Part shown: in pieces, positions 1 through 64,000 of the stretch
Layout of the letters: every line of letters starts with the position of its first letter
Numbering within the stretch: the first letter of the stretch is position 1
NCBI RefSeq assembly: GCF_004339765.1
Contig: NZ_SMGO01000002.1
Coordinates: forward strand, 496,001-560,000
Origin: Albibacterium bauzanense
Lineage (GTDB): Bacteria; Bacteroidota; Bacteroidia; Sphingobacteriales; Sphingobacteriaceae
DNA: 64,000 nt
Direction of reading: 5' to 3'
Translations under genes and position numbers: made by a program
The notes under the pieces: model-generated
What the model was told of the DNA's origin: nothing
What the model saw: the letters and a program-made list of their open reading frames with translations, nothing else
Database searches by the model: none

Positions 1-178
1 TTTCGCGCAGAGATTTACTCAGGTTGCTCATCTCATCAAAGTCGGTACACGACTTCTCCCACAGCCATTCATAGATCTGTTTGGCTCTAAAAGACTTTTC
101 GCCCAGGCTCTCTAATTGACTCTTTAAATCATTGAGGCTCAGAGAACGAATGTCTATTTTTTTATTAATTTTATCCAC
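1..178 (-). CDS. rlmN: RlmN 23S rRNA/tRNA adenine-C2 methyltransferase, N-terminal part
   Basis: Partial gene running off the left edge. The 59 visible codons include the conserved N-terminal stretch LGEKSFRAKQIYEWLWEK followed by DEMSNLSKSLRE, which is characteristic of RlmN, the radical-SAM enzyme that methylates C2 of A2503 in 23S rRNA and A37 of some tRNAs. The radical-SAM CxxxCxxC core lies outside the window. The first in-frame start is GTG at 178; an in-frame TAG lies eight codons upstream at 202-200, so no earlier start is possible. A TAnnTTTG box ends only five bases before this GTG, suggesting a leaderless or nearly leaderless transcript. Family call is secure; the start is less so. 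Confidence 0.88.
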   Translation of the reverse strand, partial: MDKINKKIDIRSLSLNDLKSQLESLGEKSFRAKQIYEWLWEKSCTDFDEMSNLSKSLRE

Positions 179-183
179 TCCGG

Positions 184-191
184 CAAAGTTA
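184..191 (-). promoter_or_regulatory. -7 promoter box (TAACTTTG) for rlmN
   Basis: Minus-strand TAACTTTG matches the Bacteroidota -7 consensus TAnnTTTG exactly. Only five bases separate it from the GTG start of rlmN, so the transcript would have almost no 5' leader. Confidence 0.55.
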
Positions 192-315
192 CGGCTTTTC
201 TATTAACATTATAATAAATAAAGAATGACCTTATTTAGTAAGTACACATTTCATTTAGAAAGTTAAAATTCCTAAAATTGCAATAAATTGAATTATTATT
301 TAAAAATAGAACTGG

Positions 316-1491
316 ATGCTTAAATATTTATCTGCCGATTATCTTTTTCCTGTAAATTCAGCTCCTATTAAGAATGGGATTATCGTTTTAAGTAATAATA
401 ACGCGATCGTTGATATTCTTTCTGAATGGGACACTGTACCTAAAGGTATCAATATAGAAAGGTATGAAGGTATTATTGTACCAGGCTTTATAAATTGTCA
501 TTGTCATTTGGAACTATCGCATTTGCGCGGTAAAATTCCTAAAAAGACAGGCTTGATCAATTTTTTAAAAGCAGTTGCAAGAGGTCCGAAATATAGCTCA
601 GATCTGATTGCTGATGAAATAATAAAAGCAGATCAAGCGATGTATGAAGCCGGTATTGTTGCTGTAGCAGATGTTGCTAATACCATCCATAGCAGAGAGA
701 GGAAGCTTGAAAGCAAAATATACTATCATACCTTTTCGGAGATCTTTGGCTTTGAGCCTGAGATTGCAAAGGAGGCTTTTATCAGGGGGGTAGAATTGTG
801 CGAGGCATTTGCTCCTTTATCGAGCTCTGTTACTCCGCATGCTCCTTATTCGGTTTCCAAAGAACTGTTTCGGTTTATAAGAATGCGTGAAGATAAAAGT
901 AAGCAGTTGATAAGTATTCATAATCAGGAAACTGAGGAAGAAAACAAGTTCTTTCGCTATAAAACGGGTAACTTCTTAGATTTTTATGCTTTTTTGAATA
1001 AGAATATTGATTTTTTCAAAGCACAGGCACGGAATTCTTTACGCTCTGTACTTCCGTTATTACCTCAATTGCAACGGATTTTATTGGTTCATAATACCTA
1101 TACATCTTTTAAAGATATTAATTTTGTAGAGCGTTATAAGAAAGATGTTACCTGGTGTTTATGCCCGAATGCTAATTTGTATATTGAAGATCGGCTACCG
1201 AAGATTGATTTATTTATAAGATCGAGATTGCCGATTGTGCTGGGAACCGATAGTCTTGCATCAAATGATAAGCTTTGCATCTTATCGGAAATCAAGACCC
1301 TTTTAGCACATTTTCCACAGTTATCATTAGAAAAAAGTATTGAATGGGCTACATTAAATGGGGCAAGGTATTTGGGTATTGATGCTACGTATGGCAGTTT
1401 AGAGATTGGCAAGAAGCCCGGCTTAAACTTGCTTACAAAAACAGATGGCTTAAACTTAACGGAGGAATCTACACTCGTTAAACTTAGTTAA
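316..1491 (+). CDS. Amidohydrolase-superfamily metal-dependent hydrolase
   Basis: 391-residue cytosolic amidohydrolase of the cytosine-deaminase/TrzA-like group. The metal-binding set is visible in order: HCHLE (H62, H64) on strand 1, TPHAPYS (H175), IHNQETEEE (H202, E205), LVHNTY (H259) and GTDS (D312). The substrate cannot be read from sequence; aminodeoxyfutalosine deaminase and guanine or S-adenosylhomocysteine deaminases belong to the same group and are possible. It starts a plus-strand run in which acylphosphatase follows three bases after its stop. Start ATG at 316 leaves a normal N-terminal beta-sandwich. Family secure, specific function unknown. Confidence 0.85.
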   Translation: MLKYLSADYLFPVNSAPIKNGIIVLSNNNAIVDILSEWDTVPKGINIERYEGIIVPGFINCHCHLELSHLRGKIPKKTGLINFLKAVARGPKYSSDLIADEIIKADQAMYEAGIVAVADVANTIHSRERKLESKIYYHTFSEIFGFEPEIAKEAFIRGVELCEAFAPLSSSVTPHAPYSVSKELFRFIRMREDKSKQLISIHNQETEEENKFFRYKTGNFLDFYAFLNKNIDFFKAQARNSLRSVLPLLPQLQRILLVHNTYTSFKDINFVERYKKDVTWCLCPNANLYIEDRLPKIDLFIRSRLPIVLGTDSLASNDKLCILSEIKTLLAHFPQLSLEKSIEWATLNGARYLGIDATYGSLEIGKKPGLNLLTKTDGLNLTEESTLVKLS

Positions 1492-1494
1492 AAC

Positions 1495-1767
1495 ATGAAA
1501 CATTTAGATATTGTGATCTCTGGCAAAGTACAGCGCGTATCATTTCGCGTATCTACAAAAGCTGTGGCTGACCTGCTTGGAATAAAAGGGATTATTAAAA
1601 ACATGCCTGATGGAACTGTATATGCAGAAGCAGAAGGAAGCGCTTATGCTATCGAAAGCTTTTTAGATTGGTGCAAGGAAGGGCCTGAACATGCAGTGGT
1701 TGAAAATGTTATACAAAGTGAATCTGAACTCAAAAACTATCGTAACTTTGAGGTTCTAAAGAAATAG
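1495..1767 (+). CDS. Acylphosphatase
   Basis: 90-residue acylphosphatase, the normal family length. It hydrolyses carboxyl-phosphate bonds in small acyl phosphates. The active-site loop reads GKVQRVSFR (10-18) with the catalytic Arg18, and the catalytic Asn36 lies in KNMPDGTV. The usual GxVQGVxFR has Arg in place of the second Gly (residue 14), which is uncommon and might affect the phosphate-binding loop. It sits three bases after the amidohydrolase stop, so the two are probably co-transcribed. Confidence 0.88.
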   Translation: MKHLDIVISGKVQRVSFRVSTKAVADLLGIKGIIKNMPDGTVYAEAEGSAYAIESFLDWCKEGPEHAVVENVIQSESELKNYRNFEVLKK

Positions 1768-1788
1768 ATAATTCTCAAACCTTAAAGC

Positions 1789-3294
1789 TTGTCTACATTA
1801 AAGAAATTTGCCGGACAAACCCTGATTTATGGACTTAGTACCGTAATTGCCCGATTACTTAACTTTGTTCTAACTCCAATACTTGTTAAGGTTTACCCTA
1901 CTTCTGTTTATGGAATACTAACCAATCTTTATAGTTGGGCCGCCATCTTAAATGCTATTTTGGCTTTTGGAATGGAAACTACCTTTTTCCGTTATCTGCA
2001 AAAACATGAAGATAATAAAGAAAGGGTTTACAATACAACCTTCTTTTTTATTGTATTAACCTCTGCGGTTTTTATTGTTGGTACGCTGTTATTTGCCAGT
2101 GATATTTCTTACTGGCTGTTTGCCGAAAAAGGTGCAGAACGTACTATTTACATTTATTACTTTGCATTTATCTTAACTGCAGATGCGCTGGCCGTTATTC
2201 CTTTTGCTCAGTTGCGAGCTCAGGAAAAACCCTTACGCTTTGGTTTAATAAAACTGGCAAATATATTAATCTATGTTTTTTTTACCATTCTGTTAATTCT
2301 CGTATTTCCATTTATAATAAAGAATGACTTGCCTGGTGCAGCATGGCTAAGTGGATGGTTAAAGCCTCAGTGGATTGGCTATGTGTTTTTAGCGAATCTG
2401 ATAGCAAGCGTTGTAACGTTGATCCTTTTAATTCCTGAATTATCTCAACTAAAGTTACAGGCGAATAAAAAATTAATGAAGGAAATGCTTTGGTATTCAT
2501 TGCCTATTTTGGTTGCCAACCTTTCTTTTATTATCAATGAAAACTTAGATAAGATATTTTTAACCAAACTGCTTCCCATTGATATTGGAGAGCGAGATCT
2601 AGGGATCTATGGTGCTTGTTCAAAGATTGCTATATTCTTAAGTATTTTTATTCAGGCATTTAGATTGGGTGCTGAACCCTTTTTCTTTAGCCATGCTAAG
2701 AATCCAAATGCAAGAAAGACCTATGCGGTTATTATGGATTATTTCGTCATTGCAATTAGTTTGGCAGTGGTGGGTTTAGTTGTCAATATGGAGATCCTTA
2801 AGTTTTTTATTAAAAGTGGAGACGTAATACAGCAAGAACTGTATTGGTCGGGTTTACCAATAGTTCCGGTATTATTAATGGGTTATGTGTTTTTGGGAAT
2901 CTATATGAATCTATCAATCTGGTATAAACTTTCTGATCAAACTAAATTTGGTCTTTATATATCAGGCGTAGGTGCTATTCTGACCATTGTGTTGAATATT
3001 ATATTTATACCTCAATATAGCTATGTAGCTTCGGCATGGATAACCATGCTGGCTTATTTTACTATGATGGTTTTATCTTATTTCTTAGGGCAGAGAAACT
3101 ATCCCATTCCCTATCATACCAAAAAGAATATCGGCTATATTGTGGCTGCCGCTTTAATAAGTTGGCTTTCTTTCAGTATTTTTAATCGAAACTTGCTTAT
3201 TGGGAATGCATTATTCTTTATATTTATAATTATTGCTTTCTTAGTAGAAAGAAAACAACTCATAAAACTTATTGTTAAAAAAGATGATTATTAA
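1789..3294 (+). CDS. Oligosaccharide flippase family membrane protein (Wzx/MATE-like)
   Basis: 501-residue polytopic membrane protein with roughly 12-14 hydrophobic segments across the whole length and the N-terminal [20 protein letters not shown] pattern common in polysaccharide biosynthesis flippases (MOP superfamily). Such proteins move undecaprenyl-linked sugars across the inner membrane. The start is TTG (1789); no ATG fits as well before the first membrane segment. The 3' end overlaps the start of dut by 11 bases. There are no glycosyltransferases next to it, so the transported glycan cannot be inferred. Confidence 0.8.
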
Positions 3295-3721
3295 AGTAAT
3301 AAATAAATCGGAGCATGAGCTTCCTAATTATCAGACAGAAGCTTCTGCAGGGATGGATTTAAGGGCTAATTTGATTGAAGGTAATATTGTAATAAAGCCT
3401 TTGCAAAGGGTGTTGGTTCCTACAGGTTTATATATTGAGCTTCCATTGGGGTTTGAAGCACAAATTCGCCCTCGAAGTGGTTTAGCTTATAAACATGGGA
3501 TAACCGTATTGAATTCTCCCGGAACAATTGATGCTGATTATCGGGGAGAGATCAAAGTACTTTTGATCAACCTTTCAGATCAACCCTTTGAGATTGTTCA
3601 TGGTGAGCGTATTGCGCAAATGATTATTGCTCAGCATGAACAAATTGACTGGGAAGAAGCTACTGAACTCTCAGATACAGTACGTGGTGCCGGTGGATAT
3701 GGACATACCGGGGTAATTTAG
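3284..3721 (+). CDS. dut: Deoxyuridine 5'-triphosphate nucleotidohydrolase (dUTPase)
   Basis: 145-residue trimeric-type dUTPase, which converts dUTP to dUMP and pyrophosphate and so keeps uracil out of DNA. All five motifs are visible: AGMDLRA (motif 1), [11 protein letters not shown] (2), [10 protein letters not shown] (3), RIAQMI (4) and the C-terminal P-loop-like [10 protein letters not shown] (5). The ATG at 3284 ([14 protein letters not shown]) is preferred to a TTG four codons earlier because it matches family N-termini; it overlaps the flippase stop by 11 bases, implying translational coupling. Confidence 0.95.
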
Positions 3722-3725
3722 TGAA

Positions 3726-5429
3726 ATGAAAACAATACGCATTCTTTTAATATTAGTAATACCAATTTTACTTATTGGAAATTCTGTTTCGGCTCAAACG
3801 ACCGTTGATCCGAAGGCGCAGGAAATGTATCTGCAAGCAATTAAAAGTTTAGAAAGTAGAGATATCAGTACTGGCCAGAACTTGCTTGAGCAGGCAGTTG
3901 CTTTAGATAGTACGCATCAAAAGGCAAATCTTGATTTAATGCGTATTTATTTTACCCAGCGTAATTATTCGGGGGCTGAAGGTTTGGCAAAGCGTCTTAT
4001 TAAGTTGCAGCCTGAGAATGAAACCAACTGGATTGCATTAGCTGATATTTATAAGGCTACTGAAAATTATGAAGAGCTTCTTAATGTATTTGATACGCTT
4101 ATTCAACTAAAACCAGATAGCTCTGCCTTTTATTATGATAAGGCTTTTGCCTTGTCGCTTGCTGAGAATTTTGATGCATCGCTGGATCTATATAAACAGA
4201 TTGAGAAGAAATTTGGTGTAGACGATCGGCTTTTCATGGCGCGGAAAGATATCTACATGCGTCAGGATAATAAAAAGAAAGCCATTGCTGAAGCCAAGGC
4301 CTATCTTGCTTACAAGCCAGAAGAGAGTAATCCGTATTTGATGATGGCGAATCTTTATTTAGATATTGGCGAACCAAAAGAAGCTTTGAAAATACTTAAT
4401 AAGGGAGAGAAGAAGTTTCCTAATGAAGCTTATATCCCTCTTACAAAAGCAGATGCCTATCATAGTTTGAAGATGAATGATGAGGTTTTTGTTGAACTGA
4501 AGAAAACATTTGCAAATGAATCTTTACCTGTCGCCGTTAAGATTCGTACGATTTATAATATACTTCAGGAATATGATGAAGATACTTCATTGAATATGGC
4601 TGAGGAATTAAGTAAAACCTTGGTTGAGAGCCATCCTGAACAGGCAGATGCTCAAGCAGTATATGGTGATATAATGTTGCAGTTAGGCAAATACGAGGAT
4701 GCGCATACTGCTTTTGTAAAGGCTTTAAGCTTTAATAAAACGTTTGATTTTATTTGGGAGCAGCTTCTGCAATTGGAAGTATCTATGAATAGATTGGAAG
4801 ATGCACAAAAGCACGGATTGGAAGCAGTTGATTTATTTCCAAATAATGCGATGATCCTTTTGTATACAGGCTATGCTCATTTACTGGATCAGAAATATGC
4901 TGTAGCCCGGTCTTTTCTGGAAGAGGCTCTTAATCGTGCTAATCCGGAGAACTCTAGTTTGATGGTGCAGATATATAGCAGTTTGGGAGATACCTATCAT
5001 GCTTTAAATATGGATGCTACTTCAAATGTTGCTTATGAGGAAGCATTGAAATTAGATAGTAACAATACCTATGTGCTTAATAATTTTGCTTATTATTTAG
5101 CGTTAAGAAAAGAAGGGTTAGCAAAAGCAGCATCGATGTCTAAGAAAGCGAATGAGATTAATCCTAATAATGCTTCGTTTCAAGATACCTATGCTTGGGT
5201 TTTATTTCAACAGGAGAATTATAAGGAAGCATTGGTGTGGATTGATAAGGCAATTAAATTAACAGAAAGGCCTTCTTCTACATTGATTGAGCATAAAGGC
5301 GATATCTTATTTAAACTTGGGAATAAACAGGAGGCTTTGGACTTCTGGGAGAAGGCACGGGAGTTTCCTGATTCTAAAAACAATGAAAAACTTCATCAAA
5401 AAATAAAAGAGAAAACATATGTGGATTAA
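3726..5429 (+). CDS. Exported tetratricopeptide-repeat (TPR) protein
   Basis: 567-residue protein with an N-terminal signal peptide (cleavage probably SVSA|Q at about residue 23-24, Gln at +1) and then TPR repeats through the rest of the sequence, for example KAQEMYLQAIKSLESRD and NNFAYYLALRKEGLAKAASM near the C-terminus. It is probably a periplasmic protein-protein interaction scaffold. It lies four bases after dut and overlaps the DUF4292 lipoprotein by 11 bases; DUF4292 and an EnvC-type protein follow, pointing to an envelope function. No enzymatic domain seen. Confidence 0.82.
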   Translation: MKTIRILLILVIPILLIGNSVSAQTTVDPKAQEMYLQAIKSLESRDISTGQNLLEQAVALDSTHQKANLDLMRIYFTQRNYSGAEGLAKRLIKLQPENETNWIALADIYKATENYEELLNVFDTLIQLKPDSSAFYYDKAFALSLAENFDASLDLYKQIEKKFGVDDRLFMARKDIYMRQDNKKKAIAEAKAYLAYKPEESNPYLMMANLYLDIGEPKEALKILNKGEKKFPNEAYIPLTKADAYHSLKMNDEVFVELKKTFANESLPVAVKIRTIYNILQEYDEDTSLNMAEELSKTLVESHPEQADAQAVYGDIMLQLGKYEDAHTAFVKALSFNKTFDFIWEQLLQLEVSMNRLEDAQKHGLEAVDLFPNNAMILLYTGYAHLLDQKYAVARSFLEEALNRANPENSSLMVQIYSSLGDTYHALNMDATSNVAYEEALKLDSNNTYVLNNFAYYLALRKEGLAKAASMSKKANEINPNNASFQDTYAWVLFQQENYKEALVWIDKAIKLTERPSSTLIEHKGDILFKLGNKQEALDFWEKAREFPDSKNNEKLHQKIKEKTYVD

Positions 5430-6198
5430 TAAGAGAACAATAACTGGTTTGATACTGCTTTTGTTTCTATCAGCTTGTTCTTCAAAAAGGCTGGTAAGTA
5501 CACCTGCTGGCACGATGAAGGAATTATCCAGAAATGAGAAAAAGGAGCTGTTAAGTGGGATTGAAAGTAGTGAATTGCTGTACAATACTTTCAGTACCAA
5601 GGCAAGGACACAGCTATCGGTGGATAATAAAAACTTTAATGCTACGCTTAATATTCGCATCAAACACAATGAAGTAATCTGGATATCGGCGAATGTGTTT
5701 TTAGGAATTGAGGCTGCCCGTATCATGATTACTCCTGATCGTATTCAGATCATTAATCGTTTACAGGGTACTTATGTAGATAAACCTTTTGACTATATCT
5801 ATAATTTTACCAGTAAGGAACTTAGCTTTGAAGAGTTGGAACAACTTTTTGTTGGAAACAGTATAAGTTTCTATAATGATCCGCTCAATACGGTTGTGGG
5901 TATGAATAATCAGTTTAAAATTAGCGGAGGTTTGGAGGATCTGACATTTGAAATGGATCTGGGTGCTGATTATAATTTAATGCAAACTAAACTTTCTGAA
6001 AGCAATAAGAGTCAAACCTTGCAATTTAGCTATCCGGACTATGCTAATATTCAATCGCAGGTGGTTCCAAGCACGGTTAATATTAACTTGAAAGCACCTA
6101 CAATGAATATAGATGCGGCCATGAAATATGAAGATACGAGTTTGGACCAGGATTTAAGTTTTCCCTTCACTGTTCCGGAACGCTATAAAAAAATATAA
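5419..6198 (+). CDS. DUF4292 family lipoprotein
   Basis: 259-residue lipoprotein: the signal sequence ends in the lipobox LSAC (Cys about residue 20) followed by SSKRL. The body (VIWISANVFLGIEAARIMITPDRIQIINR, here given in part) matches the DUF4292 family, a Bacteroidota outer-membrane/periplasmic fold related to LolB/LolA-like beta structures by general architecture (inference). The ATG overlaps the TPR gene by 11 bases and an EnvC-like gene follows after 69 bases. The function is unknown; conserved neighbourhood suggests envelope biogenesis. Confidence 0.8.
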   Translation: MWINKRTITGLILLLFLSACSSKRLVSTPAGTMKELSRNEKKELLSGIESSELLYNTFSTKARTQLSVDNKNFNATLNIRIKHNEVIWISANVFLGIEAARIMITPDRIQIINRLQGTYVDKPFDYIYNFTSKELSFEELEQLFVGNSISFYNDPLNTVVGMNNQFKISGGLEDLTFEMDLGADYNLMQTKLSESNKSQTLQFSYPDYANIQSQVVPSTVNINLKAPTMNIDAAMKYEDTSLDQDLSFPFTVPERYKKI

Positions 6199-6267
6199 AT
6201 GATTAACTTCGTAGCCGATAGGAATAAATAGGTTTTAATATTGCTACAGAATATACCATTGAGAAGA

Positions 6268-7581
6268 ATGAATTTGATTAGAACGATAGCAGGCATTATT
6301 GTACTCCTGATGTTTGCTGGAACGAGTTACGGACAAACCAGTGCGGAATTAAAGAAACAGCGTGAACGTATTACTCAGGAAATCAACCTTCTTAATCAAA
6401 GCCTTAAAGCCACTTCTAATAGTAAAACGTTAACCCTAAGACAGGTTAATGCCCTGAATACCCAGATTACTCTTCGGGAACGGAAAATAAGTACGATAAG
6501 CTCTGAAACACGATTAATTGATCGCCAGATACAGGAAAATACGCAAGAGATTAAGAAGTTGGAGGATCAATTGGAGAAACTGAAAAAGGATTATGCCAGT
6601 ATGATTCGTTTTGCGTTCAGGAATAAGAATGGTTATAATAAGATGATGTTTATTTTCGCTTCGAAAGACTTTAATCAGGCTTTTAAACGGGTGAAGTATC
6701 TTCAGCAATTCAGTGAATCAAGAAAGAATCAGGCGCAGGAGATAGAAAAAACACAGAAAACCATCCAGAATAAGATCGCTGAACTTGCTGCTAATAGGAA
6801 AGAAAAGGTGGATTTATTGAATGAGCAACAGGAAGAGCGGAATACGCTAAATGCTCAAAAGGCAGATAAATCGAAGGTGGTTAATAGTTTTGCAAGTCAG
6901 GAGAAAGAGTATAAAGCTGAAATAACTAAAAAACAACAAGAGGCTAGTCGATTAGAAAGGGCTATTCAGGCTGCCATCCGAAAAGAAATTGAAGAAGAGC
7001 AAAGGCGAGCTGCAGAAGCAGCCAGGGTGCTTGCTGAGTTAGAAGCTGCAAAAGAAGCCGCTCGTGCTAAGGCAGCAGGCGAGCCTGCTAAGCCAGTAGC
7101 GGTAGCGAAACCTGCGGCATCTACTTCTGCCTCTAGTGTTTTATCTGCAACGCCAGAAGCAGCCAGGTTATCCAATGAATTTATGGGTAATCGTGGAAGC
7201 TTGCCTTGGCCGGTTGCTCAAGGAACGATTACTCAAGGCTTTGGTCAGCATACCTACGGTGCTGGAGTGAAAATGGAGAATAATGGATTAAATATACGTA
7301 CCAATAATGGTGCAGCAGTTCGGGCTGTTTTTGATGGTGAAGTAAGGAGTGTTGTACAAATGATGGGCGCAGGTTATGCTGTAATCATCCGTCATGGTAA
7401 ATACTTCTCTGTATACTCGAACCTGAAATCTGTTTCTGTTACGAGGGGTCAGAAAGTGACTAGTAAACAGACTATTGGAACTGCAGCCACCGATCCTGAC
7501 GAAGGAACAACCGAAGTTCACTTTGAAATTTGGGAGGGCTCTGCGCCAATAAATCCAACTCCTTGGCTTGCACGTTTCTAA
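6268..7581 (+). CDS. EnvC-like murein hydrolase activator with degenerate LytM (M23) domain
   Basis: 437 residues using ATG 6268; a TTG nine codons upstream is less likely because MNLIRTIAGIIVLLM begins a proper signal peptide ending TSYG|Q. About residues 25-240 form long coiled coils, followed by an Ala-rich linker and a C-terminal LytM/peptidase_M23 domain. The zinc ligands are mostly lost: the usual HxGxD is NNGLN, the usual YxHL is YSNL, while the last His survives in VHFEIW. This is the pattern of EnvC, which does not cut murein itself but activates amidases at the division site. An active hydrolase is therefore unlikely. Confidence 0.85.
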   Translation: MNLIRTIAGIIVLLMFAGTSYGQTSAELKKQRERITQEINLLNQSLKATSNSKTLTLRQVNALNTQITLRERKISTISSETRLIDRQIQENTQEIKKLEDQLEKLKKDYASMIRFAFRNKNGYNKMMFIFASKDFNQAFKRVKYLQQFSESRKNQAQEIEKTQKTIQNKIAELAANRKEKVDLLNEQQEERNTLNAQKADKSKVVNSFASQEKEYKAEITKKQQEASRLERAIQAAIRKEIEEEQRRAAEAARVLAELEAAKEAARAKAAGEPAKPVAVAKPAASTSASSVLSATPEAARLSNEFMGNRGSLPWPVAQGTITQGFGQHTYGAGVKMENNGLNIRTNNGAAVRAVFDGEVRSVVQMMGAGYAVIIRHGKYFSVYSNLKSVSVTRGQKVTSKQTIGTAATDPDEGTTEVHFEIWEGSAPINPTPWLARF

Positions 7582-7591
7582 ATATTAATTG

Positions 7592-7599
7592 TATATTTG
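7592..7599 (+). promoter_or_regulatory. -7 promoter box (TATATTTG) upstream of tatA
   Basis: TATATTTG matches TAnnTTTG exactly, about 78 bases before the tatA start and just after the EnvC-like gene's stop, so tatA probably has its own promoter. Confidence 0.5.
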
Positions 7600-7676
7600 C
7601 GTACTCCAATATTTCTTTGAATATTAGAGGAATTTAAAAAAGGAAAAAGTTTATACCATTTATAAAAAGTACACAC

Positions 7677-7862
7677 ATGATAAGTACAACTTTAGGATTT
7701 TTAGGTGCTCAGGAGATGATTGTCATCGCGCTGGCTCTATTATTATTGTTTGGGGGTAAGAAGATTCCTGAACTAATGCGTGGTTTGGGTAAGGGGATTC
7801 GTGAGTTTAAGGATGCCCAAAATGATGATCCTGAAGAAAAAGGAAAGAACGAACAGAAGTAA
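7677..7862 (+). CDS. tatA: Sec-independent (Tat) translocase subunit TatA/E
   Basis: 61-residue TatA/TatE-type component of twin-arginine export. It has one N-terminal membrane helix (MIVIALALLLLFGG), the FGGKKIPELMRGLGKGIREFK hinge and amphipathic helix (given in part) and a short charged tail. The small size favours TatA/E over TatB. It is followed by a hairpin terminator. tatC is not in this window. Confidence 0.92.
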   Translation: MISTTLGFLGAQEMIVIALALLLLFGGKKIPELMRGLGKGIREFKDAQNDDPEEKGKNEQK

Positions 7863-7873
7863 TTCTATTTTAG

Positions 7874-7911
7874 AGAGACTTTATGAGAAAGATCATAGAG
7901 TCTCTTTTTTT
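7874..7911 (+). terminator. Rho-independent terminator after tatA
   Basis: Inverted repeat AGAGACTTTATGA / TCATAGAGTCTCT with a 5-6 base loop, one G-U wobble, immediately followed by a run of seven or more T. Lies 12 bases after the tatA stop. Confidence 0.8.
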
Positions 7912-8104
7912 GCTGTTGCCTTGCGTTAGATAATCCAGTATCTTTTTAATTCAGCAATTCTGTCTATACCTACATTTCTAGCAGGTATTTCCTTTTGTTT
8001 TTCTTGTGATAATAAATAAGCTTAGAACTCGTTTGATAACAGGTAGTTCTATTATCTATTTTTAAAGATCAACCATTAATAAACTGAACACATATAAATA
8101 TGCT

Positions 8105-9307
8105 ATGCTCTGTAAGCAAATTCTAGCCATTGCCGCGTCTATACTTTTATGTATGACGACTTCTTTAGGCTTAGCGAAAGAACGAACGTATGATAGGGAT
8201 TCAATAAAAACCGTAATTCTTAAAAGACCTGCTCCCCTTAGTCGAATTGACACCATATCTTTATCAGCTCACGAGAGAGAACTTGCATCGTCTCCAATAA
8301 GGGAAATTATAAAAGACCAATTTTCTCCTTTGAAAAAGCAGATGGAAGAAGATCACAATGCTGATGTTGAGGCTTACGTTAATAAATATACCAATCAGGC
8401 CTTTAGAGCACATCTGTCAAAAATGAAAGGACTGGCAGCTTATTATTTCCCAATCTTCGAGCAAATATTTGGAGAAACGGGTGTTCCTCAAGCTATAAAA
8501 TACCTGGCCATTATTGAATCTTCTCTGAATCCACATGCCGTTTCCAGAGTTGGAGCTACGGGTCCCTGGCAATTTATGTATACAACGGCAAAGGGTTATG
8601 GTTTAAAGATGAACTCTTATGTTGATGAGCGTAAGGATCCGTTTGAAGCAACTTATGCTGCAGCGAACTACCTTAAAGAATCATTCAATATATACGGTGA
8701 TTGGCTTTTGGCCATTGCCTCTTATAACTGCGGACCAGGAAATGTAAATAGGGCGATAAGCAGGAGTGGAAAGGCAAATCCTACCTTTTGGGATATACAA
8801 CGTTATTTACCAGCTGAGACCAGGAACTATATTCCTGCTTTTATTGCTATGGCTTATGTGATGGAGAATACTGATCTATATCCGGTTGAAGCAAATTATA
8901 CTGATATGCCAACGGATATTGATGTTATTTTGGTTGATAAGAACTTATCACTTTCTTCTATTGCCAAGGTTCTGGAGATTGAACCAGAAGAGTTATACCG
9001 ACTGAATCCTTCTTATAAAAGGAAGATTATTCAGGGTGACAAGCTAAATCCCAGCCGCTTAATTGTTCCGAAGGTTCAGAGCCAGGAGTACGCTAAGCTA
9101 TATAGTTTTCTTCAAGGAAATTCACCGGCTACGCCTGCTATCCTTGAAGCGCAGAATCAAGATGTTTATATTGTTAAGAAGGGCGATACCCTGGATGGTA
9201 TTACAAAGCGTTTTAAAGGGTCGACTGTTTCATCTCTGAAGGCGATGAACAACCTCAGAAGCAATGTAATTCAGCCAGGAATGACCTTAAAGGTAAACCA
9301 GGATTAA
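8105..9307 (+). CDS. MltD-like lytic transglycosylase with LysM domain
   Basis: 400-residue exported murein-cleaving enzyme. After a signal peptide there is a family-1 (SLT) transglycosylase domain at about residues 115-250 with catalytic Glu138 in AIIESSLNPHAVSRVG, then GPWQFM and ASYNCGPGNVNRAI. A clear LysM peptidoglycan-binding motif lies at the C-terminus (VYIVKKGDTLDGITKRF), and a weaker LysM-like segment at about 270-325. Unlike most exported proteins here, the predicted cleavage site is not followed by Gln. Upstream 240 bases hold only the tatA terminator and no exact TAnnTTTG box. Confidence 0.9.
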   Translation: MLCKQILAIAASILLCMTTSLGLAKERTYDRDSIKTVILKRPAPLSRIDTISLSAHERELASSPIREIIKDQFSPLKKQMEEDHNADVEAYVNKYTNQAFRAHLSKMKGLAAYYFPIFEQIFGETGVPQAIKYLAIIESSLNPHAVSRVGATGPWQFMYTTAKGYGLKMNSYVDERKDPFEATYAAANYLKESFNIYGDWLLAIASYNCGPGNVNRAISRSGKANPTFWDIQRYLPAETRNYIPAFIAMAYVMENTDLYPVEANYTDMPTDIDVILVDKNLSLSSIAKVLEIEPEELYRLNPSYKRKIIQGDKLNPSRLIVPKVQSQEYAKLYSFLQGNSPATPAILEAQNQDVYIVKKGDTLDGITKRFKGSTVSSLKAMNNLRSNVIQPGMTLKVNQD

Positions 9308-9331
9308 AATTTCTTAAAGTAAAGAATGGCC

Positions 9332-9838
9332 TTATGAAAGGTACGCTGCATCTTCTCCTGGTTTATCGGAGAAGATAACGGAAACGTGTTCTTTTAATAC
9401 GGTTGATAGTTTAAGTCCTGCAAAATCGCTGTATACCGGATAATCATGGTGACTTCTATCAATTAATACTACTACCCTCATTTTCTTTAAAGGCACATTA
9501 AGAAATACGCTGAGACCGTATGCTAAAGTGCGCCCGCTATTTAAAACATCATCTACTAAGATAACCACCTTGTCTTTTGCATCGGATACATCCTTATCTG
9601 TATTTGCGTTAAGAGAAGTACTATCTTTATCCAGCGAAATTTTAATTAATGAGATCTTCTGTTTAGATATCTTTTTTAATTCATTGATAATACGTTCAGC
9701 GAATATGTATCCCCGATCAGCTATTCCTGCAAAAACAAGTTCTTTTTCTTCAATGGAGTCTTCTAGAATTTGGTAGGCTATCCTAATAATTCTCTGTTCT
9801 ATTTGCTCACTATTTAGGATAATGACTTTCTTTGGCAT
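9332..9838 (-). CDS. PyrR-like phosphoribosyltransferase
   Basis: 168-residue type-I phosphoribosyltransferase. The PRPP loop is VVILVDDVLNSGRT, and IADRGYIFAERI plus LIDRSHHDYPVYSDFAGLKL (given in part) match the PyrR/uracil PRTase group. PyrR proteins either bind pyr mRNA as attenuator regulators or act as weak UPRTases; which applies cannot be told from sequence, and no pyr gene is adjacent. It lies downstream of the NlpC/P60 gene but is separated from it by a strong palindromic terminator, and converges on the transglycosylase gene. Confidence 0.8.
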   Translation of the reverse strand: MPKKVIILNSEQIEQRIIRIAYQILEDSIEEKELVFAGIADRGYIFAERIINELKKISKQKISLIKISLDKDSTSLNANTDKDVSDAKDKVVILVDDVLNSGRTLAYGLSVFLNVPLKKMRVVVLIDRSHHDYPVYSDFAGLKLSTVLKEHVSVIFSDKPGEDAAYLS

Positions 9839-9891
9839 ATTTCTTAGATTAAAAATAAATGTAATTATTTTTTCTGATTAGCTAAAAACAG

Positions 9892-9955
9892 AATCTATAA
9901 AAATAAAAAGCCCGGATGTATGATCATACATCCGGGCTTTTTATTTTTATAGATT
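9892..9955 (-). terminator. 64-bp perfect palindrome, terminator of the NlpC/P60 gene
   Basis: Every base from 9892 to 9923 pairs with its partner from 9955 down to 9924: a loop-less perfect palindrome of 2 x 32 bases with a GC core (AAGCCCGGATGTATGA) flanked by A and T runs. It overlaps the stop codon of the NlpC/P60 gene and can terminate in either direction. It separates that gene from the phosphoribosyltransferase gene. Confidence 0.85.
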
Positions 9956-10517
9956 AATTTATAGAAGGATCTGTATTTGTATCATCAGAGGCAGCTGTCA
10001 AAGCCCGGCCGCCATTATAGTAATAACGTTTCCAGTAAGCATCGTTAAGGTCACTTACCATTACTCCGCGACTTGAGGAAGCGTGAGCAAATTTATTATC
10101 ACCAATATAAACTCCTACATGAGATATATTTTTGCTGCGAATTTTAAAGAAAACGAAATCGCCTGGTTGTAAATTGTTCTTGCTTACCTTATCTACGTTT
10201 GAATAGATATTACGGGAATTAGAACCAATGGATGTATTAAATACCTGTTCGTAAAGTTCTGCTGCAAAAGCCGAACAATCAATACCTTTTTTAGTGTTAC
10301 CTCCCAAACGATAAGGAGTACCAATCCAATCGTAAATAAATTGATACATTTTGCTGTTGGTAGTGGAACTAGCCGCTACACCCATTATTTGTGAGAAGTA
10401 ATCTTTTGCAAGATTGTCGGGATCGTTAGCTGTGGTTTTAGAAGAAGAGGTTTGAGCATTGGCGTTAAAAAGCAAACAAATAACCATTAAAGAAGCCAGT
10501 ATTGCCGTCTTTTTCAT
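9954..10517 (-). CDS. NlpC/P60 family cell-wall endopeptidase
   Basis: 187-residue exported cysteine peptidase of the NlpC/P60 family, which cuts peptide stems of murein. Signal peptide ends NANA|Q. The catalytic residues are visible: Cys81 in GIDCSAFAAEL, His133 in SHVGVYIGD and His145 in FAHASSSRG. The domain covers about residues 55-175 and the C-terminal Asp/Thr-rich tail is short. A minus-strand TAnnTTTG box lies 66 bases upstream; the stop codon lies inside the long palindrome. Confidence 0.9.
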   Translation of the reverse strand: MKKTAILASLMVICLLFNANAQTSSSKTTANDPDNLAKDYFSQIMGVAASSTTNSKMYQFIYDWIGTPYRLGGNTKKGIDCSAFAAELYEQVFNTSIGSNSRNIYSNVDKVSKNNLQPGDFVFFKIRSKNISHVGVYIGDNKFAHASSSRGVMVSDLNDAYWKRYYYNGGRALTAASDDTNTDPSIN

Positions 10518-10583
10518 ATATATAACTAAATTGAAGTCTTATTAAAAGTAAAGTGCATTTATCTAATTGGTAGATTTATCTTT

Positions 10584-10591
10584 CAAAACTA
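10584..10591 (-). promoter_or_regulatory. -7 promoter box (TAGTTTTG) for the NlpC/P60 gene
   Basis: Minus-strand TAGTTTTG is an exact TAnnTTTG match 66 bases before the ATG at 10517. Confidence 0.5.
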
Positions 10592-10717
10592 ACCGAAAAA
10601 GGTATTGCCTCCAAACTTTTTAACATATATTTAACTTTTTTCTATACACTGCTGTCTAGAATTCTATACATAATTGAAAATTAGACACCCATATTATCAT
10701 ATTTCAAATCTATTGTT

Positions 10718-10725
10718 TAGATTTG
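10718..10725 (+). promoter_or_regulatory. pdhA: -7 promoter box (TAGATTTG) for pdhA-pdhC
   Basis: TAGATTTG is an exact TAnnTTTG match ending 33 bases before the pdhA ATG. The box sits in the divergent region between the NlpC/P60 gene and pdhA, giving a leader of roughly 25-30 nt. Confidence 0.6.
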
Positions 10726-10758
10726 CCTACCGCATTTAATATTTATTAATACGTCAAA

Positions 10759-11754
10759 ATGAGTTCAATAGCGATTACAAAAGAAACCTATTTAGAGTGG
10801 TATAGATCAATGCTACTCATGCGTAGATTTGAAGAAAAAACTGGTCAGCTATATGGCCAACAAAAGATAAGAGGATTTTGTCACCTTTACATTGGTCAAG
10901 AGGCTGTTGTAGCAGGAGCAATGTCTGTTATACGTCCGGAAGATTCAATGCTTACAACCTACCGCGATCATGCTCATGCGATAGCAAAAGGAATGAGTCC
11001 GAATGCAGCAATGGCAGAACTTTATGGTAAAGCTACTGGTTGTTCTAAAGGTAAAGGAGGCTCAATGCACTTCTTTAGCAAAGAGCATAAGTTTATGGGC
11101 GGACATGGTATTGTTGGAGGTCAGATTCCATTAGGCGCAGGTATAGCTTTTGCTGAAAAATACAGTGGTACAGATAACGTTTGCATTTGTTATATGGGTG
11201 ATGGAGCTGTACGTCAAGGTGCCTTCAATGAAACCCTGAATATGGCAATGCTTTGGAAATTGCCTGTTATTTTTGTTTGCGAGAACAACGGTTATGCAAT
11301 GGGTACATCGGTTAAACGTACTACCAATCAAGTAGACATCTATAAAATGGGATTTGCATTTGATATGCCAAGTGCTCCTGTTGATGGAATGGACGTTGTT
11401 GCTGTACATAATGCAATGGATGAAGCGGTGCTTCGTGCACGTAAAGGAGATGGGCCAACTTTCTTAGAGATCCGTACTTATCGTTATAAAGGACACTCAA
11501 TGTCTGATCCGGCTAAATATCGTACAAAAGAAGAATTGGAAGATTATAAAGGCCGCGACCCTATTATTAATGTGAAAGAAATAATCCGTAAAAAGAAATA
11601 TGCAACTGACAAATGGTTTGATGAGGTTGAAAATGACATCAAACAAATTGTTGCAGAAGCTGTTAAATTTGCGGAAGACTCTCCTTATCCTGAGGTAGAA
11701 GAACTTTACAAAGATGTGTATGTACAAACTGATTATCCGTACATCCATAATTAA
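10759..11754 (+). CDS. pdhA: Pyruvate dehydrogenase E1 component, alpha subunit
   Basis: 331-residue E1-alpha of the pyruvate dehydrogenase complex, which decarboxylates pyruvate with thiamine pyrophosphate. Visible features are LLMRRFEEKTGQLY near the N-terminus, IGQEAVVAG, the TPP/Mg motif GDGAVRQGAFNE...NN, and the phosphorylation-loop-like YRYKGHSMSDPAKYRTKEE (in part). E1-beta is not adjacent: the next gene is E2, so pdhB must be elsewhere. Start ATG 10759 follows a good promoter box. Confidence 0.95.
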   Translation: MSSIAITKETYLEWYRSMLLMRRFEEKTGQLYGQQKIRGFCHLYIGQEAVVAGAMSVIRPEDSMLTTYRDHAHAIAKGMSPNAAMAELYGKATGCSKGKGGSMHFFSKEHKFMGGHGIVGGQIPLGAGIAFAEKYSGTDNVCICYMGDGAVRQGAFNETLNMAMLWKLPVIFVCENNGYAMGTSVKRTTNQVDIYKMGFAFDMPSAPVDGMDVVAVHNAMDEAVLRARKGDGPTFLEIRTYRYKGHSMSDPAKYRTKEELEDYKGRDPIINVKEIIRKKKYATDKWFDEVENDIKQIVAEAVKFAEDSPYPEVEELYKDVYVQTDYPYIHN

Positions 11755-11790
11755 TATTTAATATATTTAAAGACACTCAAATAAAATAGA

Positions 11791-13440
11791 ATGGCTGAAG
11801 TAGTTCGAATGCCCAAAATGAGCGATACCATGACAGAAGGTGTTATCGCAAAATGGCATAAAAAAGTTGGCGATAAAATAAGTTCAGGCGATGTTATTGC
11901 AGAGGTGGAAACCGATAAAGCGACAATGGATTTTGAATCTTATCAAGACGGAATACTGCTATATACTGGCCCTAAAGAAGGTGAGGCAGTTCCCGTTGAT
12001 GCAATTATTGCAGTTTTAGGAGAAAAGGGAGAAGATTACAAAGCATTGTTAGAAGATAGTAAAAAGGAAGATACTGCATCGGATAAGAAGGAAGCACCAG
12101 AAGCTTCATCTGACTCTAAAGAAGCTGATTCGGGTAGTTCTGATTCAGACAGTGATGTAACAGCTGAAGATTTGGGTGTTACCGTTATTACCATGCCTCT
12201 TTTGAGTGATACCATGACTGAAGGCGTTATCGCTGAATGGAATTTCAAAGTTGGCGATGAGATCAAGAGTGATGATGCAATAGCAGATGTTGAAACTGAT
12301 AAAGCAACTATGGAGGTAACTGCTTATGCAGATGGTACCTTATTGTATATAGGTTTGGAAAAGGGAGAAGCAGCAAAAGTAAATGATATTATTGCGATAG
12401 TAGGCCCTAAAGGAACTGATATCACTCCATTATTGAATAAAAAGAATAAGCCAAGTTCAGAAAATAAGGCAGCAGAAGTAAAAGATGCTCCGAAAGAAGA
12501 AAGCAGTTCAGCTAAGGTAGAAAGCTCCGCAGAAAGTGCTGAAAGCGATGATTCAAGAGTAAAAGCTTCGCCTTTAGCCAGGAAATTAGCTAAAGACAAA
12601 GGAATTAAATTAAGCGATGTAAAAGGATCAGCAGAGGGTGGAAGAATTGTTAAGAAGGATATAGAAAACTATAAACCGGCCGAGAAAGTAGCAAGCGCTG
12701 CACCAGCAGCCGGAGCAGCAAGCGAGCAAACAGTTAGTATTCCTCAATATATTGGAGAAGAGCGCTATACTGAAAAGCCTGTTACCCAAATGCGTAAAAC
12801 AATTGCAAAGAGATTATCAGAAAGCTTATTCACGGCACCTCATTTCTATCTGACTATGAAAATAGATATGGATAGTGCAATGAGTGCAAGAACTAAGATC
12901 AATGAAATTGCTCCTGTAAAGGTTTCATTTAATGACTTGGTTGTTAAGGCAGTAGCTGTTGCCTTGAAACAACATCCTAATGTGAACTCTTCTTGGTTAG
13001 GCGATAAAATAAGATACAACGAGCACGTTAATATTGGTGTTGCTATAGCGGTTGATGAAGGCTTATTAGTACCGGTTGTACGTTTCGCAGACGGAAAGTC
13101 ATTGTCTCATATCTCAGCAGAGGTTAAAGACTTTGCACAAAAAGCAAAAGCAAAAAAACTACAGCCATCGGATTGGGAAGGTTCAACCTTTACTATTTCT
13201 AATTTAGGAATGTTTGGAATTGATGAATTTACAGCAATCATCAACTCACCGGATGCATGTATTCTAGCAGTAGGCGGTATTCAACAAGTACCGGTTGTTA
13301 AGAACGGAGCTATTGTACCTGGTAACATCATGAAAGTAACTTTAAGTTGCGATCATAGAGTTGTGGATGGTGCTACCGGAGCAGCCTTCTTACAAACATT
13401 AAAAAATCTATTAGAAGAGCCTGTAAGGTTATTAGTATAG
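11791..13440 (+). CDS. pdhC: Pyruvate dehydrogenase E2, dihydrolipoamide acetyltransferase (two lipoyl domains)
   Basis: 549-residue E2 core of pyruvate dehydrogenase. Domains in order: lipoyl domain 1 (about 1-78, lipoyl-lysine K43 in ETDKATMDFE), Ser/Asp-rich linker, lipoyl domain 2 (about 131-207, K171 in ETDKATMEV), second linker, peripheral subunit-binding domain (about 256-293, VKASPLARKLAKDKGI), and the catalytic acyltransferase domain (about 325-549) with active-site DHRVVDG (H522, D526). It follows pdhA by 36 bases and ends at a strong terminator. Confidence 0.95.
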   Translation: MAEVVRMPKMSDTMTEGVIAKWHKKVGDKISSGDVIAEVETDKATMDFESYQDGILLYTGPKEGEAVPVDAIIAVLGEKGEDYKALLEDSKKEDTASDKKEAPEASSDSKEADSGSSDSDSDVTAEDLGVTVITMPLLSDTMTEGVIAEWNFKVGDEIKSDDAIADVETDKATMEVTAYADGTLLYIGLEKGEAAKVNDIIAIVGPKGTDITPLLNKKNKPSSENKAAEVKDAPKEESSSAKVESSAESAESDDSRVKASPLARKLAKDKGIKLSDVKGSAEGGRIVKKDIENYKPAEKVASAAPAAGAASEQTVSIPQYIGEERYTEKPVTQMRKTIAKRLSESLFTAPHFYLTMKIDMDSAMSARTKINEIAPVKVSFNDLVVKAVAVALKQHPNVNSSWLGDKIRYNEHVNIGVAIAVDEGLLVPVVRFADGKSLSHISAEVKDFAQKAKAKKLQPSDWEGSTFTISNLGMFGIDEFTAIINSPDACILAVGGIQQVPVVKNGAIVPGNIMKVTLSCDHRVVDGATGAAFLQTLKNLLEEPVRLLV

Positions 13441-13462
13441 GCAATTAATATTTTATTAGTAT

Positions 13463-13515
13463 AATATAAAAGAGGAAAGGCTTTCTAATCTAGAAAGCCT
13501 TTCCTCTTTTATATT
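13463..13515. terminator. Bidirectional terminator between pdhC and ansA
   Basis: A perfect 25-bp stem (13463-13487 with 13491-13515) and a 3-base loop, GC core GAGGAAAGGCTTTC, with A-rich and T-rich flanks so that it works on both strands. It lies between two convergent genes. Confidence 0.9.
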
Positions 13516-13532
13516 TATTATCTAACGTTCTT

Positions 13533-14555
13533 CTAGAACGTTTTGGTTAGTTCGCCTCTCATGCTTATTTCTGCCCAATGAGCCACTTCAGCCTGACTTT
13601 CATAACGGCCTTGTAAATGCATTAATTTAGTAACAGCAGCTTCGAAGGTCATATCGTAACCGCTTAATACACCCATATCTTTTAACCATTTACTGGTTTC
13701 GTATCTTCCTAACTCTACTGAACCAACCCGGCATTGAGAGATATTAAGAATATTCTTGCCATTTTTTAAGGCATCTCTCAGCATGTCTAAAAACCAGGTA
13801 TCTGTAGTTGTATTTCCTGATCCGAAGGTTTCCATAATGATAGAGCGTGCGTCGGATTCCAGAATGCTTTTAACAACCTTTTGATTGATGCCCGGATATA
13901 ATTTTAGAACGGAGATTGAGTTATCTAATTGAGTGTGCAGGATGAACTCTTTTCCACTGTTATCTTCTAAGGCAGCCTCATTGTATCTTAAATGGACGCC
14001 AGCCTCAACCAGTACCGGATAATTTGGAGAGCGGAAAGCTTGAAACTTTGCTGAATTATATTTAAAAGAGCGATTTCCGCGATAGAGCTGACTATCAAAG
14101 AAAATACCAACTTCATGTACCAAAGAACGATTCTTTTTCTTTGCAGAAGCTATTTCTAAGGCAGTTATCAGGTTTTCCCTGGCATCGGTACGGATACTTC
14201 CAATGGGTAATTGAGATCCTGAAAATATAACAGGCTTTTGCAAGCCCTCTAACATAAAGCTTAAGGCAGATGCAGAGAAGGCCATGGTATCTGATCCATG
14301 TAAAATTACAAAGCCATCATGATCTTCGTAGTTTTCTTTTATGATCTCAGCCATTTTAAGCCAGATAGCCGGCGTCATATTAGACGAGTCGATAATAGGA
14401 GTAAATGAAGAGACTGTGAGTTTATAATTGAGTCTGTTTAACTCGGGTACATTTTTGCTAATCAAATCAAAATCAAATGGAACAAATGAGTCGGTCTTTT
14501 CGTCCATTACCATTCCTATCGTTCCACCTGTATAGATTACAAATATATTTTTCAT
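13533..14555 (-). CDS. ansA: Type I (cytosolic) L-asparaginase
   Basis: 340-residue asparaginase hydrolysing asparagine to aspartate and ammonia. Both catalytic threonine regions are present: YTGGTIGM at residues 8-15 and DGFVILHGSDTMAFSASAL (in part), with the DARENL segment after it. No signal peptide, so cytosolic type I. It lies 28 bases after the tatD gene on the same strand and is probably co-transcribed with it. Confidence 0.93.
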   Translation of the reverse strand: MKNIFVIYTGGTIGMVMDEKTDSFVPFDFDLISKNVPELNRLNYKLTVSSFTPIIDSSNMTPAIWLKMAEIIKENYEDHDGFVILHGSDTMAFSASALSFMLEGLQKPVIFSGSQLPIGSIRTDARENLITALEIASAKKKNRSLVHEVGIFFDSQLYRGNRSFKYNSAKFQAFRSPNYPVLVEAGVHLRYNEAALEDNSGKEFILHTQLDNSISVLKLYPGINQKVVKSILESDARSIIMETFGSGNTTTDTWFLDMLRDALKNGKNILNISQCRVGSVELGRYETSKWLKDMGVLSGYDMTFEAAVTKLMHLQGRYESQAEVAHWAEISMRGELTKTF

Positions 14556-14583
14556 TTCTGCGAATTCCGATTTTTAAAGAAGA

Positions 14584-15351
14584 TCAAGCTCCAAAAATAT
14601 TTACTGAGTTTTGTGTTGTAATGGAAGCTAATTCTTCGACTGATATATGATGAAGATCGGCAACTTTTTCTGCTATGTATTTTAAATAACTACTCTCATT
14701 GTTTTTTCCACGAAAAGGGACTGGCGCAAGATAGGGAGCATCCGTTTCTAATACAAGATGCTGTAAATTAATTTCTTTTACTACTTTATCCAAGCCGGCA
14801 TTCTTAAAAGTAACTACTCCGCCAATACCTAAATAGAAACCATAATCGATGGCCTGTTTTGCTTGCTCTAAATTTCCGGTAAAGCAATGAAAGATACCCC
14901 TTAACTTGTTATCGTTAAGTTCTTCTAATAACTCAAATAGCTCGTTAAAAGCATCACGGCAATGAATAACGATAGGTAAATCAAGGTCTTTTGCCCATTG
15001 TACTTGAGTTCTAAAGGCTTCTTGTTGGAAAGGCAAAGTGCTTTTATCCCAGTAGAGGTCTAAACCTATCTCACCTATTGCATAGATCTTAGTGTGGTCA
15101 ATTGCTTCCTTGAGTTCGTTTAATACCGAATGAAAATCTTCTTGAACGCTGCAAGGATGTAAGCCAAGCATTGGAAAGCAATTATTGGGATAAGCTGCAA
15201 CCGTTTCTTTTATTAACTCAACCGATTTCAAATCTACATTGGGTAAAAAGAGCCGGTCAATTCCATTATTTAAACAGCGTTCCATTTGCAATGCCAGCTC
15301 AGGAGAACCTGCCTGATAGTAAATATGCGTATGAGTATCTGTTAGTTTCAT
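14584..15351 (-). CDS. TatD family metal-dependent deoxyribonuclease
   Basis: 255 residues if translation starts at ATG 15351 (MKLTDTHTHIYYQ), which matches TatD family N-termini; a start further upstream would run through the FKBP gene's terminator. Metal ligands visible: DTHTHIY, EIGLD, VIHCRDA, FHCFTG and LETDAPYLAP. TatD enzymes are 3'-5' DNases; despite the name they are not part of Tat export. Probably in one transcript with ansA. Confidence 0.93.
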   Translation of the reverse strand: MKLTDTHTHIYYQAGSPELALQMERCLNNGIDRLFLPNVDLKSVELIKETVAAYPNNCFPMLGLHPCSVQEDFHSVLNELKEAIDHTKIYAIGEIGLDLYWDKSTLPFQQEAFRTQVQWAKDLDLPIVIHCRDAFNELFELLEELNDNKLRGIFHCFTGNLEQAKQAIDYGFYLGIGGVVTFKNAGLDKVVKEINLQHLVLETDAPYLAPVPFRGKNNESSYLKYIAEKVADLHHISVEELASITTQNSVNIFGA

Positions 15352-15361
15352 TTTATAAGTG

Positions 15362-15394
15362 AAAAAAAAAGCGCCTTTCATCTCTGAAGGCGCT
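15362..15394 (-). terminator. Rho-independent terminator after the FKBP gene
   Basis: On the minus strand, AAGCGCCTTCA / TGAAAGGCGC forms an 11-bp stem with one bulge and is followed by nine T. It lies 12 bases after the FKBP stop and partly inside the tatD leader. Confidence 0.8.
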
Positions 15395-15405
15395 TCTAAT
15401 ATCAA

Positions 15406-16347
15406 TTAGTTTGTTGGTGCCTCAGCTTTTTGAGGCGTCACCTTCACAACTTCTATTTCGAATGCGAGTGGTGTATAGGGTGCAATCGCGCCCATTGCTC
15501 CTTGCTCTCCATAAGCTAATTTAGAAGGAACGATTAGTTTTGCTTTACTTCCTTCTGGTAGTAATTGCATTGCTTCATCCCATCCAGGAATAACTGCTCC
15601 TAATCCTACCGGAATTGTGATAGGCTCATAAGGACGTTGAGGGTTATAAACATTACCACCTTCTTTTTTGGCTACTTCTTCAATACTAGTATCAAAAACT
15701 TTCTTAGCGCCTGTGATAAAATGGCCTGTATAATTTACAGTAATAGAATCTCCTACTTTTGCTAAGGGACCGGTTCCTTCTGTCTCAATTACATAACGAA
15801 GTCCTGATGCTGTAGTTTTAGCTGTTAAATTTTCTTTTTTGATATAGTTGTCGATGATTCCAGACTCAGCATTTTTAATTTTTTCCTCTTCAGCAAGAAT
15901 GTATTTTTCTACTTCAGCCTGGAAAAGACTATCTGTTAATTCACCTTTAGGAATAACGTGATTGATTTTAAAAGTATATACTAAGTATTTAGAATTAATA
16001 TCTGGTGGCTTAGGTAGGCCTCTTGCAACCATGCTATCAATATTAAATTTAAAGATTGCACTATCACCGCTACCTAATTTCAATAAAGCAGATGTGATAT
16101 CACCTGGATACATAGGTGCTTGTGCTGTCATATAAGTTGGTTGTCCAGTCTCATAAGTGCTCATTAGCAATGAGTCTCCATCAGTCTTTATAATTGCTCC
16201 GATTGACACGAAATCGCCTTCCTTGATTTTTGGTTGCCCATTATCAGTAATAATTTTATATTGCATACCGCCCTCTCCTTCTTGGAATTGCTGACATGCA
16301 GTAAGACCTAGCATTGCTAAACCTAAAATAAACATTGATTTTTTCAT
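15406..16347 (-). CDS. FKBP-type peptidyl-prolyl cis-trans isomerase lipoprotein
   Basis: 313-residue lipoprotein (lipobox LTAC, Cys about 18) with a C-terminal FKBP isomerase domain at about 175-308: VGDSITVNYTGHF, then VIPGWDEAMQLLPEGSKAKLIVPS (in part) and AYGEQG. The N-terminal half (about 30-150, EGDFVSIGAIIKTDGDSLL) looks like a second, degenerate FKBP-like domain. It probably assists folding of envelope proteins. It lies 16 bases after the DHH phosphoesterase gene on the same strand. Confidence 0.9.
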   Translation of the reverse strand: MKKSMFILGLAMLGLTACQQFQEGEGGMQYKIITDNGQPKIKEGDFVSIGAIIKTDGDSLLMSTYETGQPTYMTAQAPMYPGDITSALLKLGSGDSAIFKFNIDSMVARGLPKPPDINSKYLVYTFKINHVIPKGELTDSLFQAEVEKYILAEEEKIKNAESGIIDNYIKKENLTAKTTASGLRYVIETEGTGPLAKVGDSITVNYTGHFITGAKKVFDTSIEEVAKKEGGNVYNPQRPYEPITIPVGLGAVIPGWDEAMQLLPEGSKAKLIVPSKLAYGEQGAMGAIAPYTPLAFEIEVVKVTPQKAEAPTN

Positions 16348-16363
16348 TTTCTTTTTTTAGATA

Positions 16364-17374
16364 TTATGTAGTTAAAAGATTTTTATATTCTGGTAATATA
16401 GATTTAAATGTTTCTATGACTTCCGGTAATGGTTTCGTGGATTGTCCTCCCGCAGCGTTTTTATGACCGCCTCCTTCAAAAAAGCGACTACAAATTTCAT
16501 TACATGGGATATCACCAATAGATCGTAAAGATAATTTAACGCGCTCTGTTCTATCAATAATTAAAGCAGCTAATCGGATACCACTCACTGATAAGGCATA
16601 ATTAACCAAACCTTCTGTGTCTCCGGTAGTTATATCAAACTGCTTTAGATCCTCTGCTTTGATTGCAAATATAGCCGTATTGTATTCAGGGATAACTTCC
16701 AACCGGTTTAAAAGAGCGAAGCCAAGAAACTTTAATCGGTTTTCTGTAGAACTATTGAAAACGTTTTCATGTATTTTCCAATTCTGAGCACCTAAAGTTA
16801 TCAGATCGGCTATTATTAAATGTACTTCAGCTGTTGTAGACGGAAAACGGAATGACCCTGTATCGGTCATTATTCCTGTATATAAAGAAGCTGCTATATC
16901 AGCAGAAATTTCTTTACGATCATCCATATGGTTTACAATAAAATCATATACCAATTGAGCCGTCGCTGCTGCCTTACAATCCCATAACCTTGCATCATCA
17001 AAGCCTTCCGGACCAATATGATGGTCGATCATCACTTTTAATGCTGTTGATTTGCGAACAACATCTTCCATAGGCAAGATACGAGACAGGTGATTAAAGT
17101 CAAGACAGAAAATAATATCTGCTTCTTCAATAAGTTTGTCTGATATCTCTTTATGTGATGTATAGATGATGGCATCTTCCTGCCCGGGCATCCAGGATAA
17201 AAAGGCTGGATAATCTGAAGGAACGATCACCGTTACTTCATGTCCATGTTTCGTTAACCAATGATATAAGGCCAGCGATGAACCCAAAGCGTCACCATCT
17301 GGTTTATAATGAGTTGTAATTACAATCTTTTGCCGTTGAGCGAGTTTTTTCTTTAGATCGTTTAACGATACCAT
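16364..17374 (-). CDS. DHH family phosphoesterase, NrnA-like (nanoRNase / pAp phosphatase)
   Basis: 336 residues from ATG 17374 (MVSLNDLKKKL). NrnA-type enzymes degrade oligoribonucleotides and c-di-NMP breakdown products and dephosphorylate pAp. Motifs: THYKPDGDALGSSLAL, FCLDFNH, MIDHHIGPE (the DHH motif) and TGIMTDTGSFRFPS, with a C-terminal DHHA1 domain containing FFEGGGHKNAAGG. A promoter box just upstream of 17374 rules out the longer upstream start. A link to the c-di-AMP synthase gene near 21 kb is plausible but is only inference. Confidence 0.9.
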   Translation of the reverse strand: MVSLNDLKKKLAQRQKIVITTHYKPDGDALGSSLALYHWLTKHGHEVTVIVPSDYPAFLSWMPGQEDAIIYTSHKEISDKLIEEADIIFCLDFNHLSRILPMEDVVRKSTALKVMIDHHIGPEGFDDARLWDCKAAATAQLVYDFIVNHMDDRKEISADIAASLYTGIMTDTGSFRFPSTTAEVHLIIADLITLGAQNWKIHENVFNSSTENRLKFLGFALLNRLEVIPEYNTAIFAIKAEDLKQFDITTGDTEGLVNYALSVSGIRLAALIIDRTERVKLSLRSIGDIPCNEICSRFFEGGGHKNAAGGQSTKPLPEVIETFKSILPEYKNLLTT

Positions 17375-17392
17375 GTACTTAATTAAAGATAG

Positions 17393-17400
17393 CAAAGCTA
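17393..17400 (-). promoter_or_regulatory. -7 promoter box (TAGCTTTG) for the nrnA-like gene
   Basis: Exact minus-strand TAnnTTTG match ending 18 bases before the ATG at 17374; it supports that start over the earlier in-frame codon at 17395. Confidence 0.6.
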
Positions 17401-17523
17401 TAAAAATTTATCTATAAACCTATCGTACAATTTTAAGTCTTTCGTCTGCAATATTTTAATAATAATTCTATCGAAGACAATGAGCGAGATAGAGCTTCAG
17501 ATTCACCATTAAAATTAAAATTG

Positions 17524-17531
17524 TATTTTTG
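17524..17531 (+). promoter_or_regulatory. ndk: -7 promoter box (TATTTTTG) for ndk
   Basis: Exact TAnnTTTG match ending 14 bases before the ndk ATG; short leader. Confidence 0.6.
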
Positions 17532-17545
17532 CAGAAAAAACATAC

Positions 17546-17965
17546 ATGGCAACAAATAGAACTTTTACAATGATTAAGCCTGATGCTGTAAGCAACGGGC
17601 ATATTGGAGCAATATTAAATGATATTACAAGCGCAGGCTTTAAAATTATTGCATTGAAATACACTCATCTTTCAAAAGAAACTGCAGGTGCGTTTTATGA
17701 AGTTCATAAAGAAAGACCTTTTTATGCTGATTTAGTGAGTTTCATGAGCTCGGGACCCATTGTTGCAGCGATTTTAGAAAAAGATAATGCTGTTGAAGAT
17801 TTCAGAAAACTGATCGGTGCAACCAATCCTGCAGATGCTGCTGAAGGTACTATTCGTAATAAATATGCTCAATCTATTGAAGCAAACGCAGTACATGGAT
17901 CTGATTCAGATGAGAATGCTGAGATAGAAGGAAACTTTTACTTTTCTCAATTGGAAAGATTCTAA
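17546..17965 (+). CDS. ndk: Nucleoside diphosphate kinase
   Basis: 139-residue NDK, which equilibrates nucleoside di- and triphosphates by a phosphohistidine intermediate. The N-terminal [25 protein letters not shown] and the active-site His117 in NAVHGSDS are all present. Normal family length. Single-gene unit with its own promoter box and terminator. Confidence 0.97.
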
Positions 17966-17977
17966 TAAGAAATTCTA

Positions 17978-18022
17978 ATCATAAAAAAAGCCTTCTGAAA
18001 TCCAGAAGGCTTTTTTTATGAT
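17978..18022. terminator. Bidirectional terminator between ndk and pdxJ
   Basis: A 20-bp perfect stem (GC core GCCTTCTG / CAGAAGGC) with a five-base loop and A7/T7 arms, lying between the convergent genes ndk and pdxJ. Confidence 0.9.
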
Positions 18023-18043
18023 CTACTAAATGCATTTACTTAT

Positions 18044-18763
18044 TTACTGTAAAGCTTTCAGGTATTGTTTAACGGTGCTTTCCAATCCCATATAAAGAGC
18101 ATCAGCTATTAATGCATGGCCAATGCTTACCTCTAATAGGTTAGGAATGTTTTGCGCAAAATAAGGCAGATTGTTTAAATCTAAATCATGCCCTGCATTA
18201 ATACCTAAACCAACTTCTTGAGCCACATGAGCTGCCTCGAGGTAAGGTTTAAGAGCATTTTTGGGATCCGTCTTAAAGTTTGTTGCGTAATCTTCTGTAT
18301 ATAATTCAATTCGGTCTGTACCTGTTTCTGCAGCTGCTTCAACCATTTTTATATCAGGATCTACGAAGATCGAAACACGGATACCAGCGTCTTGAAACAA
18401 AGCAACCATCTCTTTTAGATAGCTCTGATTCTTTATAGTATCCCAACCATGATTTGAAGTAATCTGTCCTAATTCATCAGGAACCAAAGTTACCTGTGCC
18501 GGAGAGTTTGCTAATACTAAATCAACAAACTTCTGTTCACGGCAGTTTCCTTCAATATTAAACTCTACTTTAATATTCTTTTTAATATCGAACACATCCT
18601 GATACCGAATATGTCTTTCATCAGGTCTCGGATGAACTGTAATGCCTTGTGCACCAAATCGCTCACAAGCCAGAGCAGCTTCTAATACATTTGGAATCTG
18701 ACCGCCACGAGAATTTCTTAAAGTGGCTATTTTGTTAATATTTACAGAAAGCTTTGTTATCAT
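18044..18763 (-). CDS. pdxJ: Pyridoxine 5'-phosphate synthase
   Basis: 239-residue PdxJ, which condenses 3-amino-2-oxopropyl phosphate with 1-deoxy-D-xylulose 5-phosphate to form pyridoxine 5'-phosphate. Characteristic segments: [41 protein letters not shown] and [13 protein letters not shown]. It follows ahcY by five bases and is probably co-transcribed with it. Confidence 0.96.
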
Positions 18764-18768
18764 TCCTT

Positions 18769-20082
18769 TTAATATCTATAGAATTCTGATTTAAAAGGAC
18801 CTTCAACTGAGACACCGATATATTCGGCCTGATCTTGATCAAGCACATCAAGCTCTACTCCAATTTTAGCCAAATGTAAATAAGCTACGCGTTCATCCAG
18901 GTGTTTTGGTAAGGTATAAACCTTATTTTCGTATTTATCAGTGTTTGTCCACAATTCAATCTGTGCCAATGTTTGGTTGGTAAATGAATTACTCATCACA
19001 AAAGAAGGGTGACCAGTTGCACAGCCCAAGTTTACCAAACGTCCTTCAGCTAATAAAATAATATCCTTTCCATTGATTGTGTATTTATCTACTTGAGGTT
19101 TGATCTCTACTTTCGAATTGCCATGATTATTATTCAGCCAGGCAACATCAATCTCATTATCAAAATGGCCAATATTACATACCACAGCTTTATCTTTCAT
19201 GCTTAAGAAATGCTCAGGACGAACAATATTTTTATTTCCGGTAGCTGTTACAATAATATCAGCTTCCTTTACAGCATTGCTGAACTTCTTAACTTCGAAG
19301 CCTTCCATGGCAGCTTGTAATGCACAAATAGGGTCTATTTCTGTAACGATAACACGTACGCCTGCACTTCTTAATGATTCAGCAGAACCTTTTCCAACAT
19401 CACCAAAACCCGCAACAACTCCTACTTTTCCTGCTAACATTAAATCAGTTGCACGGCGGATGGCATCTACCAAAGATTCACGACAACCGTATTTATTATC
19501 AAACTTAGATTTGGTAACCGAATCATTTACATTGATGGCAGGCATATGTAAAGTACCGTTCTTCATGCGCTCATAAAGCCTGTGTACTCCTGTTGTTGTT
19601 TCTTCAGATAAACCTTTAATTGCAGCAACTAATTCCGGATACTTATCAAAAACCATATTCGTAAGATCGCCACCATCATCTAAGATTAAATTTAACGGCT
19701 CACGCTCTTCACCAAAATAAAGAGTTTGCTCAATACACCAATTAAACTCATCTTCAGTCATACCCTTCCACGCATAAACCGGAATTCCGGCAGCGGCAAT
19801 AGCTGCTGCAGCATGGTCCTGAGTTGAAAATATATTACAAGAAGACCAGCTTACTTTTGCTCCCAATGCTACTAAAGTCTCAATTAAGACAGCAGTTTGA
19901 ATGGTCATATGCAAACAGCCGGCAATACGTGCACCACTTAATGGCTTTGAAATACCATATTCTTCACGAAGTGCCATTAATCCCGGCATTTCTGCTTCTG
20001 CTAATTCTATTTCTTTCCTTCCCCATTCAGCTAAAGAAATATCTTTTACCTTAAAGGGTGTATATTGCGTTTCTACAGACAT
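18769..20082 (-). CDS. ahcY: Adenosylhomocysteinase (SAH hydrolase)
   Basis: 437-residue NAD-dependent SAH hydrolase splitting S-adenosylhomocysteine into adenosine and homocysteine, which recycles the methyl cycle product. Visible: [17 protein letters not shown], the NAD-binding [14 protein letters not shown] and the C-terminal [12 protein letters not shown]. First gene of an ahcY-pdxJ unit; a promoter box lies 25 bases upstream. Confidence 0.97.
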
Positions 20083-20106
20083 AATTTTTCATTTTTTTAT
20101 TAATTG

Positions 20107-20114
20107 CAAAAATA
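20107..20114 (-). promoter_or_regulatory. ahcY: -7 promoter box (TATTTTTG) for ahcY-pdxJ
   Basis: Exact minus-strand TAnnTTTG match ending 24 bases before the ahcY ATG. Confidence 0.6.
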
Positions 20115-20251
20115 CATCTTTAAGCCCGATTATCAAATTTCTATTGCGCAGTGAGGCAATTACAAACGTTTCAGAACTAATGGAATAGCATAACACCTTT
20201 AATATTACATTCAATTGAAATAAGAACTTGGGCTATATAAAGCACAAGGTG

Positions 20252-20259
20252 TATATTTG
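20252..20259 (+). promoter_or_regulatory. -7 promoter box (TATATTTG) for the bacilliredoxin gene
   Basis: Exact TAnnTTTG match ending 28 bases before the ATG at 20288, with a TTG about 21 bases upstream that could be the -33 element. Confidence 0.62.
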
Positions 20260-20287
20260 TAAAAAGTTTCATTAAGAAAGGATTAAA

Positions 20288-20698
20288 ATGTACCCAGACT
20301 ATTTGGTAGCGCCCATGCGCAAGGAATTAACAGATGTCGGCTTTGAAGATTTAACTTCTGCAGAAGAAGTAGAAACTGCCCTTAGCCATGATGGTTCTGT
20401 TCTAGTAGTTGTAAACTCAGTTTGTGGTTGTGCTGCATCCAATGCGCGCCCTGCTGCAAAAGTGGCTATTCAGAATGAGAAACGTCCAGATAAAATTATA
20501 ACAGTATTTGCAGGAGTTGCAAAAGAAGCAGTAGAAAAGGCTCGTAGCTATATGCAGCCATATCCACCTTCATCACCTGCAATGGCATTGTTTAAAGATG
20601 GTAAGTTAGTCCATATGATTGAAAGACATAACATTGAAGGCAAACCTGCTCAAATGATTGCTGACAATTTGGTGGCTGCTTTCGACGAATACTGCTAA
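20288..20698 (+). CDS. BrxA/BrxB family bacilliredoxin
   Basis: 136-residue thioredoxin-fold protein of the YphP/YqiW family. The CxC active site is SVCGCAA (C46, C48). In Bacillus these proteins remove bacillithiol from mixed disulfides; whether this organism makes bacillithiol cannot be seen here. The last residue is also Cys. Own promoter box and terminator. Confidence 0.93.
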   Translation: MYPDYLVAPMRKELTDVGFEDLTSAEEVETALSHDGSVLVVVNSVCGCAASNARPAAKVAIQNEKRPDKIITVFAGVAKEAVEKARSYMQPYPPSSPAMALFKDGKLVHMIERHNIEGKPAQMIADNLVAAFDEYC

Positions 20699-20715
20699 TA
20701 CGCGTTTGTATTTTG

Positions 20716-20755
20716 ATGCCTGTTTCTGTATAGCGATCTATACAGAAACAGGCAT
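20716..20755. terminator. Bidirectional terminator between the bacilliredoxin gene and cdaA
   Basis: An 18-bp perfect stem (ATGCCTGTTTCTGTATAG with its complement) and a four-base loop CGAT. Weak T-run on the plus side, but it is placed exactly between two convergent stops. Confidence 0.75.
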
Positions 20756-20765
20756 TGTTATTTTA

Positions 20766-21557
20766 TTATAGATCTTCGTTAAGCAAGCGCTCAAGATCTT
20801 CGTAACCGATATTCATGTTTACGTTTCCTTGCTTGGCGTAAGAAATCTCGCCAGTTTCTTCACTAACCACCACAGCAACAGCATCACTCATTTCAGTAAC
20901 GCCAATTGCAGCGCGATGACGAAGACCAAATTGCAGAGGCAGATCTTCACTATCAGATAAAGGCAAAATACAACTGGCAGTTTTTATCTTAAAATCGACG
21001 ATAACCACTGCTCCATCGTGCAATGGGCTATGTTTTTGGAAAATACTTTCCAACAAACGTTTGGATACCTGAGCATCTATAAATTCGCCACTATTCTGAT
21101 AGTATTCTTCATCAAAATACTTAGAGAAAACCAGAAGCGCTCCTGTTCTTGATTTCTGCATGCTCCTGCATGCATCTATAATTGGTTTTAAGCGTGCCGT
21201 ATTATCCTTCTCAACATCATTCTTATTTAAAAAAAGTGACATAAATAGACGGTTACGCCGAAGCGAGATGTTTTTACCAATATGAAGAAGAAAACGCCTG
21301 ATCTCCTGCTGGAAAACGACAATCAAGGCAATGGATCCTACACTTATAAAACCACCAAATATTTCGGTCAATAAGCGCATCTGCGATTGCTTTACAACAA
21401 TGTAAACCAGGTAGATTATGACCAGACCAACCAGGATATTAACGGCAATGGTTCCGCGGATAAGATTGTAAACGTAATAAATTATTATCGCTACCAAGAG
21501 TACATCAATGATATCTAAAAAGCGAATATTTAGAAAGCTTAAATCAAAATTATCCAT
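20766..21557 (-). CDS. cdaA: Diadenylate cyclase CdaA (c-di-AMP synthase)
   Basis: 263 residues from ATG 21557 (MDNFDLSFLNIRF). Three N-terminal membrane helices (about 14-35, 38-58, 66-84) precede a DAC domain with the signature SPLHDGAVVIV (D181-G182-A183) and GLRHRAAIG (R213-H214-R215). It makes c-di-AMP, a second messenger for potassium, osmotic and wall homeostasis. An upstream in-frame start at 21593 is not needed. It is divergent from rsgA. Confidence 0.93.
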   Translation of the reverse strand: MDNFDLSFLNIRFLDIIDVLLVAIIIYYVYNLIRGTIAVNILVGLVIIYLVYIVVKQSQMRLLTEIFGGFISVGSIALIVVFQQEIRRFLLHIGKNISLRRNRLFMSLFLNKNDVEKDNTARLKPIIDACRSMQKSRTGALLVFSKYFDEEYYQNSGEFIDAQVSKRLLESIFQKHSPLHDGAVVIVDFKIKTASCILPLSDSEDLPLQFGLRHRAAIGVTEMSDAVAVVVSEETGEISYAKQGNVNMNIGYEDLERLLNEDL

Positions 21558-21601
21558 AGTGCAAGTTAAAAAAAAACTTTCCAAAACATTCACTTTATGC
21601 T

Positions 21602-21609
21602 TAGATTTG
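21602..21609 (+). promoter_or_regulatory. rsgA: -7 promoter box (TAGATTTG) for rsgA
   Basis: Exact TAnnTTTG match ending 36 bases before the rsgA ATG at 21646. Confidence 0.55.
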
Positions 21610-21645
21610 ATTTTTACGCTAGCTAATAAGAGAAATGAAATTTAC

Positions 21646-22566
21646 ATGAAGGGATTGGTAATAAAATCGACAGGAAGCTGGTATCAAGTTTTAGCGGAGA
21701 ATGGCAACACCTATGAATCCAGAATTCAAGGGAAATTTAGAATAAAAGATATAAAATCTACCAACCCCCTGGCGGTTGGAGACAATGTAGAAATCCTGGT
21801 TGAGCCCGAACAATCTACTGCTGTTATCACCAAACTATACCCACGGAAAAACTATATTATCCGGCGGTCTGTTAACCTTTCCAAATCGGTTCAGATCATA
21901 GCTACCAACCTCGATCAAGCCTTTCTTGTAGTAACTTTAGCTAGTCCGATGACTTCCTTAGGCTTTATCGATCGTTTTTTAGTTACTGCTGAAGCTTATG
22001 ATGTTCCTGCTAAAATAATCTTCAATAAACTCGATCTATTCAGCGATGAAGGTTTAGAAATCCTTGATCAATTCGAATCTATATACACCAAATTAGGCTA
22101 TCCTTGTTTTCGGGTTTCTGCTTTAGAAGGCACGCACATTGATCAGTTAAAAGCAGAGTTAACCAATAAGAAAACACTTATTACAGGGCATTCGGGCGTT
22201 GGAAAATCTACATTAATTAATAGATTAATCCCTGATGCCGGTTTAAGGACTGGAAATATCTCATCATGGTCAGAGAAAGGAAAGCATACTACCACATTCG
22301 CAGAAATGATTCCCCTGCCTATGGGTGGATATTTAATCGATACGCCCGGCATCCAAGAATTAGGTGTCGTTGATATTGAGAAGAATGAACTCTCTCACTT
22401 TTTCCCTGAATTCCGTGACCGATTAAATCAATGCCGTTATCATAACTGCAAGCACATTAATGAACCAGGCTGCTCAATTATTGAAGCCCTTAATAATGGC
22501 GATATTGAACCATCAAGGTATCAGAGTTATTTGAGTATATACCATGGCAACGAAACCCGAAATTAA
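21646..22566 (+). CDS. rsgA: Small-subunit biogenesis GTPase RsgA
   Basis: 306 residues from ATG 21646 (MKGLVIKSTGSWYQV). RsgA is a circularly permuted GTPase that tests 30S subunits during assembly. Order: OB fold (about 1-70), G4 IFNKLD, then G1 GHSGVGKST, G2 KHTTT, G3 DTPGIQ, and a C-terminal zinc-binding region CRYHNCKHINEPGC. A longer frame upstream would overlap the cdaA coding region and lies before the promoter box. dtd follows directly after the stop. Confidence 0.96.
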   Translation: MKGLVIKSTGSWYQVLAENGNTYESRIQGKFRIKDIKSTNPLAVGDNVEILVEPEQSTAVITKLYPRKNYIIRRSVNLSKSVQIIATNLDQAFLVVTLASPMTSLGFIDRFLVTAEAYDVPAKIIFNKLDLFSDEGLEILDQFESIYTKLGYPCFRVSALEGTHIDQLKAELTNKKTLITGHSGVGKSTLINRLIPDAGLRTGNISSWSEKGKHTTTFAEMIPLPMGGYLIDTPGIQELGVVDIEKNELSHFFPEFRDRLNQCRYHNCKHINEPGCSIIEALNNGDIEPSRYQSYLSIYHGNETRN

Positions 22567-23025
22567 ATGAGAGCAGTCATTCAACGAGTTACCTATGCAA
22601 AATGCAGGGTTAATGAGAAGATCACCGGCGAAATCAATCAGGGCTTATTAATCCTTTTAGGAATTGAAGCAGATGACACAATTGAGGAACTAAAATGGTT
22701 GGCAAAGAAAGTTATTCAGCTAAGGATATTTGGAGATGAGAACGATCTTATGAATAAATCCCTGCAAGACATTAACGGAAATATTCTCCTGATCTCACAG
22801 TTTACCCTATTTGCGGCCACTAAAAAAGGAAATCGACCTTCATTTATCCGTGCGGCTAAACCTGATACAGCGATCCCCCTTTATGAGAAAATGATTCAAG
22901 AACTGGAGAGCGGGTTAGGAAAGAAAATTGCTACCGGAGTTTTCGGAGGGGATATGAAGATTGAGCTATTAAACGATGGGCCCGTTACCATTATTATGAA
23001 CACAAAAGATAAAGACAATTTCTAA
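22567..23025 (+). CDS. dtd: D-aminoacyl-tRNA deacylase
   Basis: 152-residue DTD, which hydrolyses D-amino acids from mischarged tRNA. Hallmarks: MRAVIQRV start, the SQFTLFA motif, and the C-terminal GPVTI motif with which DTD enforces chirality. It begins immediately after the rsgA stop, and its stop overlaps the next start (TAATG). Confidence 0.97.
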   Translation: MRAVIQRVTYAKCRVNEKITGEINQGLLILLGIEADDTIEELKWLAKKVIQLRIFGDENDLMNKSLQDINGNILLISQFTLFAATKKGNRPSFIRAAKPDTAIPLYEKMIQELESGLGKKIATGVFGGDMKIELLNDGPVTIIMNTKDKDNF

Positions 23026-23354
23026 TGACTATTCAAGAAGCACAAGCGATTATTGACGATTGGATCCATACAAAAGGGATAAGATACTTCAGTGAATTGA
23101 CCAATACAGCCATATTAATGGAAGAAGTTGGTGAAGTAGCACGTATTATGTCTAGAAAATACGGCGATCAATCTTTCAAAGGATCAGAAGAAAATGTCGA
23201 CCTGGGAGATGAAATGGCCGATGTATTATTTGTGCTTATTTGCCTGGCCAATCAAACCGGAATCAATCTTACCGAATCATTGATTAAAAATCTGGAGAAA
23301 AAGACTATCCGGGATAGCGATCGTCACAAAAACAACCCCAAGCTTAAACCTTAA
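23025..23354 (+). CDS. MazG-like nucleotide pyrophosphohydrolase
   Basis: 109-residue single-domain MazG/dCTPase-like enzyme: EEVGEVARIMSRKYGDQ and the ExxE...DEMADVLFVLICLANQ pattern supply the magnesium-binding acidic residues. It hydrolyses NTPs or dNTPs; the substrate is unknown. Start ATG overlaps the dtd stop by one base. Its 3' end overlaps comB on the opposite strand by four bases. Member of an rsgA-dtd-mazG unit. Confidence 0.9.
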   Translation: MTIQEAQAIIDDWIHTKGIRYFSELTNTAILMEEVGEVARIMSRKYGDQSFKGSEENVDLGDEMADVLFVLICLANQTGINLTESLIKNLEKKTIRDSDRHKNNPKLKP

Positions 23355-24142
23355 ATAGATTTTGATTTCAGATCTATACTTAAATCTACCTGACTGCCAT
23401 TTAAGGAGCTTTTCACCTCATTCAGCTTGATTAACTTTCCATCTCTTAAAACCGGAATTGTATCAATCAGATCAACCTGCAGGCAAAATTCTACATCTTT
23501 CCCAATATGCAGTTTTTTCAAACGCTCACGATGAGATGACTTTTTCAGATAGCCATTTAAGTTGCCTTTAGCACAGTGATATAAGTCTAACGATGCAATA
23601 GCGCCATCGTCATGTATTTCAAAATCATGCTGAAGCTTTTCAACTACAGCACCTGCAAATAAAGCATCTTCCAGACAAAAATTATCCTTCCAGCCGGCAC
23701 AAACCAATACGACTGATTCACTTTGTTTAGCAAGCCAGTTACATAAAGCAGTTAAATTCAAGAAAGAACCCAGTACTACTTCTTTGGCATTCATCGAAAG
23801 ACGGATAGACCTTGTTCCATTCGTTGTCGTTAATACGATTGTCTTTCCCTGAACTTTTTCAGTAGTATATGAAAATGGAGAATTTCCAAAATCGAACCCT
23901 TCAACAACACGGCCATCGCGTTCTGCTGCCAATAAATAATCTTCGTCCTTATGCGATAGACATTCCTCAATCGTTGATACCGGTATAATGGCTTCAGCTT
24001 TATTATGGATACCATAACATATGGAAGAAGTGGCTCTGAAAATATCTATTATAACCGCAATCTTGCCTTCTAATGTATGTAGAGGCAGCATGGCCGGTGA
24101 TAAGCATACGCTTACTGTTCTGGATTTAAGTTCTTTAATCAA
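23351..24142 (-). CDS. comB: 2-phosphosulfolactate phosphatase family protein (ComB)
   Basis: 263-residue ComB-family protein: IIDIFRATSSICYGIHN, AAERDGRVVEGFDFGNSP, TTTNGTRSI, VLVCAGWKDNFCLEDALFAG (in part). In methanogens ComB dephosphorylates 2-phosphosulfolactate in coenzyme M synthesis. Here the role is uncertain; sulfolactate or sulfonolipid-related metabolism is a guess. Start codon is TTG (24142), nine bases after the gcvT stop, so the pair is probably one transcript. Confidence 0.88.
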   Translation of the reverse strand: MIKELKSRTVSVCLSPAMLPLHTLEGKIAVIIDIFRATSSICYGIHNKAEAIIPVSTIEECLSHKDEDYLLAAERDGRVVEGFDFGNSPFSYTTEKVQGKTIVLTTTNGTRSIRLSMNAKEVVLGSFLNLTALCNWLAKQSESVVLVCAGWKDNFCLEDALFAGAVVEKLQHDFEIHDDGAIASLDLYHCAKGNLNGYLKKSSHRERLKKLHIGKDVEFCLQVDLIDTIPVLRDGKLIKLNEVKSSLNGSQVDLSIDLKSKSI

Positions 24143-24151
24143 TATGTATCT

Positions 24152-25231
24152 TTATTTTACAAACGGAGGTTTTACCACAACAGCCTTCACTGCTTTATTT
24201 CGAATATTTACAAATATTTCAGTCCCTTCTTTACTGAACTCTTTTTTGACATAGCCTAAACCAATTGGTTTTTGAAGTGTAGGTGATTGTGTTCCGGAAG
24301 TAACCCGACCAATATTTGCTCCTGAAGCATCTTGTATCTCATAATCATGCCGGGCAATTCCACGTTCAAGCAACTCAAAGCCAACCAGTTTATTAGCAAT
24401 TCCTGCTTCCTTTTCCTTCTTTAAATTTTCTGAATTAGTAAAGCTCTTTGTGAATTTCGTTACCCATCCCAAACCAGCTTCTAATGGAGAAGTTGTTTCA
24501 TCAATATCATTACCATATAAACAGAAACCCATTTCTAAACGCAAGGTATCGCGTGCACCCAAACCAATAGGAGTAATTCCATACTCTTTACCTGCTTCAA
24601 AAATAGCATCCCAAATAGCATTGGCATTGGCATTCTCAAAATAGATTTCAAAACCTCCTGCACCGGTATAACCCGTGGCAGATATTAATACATTCTTTAT
24701 CCCTGCAAAAACGCCTTTCTTAAAGCTATAATAATCCAATGCAGATAAATCAATGTCAGTCAATTTTTGAAGAACATCAATAGATTTCGGCCCTTGTACT
24801 GCTAACAAAGACGTTTTATCTGAAATATCAATCATTTCAACACCTTCAGTATTGAATTTTGATATCCACTCCCAGTCCTTTTCAATATTAGAAGCATTAA
24901 CAACCAATAAATACGTCTTTTCGTCAATGCGGTATACAAGAATATCATCTACAATTCCACCTGTTTCATTCGGCAGGTAAGTATATTGAATCTTTCCATC
25001 AAATAGTTTAGAAGCATCATTGGCGCTAACTCGTTGAATCAGATCCAATGCTCTCTCTCCTTTTAAGATGAATTCGCCCATATGGCTCACATCAAAAACT
25101 CCTACCGAATTACGGACAACCTCATGCTCGCTGTTTATCCCGGCATATTGAACGGGCATATTAAAACCGGCAAAGGGAACCATTTTGGCACCCAAAGAAA
25201 TATGTACGTCGGTTAAAGCGGTATTCTTCAT
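24152..25231 (-). CDS. gcvT: Glycine cleavage system aminomethyltransferase (T protein)
   Basis: 359-residue T protein transferring the methylene group of glycine to tetrahydrofolate. Features: [38 protein letters not shown] and [19 protein letters not shown] (in part). gcvH and gcvP are not in the window. A promoter box lies 28 bases upstream, inside the short gap to rnhB. Confidence 0.96.
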
Positions 25232-25258
25232 TATTGATTATTAATTATAAAATTCTCG

Positions 25259-25266
25259 CAAAACTA
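25259..25266 (-). promoter_or_regulatory. gcvT: -7 promoter box (TAGTTTTG) for gcvT-comB
   Basis: Exact minus-strand TAnnTTTG match between the rnhB stop and the gcvT start, 27 bases before the ATG. Confidence 0.55.
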
Positions 25267-25281
25267 CATAAAAGCTCTCAA

Positions 25282-25881
25282 TTAACTAAATATTTCAAGC
25301 TGCAAAGCATTGGTGCGAAAAGTTTTACGATGATAAGGACTCAAGCCATGTTCTGTCACTGCCATCCGATGTTTCAAGGTAGCGTAGCCTTTATTATTTT
25401 GCCAATCGTATTGAGGATATTGAATGGCCAGATTAGCCATATAATCATCTCTGTATGTTTTTGCTAAGATAGAAGCCGCAGCTATCGATAAATATTTACC
25501 ATCTCCCTGAACAATACATTCGTGAGGTAAGGACCGATAGGGTTTAAAGCGATTGCCATCAATAATAAGGAAACCCGGCGATACGGCCATTAAATCCAGT
25601 GCACGGTGCATAGCAAGAAAAGAAGCATTCAAAATGTTAATCTCATCAATCTCTTCAGCATCCACTTGTCCAACCGCATATGCGATGGCTTCTTTTTGAA
25701 TAAGCTCCCGTAAAGCATAACGTTGCGAGCTGGTTAATTTCTTTGAATCGTCTATTCCCACATATTTAAAATCAGGAGGAAAGATCACTGCCGCAGCAAA
25801 AACAGGTCCTGCTAAACAACCTCTTCCGGCTTCATCACAACCGGCTTCAATGTGTTTATTCTGAAATGCTGAATATAACAT
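25282..25881 (-). CDS. rnhB: Ribonuclease HII
   Basis: 199-residue RNase HII, cutting RNA in RNA-DNA hybrids and at single ribonucleotides in DNA. Active-site residues: GCDEAGRGCLAGPV (D, E), GIDDSKKLT, and LIIDGNRF. It lies nine bases after polA on the same strand, a fitting pairing because Pol I and RNase HII both act in ribonucleotide excision and primer removal. Confidence 0.96.
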   Translation of the reverse strand: MLYSAFQNKHIEAGCDEAGRGCLAGPVFAAAVIFPPDFKYVGIDDSKKLTSSQRYALRELIQKEAIAYAVGQVDAEEIDEINILNASFLAMHRALDLMAVSPGFLIIDGNRFKPYRSLPHECIVQGDGKYLSIAAASILAKTYRDDYMANLAIQYPQYDWQNNKGYATLKHRMAVTEHGLSPYHRKTFRTNALQLEIFS

Positions 25882-25890
25882 TTTGTTTTT

Positions 25891-28683
25891 TTAATGAGCT
25901 TCTAACCAATTCTTCCCTATTCCTATTTCTACTACGATAGGAACTTCCATTTTTATTGCATTCTTCATCCGAGATTCAACGATCTGTTTAAAGATCTCTA
26001 TTTCATCTTTTGGAACATCAAAAACAAGCTCATCATGAACCTGCATAGTCATCCGGCCTTTTAAGCCTTGTTCTTTTATATCATTATGAATTCCAATCAT
26101 TGCAACCTTAATCATATCAGCAGCAGATCCTTGTATAGGTGCATTAATTCCATTTCGTTCTGCAAAACCACGAACAGTTGCGTTTTGAGAGTTAATGTCC
26201 CGTAAATATCTTCTTCTTTTTAATAAGGTCTCTACATAGCCATGCTCTCTTGCAAAATTGATGGTATCATTCATGTAGGCTTTAATACCCGGATATTGGA
26301 TAAAGTATTGTTCAATCATATCCGCAGCCTCACGTCTTGGTATCCCTAAATTCTGAGACAATCCAAAAGCAGACTGACCGTAAATAATACCAAAGTTAAC
26401 AGCCTTTGCATTTCTCCGCATAGCAGAAGTAACTTCATCCAAAGAAACACCGTAAACCTTAGCTGCAGTTGCAGTATGAATATCTACTCCTTCTATAAAA
26501 GCCTCTCGCATGGCTTTATCGCCACTTATTTCAGCAACGATACGTAATTCAATCTGCGAATAATCGGCAGCCATAATAACATGATTGTCGTCTCTGGCAA
26601 CAAAAGCTTTTCTTACTTCCCGACCCCTTTCTGTTTTAATTGGAATATTTTGAAGATTAGGGTTGGTTGAACTCAGCCTTCCGGTAGAAGCAACTGCCTG
26701 ATTAAAGGAAGTATGAATACGTGCCGATTTAATGTTTAAAAGCTCAGGAAGAGCATCTAAATAAGTTGATTTCAGTTTCTGTAATTGTCTGAAATTTAAT
26801 ATATCCTGAACAATATCACTTTTAGAAGCCAATGCAAGTAAAACATCTTCTCCTGTTTGATACTGACCTGTTTTCGTTTTTTTAGCCTTCGGGTCAAGTT
26901 GTAATTTATCAAATAACACCTCTCCAAGCTGTTTAGGAGATGCTATATTGAATTTAACACCAGCCTTTTCATGGATTTGACCCTCATGTTCAAAGATCTC
27001 TATCGTAATAACCCTTGAGATTTCTTTTAAAACACTTATATCCAAACATACCCCCTCGCGCTCCATTGCAGCCAATACATAGATGAGTGGAAATTCTACT
27101 TCGTTTGCTAACGAAAGGGCACCTATTTCCTCCAGCACAGGCATAAAAACCTCTTTTAATTGCAAGGTTATATCAGCATCTTCCGAAGCATAAGGAGCAG
27201 CATCTTCTATAGGCACATCGCGCATATTTCCTTGCTTCTTGCCTTTAGCACCAATAAGTTTACTGATTGGAATGGTTGAATAGCCTAAATAATTTTCAGC
27301 TAAAACATCCATATTATGTCTGGAATCGGCATCTATAAGGTAGTGGGCCAACATGGTATCAAAGAGCTTTCCTTTAACTTCAATATCATACCAGCTTAAA
27401 ATCAGAATATCATATTTCAGGTTTTGACCAATCTTTTCGATCTCTTCATTCTCATAAATAGGCTTAAAGAGATTTAATACGCTCAGGCATTCCTCACGAT
27501 TTTCCGATAAAGGAACATACCAGGCCTTTCCAACTTCAACGGAAAAAGAAAGACCTACCAAATCACAGCAATTAGCATCAATACCTGTCGTTTCAGTATC
27601 AAAACAAATGGCCTTTTGCTGGCTCAGGAAATGAACCAGTTCATTGATTTCCTCCGCCGTTTGAGCAATCCTATAATCGTGCTCTGTATTATCTATATTT
27701 TTACCAGCTTGCGGAGCTACGTATTCAGCCTTATTTAAATTGCCTGCTGATTGTGGCTGGCTAAATAAATCAATTTGAGTACCTTCCTGCAGTTTAGACT
27801 CATTAACATTGAATCCTTCTCCAAAAACTCGTTTCCCTAAGGTTCTAAACTCTAATTCAGCAAATAAAGGTTCAAGCAATTCTTTATCCGGCTCCTCAAG
27901 TCTCAGCGATGCTTCATCAAAATCAATAGGAACATCCAGTAAAATAGTCGCTAGTTTTTTAGAGATTATTCCCTGTTCGGCAAAATTCTCAATGTTCTCA
28001 CGCTGTTTCCCCTTCAGCTCATGGCTGTGCTTAATAATCTCTTCTACACTTCCGTATTCCTGGATAAGCTTCTTGGCAGTTTTCTCTCCAATTCCGGGGA
28101 TACCTGGAATATTATCAACCGCATCTCCCCATAAACCAAGAATATCAATTACTTGTTCAACCCTTTCAATTTCCCATTTCTCCAATACCTCTTTTACACC
28201 ATGAACTTCAGCACCATTACCCATTCGGGCAGGTCTGTAAAGCAATATATTTTCTGAAACTAACTGTGCAAAATCCTTATCCGGAGTCATGCAGTATACC
28301 ATGAAACCTTCTGCCTCTGCTTTTTTTGCAAGAGTCCCGATAATATCATCTGCTTCAAAGCCATCGTAAGTGATAACCGGGATATTAAATCCTTTAATAA
28401 GCTGATATATATAAGGAATTGCGGCCGAAAGATCTTCAGGCATAGCTTCCCGATGGGCTTTATAAGCCTCAAATTCAATATGTCTTGTGGTAGGTACTGC
28501 CGTGTCAAAAACCACTGCAATATGTGAAGGGTTCTCTTTCTTCAATACCTCCAAAAGTGTATTTGTAAAACCCATAATAGCAGAGGTATTAATACCAGCT
28601 GCCGTAAAACGGGGAGTTTTACTTAATGCAAAGTGCGCGCGATAAATCAGCGCCATTCCATCTAATAGAAAGAGTTTTTTCAC
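25891..28683 (-). CDS. polA: DNA polymerase I
   Basis: 930 residues with all three domains: N-terminal 5'-3' flap nuclease (about 1-290, LFLLDGMALIYRAHFAL...DKDFAQL...GIPGIGEKTA), central 3'-5' exonuclease (about 340-520) retaining ICFDTETTG, NLKYDIL and YASEDAD so proofreading is probably active, and polymerase (about 550-930, AADYSQIELRI, RRNAKAVNFGIIYGQS, QVHDELVF). Start codon is GTG. It follows purD by six bases and precedes rnhB by nine. Confidence 0.97.
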   Translation of the reverse strand: MKKLFLLDGMALIYRAHFALSKTPRFTAAGINTSAIMGFTNTLLEVLKKENPSHIAVVFDTAVPTTRHIEFEAYKAHREAMPEDLSAAIPYIYQLIKGFNIPVITYDGFEADDIIGTLAKKAEAEGFMVYCMTPDKDFAQLVSENILLYRPARMGNGAEVHGVKEVLEKWEIERVEQVIDILGLWGDAVDNIPGIPGIGEKTAKKLIQEYGSVEEIIKHSHELKGKQRENIENFAEQGIISKKLATILLDVPIDFDEASLRLEEPDKELLEPLFAELEFRTLGKRVFGEGFNVNESKLQEGTQIDLFSQPQSAGNLNKAEYVAPQAGKNIDNTEHDYRIAQTAEEINELVHFLSQQKAICFDTETTGIDANCCDLVGLSFSVEVGKAWYVPLSENREECLSVLNLFKPIYENEEIEKIGQNLKYDILILSWYDIEVKGKLFDTMLAHYLIDADSRHNMDVLAENYLGYSTIPISKLIGAKGKKQGNMRDVPIEDAAPYASEDADITLQLKEVFMPVLEEIGALSLANEVEFPLIYVLAAMEREGVCLDISVLKEISRVITIEIFEHEGQIHEKAGVKFNIASPKQLGEVLFDKLQLDPKAKKTKTGQYQTGEDVLLALASKSDIVQDILNFRQLQKLKSTYLDALPELLNIKSARIHTSFNQAVASTGRLSSTNPNLQNIPIKTERGREVRKAFVARDDNHVIMAADYSQIELRIVAEISGDKAMREAFIEGVDIHTATAAKVYGVSLDEVTSAMRRNAKAVNFGIIYGQSAFGLSQNLGIPRREAADMIEQYFIQYPGIKAYMNDTINFAREHGYVETLLKRRRYLRDINSQNATVRGFAERNGINAPIQGSAADMIKVAMIGIHNDIKEQGLKGRMTMQVHDELVFDVPKDEIEIFKQIVESRMKNAIKMEVPIVVEIGIGKNWLEAH

Positions 28684-28689
28684 CAGGTT

Positions 28690-29979
28690 CTAATTTTTTA
28701 TATATTTCATTAAATCGAAGCCAATATCTGTTCTGAAATAACGTCCGTTATAGAAAATTCTTCCAGAATCAGCCGTAGCCTGTTGTAAAGCTTCAAAAAG
28801 GCTGTTTTCTAATGCAGTAACGGCAAGTACACGTCCTCCATTAGTTTGTACGGTACCGTCTTTTAGCGTGGTTCCAGCATGAAAAACAATCGATTCATGG
28901 ACATTCTCCAATCCGGTAATAACCTTTCCATTTTCATATTTTTCAGGATACCCTCCTGAAACCAATACAATAGTAGCGGCCGTCTTATTGGATAAAGTTA
29001 ATGTTTTCTCGTGTAAATTTTGATTGGCTACTCCCGAAAGCAGATCAACAAGATCACTTTCTATCCTTGGCAGAACGCTTTCTGTTTCCGGATCGCCCAT
29101 TCTAACATTATATTCAATCAGGTAAGGATCATCATTTACGATCATTAAACCCAAAAAGATAAATCCTTTATACGGGATCTCTTCTTTCTTTAAACCCTCT
29201 ATGGTAGGGATAATAATTCGATCTTCTACCTTTTTAAGGAATTCATCGCTGGCAAAAGGAACGGGAGAAATTGATCCCATACCTCCTGTATTTAAACCTT
29301 TATCTCCTTCACCAATTCGTTTATAGTCTTTTGCCGAAGGCAATATTTTATAAGAAACACCATCTGTAAGTACAAAAACCGAAAGTTCAATTCCATTCAG
29401 GAATTGCTCTACAACCACCATATCTCCTGCTTCTCCGAATTTAGCGTCCATAAGCATGGCTTTTAATTCTGTTTTCGCTTCTTCACGGCTTTGGCAGATT
29501 AGCACTCCTTTTCCGGCAGCTAATCCATCTGCTTTTAAAACAATCGGCAAGCTATGGCTATCCAGATAAGCCAATCCTTCCTGTAAAGTTTCTTTTGTAA
29601 ATGTTTCTGAAGAAGCTGTAGGAATTCCGTGCTTATTCATAAATCTCTTCGAGAAATCTTTACTTCCTTCTAATTGAGCGCCGGCTTGTTGAGGGCCAAC
29701 CACTGCAATTTTGGCTAAATCCGGGCGGTTTAAGAAATAATCATGAATGCCTTTTACTAAAGGTTCTTCCGGACCCACAAGAACGATATCAATTGCATTT
29801 TCAGTAGAAAAATTAGCAATGCCCTCAAAATCAGTAATCTTTAAAGGAACATTGGTGCCATAAATACCTGTACCGGCATTTCCTGGTGCAATATATAACT
29901 TGTCAATTTGTTTGCTTTGTGAGATCTTCCAAGCAAAAGCACATTCTCTTCCTCCCGAACCTACTATTAAAATATTCAT
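28690..29979 (-). CDS. purD: Phosphoribosylamine-glycine ligase (GAR synthetase)
   Basis: 429-residue ATP-grasp enzyme of purine synthesis joining phosphoribosylamine and glycine. N-terminal ILIVGSGGRECAFAWK, GPEEPLVKGI, LKADGLAAGKGV (ATP grasp), and GFIFLGLM...YNVRMGDPETE (in part). First gene of a purD-polA-rnhB unit; promoter box about 50 bases upstream. Confidence 0.97.
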   Translation of the reverse strand: MNILIVGSGGRECAFAWKISQSKQIDKLYIAPGNAGTGIYGTNVPLKITDFEGIANFSTENAIDIVLVGPEEPLVKGIHDYFLNRPDLAKIAVVGPQQAGAQLEGSKDFSKRFMNKHGIPTASSETFTKETLQEGLAYLDSHSLPIVLKADGLAAGKGVLICQSREEAKTELKAMLMDAKFGEAGDMVVVEQFLNGIELSVFVLTDGVSYKILPSAKDYKRIGEGDKGLNTGGMGSISPVPFASDEFLKKVEDRIIIPTIEGLKKEEIPYKGFIFLGLMIVNDDPYLIEYNVRMGDPETESVLPRIESDLVDLLSGVANQNLHEKTLTLSNKTAATIVLVSGGYPEKYENGKVITGLENVHESIVFHAGTTLKDGTVQTNGGRVLAVTALENSLFEALQQATADSGRIFYNGRYFRTDIGFDLMKYIKN

Positions 29980-30028
29980 ATTTTTATTTATTCTTCGCCA
30001 ATATGTAATTTAAAAAGTCAAATATTTA

Positions 30029-30036
30029 CAAAGATA
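30029..30036 (-). promoter_or_regulatory. purD: -7 promoter box (TATCTTTG) for purD-polA-rnhB
   Basis: Exact minus-strand TAnnTTTG match, 49 bases before the purD ATG, in the divergent region shared with the enoyl-CoA hydratase gene. A near match TATCTTTA on the plus strand at 30112-30119 may serve the other gene. Confidence 0.55.
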
Positions 30037-30143
30037 TTTTTTTTATAACATTAACCTGTTTATTAAGGCAATTTCTTAATAATCATTATTTACTGCTCCT
30101 CCAATAAATCGTATCTTTACATTTCTTTCAAAATACCCCAAGA

Positions 30144-30920
30144 ATGGAAACTTTAAAAGTAACGATAAACGAACGTATGGCCCTAATAGGCTTAGATCGG
30201 GGAAAATCGAACGCCATTAATTTAAAAATGCTCCAGGAGTTAAATGTCCTCCTAAAAGGCATCGAGAATGATGATTCCATAGCCGGAATTATTTTACATG
30301 GCAAAGAACGTTTCTTCAGTTCCGGATTGGATCTGATTGAGCTTTTTGATTATAACGAACAAGAGATCAAAGAATTTTGGATACAGTTTCTAGATTTTGT
30401 AAAAACCTTTGTTGGCTTTAAAAAACCAAGCGTTGCTGCCATTAGTGGTCATAGTCCGGCCGGAGGATGTGTTTTAGCTCTTTGTTGCGATTACCGTATA
30501 ATGAACGAAGGCGATTTTATTATTGGATTAAATGAGGTGCCGGTTGGAATCATTGTTCCTGATAGTATTTTCCACTTATATAGCTTTTGGATCGGACAGG
30601 CAAGAGCCTACCGGAACCTTCTGGAAGGAAAACTTCTAAGTCCTCAACAAGCTTTAGAGATCGGTTTGATCGATGAACTTGTTAGTCCGGATAAATTAAG
30701 AAGCAGAGCAGAAAAGCAATTGTTAGTCTATTTACAACAAGATGCAAATACCTGGCAGCAAAGTAAATTGAACATGCGTAAAGATTTAATAGGCCAGATG
30801 GGAAATACATCCGATGAGGTATTAAATAACATTTTAAAGCAGTGGTGGTCTCCATCTACCCGCTCTATTCTAAAAACCATTATCACAAACCTAACTGGTA
30901 ATAAGGAAAATGGAAAATAA
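30144..30920 (+). CDS. Enoyl-CoA hydratase/isomerase family protein
   Basis: 258-residue crotonase-fold protein. The CoA-binding and oxyanion-hole regions are FSSGLDLIEL and GHSPAGGCVLALCCDYRI. The second catalytic glutamate of classical hydratases is in the LNEVPVG segment, as in delta3-delta2 enoyl-CoA isomerases, to which it looks closer; exact activity is unsure. It overlaps the SDR gene by 11 bases, indicating a fatty-acid oxidation pair for unsaturated acyl-CoAs. Confidence 0.85.
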   Translation: METLKVTINERMALIGLDRGKSNAINLKMLQELNVLLKGIENDDSIAGIILHGKERFFSSGLDLIELFDYNEQEIKEFWIQFLDFVKTFVGFKKPSVAAISGHSPAGGCVLALCCDYRIMNEGDFIIGLNEVPVGIIVPDSIFHLYSFWIGQARAYRNLLEGKLLSPQQALEIGLIDELVSPDKLRSRAEKQLLVYLQQDANTWQQSKLNMRKDLIGQMGNTSDEVLNNILKQWWSPSTRSILKTIITNLTGNKENGK

Positions 30921-31794
30921 CAATCATAGCCAAGGCGCGCTTCGGGACGATTCGTTGAAAGGAAAAACCATTGTAATAACTGGTGGAGGAACCGGTTTAG
31001 GAAGAGCGATGGGAACCTATTTCTTAAAGCTAGGCGCAAACTTAGTGATCACAAGCCGCAAACTTGATGTATTGCAAGAAACGGCCAAAGAATTGGAAGC
31101 CGAAACAGGTGGAAATGTATTAGCCGTAGCCTGTGATGTTCGAAACTACGAAGAGGTTGAAAATATTTTAAAGGAAAGTATAGCCCGCTTTGGAAAAGTT
31201 AACGGACTAGTAAATAATGCAGCGGGTAATTTCATTTCTCCCACTGAGCGCCTATCAGCAAACGCTTTTTCTTCCATCATCGATATCGTCTTAAAAGGAA
31301 CGGTTAATTGTACCTTGGCATTTGGTAAACATTGGATTGCGGAAAAACAAGCTGCCAGCGTTTTAAACATTGTAACAACCTACGCTTTTACAGGATCAGG
31401 ATATGTGGTTCCATCTGCAGCAGCAAAAGGAGGTGTCATTTCCTTAACAAAGTCACTTGCTGTAGAATGGGGAAAGTATGGAATAAGACACAATGCGATA
31501 GCTCCAGGGCCTTTTCCGACAAAAGGAGCATGGGAACGATTGCTACCTGGTGATCTGGCTGAGAAATTCGACTTCAAAAAACGAGTTCCCCTTAATCGTG
31601 TAGGCGATCATCAGGAACTGGCAAATTTAGCAGCCTTTTTAATATCTGATTTCTCAGGATATATTAATGGTGAAATAATTACCATTGATGGCGGCGAATG
31701 GCTGCAGGGCGCCGGACAGTTCAACGATCTTAAAGAAATTCCTGACGAAATGTGGGATTCGCTGGAAGAACAAATTAGAAAAACAAAGAAATAA
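30910..31794 (+). CDS. SDR oxidoreductase, 2,4-dienoyl-CoA reductase-like
   Basis: 294-residue short-chain dehydrogenase. Cofactor motif TGGGTGLGRAMG (TGxxxGxG), VNNAAGNF, and the region YAFTGSGYVVPSAAAKGGV where the usual YxxxK Tyr is displaced, as in the 2,4-dienoyl-CoA reductase group (Lys is kept). Overlap with the enoyl-CoA hydratase/isomerase gene supports a joint role in degrading unsaturated fatty acids. NADPH preference is likely but not proven. Confidence 0.85.
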   Translation: MENNNHSQGALRDDSLKGKTIVITGGGTGLGRAMGTYFLKLGANLVITSRKLDVLQETAKELEAETGGNVLAVACDVRNYEEVENILKESIARFGKVNGLVNNAAGNFISPTERLSANAFSSIIDIVLKGTVNCTLAFGKHWIAEKQAASVLNIVTTYAFTGSGYVVPSAAAKGGVISLTKSLAVEWGKYGIRHNAIAPGPFPTKGAWERLLPGDLAEKFDFKKRVPLNRVGDHQELANLAAFLISDFSGYINGEIITIDGGEWLQGAGQFNDLKEIPDEMWDSLEEQIRKTKK

Positions 31795-31841
31795 CAAACA
31801 ACCTGAATTTATAAACCTCTTTTAACAAAAATTGTAAGCAA

Positions 31842-32126
31842 ATGGCGGATACTCAAGTCGAGGAAAAAACCTATACCCTGGATGAGATATTGACGGTGGT
31901 AAATAGAAATCATCGTCTGATTTTATGGAATGATGATACCAATACTTTTGAACATGTAATTCATTGCCTGATTAAATACCTGGATTATACCGATAGTCAG
32001 GCAGAAAAGATTGCCTGGATTGTACACACAAAAGGCAAATGCACGGTACTTGAAGGCACATGGACTGAGATAGAAGTGTACCGTAAAATACTAAAACACG
32101 AAGGACTGTCTGTTACGAATGAGTAA
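31842..32126 (+). CDS. clpS: ClpS, ATP-dependent Clp protease adaptor
   Basis: 94-residue ClpS that hands N-degron proteins to ClpAP or ClpCP. The core HRLILWNDDTNTFEHVI, the hydrophobic-pocket residues and HTKGKCTVLEG match the family. clpA is not adjacent, which is usual outside Proteobacteria. Start ATG 31842 is 47 bases after the SDR gene. Confidence 0.93.
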   Translation: MADTQVEEKTYTLDEILTVVNRNHRLILWNDDTNTFEHVIHCLIKYLDYTDSQAEKIAWIVHTKGKCTVLEGTWTEIEVYRKILKHEGLSVTNE

Positions 32127-32143
32127 TCATTTAATCAATAAAC

Positions 32144-32219
32144 CTGTAGTGTTCACCTGAAGATAAACCTGTTTTTTAAAAATAACCTTATAAATGCTGT
32201 AGATATTTGAACACTACAG
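32144..32219. repeat. 12-bp perfect inverted repeat with 52-base spacer downstream of clpS
   Basis: CTGTAGTGTTCA at 32144-32155 is repeated in inverse at 32208-32219. No T-run follows, so it is not a standard terminator. It lies in the 240-base gap between clpS and the aldo/keto reductase gene, which otherwise holds no exact promoter box. Function unknown: operator, mRNA 3' structure or chance. Confidence 0.5.
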
Positions 32220-32345
32220 TTATTTATGTTCTAAAACTCCCTAGTAATATTGGTAGTAAAATCAGTAATCTGTATACTATTCACATCGTAAATTATAGGC
32301 ACCTTTGTATTGTAGGGAGAAACAACATACAGAGGTTTTTGTTAA

Positions 32346-33221
<876 letters not shown>

Positions 33222-33244
33222 AGGAATTATACAACCAGTAGGTT

Positions 33245-33817
33245 ATGAAATATGTTGCAAGCTTCTTTTTGATAATAAACTTGGCTATTTGTATACTCTC
33301 TGGATGTGCAAATGCACAAAATTCATCAGCTGAAAAGAAGGAATCATTAGTAGATAAAGAATCGTTGACAGATGAAAATATCTTAATAGTTTATTTATCG
33401 CGCACCAAAAACACCAAAGCAATTGCTGAAATCATTCATGAAAATGTAGGCGGAACCTTGGTAGAGTTGGAACTAGAAAACCCATATCCTGAAAATTACA
33501 GAGAAATTGTCGATCAGGTAGCCGATGAAAATGCGACAGGGTTTTTACCTCCCCTCAAAACGAAAATCGACAGCATTGAAAAATACGAGGTAATATTTAT
33601 TGGCTTCCCAACTTGGGGAATGCGATTGCCACCACCAATGAAAAGCTTTTTAAATCAATATAATCTGAGTGGGAAAACTGTAATTCCATTTAATACCAAT
33701 GCAGGCTATGGTATTGGAAGCAGTTTTGAGACTGTTAAACAGCTATGTCCTGATAGTAAAATTTTAGAAGGATCCTCAATCAAAGGAGGTATAGAAAGGG
33801 ACGGGTTCTTTTTGTAA
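33245..33817 (+). CDS. Flavodoxin-like lipoprotein, 3' end apparently frameshifted
   Basis: 190 residues as read. A lipoprotein signal (ILSGC, Cys about 21) precedes a flavodoxin domain with the FMN phosphate loop YLSRTKNTKAIAE, FIGFPTWGMRLPPPM and PFNTNAGYGIGS. The frame ends at TAA directly after GGIERDGFFL, where relatives continue with a C-terminal helix. The next frame beyond the stop encodes that missing helix. A one-base change in the T5 run at 33809-33813 explains it: either a true mutation or a sequencing/assembly error. Probably still folds as a near-complete domain. Confidence 0.82.
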   Translation: MKYVASFFLIINLAICILSGCANAQNSSAEKKESLVDKESLTDENILIVYLSRTKNTKAIAEIIHENVGGTLVELELENPYPENYREIVDQVADENATGFLPPLKTKIDSIEKYEVIFIGFPTWGMRLPPPMKSFLNQYNLSGKTVIPFNTNAGYGIGSSFETVKQLCPDSKILEGSSIKGGIERDGFFL

Positions 33818-33891
33818 TGGAAGGTGAAAAAGAAAAGCAAGCACAGGTTGAAGTGAAGAAGTGGTTGCAGAAGATTGGCTTAATGAAATAG
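33818..33891 (+). pseudogene. Out-of-frame C-terminal helix of the flavodoxin gene
   Basis: Reading from the ATG at 33817 gives MEGEKEKQAQVEVKKWLQKI then GLMK and a stop at 33889-33891. This amphipathic tail fits the expected last helix of the flavodoxin domain upstream and is out of frame by one base. It is not an independent gene. Confidence 0.65.
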
Positions 33892-33938
33892 GGCTTTCTA
33901 TTACATCCTTTTACACTTAATCACAGTTATAAATTTTG

Positions 33939-33990
33939 CCTTCGTTGTATCTGCGTTAAAACGGCCAAAAAAACGCAGACTCAACGGAGG
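33939..33990. repeat. Imperfect 19-bp inverted repeat (intergenic palindrome)
   Basis: Left arm 33939-33957 and right arm 33972-33990 pair over 16 of 19 positions around a 14-base loop; the inner CTGCGTT/AACGCAG is perfect. No T-run follows. The roughly 235 bases between the flavodoxin tail and the di-heme gene hold nothing else that I can identify. The CTGCGTT-type core resembles dispersed intergenic palindromes found in some genomes, which I cannot confirm from one copy. Confidence 0.5.
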
Positions 33991-34125
33991 GACCACTCGG
34001 TAACAATCCGTGAATGTAAAGCAATGTATTTACAAGTTAAATATCAGCTATGTTTTTTCATAAAAATGATGGATTAAGCAGCTTTATAGCAGAGTTTTTG
34101 AAATAGTTGTTTGCTCAGTTATTGA

Positions 34126-35151
34126 CTATTCCTTTCCGACAAACGTATGATCACTTAAAGTTTTAATAAAAGAAATAGCATCTTGTTTTTCCTGTTCGGT
34201 TAGAGGTATCCTATTGCCGTTCTCTTTTAAAAAAGGGTCGAGATTATCGGCATATAAAACACCATTATCGAAATAATCCAAAACAGCTTTCAAAGTAGGA
34301 AACTGACCGAAACTTCCATATGGTGCAGTATACTCGACATTCCTTAGAGAAGGAACTCGAAAGCTCATATAATCTGCAGGAATTCCAGTTATTCTGGCAC
34401 GGCCGGCCTCTTCTATACTAGGGTTTATAGGAAAACCAACATTTCTGAAACTTTGGTCAGTAAACAGTTCTGTACTGTGACAACTTGCACATTTCTGTTT
34501 AAATACCTGATAACCTCGCGCTTCGCTTTCTGTAAATATCTCTCCTTCGTTTCGTTTTACTCTATCATATTTGCTATTAGCAGAGATCAGTGTATATTCA
34601 TACTGCGCAATGCTTCGATAAATTCGCTCGGAGGTTATGCTTTCATCACCAAATGCTTTTTTGAACAGGTCCTTATATTCGTGTACCGTACTAATCTTAT
34701 CAATGACTTCTAAAATGGAAGAGTTCATTTCTTCATGCGTTATAATGGGAACCAATGGTTGCTTTTCTAATTGAAGAATATTTCCGTCCCAATTATAAAA
34801 GTTCATAAATGCCATATTTTGAATGGGTGGTGTATTCCGAAGTCCGACGCGGTCATGGATTCCTATGGCTTGAATATTTTTATCGGAAAAGGCATTCGAT
34901 TGTTGGTGACAACTGGCGCAGGAAACTGTATTGTTTGCGCTGAACATCTTTTCGTGAAAAAGTTTTTCTCCTAACTCTACACCGAACTTTGTGGGCTTAT
35001 TTCCGTTTACTGAACTGTTCAATGATGGAAAACCAGTAGGTATAGTCAATGAAATTTCGGGATTTTCTTCAGGCGCAGGCTCAATGATATCCTCTTTGCT
35101 ACAGGATATCAACAGCAAGAAGATGGGTAAAATTGCAATTGCTTTTTTCAT
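34126..35151 (-). CDS. MbnH/MauG-like di-heme cytochrome c peroxidase-family lipoprotein
   Basis: 341 residues from ATG 35151 (MKKAIAILPIFLLL), with lipobox LISC (Cys 17). Two c-type heme sites, SCASCH (C78-H82) and KCASCH (C221-H225), define the bacterial di-heme peroxidase/MauG family. The usual APYxHDG after PSLRNV is APYGSFG (276-282), so the His-Asp pair common in peroxidases is absent. Being directly downstream of an MbnP-like gene suggests the MbnH role: oxidising a tryptophan of MbnP. That is inference from neighbourhood. A longer N-terminus from 35184 is unlikely because the signal peptide fits 35151. Confidence 0.85.
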   Translation of the reverse strand: MKKAIAILPIFLLLISCSKEDIIEPAPEENPEISLTIPTGFPSLNSSVNGNKPTKFGVELGEKLFHEKMFSANNTVSCASCHQQSNAFSDKNIQAIGIHDRVGLRNTPPIQNMAFMNFYNWDGNILQLEKQPLVPIITHEEMNSSILEVIDKISTVHEYKDLFKKAFGDESITSERIYRSIAQYEYTLISANSKYDRVKRNEGEIFTESEARGYQVFKQKCASCHSTELFTDQSFRNVGFPINPSIEEAGRARITGIPADYMSFRVPSLRNVEYTAPYGSFGQFPTLKAVLDYFDNGVLYADNLDPFLKENGNRIPLTEQEKQDAISFIKTLSDHTFVGKE

Positions 35152-35170
35152 TTCAATGAGTCTATATATT

Positions 35171-35210
35171 AAGAGAGCCGCCATTCTTTTAAACTTCAGG
35201 CGGCTCTTTT
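35171..35210 (-). other. GC-rich hairpin between the mbnP-like and mbnH-like genes
   Basis: GAGCCGCC (35175-35182) pairs with GGCGGCTC (35199-35206), extended by A-T and a wobble to about 12 bp, loop 16 bases. The T-run is good only in the plus direction, so on the transcribed minus strand it may act as a stabilising or partially terminating intra-operon hairpin that lowers expression of the di-heme gene. Confidence 0.55.
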
Positions 35211-35212
35211 AA

Positions 35213-36067
35213 TTAATTGTTTTCTACGTTACTGATAGAAAACATTCCTGAGGTGTCGTTTGATCCGTTTCCTCCCAAGTTATCGACAAACAGGACCATA
35301 TTAGCTGCCGTATGTACGCTAGGTGTAGCATTTCCTGATCCTAATGTAATCGTATTGGTTTTTCCACTCAACAGTTTGTCAAAATCAGCATTGATCGTGA
35401 TCTTAGGAGCATTCCTGCCAACTATAGGATGAGCAGGAAAATCCAAAATAATTTCCCGATATGCATCCACGCCTTGCGTGTAGGCGCCTTCTTCTCCCTC
35501 AATAGTACTTCCTGTATGAATGGACATTTCTTTATTATCAGTATCATAAAAGCCTTCTAATTTAGTAAAGCGGTATCCGGTTCCCCACTCCCAATGCATT
35601 TCGGTATCGTTAGCTCCGGCTTCTGCATAAAATTTAGGAAATTTTGTTTGGTCCAGTGTATTCAACTCCTGTTTAACTCCCAATCCAAATTTTATCTGTT
35701 TGTATTCACCTGCTGGAATATTACTTAACACATAGTCAAGCGTCTGCGGTTTTGATTGATTTACAACAGTTGCACCTTTATCCAGATCATTGATGTTATA
35801 AGGGATTTCATTACCGTCTGCTTTTATAAGACGAATATTACTGATCACATATTTTAATTCTGAAAAGTGATGAACTTGTCCATTAGCAGAGGTATTTACT
35901 GTGGCAGTGGAAGATGCGGCATCTCCGAGAACAATTGTTGTAGTTTTAAAAGTGTTGTTGAAATGCAAGGTAATATTGTTTGCGACAGGAGTGCTGTCGT
36001 TTTTACTACAAGAAATCAATGCCAATGGTAAGATTGATAATAATAAATAGTTTTTTATATTTTTCAT
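35213..36067 (-). CDS. MbnP-like copper-associated lipoprotein
   Basis: 284-residue lipoprotein (lipobox LISC, Cys 20). The core matches the MbnP family: HFSELKYVISNIRLI, SNIPAGEYKQIKFGLGV and the hallmark EMHWEWGTGYRFTKLEG (W159, W161). In methanotrophs, MbnP is partnered by the di-heme MbnH, which converts one MbnP tryptophan to kynurenine for copper binding. Here the MbnH-like gene follows 61 bases downstream. Copper role is inferred from family and neighbours. Long insert of Thr/Ser-rich sequence near 40-65 is ordinary. Confidence 0.82.
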   Translation of the reverse strand: MKNIKNYLLLSILPLALISCSKNDSTPVANNITLHFNNTFKTTTIVLGDAASSTATVNTSANGQVHHFSELKYVISNIRLIKADGNEIPYNINDLDKGATVVNQSKPQTLDYVLSNIPAGEYKQIKFGLGVKQELNTLDQTKFPKFYAEAGANDTEMHWEWGTGYRFTKLEGFYDTDNKEMSIHTGSTIEGEEGAYTQGVDAYREIILDFPAHPIVGRNAPKITINADFDKLLSGKTNTITLGSGNATPSVHTAANMVLFVDNLGGNGSNDTSGMFSISNVENN

Positions 36068-36117
36068 TTTTAAAATTTTATTTCATTTATGTTGGTTCAT
36101 TTATCATTTAAATTCAC

Positions 36118-36492
36118 TTAAATAAATCTGGCAATAGGAGGCGGTACAAAAATGTCTCGGTAAGGTTCCGTGTATAAGGTTTCCTTATAGATGAATCTTT
36201 TTGGCGATAATTCTGTTATCAGACATTGTGTCTCGAGCTCAATGACTGCAACAGGTAGCATATCAACCTTTTGATATATATTAATTGAGGCGGACTCGGT
36301 ATCCTCTTTTTGCTGCAATTGCTTTTTTAAATAACAGGTTCCATGACATTGCAACTCCGGCTTATCTTTGTTGATACAAAATTCTTGTTCTATGGTGTCC
36401 TGATTTAGCTTAAAGTGCATGACAATGATCGCTTGCTGAAACCCGATCAGTAAGGATAAAGCCATTAACAGAAAACTAAGAACCCTTTTCAT
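36118..36492 (-). CDS. Small exported Cys-motif protein (CINKDKPELxCxGxC), copy 2
   Basis: 124 residues. An N-terminal signal anchor or signal peptide (about 1-24) precedes CINKDKPELQCHGTC (C39, C49, C53; spacing C-x9-C-x3-C) and LKKQLQQKE; the C-terminus ends IFVPPPIARFI. It is clearly related to the protein at 39688-40056. No known domain recognised. It sits four bases after the receptor gene, so it is co-transcribed with it. The Cys/His-containing motif in a metal-uptake context suggests metal binding; inference only. Confidence 0.75.
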   Translation of the reverse strand: MKRVLSFLLMALSLLIGFQQAIIVMHFKLNQDTIEQEFCINKDKPELQCHGTCYLKKQLQQKEDTESASINIYQKVDMLPVAVIELETQCLITELSPKRFIYKETLYTEPYRDIFVPPPIARFI

Positions 36493-36496
36493 CCTA

Positions 36497-38485
36497 TTAG
36501 AAATTGACTTTCAATGAAGTGAAAATATTCCGTCCCATTCTTGGAATATTCCCCCAGTCTGCATAAGTGCTATAATATTTGTTGGTAACATTCTCCGCCC
36601 CTACCTGTAAAACGGTTTTAAAGCTTTTGAAATTGAAATTATAATCTGCTGAAATATTCCAGATCATATAAGATGGAGTTTGATCTTCACCATATTCAGG
36701 GCTATAATTTTCTTGTGTAAAATCGCCACTCACCGAAGTTTGAAAGCTAAATTTATTATACATCCAATGAAGAGATGTTTGATAATTCAAGGGGCGAATG
36801 AACGGTAAATTTCCATCCTTATCGTCTGTGCCCCGCGCATAATTGAGGGTTCCTTTCCAATGTAAATGATGCAGAATATCGTAATTCGCATTCAGAGACA
36901 TATTGAAAAGTCTGGCGTGGCTTAATGATGTATATCCTTTTACACCAACTGACTGATAATTCATCGGGCTTCCTAGACTCAAAACCCTTCCGATGATGTA
37001 ATTTTGAATATGGAAGTAGTTCACTTTGCCTTCTATACTCAATTTTTCGTTCTTAAATCCTGCACTTGCATTGGCTTCGTAAGAAATTTCATCTTTTAGA
37101 TCGGGGTTTCCAATGTAATCATAACGGTCAAAACTGTTGTAGATATAATATCCATAACCTTCTGATACAGAAGGTGCCCGTTGCCCGTATCCCGTTCCAA
37201 CAGAAAAATCAAATTGATCGATACTCAATTGATAGCTTGCGTGCAAACCAGGCAAGAGCCTGTTTTTTTCCTGTGGTGCTCCAGGGTGGAAGATCCAATT
37301 GAATTCTACATATTTGGAATGATTGTAATTCAAACCTAAGGAGCCGCCAAAATTCAATTGACTCCTGTCTGAGATTTCCCACGAATTATTCATCGAAAGT
37401 CCTGTAAAACGAGTTGTAACCCACGGCCAGCTATAGGCAAACATCGTTCTCTTGTTTCGGTCTTGCGGATACATTCGCATCTCCGCGATAGATACATTTT
37501 CATATGCATTTAGTTGAATTTCAGAAGAATAACGGTCTTTTTGAAGATTAATATTAGAAACCAGTCCGTAAGTAGTACTCCAGCCCGGCATATCCATGTG
37601 AACCAGGTTTTCGGGACGCGTAGTATCATCCATGTAGTGTTCTATTGCGTTGAAGTATAATTTGGTGTCCCAAACTCTCACTAAGCCTTCTTCAAATAGC
37701 TGTTTATAGGAAGCCGATGTAATAATTGCACGAGAAAGCCACAGGTCCATGGGAAGCGCTGGGTAGCCTACATCTTTTGCTTGGTCAAAAATGGCATCCA
37801 CCCTTACCGAAGACAAAGGACTTATCTTGTATGCCAGCGCCAGGGAGGTATTGAATTTATTGTATTGCGAATGATTAACTTCATCCTGATTTCCATCAAA
37901 GTAGTTGTCTGCTTTCCTGAAGGAAATGCTTCCATCTGCCACAATCTTGTCACCTGCATAGGATGCGTTTGCAAGATTGAAGAACTGTTTATTATTGAAT
38001 TCAAAACCGGTTTGGTAAGCACCGCTAAATTTCTTTTCAAGACCAAACGGCGTATTTTTCCTTTTCAAGTCAATGCTGCCACCAATTGTAGCGCCGTGCA
38101 GACTGCCTTCCTGGCCAGATTTTATATCGATGGTAGAAAGGTTATTGCTTTCTACATACGAGGTGATCGGATCCATTTTATCGGTACATGCTCCGAAAAT
38201 ATGCATTCCGTCTATTGTCAGAGTAGAACGTTCCGAACTCATGTTATTGAGTAACGGTTCCCATGCATAGGCGCCACGTTTAATAAAACTTATATTTTCT
38301 GAAGAGGCCAGAAACTCATCGACCGAAACGGCCATTTTCATATCAGTCTCGATTTTTCTTTTGGCAACCCCAATTATTTTTACTTCTTCCAGGCGTTTGC
38401 TGGTGTCTCTTGATGCTTCAATATCTTGTGCATTTGCGTTCATTCCAAGAAAAAGAACTAAAAGAATAACACTTAACTTCTTCAT
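36497..38485 (-). CDS. TonB-dependent receptor, OprC/NosA-like (putative copper importer)
   Basis: 662-residue outer-membrane receptor. Signal peptide ends NANA|Q; plug domain about 30-140, then the 22-strand barrel ending in the C-terminal Phe (SLKVNF). The plug contains DGMHIFGACTDKMDP with C100-x3-M104, and the barrel has EHYMDD with H283-x-M285: the CxxxM and HxM pair by which OprC of Pseudomonas binds copper. NosA-type relatives also carry the IFGAC segment. It is short for a TBDR, like OprC. Flanked by a lipoprotein five bases upstream and a small Cys protein. Confidence 0.87.
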   Translation of the reverse strand: MKKLSVILLVLFLGMNANAQDIEASRDTSKRLEEVKIIGVAKRKIETDMKMAVSVDEFLASSENISFIKRGAYAWEPLLNNMSSERSTLTIDGMHIFGACTDKMDPITSYVESNNLSTIDIKSGQEGSLHGATIGGSIDLKRKNTPFGLEKKFSGAYQTGFEFNNKQFFNLANASYAGDKIVADGSISFRKADNYFDGNQDEVNHSQYNKFNTSLALAYKISPLSSVRVDAIFDQAKDVGYPALPMDLWLSRAIITSASYKQLFEEGLVRVWDTKLYFNAIEHYMDDTTRPENLVHMDMPGWSTTYGLVSNINLQKDRYSSEIQLNAYENVSIAEMRMYPQDRNKRTMFAYSWPWVTTRFTGLSMNNSWEISDRSQLNFGGSLGLNYNHSKYVEFNWIFHPGAPQEKNRLLPGLHASYQLSIDQFDFSVGTGYGQRAPSVSEGYGYYIYNSFDRYDYIGNPDLKDEISYEANASAGFKNEKLSIEGKVNYFHIQNYIIGRVLSLGSPMNYQSVGVKGYTSLSHARLFNMSLNANYDILHHLHWKGTLNYARGTDDKDGNLPFIRPLNYQTSLHWMYNKFSFQTSVSGDFTQENYSPEYGEDQTPSYMIWNISADYNFNFKSFKTVLQVGAENVTNKYYSTYADWGNIPRMGRNIFTSLKVNF

Positions 38486-38490
38486 AAACT

Positions 38491-39417
38491 TTAGAATAAA
38501 ATATCGATATATAATTCACTTTTAACTCCTTCAACTCCCGGGGTAAAATCTCCCGGTACCTTGGTTCCTTTCAGGATTTGGCCATTTTGGTTTAGCATAA
38601 TGAAATTCAATGTCCAGTTCCCTGTCATGGTGTAATTGACGACTCCATGATAAAGGCCGTCGCTTTGCTGCACCAAATTTTTATTATTGAGAGAAGAGTG
38701 ATTCCCCATCGAGGGCTCTGGCATGCGTGGATCCAGCATTAAGGTATAACCACTGACCTCAGTATATGAGAACTGTGATGGGTCTGGAAAAGTTCCTGAT
38801 GGAGAATTGGTGGACTTGTTGAATTTGTAAATTCCGGCAACCAATTCGTTTTCTGCAATTTTCGGCTTTTGCGGAGAAACTAAAGCTATAAAGTACTGCT
38901 CGTCGTCTTTTCCTGTAAATGCTGTCATATTCAGGTTCTTGTTGGGTTGATCCTGAACAGAAATGCTTTGCTTTGCTGTATATGTTTGATTAGCAACGGT
39001 GAAACTGATGTAAAGTTCCCACTCTTCATTTACATTGCTTTCACTTGTAAATACTGAATATCCAGAAAAATAGTTATCATCAGGTTTATACAGTAAATCG
39101 TACTGATGGGGACAGGAAATATTGCTCCCATCAGCATGGGTCATAATTGGCAAAAAGGTTGCTGCAGATACATTTACTTTTTCGTTGTTCTGTGTATTTG
39201 TTATTATCAGATGGATTTCGTTGTAACCCTTATAGAAAGTTCCGTTCAATGCTTCAATACTGATTTTATAATCTTCACTATTGATCGAGGCGGCTTCCTT
39301 AAACTCATAATGTTCGGTAACTACAGTATCTATCTCTGCTTCGTAATCCGTTTTTTCTTTTGTACATGACGCAACAGCAAAGCACACTGCGGCCAGAAAA
39401 AGTATTATTTTTTTCAT
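38491..39417 (-). CDS. Lipoprotein with tandem YtkA/FixH-like Met/His-rich domains
   Basis: 308-residue lipoprotein (lipobox VASC, Cys 18). Two beta-sandwich-like segments, about 45-150 and 180-300, each with metal-ligand-like patterns: LPIMTHADGSNISCPH (M92, H94, C102, H104) and LDPRMPEPSMGNHSS (M232, M237, H240). Similar P-x-M-...-H patterns occur in YtkA/FixH-like copper-associated domains. It precedes the OprC-like receptor by five bases, so it could be a surface or periplasmic copper-binding partner. Family assignment moderate, role inferred. Confidence 0.68.
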   Translation of the reverse strand: MKKIILFLAAVCFAVASCTKEKTDYEAEIDTVVTEHYEFKEAASINSEDYKISIEALNGTFYKGYNEIHLIITNTQNNEKVNVSAATFLPIMTHADGSNISCPHQYDLLYKPDDNYFSGYSVFTSESNVNEEWELYISFTVANQTYTAKQSISVQDQPNKNLNMTAFTGKDDEQYFIALVSPQKPKIAENELVAGIYKFNKSTNSPSGTFPDPSQFSYTEVSGYTLMLDPRMPEPSMGNHSSLNNKNLVQQSDGLYHGVVNYTMTGNWTLNFIMLNQNGQILKGTKVPGDFTPGVEGVKSELYIDILF

Positions 39418-39560
39418 TGTTGATGAATGTTTTGTGAGAAATAATTTGAGTCCAGCAGTCTGTTTTCAGATTAATAGCGTCAGGTGGCAGAGACCGGCAT
39501 TGCTTCAGGATTTAAGGATGCAATATTACAGGCACCTCTCATATACTGAAATGTTGTTTT

Positions 39561-39568
39561 CAAATCTA
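39561..39568 (-). promoter_or_regulatory. -7 promoter box (TAGATTTG) upstream of the copper-locus operon
   Basis: Exact minus-strand TAnnTTTG match in the 270-base gap between the 122-residue small gene and the 308-residue lipoprotein gene. It would give a long leader (about 140 nt) for the five-gene unit that follows. The rest of the gap shows nothing recognisable. Confidence 0.45.
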
Positions 39569-39687
39569 CTCTAAAAATGAGACTGTACCGACCTAATATA
39601 GATCACTTCAGCTCTATCGTTATCAGAAACGAAAAAGACATTCAATAAAGGTCAAGTTGACGTTAAATTTTGTTCCGCTGGTTAGAG

Positions 39688-40056
39688 TTAACTAACTGGA
39701 GGCCGGAATATCGAGGTGTTATATTCGAATCGGTAATCAATTAGATAAGGTGAAAAAGACTTTTCACCGCTTTCTTCATTCGGTTGGTATATTGTTAAGG
39801 TAATGTGTTCTTTGTGGACATAGAGTGCACTATAATCATATACTACTAGATTCTTTTTTGCTTCCTTCTGCTCATTTTCCTTTATCTTTTCCATTAATAC
39901 ACACTTGCCGTTACAGTGGAGCTCAGGTTTATCTTTATTTATACATTTCGATAGATATTCGGGTAAATGTATCTGATATTCCATAAACATAATGTTGCGG
40001 TAAAACGATTGCAACATCAGAGTGATTAATAGAATATATGTACAAAAACGTCTCAA
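39688..40056 (-). CDS. Small exported Cys-motif protein (CINKDKPELxCxGxC), copy 1
   Basis: 122 residues from a TTG start (40056). The start is supported by alignment with the second copy: MRRFCTYILLITLML here, MKRVLSFLLMALSLL there. Signal peptide or anchor is followed by CINKDKPELHCNGKC (C38, C48, C52; C-x9-C-x3-C), a Lys/Glu-rich stretch, and a C-terminus ending IFRPPVS. A promoter box is 33 bases upstream. The two copies bracket the receptor-lipoprotein pair. Function unknown; metal binding is an inference. Confidence 0.72.
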   Translation of the reverse strand: MRRFCTYILLITLMLQSFYRNIMFMEYQIHLPEYLSKCINKDKPELHCNGKCVLMEKIKENEQKEAKKNLVVYDYSALYVHKEHITLTIYQPNEESGEKSFSPYLIDYRFEYNTSIFRPPVS

Positions 40057-40089
40057 GACTTATTTTAGTTTCTATTGAAATGATCTTTT

Positions 40090-40097
40090 CAAAGATA
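40090..40097 (-). promoter_or_regulatory. -7 promoter box (TATCTTTG) for the small Cys-motif gene (copy 1)
   Basis: Exact minus-strand TAnnTTTG match 33 bases before the TTG start at 40056. A second exact match (TATATTTG) lies at 40178-40185 on the same strand. Confidence 0.55.
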
Positions 40098-40263
40098 TAA
40101 AAGATTCTTCCATAAAAATGACGGGCATCATTTTATAAGAAATGTAATCTTAACTATCCTTTGCAAGATTGAAAAAACAAATATAGAAATTTGGCTTTAA
40201 AGTTTGCTAGAATCAACGTTAATCAAAATCTAAAGAAATAGTTGAGCTTCTCAAAAAAATCTG

Positions 40264-40271
40264 TAGATTTG
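40264..40271 (+). promoter_or_regulatory. -7 promoter box (TAGATTTG) for the small membrane protein
   Basis: Exact TAnnTTTG match ending 19 bases before the ATG at 40291, in the divergent region with the copper locus. Confidence 0.6.
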
Positions 40272-40290
40272 AGGTAAAGAAAAAAACGAT

Positions 40291-40740
40291 ATGGATCTAT
40301 ATTTAGCATTGAAACACCTACATTCGGGATGGCGTTTTGTAGCTTTGGTGTTACTTATTCTTGCTATAGTTGGCGCACTTTCGGGTTGGTTAAGCAAAAG
40401 CAATTACACCCCGCGCAGCAGGAAATTAAACCTGTTTACTTTAATCGCATTTCATATACAAATCTTGATAGGCCTGGCGCTTTATTTTATGAGCCCAAAG
40501 GTTCGTTTAGATGATATGGCATTGGCGATGAAAGATACGATTAGTCGTTATTGGACAGTTGAACACATCTTTATGATGATTCTTGCTGCTGTATTGATTA
40601 CGATAGGTCATTCTAAGTCTAAAAAGATCTCTGAATCATACCAAAAACATAAAACAATTGCCATTTTCTATATCCTTGCTGCAATTATTGTAATTGTTGC
40701 GATACAAATGAGCGGGATCCCGATTTGGGCGATGTCTTAA
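40291..40740 (+). CDS. Four-helix membrane protein, cytochrome b-like
   Basis: 149 residues with four predicted membrane helices (about 15-35, 48-68, 90-105, 124-143). Histidines sit near helix ends: LKHLHSGWR, FHIQIL, VEHIFMM and IGHSKS. Similar Bacteroidota proteins are often labelled cytochrome b. The His pattern would allow heme or copper binding, but this is not proven. Divergent from the copper locus; the trp leader follows 52 bases downstream. Confidence 0.7.
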   Translation: MDLYLALKHLHSGWRFVALVLLILAIVGALSGWLSKSNYTPRSRKLNLFTLIAFHIQILIGLALYFMSPKVRLDDMALAMKDTISRYWTVEHIFMMILAAVLITIGHSKSKKISESYQKHKTIAIFYILAAIIVIVAIQMSGIPIWAMS

Positions 40741-40779
40741 AAATAATTAAATAAAATTCTTCTTTGTGAGAAATCTTTA

Positions 40780-40787
40780 TAATTTTG
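40780..40787 (+). promoter_or_regulatory. -7 promoter box (TAATTTTG) for the trp operon
   Basis: Exact TAnnTTTG match ending five bases before the ATG of the leader peptide, so the leader peptide is probably translated from a leaderless mRNA. Confidence 0.65.
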
Positions 40788-40792
40788 CTTGC

Positions 40793-40861
40793 ATGACAAA
40801 CATTAACTATATAAACAATTGGTGGTGGTACGGTAAAAACCGCGCCGGGAAACTTATATAG
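40793..40861 (+). CDS. trpL: trp operon leader peptide
   Basis: 22-codon ORF: MTNINYINNWWWYGKNRA then GKLI and TAG. Three consecutive Trp codons (TGG at 40820-40828) in the middle of a short peptide, directly before a terminator and trpE, are the hallmark of transcriptional attenuation: ribosome stalling at Trp codons when charged tRNA-Trp is scarce would prevent terminator formation. Too short for ordinary gene finding. Confidence 0.88.
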   Translation: MTNINYINNWWWYGKNRAGKLI

Positions 40862-40889
40862 TAAACATAAAGATATTATATTAATAACG

Positions 40890-40919
40890 AACCCGACGTG
40901 TAAAATGTCGGGTTTTTTT
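40890..40919 (+). terminator. Attenuator terminator of the trp operon
   Basis: AACCCGAC (40890-40897) pairs with GTCGGGTT (40907-40914), nine-base loop, followed by T5-T7. It lies 29 bases after the leader-peptide stop and 20 before trpE. An upstream hairpin CGGT/ACCG (40831-40842) overlaps the region just after the Trp codons; a CGGG at 40846-40849 could pair with CCCG of the terminator arm, a weak candidate antiterminator that I could not establish. Confidence 0.85.
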
Positions 40920-40938
40920 ATGCATAAAAATTGGTGAA

Positions 40939-42366
40939 ATGAAACAAATAAATATTAAAACATCCTATAAGAAGATGCTTGCAGATACTACAACCCCGGT
41001 TAGTATCTATCTGCGACTGCGTGATATTTTTCCAAATAGCCTGTTACTGGAAAGCTCTGATTATCATAGCCGGGAAAATAATATGAGCTATGTATGCTGC
41101 ATTCCTATTGCAGGAATAAAGCTGGATAAGGATGAATTAGAAATTAGTTATCCGGATGGTGAAGTAGTTAGCAAGCCTGCTGATTCTATTAATCTTCGTC
41201 AAGAGGTTTCTGATTTCTGTTCTTCTTTTACAGGCGATAAGGATGCTGAATTCAAATTTATATCGAACGGTCTTTTTGGGTATTTCACTTTTGATACCAT
41301 TAGCCATTTCGAAGATATTACTTTAACAACTGAGGCTGATCCGGGAAGGGGTATTCCTTTTATGCAATATAATATCTATCAGTATGTTATTGCAATTGAC
41401 CATTTTAAGAATGAACTTTATCTTTTTGAGCATCGGGCTACAGATGATGAGCCTTATGGTTTAGAAAGGATCGAGTACTTGATTCAGAACAAAGATTTCC
41501 CTGATTATCATTTCTCTTTAAATGGAGAAGAGCAATCAAACTTGACCGATCAGGAGTTTAAAGATACGGTTGAAGTGATGAGAGAGCATATTTTCAGGGG
41601 CGATGTTTTCCAGATTGTGCCATCAAGAGCTTTTTCACGTTCCTTCCGGGGTGATGAATTTAATGTATACAGGGCTCTTCGATCAATTAATCCTTCGCCT
41701 TATCTTTTCTATTTTGATTACGGAGATTTCAAGCTATTTGGCTCTTCTCCGGAGTCTCAGCTTACTATTAAAAACAATGAAGCAGCGATTTATCCTATTG
41801 CAGGAACCTTTAAACGCAGTGGGAATGATGTGGAAGATAAGCAAATTGCAGAATCATTAAAGAACGATCCGAAGGAAAGTGCAGAACATGTTATGCTGGT
41901 TGATTTGGCGCGGAATGACTTAAGTAAGCATTGTGAAAGTGTAAAAGTACAGTCTTTTAAAGAGTCGCAGAATTATTCGCATGTTATTCATTTGGTATCA
42001 AAGGTTACCGGACAAGTTTTGCCGGGTGTTAACCCGTTTGATATAGTGGGCGATACATTTCCGGCAGGTACTTTAAGTGGTTCGCCGAAGCATAAAGCGC
42101 TTACATTGATTGATAAGTATGAGAATTTGCAACGAAGTTTTTACAGCGGTGCTATAGGTTATATGGGCTTTAATGGCGATTTTAACCATGCTATTATTAT
42201 ACGATCTTTTCTAAGTAAGCAGAATACGTTGCACTATCAGGCTGGAGCAGGAATTGTAGCTGACTCAGTTGCAGAAAGTGAACTCAAAGAAGTAGATAAT
42301 AAAATTGCTGCTCTGCGTAAGGCTTTAGAATTTGCCGAAACGATTAATAAAAGATCCGATAAATAG
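40939..42366 (+). CDS. trpE: Anthranilate synthase component I
   Basis: 475-residue TrpE, which makes anthranilate from chorismate. The N-terminal SLLLESSDYHS corresponds to the tryptophan feedback site (LLES motif). The chorismate-binding domain carries FRGDVFQIVPSRAFS, GSSPESQL, PIAGTFKRS, EHVMLVDLARNDL and GTLSGSPKHKAL. Regulated by the leader peptide/terminator upstream. trpG follows with one base between. Confidence 0.97.
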   Translation: MKQINIKTSYKKMLADTTTPVSIYLRLRDIFPNSLLLESSDYHSRENNMSYVCCIPIAGIKLDKDELEISYPDGEVVSKPADSINLRQEVSDFCSSFTGDKDAEFKFISNGLFGYFTFDTISHFEDITLTTEADPGRGIPFMQYNIYQYVIAIDHFKNELYLFEHRATDDEPYGLERIEYLIQNKDFPDYHFSLNGEEQSNLTDQEFKDTVEVMREHIFRGDVFQIVPSRAFSRSFRGDEFNVYRALRSINPSPYLFYFDYGDFKLFGSSPESQLTIKNNEAAIYPIAGTFKRSGNDVEDKQIAESLKNDPKESAEHVMLVDLARNDLSKHCESVKVQSFKESQNYSHVIHLVSKVTGQVLPGVNPFDIVGDTFPAGTLSGSPKHKALTLIDKYENLQRSFYSGAIGYMGFNGDFNHAIIIRSFLSKQNTLHYQAGAGIVADSVAESELKEVDNKIAALRKALEFAETINKRSDK

Positions 42367-42367
42367 T

Positions 42368-42952
42368 ATGAAAACGCTTATTAAAAATAAAGTCGTTGTA
42401 GTTGATAATTACGACTCTTTTACATACAACTTAGTACACCTATTGAATGAATGTGGATACGATGCTACGGTATGGAGAAATGATAAATTTGAATTGAAAG
42501 ATTTGGCTACGTTTGATAAAATTTTATTGTCGCCCGGACCAGGTTTACCTTCAGAATCGGGACTCCTGCTGGATGTTATCAGAGAATATGGCAGTAAGAA
42601 AAGTATTTTGGGTGTTTGCCTTGGATTGCAGGCGATAACCGAAGTATATGGTGGATCTTTATATAACTTGAAGAAGCCGGTTCATGGAACGGCAACACCA
42701 TTGAATATTTTAAAACCAGAGGAGATCCTTTTTAAGGGCATCCCTAATAATTTTATGGTAGGAAGGTATCATTCATGGGCAGCAGATAAGGCAAATTTTC
42801 CGGATGAGATGGAAATTACAGCCGTAGATAGTGAAGGAGTGATTATGGCAATAGCTCATAAAACATTGGATGTAAGGGGTGTTCAGTTTCATCCTGAATC
42901 AATATTGAGTGAGCATGGCAAGGAAATTGTAAGTAACTGGTTAGAGAATTGA
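42368..42952 (+). CDS. trpG: Anthranilate synthase component II (glutamine amidotransferase)
   Basis: 194 residues from ATG 42368 (MKTLIKNKVVVVDNYDSFTYN), the amidotransferase subunit supplying ammonia to TrpE. Class I triad: Cys in LGVCLGLQA, His and Glu in VQFHPESILS; plus oxyanion SPGPGLPSESG. An upstream in-frame start inside trpE is not used by the family. Such TrpG subunits may also serve para-aminobenzoate synthesis. Confidence 0.96.
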   Translation: MKTLIKNKVVVVDNYDSFTYNLVHLLNECGYDATVWRNDKFELKDLATFDKILLSPGPGLPSESGLLLDVIREYGSKKSILGVCLGLQAITEVYGGSLYNLKKPVHGTATPLNILKPEEILFKGIPNNFMVGRYHSWAADKANFPDEMEITAVDSEGVIMAIAHKTLDVRGVQFHPESILSEHGKEIVSNWLEN

Positions 42953-42953
42953 T

Positions 42954-43736
42954 ATGAATATCTTAGAAAAAATAGTTCAACACAAAAGGATTGAGGTAGC
43001 TGAAGCGAAAAAGGGCATATCTGTTGATGAACTGAAGGAAAAGTCGCTTTTTAACAGAACTTGCTACAGTTTGCGGGAGTCGGTTTTAGATCTTGATAGG
43101 AATGGTATCATAGCAGAATTTAAGCGTGCTTCCCCTTCTAAAGGGATTATTAATGACCGTTCTGATGTAAGTGAGATTGCTAAAGCGTATGAGCAAAATC
43201 ATGTGTCTGCTATTTCTGTTTTAACAGATTCTGAATTTTTTAAAGGCACGCTAGACGACCTGGTTGCAGTAAGGGAGGCGGTTAAGATTCCTGTTTTACG
43301 TAAGGAATTTATCGTTGATCCTTTTCAGATTACGGAAGCGAAAGCATATGGTGCAGATATTATTCTGTTAATTGCCGCTTGCCTTTCTTCAAAAGAAATT
43401 AAAGAATTTTCGGCTTATGCTAAAAAGATAGGACTGAATGTTTTATTGGAAATTCATAACGAAGAAGAGTTAAAGGATAATAAGTTTGACACGATTGATG
43501 CTATTGGGGTGAATAATAGGAATCTGATTGATTTTTCTGTGTCGATACAACATTCTCTTGATCTTGCTAGTTTAATTCCGGTGCAATATATTAAGGTTTC
43601 CGAAAGTGGGATCAGTGACCCTGATACAATAAAATTATTGAAGAATGAAGGTTTTCAGGCTTTCTTAATTGGCGAAAACTTTATGAAAACGGAGGATCCT
43701 GCTCAAGCAATTCAGGATTTCGTTAAACATATCTAA
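42954..43736 (+). CDS. trpC: Indole-3-glycerol phosphate synthase
   Basis: 260-residue TIM-barrel enzyme forming indole-3-glycerol phosphate. Typical start NILEKIVQHKRIEVAEAK, IIAEFKRASPSKG, ISVLTDSEFFKG, VLRKEFIVDPFQI and GVNNRNL. It follows trpG by one base. trpD, which normally lies between trpG and trpC in Bacteroidota trp operons, is missing here. Convergent with anmK. Confidence 0.97.
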   Translation: MNILEKIVQHKRIEVAEAKKGISVDELKEKSLFNRTCYSLRESVLDLDRNGIIAEFKRASPSKGIINDRSDVSEIAKAYEQNHVSAISVLTDSEFFKGTLDDLVAVREAVKIPVLRKEFIVDPFQITEAKAYGADIILLIAACLSSKEIKEFSAYAKKIGLNVLLEIHNEEELKDNKFDTIDAIGVNNRNLIDFSVSIQHSLDLASLIPVQYIKVSESGISDPDTIKLLKNEGFQAFLIGENFMKTEDPAQAIQDFVKHI

Positions 43737-43781
43737 TTCTATTTTAGAATATATTATAGAGGTTAGCCGGGTTATAGATTT

Positions 43782-44978
43782 TTAATCGGGGAAACTTATT
43801 TTTCCAAAGCAAACTGCTGGTGCGCCTGCCATTTTAGGAAAGGTGGTTGCTGCACCGGCAACAGTTTCATTTGCCAATAATGAAAAAAGGATGGCTTCTT
43901 TAGCATCCGGATCTATTCCTAAGGCAGTAGTATTTTCAATTGCGATATCTGGCAGATAGTTTGATAGCATTTTTAACAAGGTAGGATTCTTACAGCCTCC
44001 TCCGCTCACATACATTTTTGCATCAGGATGCTGAGCTGTGATTGCTTCGATAGGCTGAGCAATAGATTTTGCCGTTAAGGCGCATAAAGTGGCCATGATA
44101 TCTACATGGTCGATCGTAATTGTATTACTTTTTAGTTGAGCATTTGATAGAAAGGACAGATTGAAATCTTCAGGACCTGTAGTTTTAGGAAAACTGTAGG
44201 AGAAAAAGGGATGATCTAATAAGGCTGTTAGTAGTTCATCATTTACCTTTCCAGACGCAGCAATAGCACCACCATCATCATAAGGCTTTGAATAATATTG
44301 TTGAGCGTATTGATTCATTAATGTATTTCCAGGACCAATATCAGTTGAGATGAGATCATTAGTCTGGCCTCCTATGGGTAGGAATGTAAAATTAGAGACC
44401 CCACCGATGTTAAGTAAAACTCTGTTCTCATTACTATTGGCAAATAGAAGATAATCGCCATAAATTACTAATGGAGCGCCTTCGCCGCCCGCAGCTACAT
44501 GCTTTTGGCGAAAGTCAGAAACTGTAATAATTCCTGTGTTTACTGCAATATGATCACCATCACCTATTTGCAGGGTGCTGTTAGGATAATTACTTGTTTT
44601 ATTATGAGTTTTTGGGGCATGAAAGACAGTTTGTCCGTGGCTGGCAATCAGATCTACATCTTTGGCTTTAATCTTCCATTTAGCCAATGCTGCATTTACC
44701 AAATGTGCATGCTCTATCCCGATGCTCGCATTCATAACGCATAGCAATTTCATATCTACGGTGTCTTTTGAAAAGACAGCTTTAATACTTTCCCGAAAGG
44801 AGATAGTATATTCAATAGTTTCAAAAGCCAGCATTTCTATCTGTGTTTGGATGCTGCAGCCTTTTACTTTGCATAGAACAATATCAAGTCCGTCTAACGA
44901 AGTACCCGACATAAGTCCAACTATTAGCCTGGATTCTTTGTTAGCTATGTTATAGAGTTTAAGGATGTTGTTATTCAT
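43782..44978 (-). CDS. anmK: Anhydro-N-acetylmuramic acid kinase
   Basis: 398-residue AnmK, which phosphorylates and opens 1,6-anhydro-MurNAc in murein recycling. Signature LIVGLMSGTSLDGLDIV near the N-terminus, ASHGQTVFHAP, DIGPGNTLMN and YVSGGGCKNPTLL. Next to a glucosamine-6-phosphate deaminase-type gene, which would act later in the same amino-sugar recycling route. Confidence 0.95.
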   Translation of the reverse strand: MNNNILKLYNIANKESRLIVGLMSGTSLDGLDIVLCKVKGCSIQTQIEMLAFETIEYTISFRESIKAVFSKDTVDMKLLCVMNASIGIEHAHLVNAALAKWKIKAKDVDLIASHGQTVFHAPKTHNKTSNYPNSTLQIGDGDHIAVNTGIITVSDFRQKHVAAGGEGAPLVIYGDYLLFANSNENRVLLNIGGVSNFTFLPIGGQTNDLISTDIGPGNTLMNQYAQQYYSKPYDDGGAIAASGKVNDELLTALLDHPFFSYSFPKTTGPEDFNLSFLSNAQLKSNTITIDHVDIMATLCALTAKSIAQPIEAITAQHPDAKMYVSGGGCKNPTLLKMLSNYLPDIAIENTTALGIDPDAKEAILFSLLANETVAGAATTFPKMAGAPAVCFGKISFPD

Positions 44979-45065
44979 GCAGTATTACCAGCTCTAATTT
45001 TTGATTTTTGCTCTTTAAATTAAGACAAATTAGTGAAAAGGTATGACTGTACAGATATATTAATT

Positions 45066-45073
45066 AGATTTGT
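45066..45073 (+). promoter_or_regulatory. -7 promoter box (TAGATTTG) for the nagB-like gene
   Basis: Exact TAnnTTTG match ending 27 bases before the ATG at 45101. Confidence 0.6.
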
Positions 45074-45100
45074 TACTTACCCTAAACGTATTTAACCATA

Positions 45101-47038
45101 ATGGCAAGATTAAATCTTTTGGAAGAAACGCGCTTCGAAAAACTCCCTGTTACAGTTTATCCGAACCCTGAAATAGCTTCTATTGCAGTTGCTCATAGAA
45201 TTGCTTCTCTCATTAAAAACAAACAACAAAAAGGAGAATCAGCTGTATTGGGTCTTGCCACAGGATCAACACCTCATCGGGTTTATGTAGAGCTTATTCG
45301 TATGCACAAGGAAGAAGGCTTAAGCTTCCAAAATGTTATTACGTTTAATCTTGACGAATACTATCCAATGCAGCCAGATGCAGAGCAAAGCTATGTGTCT
45401 TTTATGTATAATACGTTTTTTGATCACATTGATATTGATAAGAATAATGTTCATATACCTGACGGAACCATTTCTAAAAATGAGATACATGGATATTGTT
45501 TAGAATATGAAAGAAAGATATCAGCCCTCGGTGGTCTTGATTTACAATTATTAGGAATTGGCCGTACCGGGCATATCGGATTTAACGAACCGGGCTCTGC
45601 CCCTAACTCAGGCACCAGGTTGGTTACCTTGGATGATCTTACTCGCAGAGATGCTTCCCGCAACTTTGGAGGGAAGGAAAATGTGCCTACGAAAGCAATT
45701 ACGATGGGTGTTGGTACTATTTTTAAAGCCAAGGAAATTATCCTGATGGCTTGGAATAGTACAAAAGCAGACATTGTAAAAAAGGCAGTTGAGGGTCCGA
45801 TTACTGCTGAAGTTCCGGCTACCTATTTACAGCTTTCGGATAATGTGGAGTTTGTTTTAGATACCGAGTCGTCATCAGCTTTAACTCGTTTTGATACACC
45901 ATGGCTTACAAACGATTGTGAATGGAATGAAAAAACGATCAAGAAGGCAGTTATTTGGTTAGCAAAGACCCTAAAAAAACCTATTCTGAAATTGACGGAA
46001 GAGGATTATAACAATAATGGGATGGCTCAACTAGCTACTGAGAAGGGCCCGGTTTACAATATTAATATACAGATTTTTAATCTGATTCAACATACCATAA
46101 CCGGTTGGCCGGGTGGAAAGCCGAATGCAGATGATAGTCAGCGTCCGGAGCGTGCAGAACCTGCGCAGAAAAGAAGTATTATTTTTTCCCCTCATCCGGA
46201 TGATGATGTGATTTCTATGGGCGGAACGTTTATTCGTTTATGTGATCAAGGTCATGATGTGCATGTTGCCTATCAGACTTCGGGCAATACAGCGGTTTGG
46301 GGCGATGATACCTTGCGCTTTATTGAGTTTGCTCGTGATTTTTCTAAATCAATGGATCTGGATACGAGTGTGTTGGAGAAAGTATATGCAGATACGCGAG
46401 ATTTTTTAAAGACTAAGAAGCCCAATCAAACAGATATTAAAGAGATATTAATGGTGAATGAGCTGATCCGAAAGGGCGAAGCTACAGCTGGTGCCCGCTT
46501 TGCGGGATTGCCTGATAAGAACATTCATTTTCAGAATCTTCCATTCTATGATCGAGCTAAATATGCCAAGAATGTATCTGTAGAGGATGATATTTTACAA
46601 ACTATGGAGTTTTTGCAGCAAATAAAACCACATCAGATATTTGCTGCAGGCGACTTTGCCGATCCTCATGGAACTCATAAAGTGTGTTTTAATATCATTA
46701 GAGAGGCTCTTATCCGACTGCGTAAAACTGAAAGCTGGATAAAGGATTGCTGGATCTGGCTGTATCGGGGAGCCTGGCATGAGTTTGAGATCCATGAAAT
46801 TGAAATGGCTGTTCCGCTATCACCGGCTGAGGCTATCCGTAAACGAAATGCTATCTTTAAACATCAGTCGCAGAAGGATACACCTGTTTTTCCGGGAGAT
46901 GATTCCAGGGAATTCTGGGTACGTGCAGAACAGAGAACTACAGAAACTGCAAGGATCTATGATGAACTAGGACTTGCAGAGTATGAAGCTATTGAAGCTT
47001 TTATCCGCTGGAAATTTGATGATGAAGTGGCAGGCTAA
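45101..47038 (+). CDS. nagB: Glucosamine-6-phosphate deaminase NagB fused to a PIG-L (LmbE) deacetylase-like domain
   Basis: 645 residues, about twice a normal NagB. N-terminal deaminase (about 15-290): GLATGSTPHRVY, TFNLDEYYPM (D85), GIGRTGHIGFNEPGS (H158). C-terminal PIG-L domain (about 355-620): IFSPHPDDDVISMGG (zinc ligands H365, D367/D368) and DPHGTHKVC. The deaminase turns GlcN6P into fructose-6-P; the second domain could deacetylate a GlcNAc derivative first, making a two-step enzyme. That coupling is inference; this architecture is conserved in Bacteroidota. Confidence 0.92.
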   Translation: MARLNLLEETRFEKLPVTVYPNPEIASIAVAHRIASLIKNKQQKGESAVLGLATGSTPHRVYVELIRMHKEEGLSFQNVITFNLDEYYPMQPDAEQSYVSFMYNTFFDHIDIDKNNVHIPDGTISKNEIHGYCLEYERKISALGGLDLQLLGIGRTGHIGFNEPGSAPNSGTRLVTLDDLTRRDASRNFGGKENVPTKAITMGVGTIFKAKEIILMAWNSTKADIVKKAVEGPITAEVPATYLQLSDNVEFVLDTESSSALTRFDTPWLTNDCEWNEKTIKKAVIWLAKTLKKPILKLTEEDYNNNGMAQLATEKGPVYNINIQIFNLIQHTITGWPGGKPNADDSQRPERAEPAQKRSIIFSPHPDDDVISMGGTFIRLCDQGHDVHVAYQTSGNTAVWGDDTLRFIEFARDFSKSMDLDTSVLEKVYADTRDFLKTKKPNQTDIKEILMVNELIRKGEATAGARFAGLPDKNIHFQNLPFYDRAKYAKNVSVEDDILQTMEFLQQIKPHQIFAAGDFADPHGTHKVCFNIIREALIRLRKTESWIKDCWIWLYRGAWHEFEIHEIEMAVPLSPAEAIRKRNAIFKHQSQKDTPVFPGDDSREFWVRAEQRTTETARIYDELGLAEYEAIEAFIRWKFDDEVAG

Positions 47039-47050
47039 TTGCGCCTGTTA

Positions 47051-48370
47051 TTAACGTTGGAAGTTGCCTTTTTCATTAACTTTAATACTAAAAGGCTGCA
47101 AATAGGTATCAATTAAAATGGCGGCCTGTTTTCTGGTTAATAAGCATTCGGGATCATAACTGCCTGTAAAATTGAATTTCTTTTCCCAACCATTTTCTAT
47201 TTGAGTATCCAGCTCATCTCCTTTGAGGGCGATGAACTTTATTAAGCTTATTAAGTCTTTTAATTTTAGCTCTTCAATGGATTTGTCACTAAACCAGATT
47301 TGGCTTCTCGTATAAAGACTGCGCATAACGGGTTCCAGTTCCATAGAAGATACATGCTTATCGACATCAAAGATCAGCTTAGCGCCTTTTCCATCTTCAT
47401 TGTCCATTCTGCCTTGTATAATTCCGGTTAAGCCAACCCGTTGAATGCTCGAATTATTGACATCCTCAAAGGCCACATCATGGAAAGGCAATAGCTGAGC
47501 TTTATATGCTAATAGTTCACCTTGCAAAGTCCGGATATTGATTTTATCCGACGTTGTTTCAAAGAATGCACAATAAGAAGCGATTGCCCCGATAGATTGT
47601 CCATATAACATGAGTGAAGGTACATCTTGAATGGACTCTTTAGGCTCTTTGATTAAACCGTTTGAGCCATGAACCACAAAAAAGTTCTCTGCATAAGGTT
47701 TTAATAAGGAGGCGGTTGGAATTATCCATTCTTGTTGATCTCTGTCTTCCACCATTAAACTCGTTCTGTAGATAGTTGAGCCATACAGTTGATCGGTAGT
47801 AACAGGATTAATTGAATCAGCTTCTTTTGCTGGAAGTTTGTCTTTGTCGTTTATTAGTGGAACTAACTTAGCTTGCAGGCTAGCATCAACTACGGCATAA
47901 ACGCTATAGTTTTGACCGTTTGAGAGATCTATTTTCCATCTTTTACCTGATTTCTTCATTCTTTTTATCTCAGTATTATAAACTACGGTAAGATTCTTTG
48001 AGGAATCAATCATTTGCTCAAAGGTGTTCTTTGAGATCTGCGGACTGAGGTAAACTTTGGCATGGTTGAAAACTGAATCTGAATAATCTTTTGCATTCAG
48101 CGATAGTTTCAGGAATTCGGCCCAGAGCCCGGCGTCTAAGTTCTGATATGAATTTATTGATTTAATATCCTGGCCTTCTGTAAGAGCGCTGTTAAAAGAT
48201 GCATCCGGGTTTATCCATAAAGCAGAAACGCCAGATTTTGAAGCCTGGACTGCGCTGGCCAATGCTGCTTCGCCTTGACCATATATAATAAGTTTTGCTT
48301 TGCTTGGCTTTTGAGCAAAAGAAACAGAACTAATTAATAATAAAACACACAATACAGAGATTCTATACAT
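47051..48370 (-). CDS. Exported FAD-dependent oxidoreductase-like protein
   Basis: 439-residue protein with a signal peptide ending VSFA|Q. The Rossmann start KLIIYGQGEAALASAVQASKSGVSALWINP (in part) resembles FAD-dependent oxidoreductases with GxGxxA in place of a perfect GxGxxG. Other family-like pieces: YAVVDASLQAKLVP and LMLYGQSIGAIASYCAFF (in part). Catalytic function unknown; it may be a divergent carbohydrate- or glycan-related oxidoreductase. Convergent with the NagB-like gene, upstream terminator belongs to the OmpA gene. Confidence 0.62.
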   Translation of the reverse strand: MYRISVLCVLLLISSVSFAQKPSKAKLIIYGQGEAALASAVQASKSGVSALWINPDASFNSALTEGQDIKSINSYQNLDAGLWAEFLKLSLNAKDYSDSVFNHAKVYLSPQISKNTFEQMIDSSKNLTVVYNTEIKRMKKSGKRWKIDLSNGQNYSVYAVVDASLQAKLVPLINDKDKLPAKEADSINPVTTDQLYGSTIYRTSLMVEDRDQQEWIIPTASLLKPYAENFFVVHGSNGLIKEPKESIQDVPSLMLYGQSIGAIASYCAFFETTSDKINIRTLQGELLAYKAQLLPFHDVAFEDVNNSSIQRVGLTGIIQGRMDNEDGKGAKLIFDVDKHVSSMELEPVMRSLYTRSQIWFSDKSIEELKLKDLISLIKFIALKGDELDTQIENGWEKKFNFTGSYDPECLLTRKQAAILIDTYLQPFSIKVNEKGNFQR

Positions 48371-48398
48371 TTTTAATCAATTAATTTATAAAACTAAC

Positions 48399-48432
48399 AA
48401 AAAAAAGCTGCGATGGAAACCCATCACAGCCT
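48399..48432 (-). terminator. Rho-independent terminator after the OmpA-family gene
   Basis: On the minus strand GCTGTGATGG / CCATCGCAGC (one wobble pair) with a four-base loop is followed by T8. It lies 25-55 bases after the OmpA stop. Confidence 0.85.
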
Positions 48433-48455
48433 AAAGAAACGTTTTTGTTTTTAAA

Positions 48456-49145
48456 TTATTGACCTGCTTCTGCTTTAGCTTCAGCTTTCATTTTATCGTT
48501 TGCAACGATAACAATTTCAACTCTTCTATTTTCAGCTCTTCCAGCATCTGTTTCATTACTAGCGATGGGTTCGCTGGCACCTTTACCAGTTGTTCTGATA
48601 CGGCCGGCATCTAAGCCTTGTGTAGTGGCATAGCTCTTAACAGACAATGCACGGCGTTCTGATAATCCTTGATTATATTCTGCTCTACCTACATTATCTG
48701 TATGGCCGACTACTAAAATATCTGTATCAGAATTTTCGTTCATTGATTTAACTAACTGACGAATGTTTTCTTTTGCATTGGGTTTTAAATCAGCTTTATC
48801 GAAATCAAATAAAATACCTGAATCGAATTTTACGATAATACCTTCACCTGCTTGAATTACTTCTGCACCCTGAACGGTGTTTTCTATCTGAGCAGCTTGC
48901 TTATCCATCTTTTTCCCGATCAAACCTCCGGCTACACCACCAATAGCACCACCAATAACGGCACCTACAGCTGTATTACCAGCTTTATTTCCAATCAGCG
49001 CTCCTATCCCGGCTCCAGCACCTGCTCCTATCCCAGCTCCTTTTTGAGTGTTCGTTAAATTGGATAGTGAATCACAACTAACTAATAACATGGTAGAGGT
49101 TGCAATTGCTATCGCATATACAGCTACTTTTCTTTGAATATTCAT
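48456..49145 (-). CDS. OmpA family lipoprotein with glycine-zipper region
   Basis: 229 residues. Lipobox LVSC (Cys about 24); then a Gly-rich zipper with repeats of GAGxGA and VIGGAIGGVAGGLIG (about 37-78), a membrane-insertion type segment; then a C-terminal OmpA/MotB peptidoglycan-binding domain (about 100-220): VVGHTDNVGRAEYNQGLSERRA (in part) and NRRVEIVI. It likely links the outer membrane to murein. Confidence 0.92.
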   Translation of the reverse strand: MNIQRKVAVYAIAIATSTMLLVSCDSLSNLTNTQKGAGIGAGAGAGIGALIGNKAGNTAVGAVIGGAIGGVAGGLIGKKMDKQAAQIENTVQGAEVIQAGEGIIVKFDSGILFDFDKADLKPNAKENIRQLVKSMNENSDTDILVVGHTDNVGRAEYNQGLSERRALSVKSYATTQGLDAGRIRTTGKGASEPIASNETDAGRAENRRVEIVIVANDKMKAEAKAEAGQ

Positions 49146-49204
49146 AATGTTGATATTTTTATTTTGTTTTGTTGATTATTGCAAACACAATGCCAAAAAC
49201 GTAA

Positions 49205-50878
<1,674 letters not shown>

Positions 50879-50899
50879 GTATATTTAATATGTAATCGT

Positions 50900-50907
50900 T
50901 AACTTTG
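50900..50907 (+). promoter_or_regulatory. secA: -7 promoter box (TAACTTTG) for secA
   Basis: Exact TAnnTTTG match, 84 bases before the secA ATG, giving a leader of about 80 nt. Confidence 0.55.
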
Positions 50908-50991
50908 CAAATGTTTCCTGTCAATTTGACGGATAGCGAGTTTTGGATTATTTATTGACAAACCAAAGAAGATCAATTAAAAATATTATAG

Positions 50992-53900
50992 ATGTTAGGA
51001 TTCTTAAGTAAAGTTTTCGGAAGCAAATCTGCACGAGACATAAAACACATTCAGCCTTTAGTTGAAAAGATTAAAGCTGAATACGCAAAGTTAGATTCAA
51101 TCACGAATGACGAGTTGCGTAGTAAAACAATCGCGTTTAAAGAGAGGATAGCTGAGCACTTAAAGGAAACTGACTCGGAAATAAGCAAGCTTAAAAAAGA
51201 AGCTGAGCAGCCTGATCTGGAAATGTCAATAAAGACATCTTTATATGAGCAAGTTGATAAACTTGAGAAAAATAGAGATAAGGAATTAGAAGAGGTATTG
51301 ATGGAAATACTTCCGGAAGCTTTTGCGGTTGTTAAAGAAACGGCCCGTCGTTTCACAGAAAACAAAACGCTGGAGGTTACGGCTCTTCAATTTGATAGAG
51401 ATTTAGCTGCTACTCGCCCTCATATAGAAATACAAGGTGATAAAGCTGTTTGGCAGAATACCTGGATAGCTGCCGGAACCCCGGTTACCTGGAACATGAT
51501 TCATTACGATGTTCAGTTAATTGGAGGTATTGTACTACATGAAGGTAAAATTGCGGAAATGGCTACTGGGGAAGGTAAAACCTTGGTTGGTACGTTGCCT
51601 GCCTATTTAAATGCTTTATCGGGTCAGGGAGTTCATATTGTAACAGTCAACGATTATTTAGCACGTCGTGACTCTGAGTGGAATGGCCCTATCTTTGAAT
51701 TTCATGGTTTGAAGGTAGATTGTATTGATAAACATCAACCGAACTCGGAAGCCCGTAGAAAAGCTTACGCTGCAGATATTATATTTGGTACGAACAATGA
51801 ATTTGGTTTTGATTATCTACGTGATAACATGACTCAAAATCCTGAAAGCCTGGTTCAGAGAAAATTGCACTATGCAATGGTGGATGAGGTTGACTCAGTT
51901 TTAATTGATGATGCTCGTACTCCTTTGATTATTTCAGGCCCGATTCCTCGTGGTGATGAACATGAGTTCTATGAATTGAAGCCCAGAATTGAGCGCTTAG
52001 TGAATGCACAAAAAACCTTTATCAATACGGTTTTAAATGATGCTAAGAAAGCAATCAGAGCTGGTGATACAGAACCTGAGAGCGGTGGCCTGGCATTATT
52101 ACGTGCATATAGAGGTTTACCAAAGAATAAAGCTCTTATTAAGTTTTTAAGTGAGGGAAGCAATAAGCAAGTGCTTACGAAAGCTGAGAACTTTTACATG
52201 CAAGAGCAAAGCAAGAATATGCCTAAGGTTGATGCTGAACTGTTCTTTGTTATTACTGAAAAACATAATCAAGTAGAGCTTACTGAGAAAGGTATTGAAC
52301 TGATCACTGCTTCTGGCGAGGATGCAGGGTTCTTTATTATGCCGGATGTAGGTTCTGAAATTGCTGAATTAGAGAAGTCTGATTTAAATGCTGAAGAGAA
52401 AGTTGCAAAGAAAGATGAAATCATGCGTGATTTCTCTATCAAATCTGAGCGTATCCATTCAGTTAACCAATTATTAAAAGCATATACCTTATTTGAAAAT
52501 GATGTTGAATATATCATTGATGAAGGCAAGGTAAAGATCGTGGATGAGCAGACAGGCCGTATTATGGAAGGCCGTCGTTATTCTGATGGTTTGCACCAGG
52601 CAATTGAAGCAAAAGAAAACGTTAAGGTTGAAGATGCTACTCAAACTTATGCTACTGTTACATTACAGAACTATTTCCGTATGTATCATAAGTTAGCGGG
52701 GATGACCGGTACTGCAACAACGGAAGCAGGTGAGTTATGGCAGATCTATAAATTGGATGTTGTTGAAATTCCAACCAATGTTCCAATTCAACGTGAGGAC
52801 TTACAGGACGCAGTTTATCGTACTGCCCGTGAAAAATATAATGCAGTAGCTGAAGAAATACAGCGATTAACAGAAGCGAAAAGACCAGTACTAGTTGGTA
52901 CAACTTCGGTTGAAATTTCTGAATTGTTAAGTAGGATGTTGAAGATACGCGGAATTAAACACAATGTTTTAAATGCGAAGCTTCACCAACGCGAAGCAGA
53001 TATTGTTGCTGAAGCCGGTCATGCCGGAACAGTAACGATTGCTACAAACATGGCTGGTCGTGGTACGGATATTAAATTAGGAGAAGGTGTTAAGGCTGCT
53101 GGTGGTTTAGCTATCATTGGTACAGAGCGTCATGAATCCAGACGTGTCGATCGTCAGTTAAGAGGTCGTGCTGGTCGTCAGGGAGACCCGGGTTCATCCC
53201 AATTCTTCGTTTCTCTTGAAGATAACTTGATGCGGTTATTTGGTTCAGAAAGAATCTCCAATATCATGTTAAGAATGGGAATTGAGGAGGGAGAGGTTAT
53301 TCAACACTCCATGATTACCAAATCTATTGAGCGTGCCCAGAAAAAGGTTGAAGAAAACAACTTTGGTATACGGAAACGACTGTTAGAGTACGATGACGTA
53401 ATGAACTCTCAGAGAAGTGTAATTTACTCGAAAAGAAAGAATGCGCTCTTTGGTGAACGTTTAGATGTTGATTTAAATAATACCATTTTTGATACTATTG
53501 AGGAAATAGTTAGCGAGTGTAAAGAAGGCGGACATTATGAAGACCTTCAACTTGAGTTTATCCGTACTTTTTCAATAGATCCGGAGTTAGATGAAAACAT
53601 CTTTAATAATGAAGGTATATCTTCTTTAACTCATAAGTTGTTTGATAAGGTAAATGAGTTCTATCACCGTAAGGCTGAAGTGATTGCTAAACAAACATTC
53701 CCGGTTTTAAAAGATGTATATGATACTCGTGGAGAACAAATTGAGAACATTGTTGTTCCTTTTTCAGATGGAACAAAAGGTATTCAAGTAACTTCTAACC
53801 TTAAGAAAGCAGTTGAATCAGATGGTAAGGAAGTTTTCAAATCATTTGAGAAAGGTGTTGTTCTTGCTTTAATTGATGAAGCATGGAAAGAGCATCTTCG

Positions 53901-54297
53901 TGAAATGGACGATTTAAAACAATCTGTGCAGAACGCTGTTTATGAGCAAAAGGACCCAATTATTATTTATAAAATGGAGGCCTTTAACCTGTTTAAGGAT
54001 ATGTTGATTAACATGAATAAGGAAGTTGTCAGCTTCTTATTCAAGGGAGGAATTCCTACTCAGAATCCACAGGAAGTTAGAGAGGCTAGACCTGCGCCAT
54101 TACAAAACAAAAACATTAAGGTGTCTAAACCAGAATTAGCTACTGCAGGAGCAGGTGTTGGAAATTTGGGAGAAGATACCCGAGAATTGCAAAAGACTCA
54201 ACCTATTAGAAACGATAATAAAGTTGGTAGAAACGATCCTTGCCCATGTGGAAGTGGCAAAAAATATAAAAACTGTCATGGGATCGGGCAGGTGTAA
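50992..54297 (+). CDS. secA: Preprotein translocase ATPase SecA
   Basis: 1101-residue SecA, the motor of Sec export. Walker [21 protein letters not shown] (in part), [50 protein letters not shown], and a C-terminal SEC-C zinc motif [20 protein letters not shown]. It is longer than E. coli SecA, as usual in Bacteroidota, with an insertion around residues 330-420. The SPOR-domain gene follows after 14 bases. Confidence 0.98.
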
Positions 54298-54311
54298 TTA
54301 GATATTAGCAT

Positions 54312-54752
54312 ATGAATTGCAAATCGGTTTTTCTTGGATTAAGCTTTCTGTTATTTTCCTTTGCTGCCATGGCGCAGAACAAGAAGGGGAGCCTGGAGAT
54401 TGTTAAGGATCCGATGATTGACCTTTTACAACAGAGCCGTATTGTCTTTAACAATACTTTAACTGAAGATGAGCCTGAAGTTAGAAACGAGAAAGGTACG
54501 AGAGGAACTGCTTTAGGTTTTCGGATTCAGATATTTTCTGGCTCAAGTCGTAATGAGGCCTATGCAATTCAATCACGTTTCCAACAACGGTATGGAGATA
54601 TCAGCACTTATATAACCTATACTCAGCCTAATTATAGGGTGAAAGTGGGAGATTTTCGTAGCCGGAGTGAAGCCCAGTCATTTATGGCTGAGTTGAAAAA
54701 AAGCTATCCTTCTGTCTTCCTGTTTACCGAACAGATATACGTGTATTATTAG
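54312..54752 (+). CDS. SPOR-domain exported protein
   Basis: 146 residues with signal peptide (AMA|Q). The C-terminal 75 residues form a SPOR-type domain: ALGFRIQIFSGSSRNEAYAI, YRVKVGDFRSRSEAQSFMAE (in part). SPOR domains bind denuded glycan strands at division septa. Likely co-transcribed with secA. No other domain. Confidence 0.85.
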   Translation: MNCKSVFLGLSFLLFSFAAMAQNKKGSLEIVKDPMIDLLQQSRIVFNNTLTEDEPEVRNEKGTRGTALGFRIQIFSGSSRNEAYAIQSRFQQRYGDISTYITYTQPNYRVKVGDFRSRSEAQSFMAELKKSYPSVFLFTEQIYVYY

Positions 54753-54763
54753 ATTTGAAGTTC

Positions 54764-55948
54764 ATGTTAAAAGAAGAGATAAAGGAATTAGCAAAGAACA
54801 ATTTTTCAGAAGTTGTCAGCAATCGCAGGCATCTGCATGCTAATCCAGAATTGTCTTTTGAAGAATATAATACTTCATCTTTTATTAAAAATAAACTCGA
54901 CGAACTAGGTATTAGCTATCAAAGTATGGCTAATACGGGTATTGTTGCTCTGATTAAAGGCGATAAGCCTTCGGATAATATTATTGCATTAAGGGCCGAT
55001 ATAGATGCGCTACCCATTCAAGAAGTTGAAGGCCGTGAGTATGGCTCTAAAAACCAAGGAGTAATGCATGCTTGTGGACATGATGTGCATACTTCATCTT
55101 TATTGGGCACCGCTAAAATTTTATCTCAGTTAAAAGATAAATTTGGAGGAACGGTGAAGCTTATCTTCCAGCCTGGTGAGGAAAAACTCCCGGGAGGTGC
55201 AAGTATTATGATCAAAGAAGGGGTACTAGAGAACCCTGTTCCGCAAGCCGTTATTGGACAGCATGTAATGCCTTTTATTGAAATAGGTAAAGTGGGTTTC
55301 CGCTCTGGAAAGTACATGGCTTCTTCTGATGAAATTTATGTACGCGTAACTGGTAAAGGCGGCCATGCTGCCCAGCCACAACAAAATATTGATCCCATTG
55401 TAATTACGGCTCATATTATAACAGCTCTTCAACAAATTGTAAGCCGGGTGGCTGATCCTAAAATACCATCTGTTCTTTCTTTTGGAAAGATTAAAGCAGA
55501 GGGTGCTACCAATGTAATCCCAAACGAAGTTTATCTGGAGGGCACGTTTCGTACATTTGATGAAGCCTGGAGAAAGCAAGCGCATCAAAAAATGAAAAAG
55601 ATGGCTGAAGGTATGGCTGAAAGTATGGGTGCAACATGTGAATTTGAAATCAGACATGGGTATCCTGTCTTAATAAACGAAGAAAAATTAACGACTTCCG
55701 TTCGTTCGTATGCAGCTGATTTTCTTGGTGAAGAAAATATAGTTGATCTTGATCTTTGGCTGGCAGCAGAAGACTTTGCTTATTATTCGCAAAGTGCTAA
55801 TGCATGCTTTTATAGGTTAGGAACTGCCAATACTCCAAAAGGAATTACTTCGGCCGTACATACACCTTCTTTTGATATTGATGAAAATGCTTTACAGTTA
55901 GGTACAGGATTAATGGCCTACCTGACTATAAAACAGCTTGGTAATTAA
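54764..55948 (+). CDS. M20 family metallopeptidase/amidohydrolase (HipO-like)
   Basis: 394 residues from ATG 54764 (MLKEEIKELAKNN); a TTG three codons upstream is possible. M20D subfamily of N-acyl amino acid amidohydrolases. Metal ligands: RADIDALPIQEVEG, HACGHDVHTS, FQPGEEKLPGGAS, and GQHVMP; dimerisation domain with GKGGHAAQPQQNIDP. Cytosolic, no signal peptide. Substrate unknown; relatives act on N-acetylated, hippurate-like or peptidic amino acids. Confidence 0.9.
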   Translation: MLKEEIKELAKNNFSEVVSNRRHLHANPELSFEEYNTSSFIKNKLDELGISYQSMANTGIVALIKGDKPSDNIIALRADIDALPIQEVEGREYGSKNQGVMHACGHDVHTSSLLGTAKILSQLKDKFGGTVKLIFQPGEEKLPGGASIMIKEGVLENPVPQAVIGQHVMPFIEIGKVGFRSGKYMASSDEIYVRVTGKGGHAAQPQQNIDPIVITAHIITALQQIVSRVADPKIPSVLSFGKIKAEGATNVIPNEVYLEGTFRTFDEAWRKQAHQKMKKMAEGMAESMGATCEFEIRHGYPVLINEEKLTTSVRSYAADFLGEENIVDLDLWLAAEDFAYYSQSANACFYRLGTANTPKGITSAVHTPSFDIDENALQLGTGLMAYLTIKQLGN

Positions 55949-55989
55949 CCTGGCTTATTTTATAAACATAATTAATTCCCCTTTTCTTT

Positions 55990-57321
55990 ATGAATGAATT
56001 AGAAAATAATTTAGAGACATCCTCCAATTTTATCAGTCGGTTCTCTTATGATTTACTTATAAAATGGGGGGTGGAGCAAGATCAGGCGGCATTGGTAAAT
56101 TGCTTGGTATTATTGGCCGCATTAATCATTCTGATATTTGTTGTTCTAAGCATTGTTCGGGGGATTCTGAGACTGGTTATAAACTATATAAGTAAAGCTC
56201 AGAAACTAAAGTTTTTAAATTATTTAAGAGCACATCGATTTGCACATTACCTGGCACTAATAGCTCCTGTAAGTTTGGTTCGTGCCGGCATACCCATTGT
56301 ATTCGAGAGTTTCCCTGCGTGGATTAAACCACTATCATTGCTTACAGACATTTATTCTGTTTATATGGTGGTTTCTATCATTACTTCCGTTATAAGGGCT
56401 TTAATTGATTCTTTAAAAGAGTCGAATGAAACTTTCCGGTATAGACCAATGGAAAGTTATATTCAGGTAATGAATTTTGTGCTTTTCTTTTTTGGGGCAA
56501 TCTTCATTTATGTGCGTTTAACCGGTGAATCACCTTTAGCATTTTTTGGAGTGCTGGGGGCTACTTCAGCTATATTATTATTGATTTTTCAAGATACCAT
56601 TAAAGGATTTGCAGCGAGTATTCAGGTTACGACCAATGATATGGTTCGAATCGGTGATTGGATTACCATACCAAAATACAATGCCGATGGGACTGTACTG
56701 GAAATTACTCTGACTACTGTTAAGGTACAGAATTTCGATAAAACCATTACCACTGTTCCAACCTATTCTCTGATTTCAGACTCATTCAATAACTGGAGAG
56801 GGATGCAGCAATCAGGCGGCAGACGAATTAAAAGGTCGATAACTGTTAAACAAACATCCGTTCGTTATTTAGAGGATGATGAACTGGAAACTTTCAAAAA
56901 AATAAGTGGTATATCAAGTTATATTGATAAACGGCAACAAGAAATATCAGAACACAATACCAGGCTTGGATTCGATAGGAATCTGCGCGTAAATGGCCGG
57001 AATCTAACTAATGCTGGTTTATTTCGTAAATATATTGAATGGTATTTGCTTTCTCATCCCGGCATTAATAAAGATATGTCATTAATGGTGAGGCAATTGG
57101 AGCCAAGCAATAAAGGACTTCCTTTTGAAGTATATGCTTTCACTAATACGGTAGTTTGGAGAGATTATGAGAATATTATGTCTGATATCTTTGATCACCT
57201 GATCGCAGCGGTGATGTATTTCGACCTACAAATTTTTGAAGATGTTGCAGGGAGCGACGCAGATGCCTTAAAACTTCAGAACCCAATTTGGAGGGATATA
57301 ATTCCAGGTAAAGAAAAATAA
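55990..57321 (+). CDS. MscS family mechanosensitive channel (YbdG-like)
   Basis: 443 residues. Five N-terminal hydrophobic segments, the last two at about 155-175 and 185-215 (FGVLGATSAILLLIFQDTIKGF, in part) forming the pore helix, then the MscS beta domain with RIGDWITI and VPTYSLISDSFNNWRGM and a cytosolic C-terminal domain. The long insert in the cytosolic domain resembles YbdG/miniconductance channels. Protects against hypo-osmotic shock. Confidence 0.9.
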   Translation: MNELENNLETSSNFISRFSYDLLIKWGVEQDQAALVNCLVLLAALIILIFVVLSIVRGILRLVINYISKAQKLKFLNYLRAHRFAHYLALIAPVSLVRAGIPIVFESFPAWIKPLSLLTDIYSVYMVVSIITSVIRALIDSLKESNETFRYRPMESYIQVMNFVLFFFGAIFIYVRLTGESPLAFFGVLGATSAILLLIFQDTIKGFAASIQVTTNDMVRIGDWITIPKYNADGTVLEITLTTVKVQNFDKTITTVPTYSLISDSFNNWRGMQQSGGRRIKRSITVKQTSVRYLEDDELETFKKISGISSYIDKRQQEISEHNTRLGFDRNLRVNGRNLTNAGLFRKYIEWYLLSHPGINKDMSLMVRQLEPSNKGLPFEVYAFTNTVVWRDYENIMSDIFDHLIAAVMYFDLQIFEDVAGSDADALKLQNPIWRDIIPGKEK

Positions 57322-57333
57322 TTAACTTTACTT

Positions 57334-57339
57334 AGGAGG
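57334..57339 (+). promoter_or_regulatory. dnaG: Strong Shine-Dalgarno sequence (AGGAGG) of dnaG
   Basis: AGGAGG lies seven bases before the TTG start of dnaG. It decides that start: the ATG at 57342 is followed by AAT TGA and reads nothing. A full Shine-Dalgarno is rare in this phylum. Confidence 0.75.
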
Positions 57340-57346
57340 AAATGAA

Positions 57347-59290
57347 TTGATAAAGCAAACAACCATTGACCGGGTATTTGATGCCATTCAGATAGAAGAG
57401 GTAGTTGGAGACTTCGTTGATTTAAAAAAACGTGGTACCAGTTTGCTTGGTCTTTGTCCCTTTCATAATGAAAAAACTCCTTCCTTTAATGTTTCAGTAA
57501 GTAAAGGAATCTATAAATGTTTCGGTTGTGGAGAAGGCGGTCATGCTGTCGACTTTGTCATGAAGCATGAAAAGTATTCATATCCGGAAGCTATTCGTTA
57601 CCTCGCTAAGAAGTACAATATTGAAGTAGAGGAAGATGAACAAAGCGAAGAACAACAACTTGTACAGGATCAGAAAGAAAGCCTCTTTATTGTAACCAAT
57701 TGGGCTGCAGAATTATTTCAAGACAGCTTGTGGAATACCAATGAAGGTAAAACAATAGGTTTAAGCTATTTTAAAGAGCGTGGATATCGAGAAGATATCA
57801 TCAAAAAGTTTGAATTAGGATATTCGCCCGAAAGCTGGGATTATTTATATACAAAGGCAGTACAGGCAGGGCATCAAGAAGAATATCTTGAAAAAACGGG
57901 CTTGATCATTAAGAAAGAAGGGGGAAAAACATACGACCGATTCAGAAGTCGCGTCATGTTTCCCATTCATAATCTTACAGGAAGAACATTAGGATTTGGA
58001 GGGCGTACCCTTAAAACGGATAAGAAGATTCCTAAATATGTTAATTCTCCAGAAAGCGACATCTATCATAAGTCAGCAGTTTTATACGGACTATATTTCG
58101 CTAAGAAATCAATTGTTACGGTTGATAATTGCTACTTAGTTGAGGGCTATGCAGATGTTCTTTCCATGCATCAGGCTGGCGTTGAAAATGTGGTTGCCTC
58201 TTCTGGTACCTCTCTTACGATAGAGCAGATAAAGCTAATAGCACGTTTTACGAAGAATGTAACCATGTTATACGATGGAGACGCTGCTGGGATAAAAGCA
58301 TCGCTTCGGGGAACGGATATGCTCCTAAAGGAAGGCTTGAATGTTAAGGTATTGCTTTTTAGCGACGGTCATGACCCGGATTCTTATATTCATAAGTTTG
58401 GCCCTAATTCCTTCCAGGAATATATTCAGAAGAATCAGCAGGATTTTATTTCCTTTAAAACTCAGATTCTTCTGCAAGATGCTGGTAATGACCCCATCAA
58501 GCGTGCTGGAGTTATTCGTGAAATCGTTGAAAGTATTGCTCTGATTCCTGATCAAATTAAGGCTTCTGTTTTCATTCGTGATTGCAGTGTTAAGCTTGAT
58601 ATTGAAGAAAGGGTTTTGATATCTGAGCTTAATAAAATGCGGCTACAGCAGTCGAGGAAACAGAATCCTTCACGCAATGAATCTTTATCAGACTTGCCAC
58701 CTGAAAACCTGTTTGATGATGAAACAGTTGCTACAGAGAACCAATTGCCAGAGGTCAATTCAAATGATCTGCAAGAGCAGGAGATTATTCGTTTATTATT
58801 GCATTATGGAGAGATGCCTGCAACCTGGTTAGAGGAAAAGAACTATCCGATTGCGATATTGATCTTATCGTCTTTACAAGATGTGGAATTTACTGATCCT
58901 GTTGCGAAAAAGGTTGCTGCCATTTATATTGAATATTTAAACCGGCAAGAATTACCGGAACAACGGGTATTTATAACAAATTCGGATAAGGAGGTTTCAA
59001 ACCTGGTTATCTCATTGCTTTCGTCACCTTATAATTTAAGTCCGAATTGGAATGATGATAAACGGCAGATTTATGTGAAGCAGGAGACCGATAATTTAAA
59101 AGAGACAGTTTTAAAGGCTATCTTTAGAATGAAAAAGCGTAAAATAGACGAGCGGATTCAAAAAGTTCGCGATGAAATTAAGGAAGAGACCAATCCTGAA
59201 AATATTGCTATTTTATCACATAAATATTTAAAACTAAAGGAAGTCGAAAAAGAAACTCTGGCATTCTTAGGAACAGTTATTAGCAAATAA
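57347..59290 (+). CDS. dnaG: DNA primase
   Basis: 647-residue DnaG. Start TTG 57347 (MIKQTTIDRVFDAIQIEEVVG, in part), supported by the upstream AGGAGG. N-terminal CHC2 zinc finger: GLCPFHNEKTPSF and KCFGCGEGG; Toprim core around 250-350 with LVEGYADVLS and MLYDGDAAGIKAS; C-terminal helicase-binding region. It makes RNA primers on the lagging strand. yraN begins immediately after its stop. Confidence 0.96.
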   Translation: MIKQTTIDRVFDAIQIEEVVGDFVDLKKRGTSLLGLCPFHNEKTPSFNVSVSKGIYKCFGCGEGGHAVDFVMKHEKYSYPEAIRYLAKKYNIEVEEDEQSEEQQLVQDQKESLFIVTNWAAELFQDSLWNTNEGKTIGLSYFKERGYREDIIKKFELGYSPESWDYLYTKAVQAGHQEEYLEKTGLIIKKEGGKTYDRFRSRVMFPIHNLTGRTLGFGGRTLKTDKKIPKYVNSPESDIYHKSAVLYGLYFAKKSIVTVDNCYLVEGYADVLSMHQAGVENVVASSGTSLTIEQIKLIARFTKNVTMLYDGDAAGIKASLRGTDMLLKEGLNVKVLLFSDGHDPDSYIHKFGPNSFQEYIQKNQQDFISFKTQILLQDAGNDPIKRAGVIREIVESIALIPDQIKASVFIRDCSVKLDIEERVLISELNKMRLQQSRKQNPSRNESLSDLPPENLFDDETVATENQLPEVNSNDLQEQEIIRLLLHYGEMPATWLEEKNYPIAILILSSLQDVEFTDPVAKKVAAIYIEYLNRQELPEQRVFITNSDKEVSNLVISLLSSPYNLSPNWNDDKRQIYVKQETDNLKETVLKAIFRMKKRKIDERIQKVRDEIKEETNPENIAILSHKYLKLKEVEKETLAFLGTVISK

Positions 59291-59653
59291 ATGGCTAAAC
59301 ATTTGGAAACCGGCCAATCCGGAGAAATTGCTGCATTACACTACATTGAAAACCTAGGATATAGAATATTAGCTAAAAACTGGCGCTATAAGCACTTAGA
59401 GGTTGATATTATTGCAATGGATGGTTCTGTCCTTTTATTTATAGAAGTGAAAACGCGCCGTAGTTCTTCATATGGTCTGCCTCACGAAGCTGTAAATTAT
59501 CAAAAACAGCAACAGCTTGATCGTGCCGCAAATCTCTATATTTCTTATATTAAGCATATAGGAGAAATTCGTTTTGATATTGTCTCTATTTTAATAGATG
59601 GCTCAAGCAATTACCAAATAGAACATATTAAAGATGCATTTTGGCCAGAATAA
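59291..59653 (+). CDS. YraN/UPF0102 family endonuclease-like protein
   Basis: 120-residue protein with a restriction-endonuclease-like fold: GQSGEIAALHYIENLGY, then EVDIIA and LLFIEVKTRRSSSYG, which give the D-(x)n-ExK pattern of PD-(D/E)xK nucleases. Function in vivo unknown. The ATG is right after the dnaG stop, so co-transcription is likely. Confidence 0.9.
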   Translation: MAKHLETGQSGEIAALHYIENLGYRILAKNWRYKHLEVDIIAMDGSVLLFIEVKTRRSSSYGLPHEAVNYQKQQQLDRAANLYISYIKHIGEIRFDIVSILIDGSSNYQIEHIKDAFWPE

Positions 59654-59727
59654 TAGAATTAGTGTAGAAATAATTACTTTAGTATCAATAAAATTTTAGT
59701 CATCGCCATTTTAAAACAATTATTCTG

Positions 59728-60774
59728 ATGAAAAATTTACTCTTTCTTTCTCTTCTTAGCTTCTTTTCAATTGCTGCTTGTACGAGTCAAAAGAAATCAA
59801 CAAGTATCTCGTTTTTAACTCCTCAACCGGGGCTCGTAAGTTTAGGAGATACTATAAAACTGCAGTTAGATGTCCCTGAAGATCAAACAACCGACTCAGT
59901 ATTGTATTTTGTAAATAATGAACCTATTAATAAAACTATTGGCAACGAACCTGTGTATTTTAATAGTAGCGACCTGAGCTTTGGAGATCAGCTATTAACT
60001 GCAAAACATTATGAAAAGGGAGAGGTAGCAGAAAGTAGCGTAGCTGTAACGGTAGTTGCCAATAAGGCTCCTGTACAATATAGTTTTTCAGTGGTTAATA
60101 CTTTCCCTCATGATGCAGGAGCTTATACACAAGGCCTGGAGTACCATGATGGCGTACTTTATGAAAGTACGGGGTTGAATGGTGAATCAAGCTTGCGGAA
60201 GGTAGATTTAAAGACAGGAAAAGTTCTTCAGCAGATCGACCTTCCTAAAGAGTTATTTGGTGAAGGTTTAACCATAGTAGATGATCATATTATACAACTT
60301 ACCTGGGAAGCAGGTTTTGGGATAGTTTATAATAAAAACACCTTTGAAAAGATCAAGGAATTTAGCTATCAAGCTAGTAAAGAAGGATGGGGATTGTGTT
60401 ATGATGGCGAAAAGTTAATCAAATCTGACGGTACCAACCGGATCTATTTCCTTGACAAAAATACGTATGCAGAAACAGGTAAATACATTGATGTGTATAA
60501 TGATAAAGGGCCGGTAGATGCTATTAATGAATTAGAATACATTGATGGAAAGATATTTGCCAATGTGTATCAAACAGATAAAATAATAATTATTGATCCA
60601 TTAACAGGGCAGGTAGAGAGTGAGCTGAATATGATCGGGCTTCTTCCTCAGAAAGATTATACGCCAGATACAAATGTACTCAACGGTATAGCCTACGATC
60701 ATCAGAACAAGCGTATTTTTGTTACTGGTAAAAAATGGAATACTTTGTTTGAGATTAAGATGCTGGAACGTTAA
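59728..60774 (+). CDS. Glutaminyl-peptide cyclotransferase (lipoprotein)
   Basis: 348 residues. Lipobox IAAC (Cys about 19); N-terminal Ig-like beta domain (about 28-110); C-terminal beta-propeller of the plant-type glutaminyl cyclase family: FPHDAGAYTQGLEY, ESTGLNGESSLRKVDL, GEGLTI, INELEYIDGKIFANVY (in part) and LNGIAYD. It converts N-terminal Gln to pyroglutamate; this fits the many exported proteins with Gln at +1. Possibly periplasmic or surface exposed. Confidence 0.9.
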   Translation: MKNLLFLSLLSFFSIAACTSQKKSTSISFLTPQPGLVSLGDTIKLQLDVPEDQTTDSVLYFVNNEPINKTIGNEPVYFNSSDLSFGDQLLTAKHYEKGEVAESSVAVTVVANKAPVQYSFSVVNTFPHDAGAYTQGLEYHDGVLYESTGLNGESSLRKVDLKTGKVLQQIDLPKELFGEGLTIVDDHIIQLTWEAGFGIVYNKNTFEKIKEFSYQASKEGWGLCYDGEKLIKSDGTNRIYFLDKNTYAETGKYIDVYNDKGPVDAINELEYIDGKIFANVYQTDKIIIIDPLTGQVESELNMIGLLPQKDYTPDTNVLNGIAYDHQNKRIFVTGKKWNTLFEIKMLER

Positions 60775-60789
60775 TCCAGGTTCAGTTCT

Positions 60790-61533
60790 TTATTCTCTGC
60801 TCAATTCCGGAATAACCAGTTTTGGCAAAGTGGGAGCTTTTGGCCGGCCTTCTCCATCAAATTTCGTAAAAGCCTTTTTAATATAACTGGTAGCATCGTA
60901 TTCGTTCCAGTTTCTCACTAAATCGCTGGAAGGACGATAGATAAGCATAAAATTAGTTAAATCTTCATCCTTTAAATCGGTTAAAGAAGCAATTAATGCT
61001 TTGTTAAACTTGCGATCTACCAAGAGTTCTTCCTGCTCATAATTGATGTATTCCCGGAAACGTTTTGCACGCTTACCTGTTTTACCAAAAGTTTCATGAA
61101 GTGCAGAAATAGGATTAAATATATACGCTAAAACAGGTGGCTTACCATTATAATAGCTTCCTTGTTTGCGATAATCATTCATCGCATCCTGCATTTCCTG
61201 CTCTTTTGTTATTCCATATACGTTAACAGCCTTAAGCTCTGTAATACCCTTTAGGCGTACAACAATATCCTCATTAGAGGCAATAACAATATTTTGTTCA
61301 TTATATCCGGTTCTGGCAATTTTTAAAGTATCGCCTATATTACCTACAACGTTAAATATCCCTAAGCCATTACTTACTAAAGTCTGTTGTGTTCGTAGAT
61401 TTGTAATTTCCGCATTCCCAATTCGAACTTCCGTTGCATAATCTAATACTACACCTCTTATTCCATCTTGACCGAAAAGAGTATTCGGCAATAAGAAACA
61501 TAAGACTATTATATATTTAATTAAGCAATTCAT
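60790..61533 (-). CDS. CarboxypepD_reg-like exported protein
   Basis: 247 residues; signal peptide TLFG|Q, then a carboxypeptidase regulatory-like beta domain (about 24-95: GIRGVVLDYATEVRIGNAEI, VSNGLGIFNVVGNIGDTLKI in part). The C-terminal half (about 110-247) is Lys/Arg and Tyr-rich and unassigned. Similar proteins are common in Bacteroidota and of unknown role. Convergent with the glutaminyl cyclase gene, 15 bases apart. Confidence 0.78.
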   Translation of the reverse strand: MNCLIKYIIVLCFLLPNTLFGQDGIRGVVLDYATEVRIGNAEITNLRTQQTLVSNGLGIFNVVGNIGDTLKIARTGYNEQNIVIASNEDIVVRLKGITELKAVNVYGITKEQEMQDAMNDYRKQGSYYNGKPPVLAYIFNPISALHETFGKTGKRAKRFREYINYEQEELLVDRKFNKALIASLTDLKDEDLTNFMLIYRPSSDLVRNWNEYDATSYIKKAFTKFDGEGRPKAPTLPKLVIPELSRE

Positions 61534-61643
61534 TTTTTATAATATCGGGTAAACTTAGGCAAATCACCACAAAGAATATGCTAAAAAATGTTAAATGGGC
61601 ATATGATGTCTTAAGGGAAAATATAAAACAATAGAAATTAATT

Positions 61644-61651
61644 TATCTTTG
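61644..61651 (+). promoter_or_regulatory. -7 promoter box (TATCTTTG) for yicC-gmk-nadD
   Basis: Exact TAnnTTTG match ending only three bases before the ATG at 61655; the transcript would be leaderless. Confidence 0.6.
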
Positions 61652-61654
61652 CGA

Positions 61655-62530
61655 ATGATTAAATCAATGACCGGATTCGGTACCGCAAATTTCAACAATG
61701 AGCAAGGGCATTATGCAGTTGAAATTAAATCGCTAAATTCCAAGTTTTTAGAGCTTAGCCTTAAAGTTCCAAAGGCATTTGCAGACAAGGAATTGTTTTT
61801 AAGAAATGAATGTACCAGACTGTTAGAGCGTGGTAAAATCAATATCAGTATTAGTGCTGAACAGGATGATGCTACCGCAAGTGCAGCGACTATAAACAGA
61901 GATCTTTTAACGCATTACTATACTGAATTAAAAGAGATTGCCGATAACTTAGGTGCATCGGATGCTGACTTGTTAAAAACAGCACTTAATTTTCCGGATG
62001 TAGTAAGCTATAAGGAAGAAAAAGCCGACGATAAGGAATGGGAAAAGGTTTATGAAGTTTTTTTATTAGCTGTTCAGGAGTTTCAACAATTTAGGATGGA
62101 TGAAGGTGCAGTTCTGAAAACAGACTTAGCCATGCGTTCTAATAAATTATTAGGATTACTTAGTCAGGTAGAAGCAAAAGAAACAAGCCGTATTCCTTTG
62201 ATTCGCGAAAAGATTAATCATTACCTGGAAGAAGCAGTAGGCAAAGAGAATGTTGATAAAAATCGCTTTGAACAAGAGCTGATCTATTACATTGATAAAC
62301 TGGATATCACAGAAGAGAAGGTTAGACTAAGGAGCCATTGCAATTATTTCATTAAAGCTTTAGAAAGCGAAGATGCAAATGGAAAGAAACTAGGGTTTAT
62401 ATCACAAGAAATGGGACGTGAAATTAATACCTTAGGGTCAAAAGCAAACAATGCCGAGATTCAGCAAACAGTTGTGCAAATGAAGGAGGAGTTGGAGAAG
62501 ATCAAAGAACAACTATTGAATGTTTTGTAA
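61655..62530 (+). CDS. YicC family endoribonuclease-type protein
   Basis: 291 residues from ATG 61655 (MIKSMTGFGTANF); TTG two codons upstream lies inside the promoter box and is rejected. YicC N-domain about 1-155 (SMTGFG, EIKSLNSKFLEL, RGKINISI) and DUF1732 C-domain with NRFEQELIYYIDKLDITEEK (in part). E. coli YicC influences RNA decay. gmk follows by one base, the usual yicC-gmk pairing. Confidence 0.93.
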   Translation: MIKSMTGFGTANFNNEQGHYAVEIKSLNSKFLELSLKVPKAFADKELFLRNECTRLLERGKINISISAEQDDATASAATINRDLLTHYYTELKEIADNLGASDADLLKTALNFPDVVSYKEEKADDKEWEKVYEVFLLAVQEFQQFRMDEGAVLKTDLAMRSNKLLGLLSQVEAKETSRIPLIREKINHYLEEAVGKENVDKNRFEQELIYYIDKLDITEEKVRLRSHCNYFIKALESEDANGKKLGFISQEMGREINTLGSKANNAEIQQTVVQMKEELEKIKEQLLNVL

Positions 62531-62531
62531 T

Positions 62532-63119
62532 ATGGAAGGTAAACTTATTATATTTTCGGCTCCTTCAGGAGCAGGGAAAACTACCATTGTTAAACATTTG
62601 CTTAGTAAATTCCCAGATAAATTAGCTTTCTCGATTTCAGCCAGTACCCGCCAGCCACGGACTAATGAAGTAGATGGAAAAGACTATTACTTTATCTCCA
62701 AAGAAGCATTTCTACATAAAATTGCGCATAAAGAATTTGTCGAATTCGAAGAGGTATATTCAGGAACCTTTTATGGAACCCTGCGCTCTGAAATAGATAG
62801 AATTTGGGCAAGTGGAAAAATCGTTATATTTGATATTGATGTAATTGGTGGGTTGCATTTAAAAAAGAAATTTGGCAAACAGGCTTTAGCCATCTTTGTT
62901 CAACCGCCATCATTAGACATATTAATACATCGTTTACGTTCTCGGGGAACTGATAGCGAAGATAAATTAAAAGAACGTATTGCGAAAGCAGATAAAGAGT
63001 TGAAATTTTCTAGCGAATTCGATATCATTCTCGAAAATGATAACCTGGAGGATGCATGCATTCAGGCAGAAAAGCTTGTAGAGAGTTTTTATACGAACAA
63101 TTTGGTGGTCAATGAGTAA
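62532..63119 (+). CDS. gmk: Guanylate kinase
   Basis: 195 residues from ATG 62532 (MEGKLIIFSAPSGAGKTT). P-loop SAPSGAGKTT, GMP-binding SASTRQPRTNEVDGKDYYF (in part) and RLRSRGTDSEDKLKERI. Phosphorylates GMP to GDP. It overlaps nadD by eight bases. The earlier in-frame ATG at 62520 lies inside yicC and is not needed. Confidence 0.96.
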   Translation: MEGKLIIFSAPSGAGKTTIVKHLLSKFPDKLAFSISASTRQPRTNEVDGKDYYFISKEAFLHKIAHKEFVEFEEVYSGTFYGTLRSEIDRIWASGKIVIFDIDVIGGLHLKKKFGKQALAIFVQPPSLDILIHRLRSRGTDSEDKLKERIAKADKELKFSSEFDIILENDNLEDACIQAEKLVESFYTNNLVVNE

Positions 63120-63687
63120 AATAGGTTTGTTCTTCGGATCGTTTAACCCCATTCATATCGGACATCTGATAATTGCCAATTATATGGCTAATCATACAGA
63201 CCTATCCGAAGTATGGTTGGTGGTATCCCCACACAATCCTTTAAAGAAGAAAGATAACCTGGCTAATATGTACGACCGTTTGGAGATGGTTAATTTAGCA
63301 CTTGCTGATGCTGAAAATATAAAGAGTAGTGATTTCGAGTTCCGACTTAAACAGCCTTCCTATACCATTGATACATTAACCCATCTTAAAGAGCGCTATC
63401 CTCAAAAGGAATTTGTTCTGATCATGGGTTCAGATAATTTGGTTAGTTTGAAGAAATGGAAGAATTATGAGATCATCCTTCGTGATTATCAGATCTACGT
63501 TTATCCGCGTCCGGATTATTATGATGAGGAAATGGCAAAGCATTCATCCATCACCATTACTACAACACCTTTAATGGAATTCTCTTCCACCTTTATCCGA
63601 AAATCAGTTGCAGCTAATAAGAACATCAAGTACTTTCTGCCTGATGCTGTGATAGATTTTATTGATAAGAAAGGTTTATATCGTTAG
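63112..63687 (+). CDS. nadD: Nicotinate-nucleotide adenylyltransferase
   Basis: 191-residue NadD making deamido-NAD from nicotinate mononucleotide. Motifs: GLFFGSFNPIHIGHLIIANY (nucleotidyltransferase T/HxGH) and SSTFIRKSVA (ISxTxxR-like). It overlaps gmk by eight bases. Its stop overlaps the stop of the convergent gene by three bases. Confidence 0.96.
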   Translation: MSKIGLFFGSFNPIHIGHLIIANYMANHTDLSEVWLVVSPHNPLKKKDNLANMYDRLEMVNLALADAENIKSSDFEFRLKQPSYTIDTLTHLKERYPQKEFVLIMGSDNLVSLKKWKNYEIILRDYQIYVYPRPDYYDEEMAKHSSITITTTPLMEFSSTFIRKSVAANKNIKYFLPDAVIDFIDKKGLYR

Positions 63688-64000
63688 AATTTCCATTTCA
63701 TTACCTCAATCATATAGGTATCAATCAGGTTGGCATTAACAACATCGTGTATATAGGCAATATACATATCTGGACGTACTAAGATCATTTTATTTTGCTC
63801 CTGATTTATCTCAAAAGCGTCAAAGACGGCTTGATTCTTAGATGAATAAGGCAGGTAAAACAGATGCATATAGCTGGTATATTTTTGCTTCATCCATTGA
63901 GCTAAAATAAAAAGAGAGTTGTTGCTCAGGTTTCCCAATACCAATAAAACAAAGCCCGGGCGCTTACACCATTGAAACAGATCGGTTTCCTCCTGCTTCT
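63684..64000 (-). CDS. C-terminal part of a probable FAD-dependent monooxygenase
   Basis: Partial; the frame stays open to the right edge (about 105 residues). Pieces such as FVLLVLGNLSNNSLFILAQW (in part), then KMILVRPDMYIAYIHD resemble the thioredoxin-like C-terminal domain of aromatic-ring FAD hydroxylases, where LVRPDxYIAxR precedes the end. The final Arg-type residue is His here (YIHD). The FAD domain would be outside the window, so the assignment is tentative. Confidence 0.55.
   Translation of the reverse strand, partial: KQEETDLFQWCKRPGFVLLVLGNLSNNSLFILAQWMKQKYTSYMHLFYLPYSSKNQAVFDAFEINQEQNKMILVRPDMYIAYIHDVVNANLIDTYMIEVMKWKF

Follow-up and report, generated by a model that had tools for sequence, protein, structure and literature searches.

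Six genes on the minus strand, at positions 34126-40056 of the window (the whole 64,000-nt stretch of DNA that was analysed), form a cluster (Table 1). In ascending position, their products are an MbnH-like di-haem enzyme and MbnP, then a small Cys protein, followed by an OprC-like receptor, a YtkA-like lipoprotein and another small Cys protein. All six open reading frames were confirmed, and the intergenic gaps, counted from the MbnH end, are 28, 50, 4, 5 and 270 nt; the first of these is 28 nt from the listed MbnH start and 61 nt if MbnH starts at the Met of its lipoprotein signal (35151), which agrees with the spacing of 4-61 bases in the main run given by an earlier, sequence-only reading of this DNA. 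That reading had extended the cluster to 40740 and thereby included an unrelated plus-strand gene (40291-40740) by mistake; the cluster ends at about 40056, or about 40100 if a promoter-like element is counted.

Table 1. Features of the gene cluster and of its proposed control regions (positions in the window).
Feature	Position	Strand	Remarks
MbnH-like di-haem MauG/CCP-family lipoprotein	34126..35151	-	two CxxCH; listed ORF starts 35184
MbnP-family putative copper-binding lipoprotein	35213..36067	-	PF20243 E 1e-35; WxW motif
Inner small Cys protein, proposed copper-responsive leader peptide 2	36118..36492	-	tail IFVPPPIARFI
IFVPPP codons of inner leader, proposed arrest site	36136..36153	-	conserved subclass
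OprC-like TonB-dependent copper receptor	36497..38485	-	ligands C100, M104 (plug), H283, M285 (barrel)
YtkA-like lipoprotein	38491..39417	-	PF13115 E 2.5e-6
Outer small Cys protein, proposed copper-responsive leader peptide 1	39688..40056	-	TTG start; Cys motif CINKDKPELHCNGKC; tail IFRPPVS
IFRPP codons of outer leader, proposed arrest site	39697..39711	-	two codons ahead of stop
Bacteroidota-type -7 element	40090..40097	-	TATCTTTG; 34 nt upstream of outer leader start; from sequence

The order of the genes is kept across genera and orders, which argues that the cluster is more than a chance assembly, and the island was found in two orders of Bacteroidota. Conserved co-occurrence, which the earlier reading had named as a check, is supported, and so is its picture of a receptor-centred system linked to MbnP/MbnH. 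The island looks horizontally moved; a recent transfer visible as a GC anomaly was considered and none was seen (0.379 vs 0.373).

The receptor and the YtkA-like lipoprotein

In the alignment with OprC, the CTDKM of the receptor falls on CPNRM (C143/M147) and its HYM on HIM (H323/M325), which substantiates the earlier assignment of the OprC copper motif (CxxxM + HxM). The four ligands are invariant in 18/18 homologues and were found in 28 of the 34 receptors of the loci compared. A PDB sequence search with the receptor matched OprC alone, and a fold search with the predicted structure placed OprC at all of ranks 1-28, followed by ZnuD, haem, siderophore and BtuB receptors; the grouping with iron or cobalamin transporters that had been named as evidence against a role in copper was not seen in these searches, which are not a phylogeny. 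A haem/hemoglobin receptor (TIGR01786, 98.8 bits) was rejected because OprC ranks first by both fold and sequence. The receptor shares with OprC/NosA of Pseudomonas the fold (TM 0.84), the plug CxxxM, the barrel HxM and conserved extra Met residues, but differs in its low identity (~17% over the structural alignment), in its TIGR01778 score (80 bits, far under the equivalog cut-off of 472) and in its setting in a Bacteroidota operon with a lipoprotein and MbnPH. From its sequence, predicted fold and four copper ligands we regard it as OprC-like, not as an OprC equivalog by TIGR01778, and we infer that it imports copper.

The lipoprotein had been described as Met/His-rich, which its composition contradicts: of its 308 residues, just 8 are Met and 6 are His. 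The lipobox Cys and four further residues (M232, M237, H240 and M264) are, however, invariant in 22/22 homologues, and the latter four likely form its copper site.

MbnP and MbnH

The MbnP and MbnH homologues recognized earlier were both corroborated, MbnP by its Pfam match and WxW motif, the MbnH-like protein by its two haem-binding motifs and a match to CCP_MauG (PF03150, 6e-49). In MbnP, W159, W161 and H184 are conserved (W159 in 52/52), and its AlphaFold model matches MbnP 7l6g with an E value of 7.5e-9 (next fold, 0.12). The MbnH-like protein matches the "MbnH family" model TIGR04039 (2e-58, 197.9 bits, under the model cut-off) ahead of the MauG model (178 bits); it matches PDB entry 6e1c with an E value of 4e-32, although classical di-haem peroxidases score slightly better in the PDB search. 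Its gene adjoins mbnP in every related cluster from this bacterial family that has a receptor identity of at least 64%. The pair resembles that of Methylosinus (PDB 7l6g, 6e1c) in the MbnP fold, the WxW motif and the di-haem partner encoded alongside; it differs in that both proteins are predicted lipoproteins here and fall under the NCBIfam equivalog cut-offs, and in that the MbnH clade of the window has Y304-F305 in place of the I-Y of 6e1c.

A link to methanobactin was rejected because no gene of the MbnB family (PF05114) occurs in the whole genome, which is 99% complete, and the independence from methanobactin suggested earlier is thereby supported; MbnP/MbnH pairs are known outside methanobactin operons too (PMC3621798). 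MbnP and MbnH do adjoin MbnT receptors in methanobactin operons (PMC3621798) and CrtA imports chelated copper (PMC12914433), so the receptor might take up a copper chelate (chalkophore or xenometallophore) instead of ionic copper, with MbnH/MbnP releasing or re-oxidising the metal. We consider this unlikely: all four ligands of OprC for ionic copper are present and invariant in the receptor, whereas CrtA is without conserved Cys/Met, and the lack of an MbnB-family gene also speaks against it.

The small Cys proteins

Homology between the two small Cys proteins, noticed earlier, was confirmed, and a third homologous copy is present on contig C1; no Pfam or NCBIfam model exists for the family, which was detected in 114 of 296 sampled genomes. 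For the outer protein, the TTG at 40056 is the most likely start: the reading frame is closed by a stop just one codon ahead of it, and a start at the first ATG would cost the protein its signal segment. Weak start codons are frequent in the family (58/138 homologues vs 2/52 in MbnP). The homologues have a median length of 124 aa and a hydrophobic N-terminus in 125 of 138 cases (the signal segment was judged by hydrophobicity only), followed by a three-Cys motif, CxN(K/R)x(K/R)PxLxCxGxC. Three cysteines (C71, C81 and C85) and both residues of a Pro-Pro near the C-terminus are invariant in 138/138 homologues, the Pro-Pro also in further sets of 31/31 and 43/43; it lies within the last 15 residues in all 138, as against 6% of shuffles (last 25 residues). 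The last Cys and the Pro-Pro are 64-75 residues apart, mostly 65-70, and the spacer between them is conserved in length but free in sequence (mostly <1 bit per column, 138 homologues). The Pro-Pro stands in the context (I/V)F(H/R/K)PP or FVPPP, and the subclass E-(I/L)-(F/L)-V-P-P-P is conserved in the members that precede MbnP.

A same-strand gene follows in 138/138 homologues (median gap 133 nt), and this is usually a copper gene: the cargo comprises MbnP (40), TonB receptors (36) and YtkA lipoproteins (22), in addition to SCO1, PepSY_TM and YHS. The outer protein comes first in the operon in 33 of 34 family genomes and here lies 270 nt ahead of the next gene, and the element TAnnTTTG, sought up to 200 nt upstream, precedes 62% of outer but 13% of inner members (23% of all genes), i.e., the -7 promoter element is enriched before the outer ones only. 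The inner protein begins 4 nt past the receptor stop, with a gap of only 50 nt to mbnP; it is present in 9 of the 22 related clusters compared within this bacterial family, as well as in Winogradskyella (loci L038-L042) and at loci L036/L037, and 38 of the 138 members of the whole family lie directly behind an upstream gene.

The constant position upstream of a gene, the C-terminal Pro-Pro at a fixed distance from the Cys motif, the sequence-free spacer, the long downstream gap and the frequent weak starts led us to read the small Cys proteins as cis-acting leaders; they are probably copper-responsive arrest peptides, two of them in series in one operon. The sequence-only reading had given them a possible part in copper scavenging as proteins, from which their anatomy points away. 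As proteins, they would be copper-handling chaperones, periplasmic or membrane-anchored, that partner the receptor and MbnP, the Pro-Pro being structural or used for docking. A Cu(I) site could be built from the three invariant Cys and the invariant Asn, Pro and Gly positions, the proteins have a signal segment and their genes always sit with copper genes, but an invariant Pro-Pro a few residues from the stop and a spacer fixed in length alone are hard to square with a fold, and the unvarying place upstream of another gene and the unusual starts add to the difficulty. CutF, too, passed for a chaperone before it was shown to be a cis-acting nascent-chain sensor (PMC9426467, PMC9973294), and there is only a small chance that the chaperone explanation applies.

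Signals at the RNA level and proposed mechanism

The 3' end of the leaders shows a C>G bias (0.077 vs -0.04 in controls, thinned set) with its peak at the stop, which is mostly accounted for by amino-acid choice. An excess at the codon level was strong in the full set, but thinning left it weak (p 0.012, and 0.085 relative to controls), and the case for codon-level selection of a rut site is accordingly weakened and marginal. The gene for Rho is present in the genome. The gaps downstream of the leaders carry no extra RNA structure compared to control gaps (mean z -2.17 vs -1.97, p 0.15), and control by an intrinsic terminator or stem-loop was rejected (terminators in 23/130 vs 24/120 control gaps, structure equal), leaving a Rho-type or translational mechanism alone.

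We favour, with a probability of roughly 0.7, an operon for copper acquisition under the control of two leader peptides, one after the other, that sense copper; arrest, copper sensing and the direction of control are what we infer. The receptor would bring copper in, the lipoprotein and MbnP would hold it or pass it on, and MbnP would act after oxidation of a tryptophan by MbnH. At low copper, the ribosome on each leader would stall at (I/V)Fx-Pro-Pro and cover the C-rich end of the leader mRNA, keeping Rho off and letting transcription enter the next genes; once copper binds to the Cys motif in the growing chain, the stall would be released and Rho would end transcription. Given the N-terminal signal segment and the distance of ~65-70 residues, the Cys motif has probably just arrived at the periplasmic side when the Pro-Pro is reached. 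The outer leader would gate the lipoprotein and the receptor, the inner leader mbnP-mbnH. The Pro-Pro contexts (IFHPP, IFVPPP) count against the leader reading in that they differ from the proven RAPP/RGPP, as does the gap of just 50 nt behind the inner leader, and the slightly better match of the MbnH-like protein to classical peroxidases speaks against its part in the model. The sign of the control by copper is uncertain because CutF responds to copper the other way round (PMC9973294).

Somewhat less probable still than the chaperone is a control as in CutF, in which copper on the exported nascent leader lengthens a pause and opens a stem-loop hiding the next start, so that copper induces and the cluster serves copper handling or defence, not scavenging: the signal segment and spacing fit periplasmic sensing as in CutF (PMC9973294) and the gap behind the inner leader is short, but the RNA between the genes shows no more structure than control gaps, many gaps exceed 100 nt, and the leaders here precede an importer of the OprC type, which copper represses according to the literature on OprC/NosA and CruR.

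Comparison with CruR and CutF

In CruR (DUF2946, Bordetella), the RAPP motif, the CXXC motif and Rho are each needed, as shown by experiment (PMC9426467), and the arrest has been demonstrated in vitro (PMC12992588). Homologues of CruR stand first in operons that carry receptors, PepSY_TM, SCO and MbnPH (PMC9426467), much as the small Cys proteins do, and the two have in common a small exported-type protein, an invariant Cys motif, a variable spacer of fixed length, the C-terminal Pro-Pro, a long gap and a C>G bubble. CruR differs in having CXXC and RAPP ~45 residues apart, in contrast to the three-Cys motif, the contexts (I/V)F(H/R/K)PP or FVPPP and the distance of 64-75 residues here, some 20 residues longer, where a second leader also lies inside the operon. 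Membership in DUF2946/CruR was rejected (PF11162 matched 0/20 members), and DUF2946 was found in 5 of 198 Bacteroidota genomes. We suggest, tentatively and with somewhat less than even confidence, that two copper-sensing arrest peptides act in series, the first gating receptor synthesis and the second separately MbnP/MbnH, that they differ from CruR in the motif of arrest and in the distance at which the periplasm is sensed, and that they represent a class of their own, spread across Bacteroidota, of nascent-chain regulators that respond to metal.

A 2025 survey reported that leader ORFs with RAPP/RGPP ahead of copper genes are absent from Bacteroidota (PMC12992588). If our reading is true, the small Cys family fills this gap with another arrest motif, and would be the Bacteroidota version of a leader control so far demonstrated in Proteobacteria only. 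It would also account for hundreds of unannotated small Cys ORFs, give ribosome studies a novel context of Pro-Pro arrest and make copper control in Bacteroidota, whose copper uptake is little studied within the literature searched, testable by point mutations in one short ORF; MbnP/MbnH would be linked to an OprC-type importer without methanobactin.

With CutF-like proteins (PMC9973294) the family shares the signal segment, a metal-type Cys motif and a copper gene downstream; CutF differs in activating with copper and in its cargo, a multicopper oxidase, and the small Cys family shows no excess of stem-loops. Experiments on Bacteroidota CutF-like members were not found in the literature. The family falls under the broad description of CutF-like proteins (<150 aa, with a signal peptide, a PP among the last 15 residues and a gene on the same strand no more than 1000 nt away) and is probably already within their catalogue, since 19-40% of that list is Bacteroidota (PMC9973294).

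Organization and spread of the island

The island comprises six ORFs on the minus strand (34126-40056), separated in transcription order by 270, 5, 4, 50 and 61 nt. Of the extent proposed by the sequence-only reading (34126-40740) these six genes stand; gene 40291-40740 (+) is divergent and lies outside the island. The island's most unusual feature is the serial double leader, i.e., two small Cys proteins (outer and inner), here called leaders because we propose them to be copper-responsive arrest peptides.

Genes of the island in transcription order (window positions)
Order	Feature	Positions	Strand
1	outer small Cys protein (small Cys protein 2)	39688-40056	-
2	YtkA-like lipoprotein	38491-39417	-
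3	TonB-dependent receptor	36497-38485	-
4	inner small Cys protein (small Cys protein 1)	36118-36492	-
5	MbnP	35213-36067	-
6	MbnH-like protein	34126-35151 (listed ORF starts 35184)	-

The exact six-gene order recurs in Sphingobacteriaceae bacterium DW12, Parapedobacter and five Winogradskyella species (the cluster's closest named relatives are DW12 and Parapedobacter defluvii). Among 34 receptor loci from other genomes of the same bacterial family, the order outer leader-YtkA-receptor was kept in 33; MbnP-MbnH followed downstream in all 22 loci with receptor identity >=64% (nine of which contain the inner leader) and in none of the 12 at <=42%, so the co-occurrence extends beyond this strain. 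Receptor identity is nearly equal to DW12/Parapedobacter (78-80%) and to Winogradskyella (76-77%), compared with 72-73% and 56-57% for TrpE, and the receptor is absent from the sister species in the genus. Judged from these comparisons, a transfer of the island between orders is probable.

Receptor, MbnP and MbnH-like protein

The earlier description of an OprC-like receptor with CxxxM and HxM motifs was borne out. OprC was the sole PDB sequence match below E 0.001 (best 6e-7); receptor CTDKM aligned over OprC CPNRM and HYM over HIM, which hold the four published copper ligands of OprC, and C100, M104, H283 and M285 were invariant across 18 receptor homologues with identity as low as 21%. With the AlphaFold model (pLDDT 82.8), OprC occupied ranks 1-28 of the fold search (E to 9e-37, TM 0.84); ZnuD, haem, siderophore and BtuB receptors ranked behind it, which argues against the grouping with iron or cobalamin receptors raised as an alternative. 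The receptor scores under the TIGR01778 equivalog cut-off. By alignment and model, we regard it as OprC-like.

MbnP matches PF20243 (E 1e-35), and its model matched 7l6g (MbnP) at E 7.5e-9 and no other solved structure significantly, confirming the proposed homologue; W159 is conserved in 52/52 homologues and W161 in 50/52. The MbnH-like protein has two CxxCH motifs and a MauG/CCP domain, and matches MbnH 6e1c at 4e-32 (classical peroxidases score slightly better). At residues 304-305 of the 352-aa ORF (34126-35151), the region of a haem ligand in MauG-type enzymes, its clade has Tyr-Phe (Y304-F305) or Tyr-Leu, 6e1c Ile-Tyr, and other homologues His/Phe-Tyr. As the sequence-only reading had it for the window, MbnB-family genes were absent, here from the whole genome (3.08 Mb, 99% complete). 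The lipoprotein contains a YtkA domain with invariant M232, M237, H240 and M264.

Most members of the MbnP, MbnH-like and YtkA-like families carry a lipobox. In the fetched loci, acidic residues directly follow the lipobox Cys in 20/41 MbnP and 18/35 MbnH versus 13/61 other lipoproteins; such residues are the pattern of surface-exported lipoproteins in Bacteroidota. Three Pedobacter loci (L055, L060, L109) have one leader followed by two consecutive MbnP-MbnH pairs.

The small Cys protein family

The family occurs in 114/296 Bacteroidota genomes and in 169/186 good genomes from the bacterial family of this strain, and matched no Pfam or NCBIfam model. In 138 distinct members, most of them retrieved via the Cys motif, Pro-Pro always lies within 15 residues of the C-terminus and 64-75 residues after the last Cys; of shuffled proteins, 6% have a Pro-Pro in their final 25 residues. 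Pro-Pro was also found in 31/31 and 43/43 members of two further, partly overlapping sets, the latter with the same spacing and one member extending 17 residues beyond the prolines. Conservation is limited to N(x3)YI...CxN(K/R)x(K/R)PxLxCxGxCxLxK and (I/V)F(H/R/K)PP, with mostly <1 bit in the columns between, and ATG is missing at the homologous start in 58/138 members versus 2/52 MbnP genes.

Every one of the 138 members has a gene behind it on the same strand, at a median gap of 133 nt, encoding MbnP (40), a TonB receptor (36) or a YtkA lipoprotein (22), the remainder including YHS, MbnH-like and tandem leaders; SCO1 and PepSY_TM are among more distant downstream neighbours. A third copy in this genome precedes another TonB receptor gene on contig C1. 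There (L005, G000:C1:862000-872000, 2740-6914 +) the paralogue (tail IFHPP) stands at the head of a 768-aa receptor of different type (CarboxypepD_reg-like + plug) and a 452-aa BNR-repeat protein whose C-terminal stretch is Met/His-rich. Seven Chryseobacterium loci (L071, L078, L082, L102, L104, L112, L115; names assigned from L071) show a second two-leader copper operon type as a single run: leader, YHS-domain protein, SCO1, Fe/Mn superoxide dismutase, second leader, MbnP, MbnH. In 12 loci (L018, L021, L046, L048, L057, L062, L066, L075, L077, L095, L101, L107), some with MbnP nearby, a ~300-aa family lies immediately behind the leader; one member matches Phenol_MetA_deg, and the family is possibly an outer-membrane channel.

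Proposed copper control

The anatomy of the family matches both CruR and CutF. For CruR, experiments showed a need for RAPP, CXXC and Rho, copper is thought to free a stalled ribosome, and in Proteobacteria its operons contain this cargo too, including MbnPH (PMC9426467); in CutF, periplasmic copper is sensed by the exported nascent chain (PMC9973294). Unlike CruR, the family has a different Cys motif, no RAPP and ~20 residues more spacing, and the island has an additional leader within the operon. CutF-like surveys already included Bacteroidota proteins under filters that the family meets (PMC9973294), and in a RAPP/RGPP survey copper-linked leaders were missing from Bacteroidota (PMC12992588).

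The spacing and signal segment suggest that the Cys motif would be at the periplasmic side once the ribosome meets Pro-Pro. By analogy, we favour a hypothetical arrest in which the ribosome would stall on the leader without copper and Rho would terminate transcription with copper; this sign of control is equally hypothetical. Rho is encoded in the genome. At their 3' ends the leaders are rich in C and poor in G, with a peak at the stop codon, resembling the rut region of cruR; the bias survives thinning to 36 representatives (p 2e-17), the codon-level excess then being marginal. RNA structure and intrinsic terminators were not enriched after the leaders. Since a Bacteroidota -7 element precedes 62% of outer but 13% of inner leaders (all genes, 23%), inner leaders probably share a transcript with the preceding gene. 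Just 5' of the outer leader's -7 element, an inverted repeat (AAAATGA-tgcccg-TCATTTT, 40114-40134, -) could be an operator for a metal regulator.
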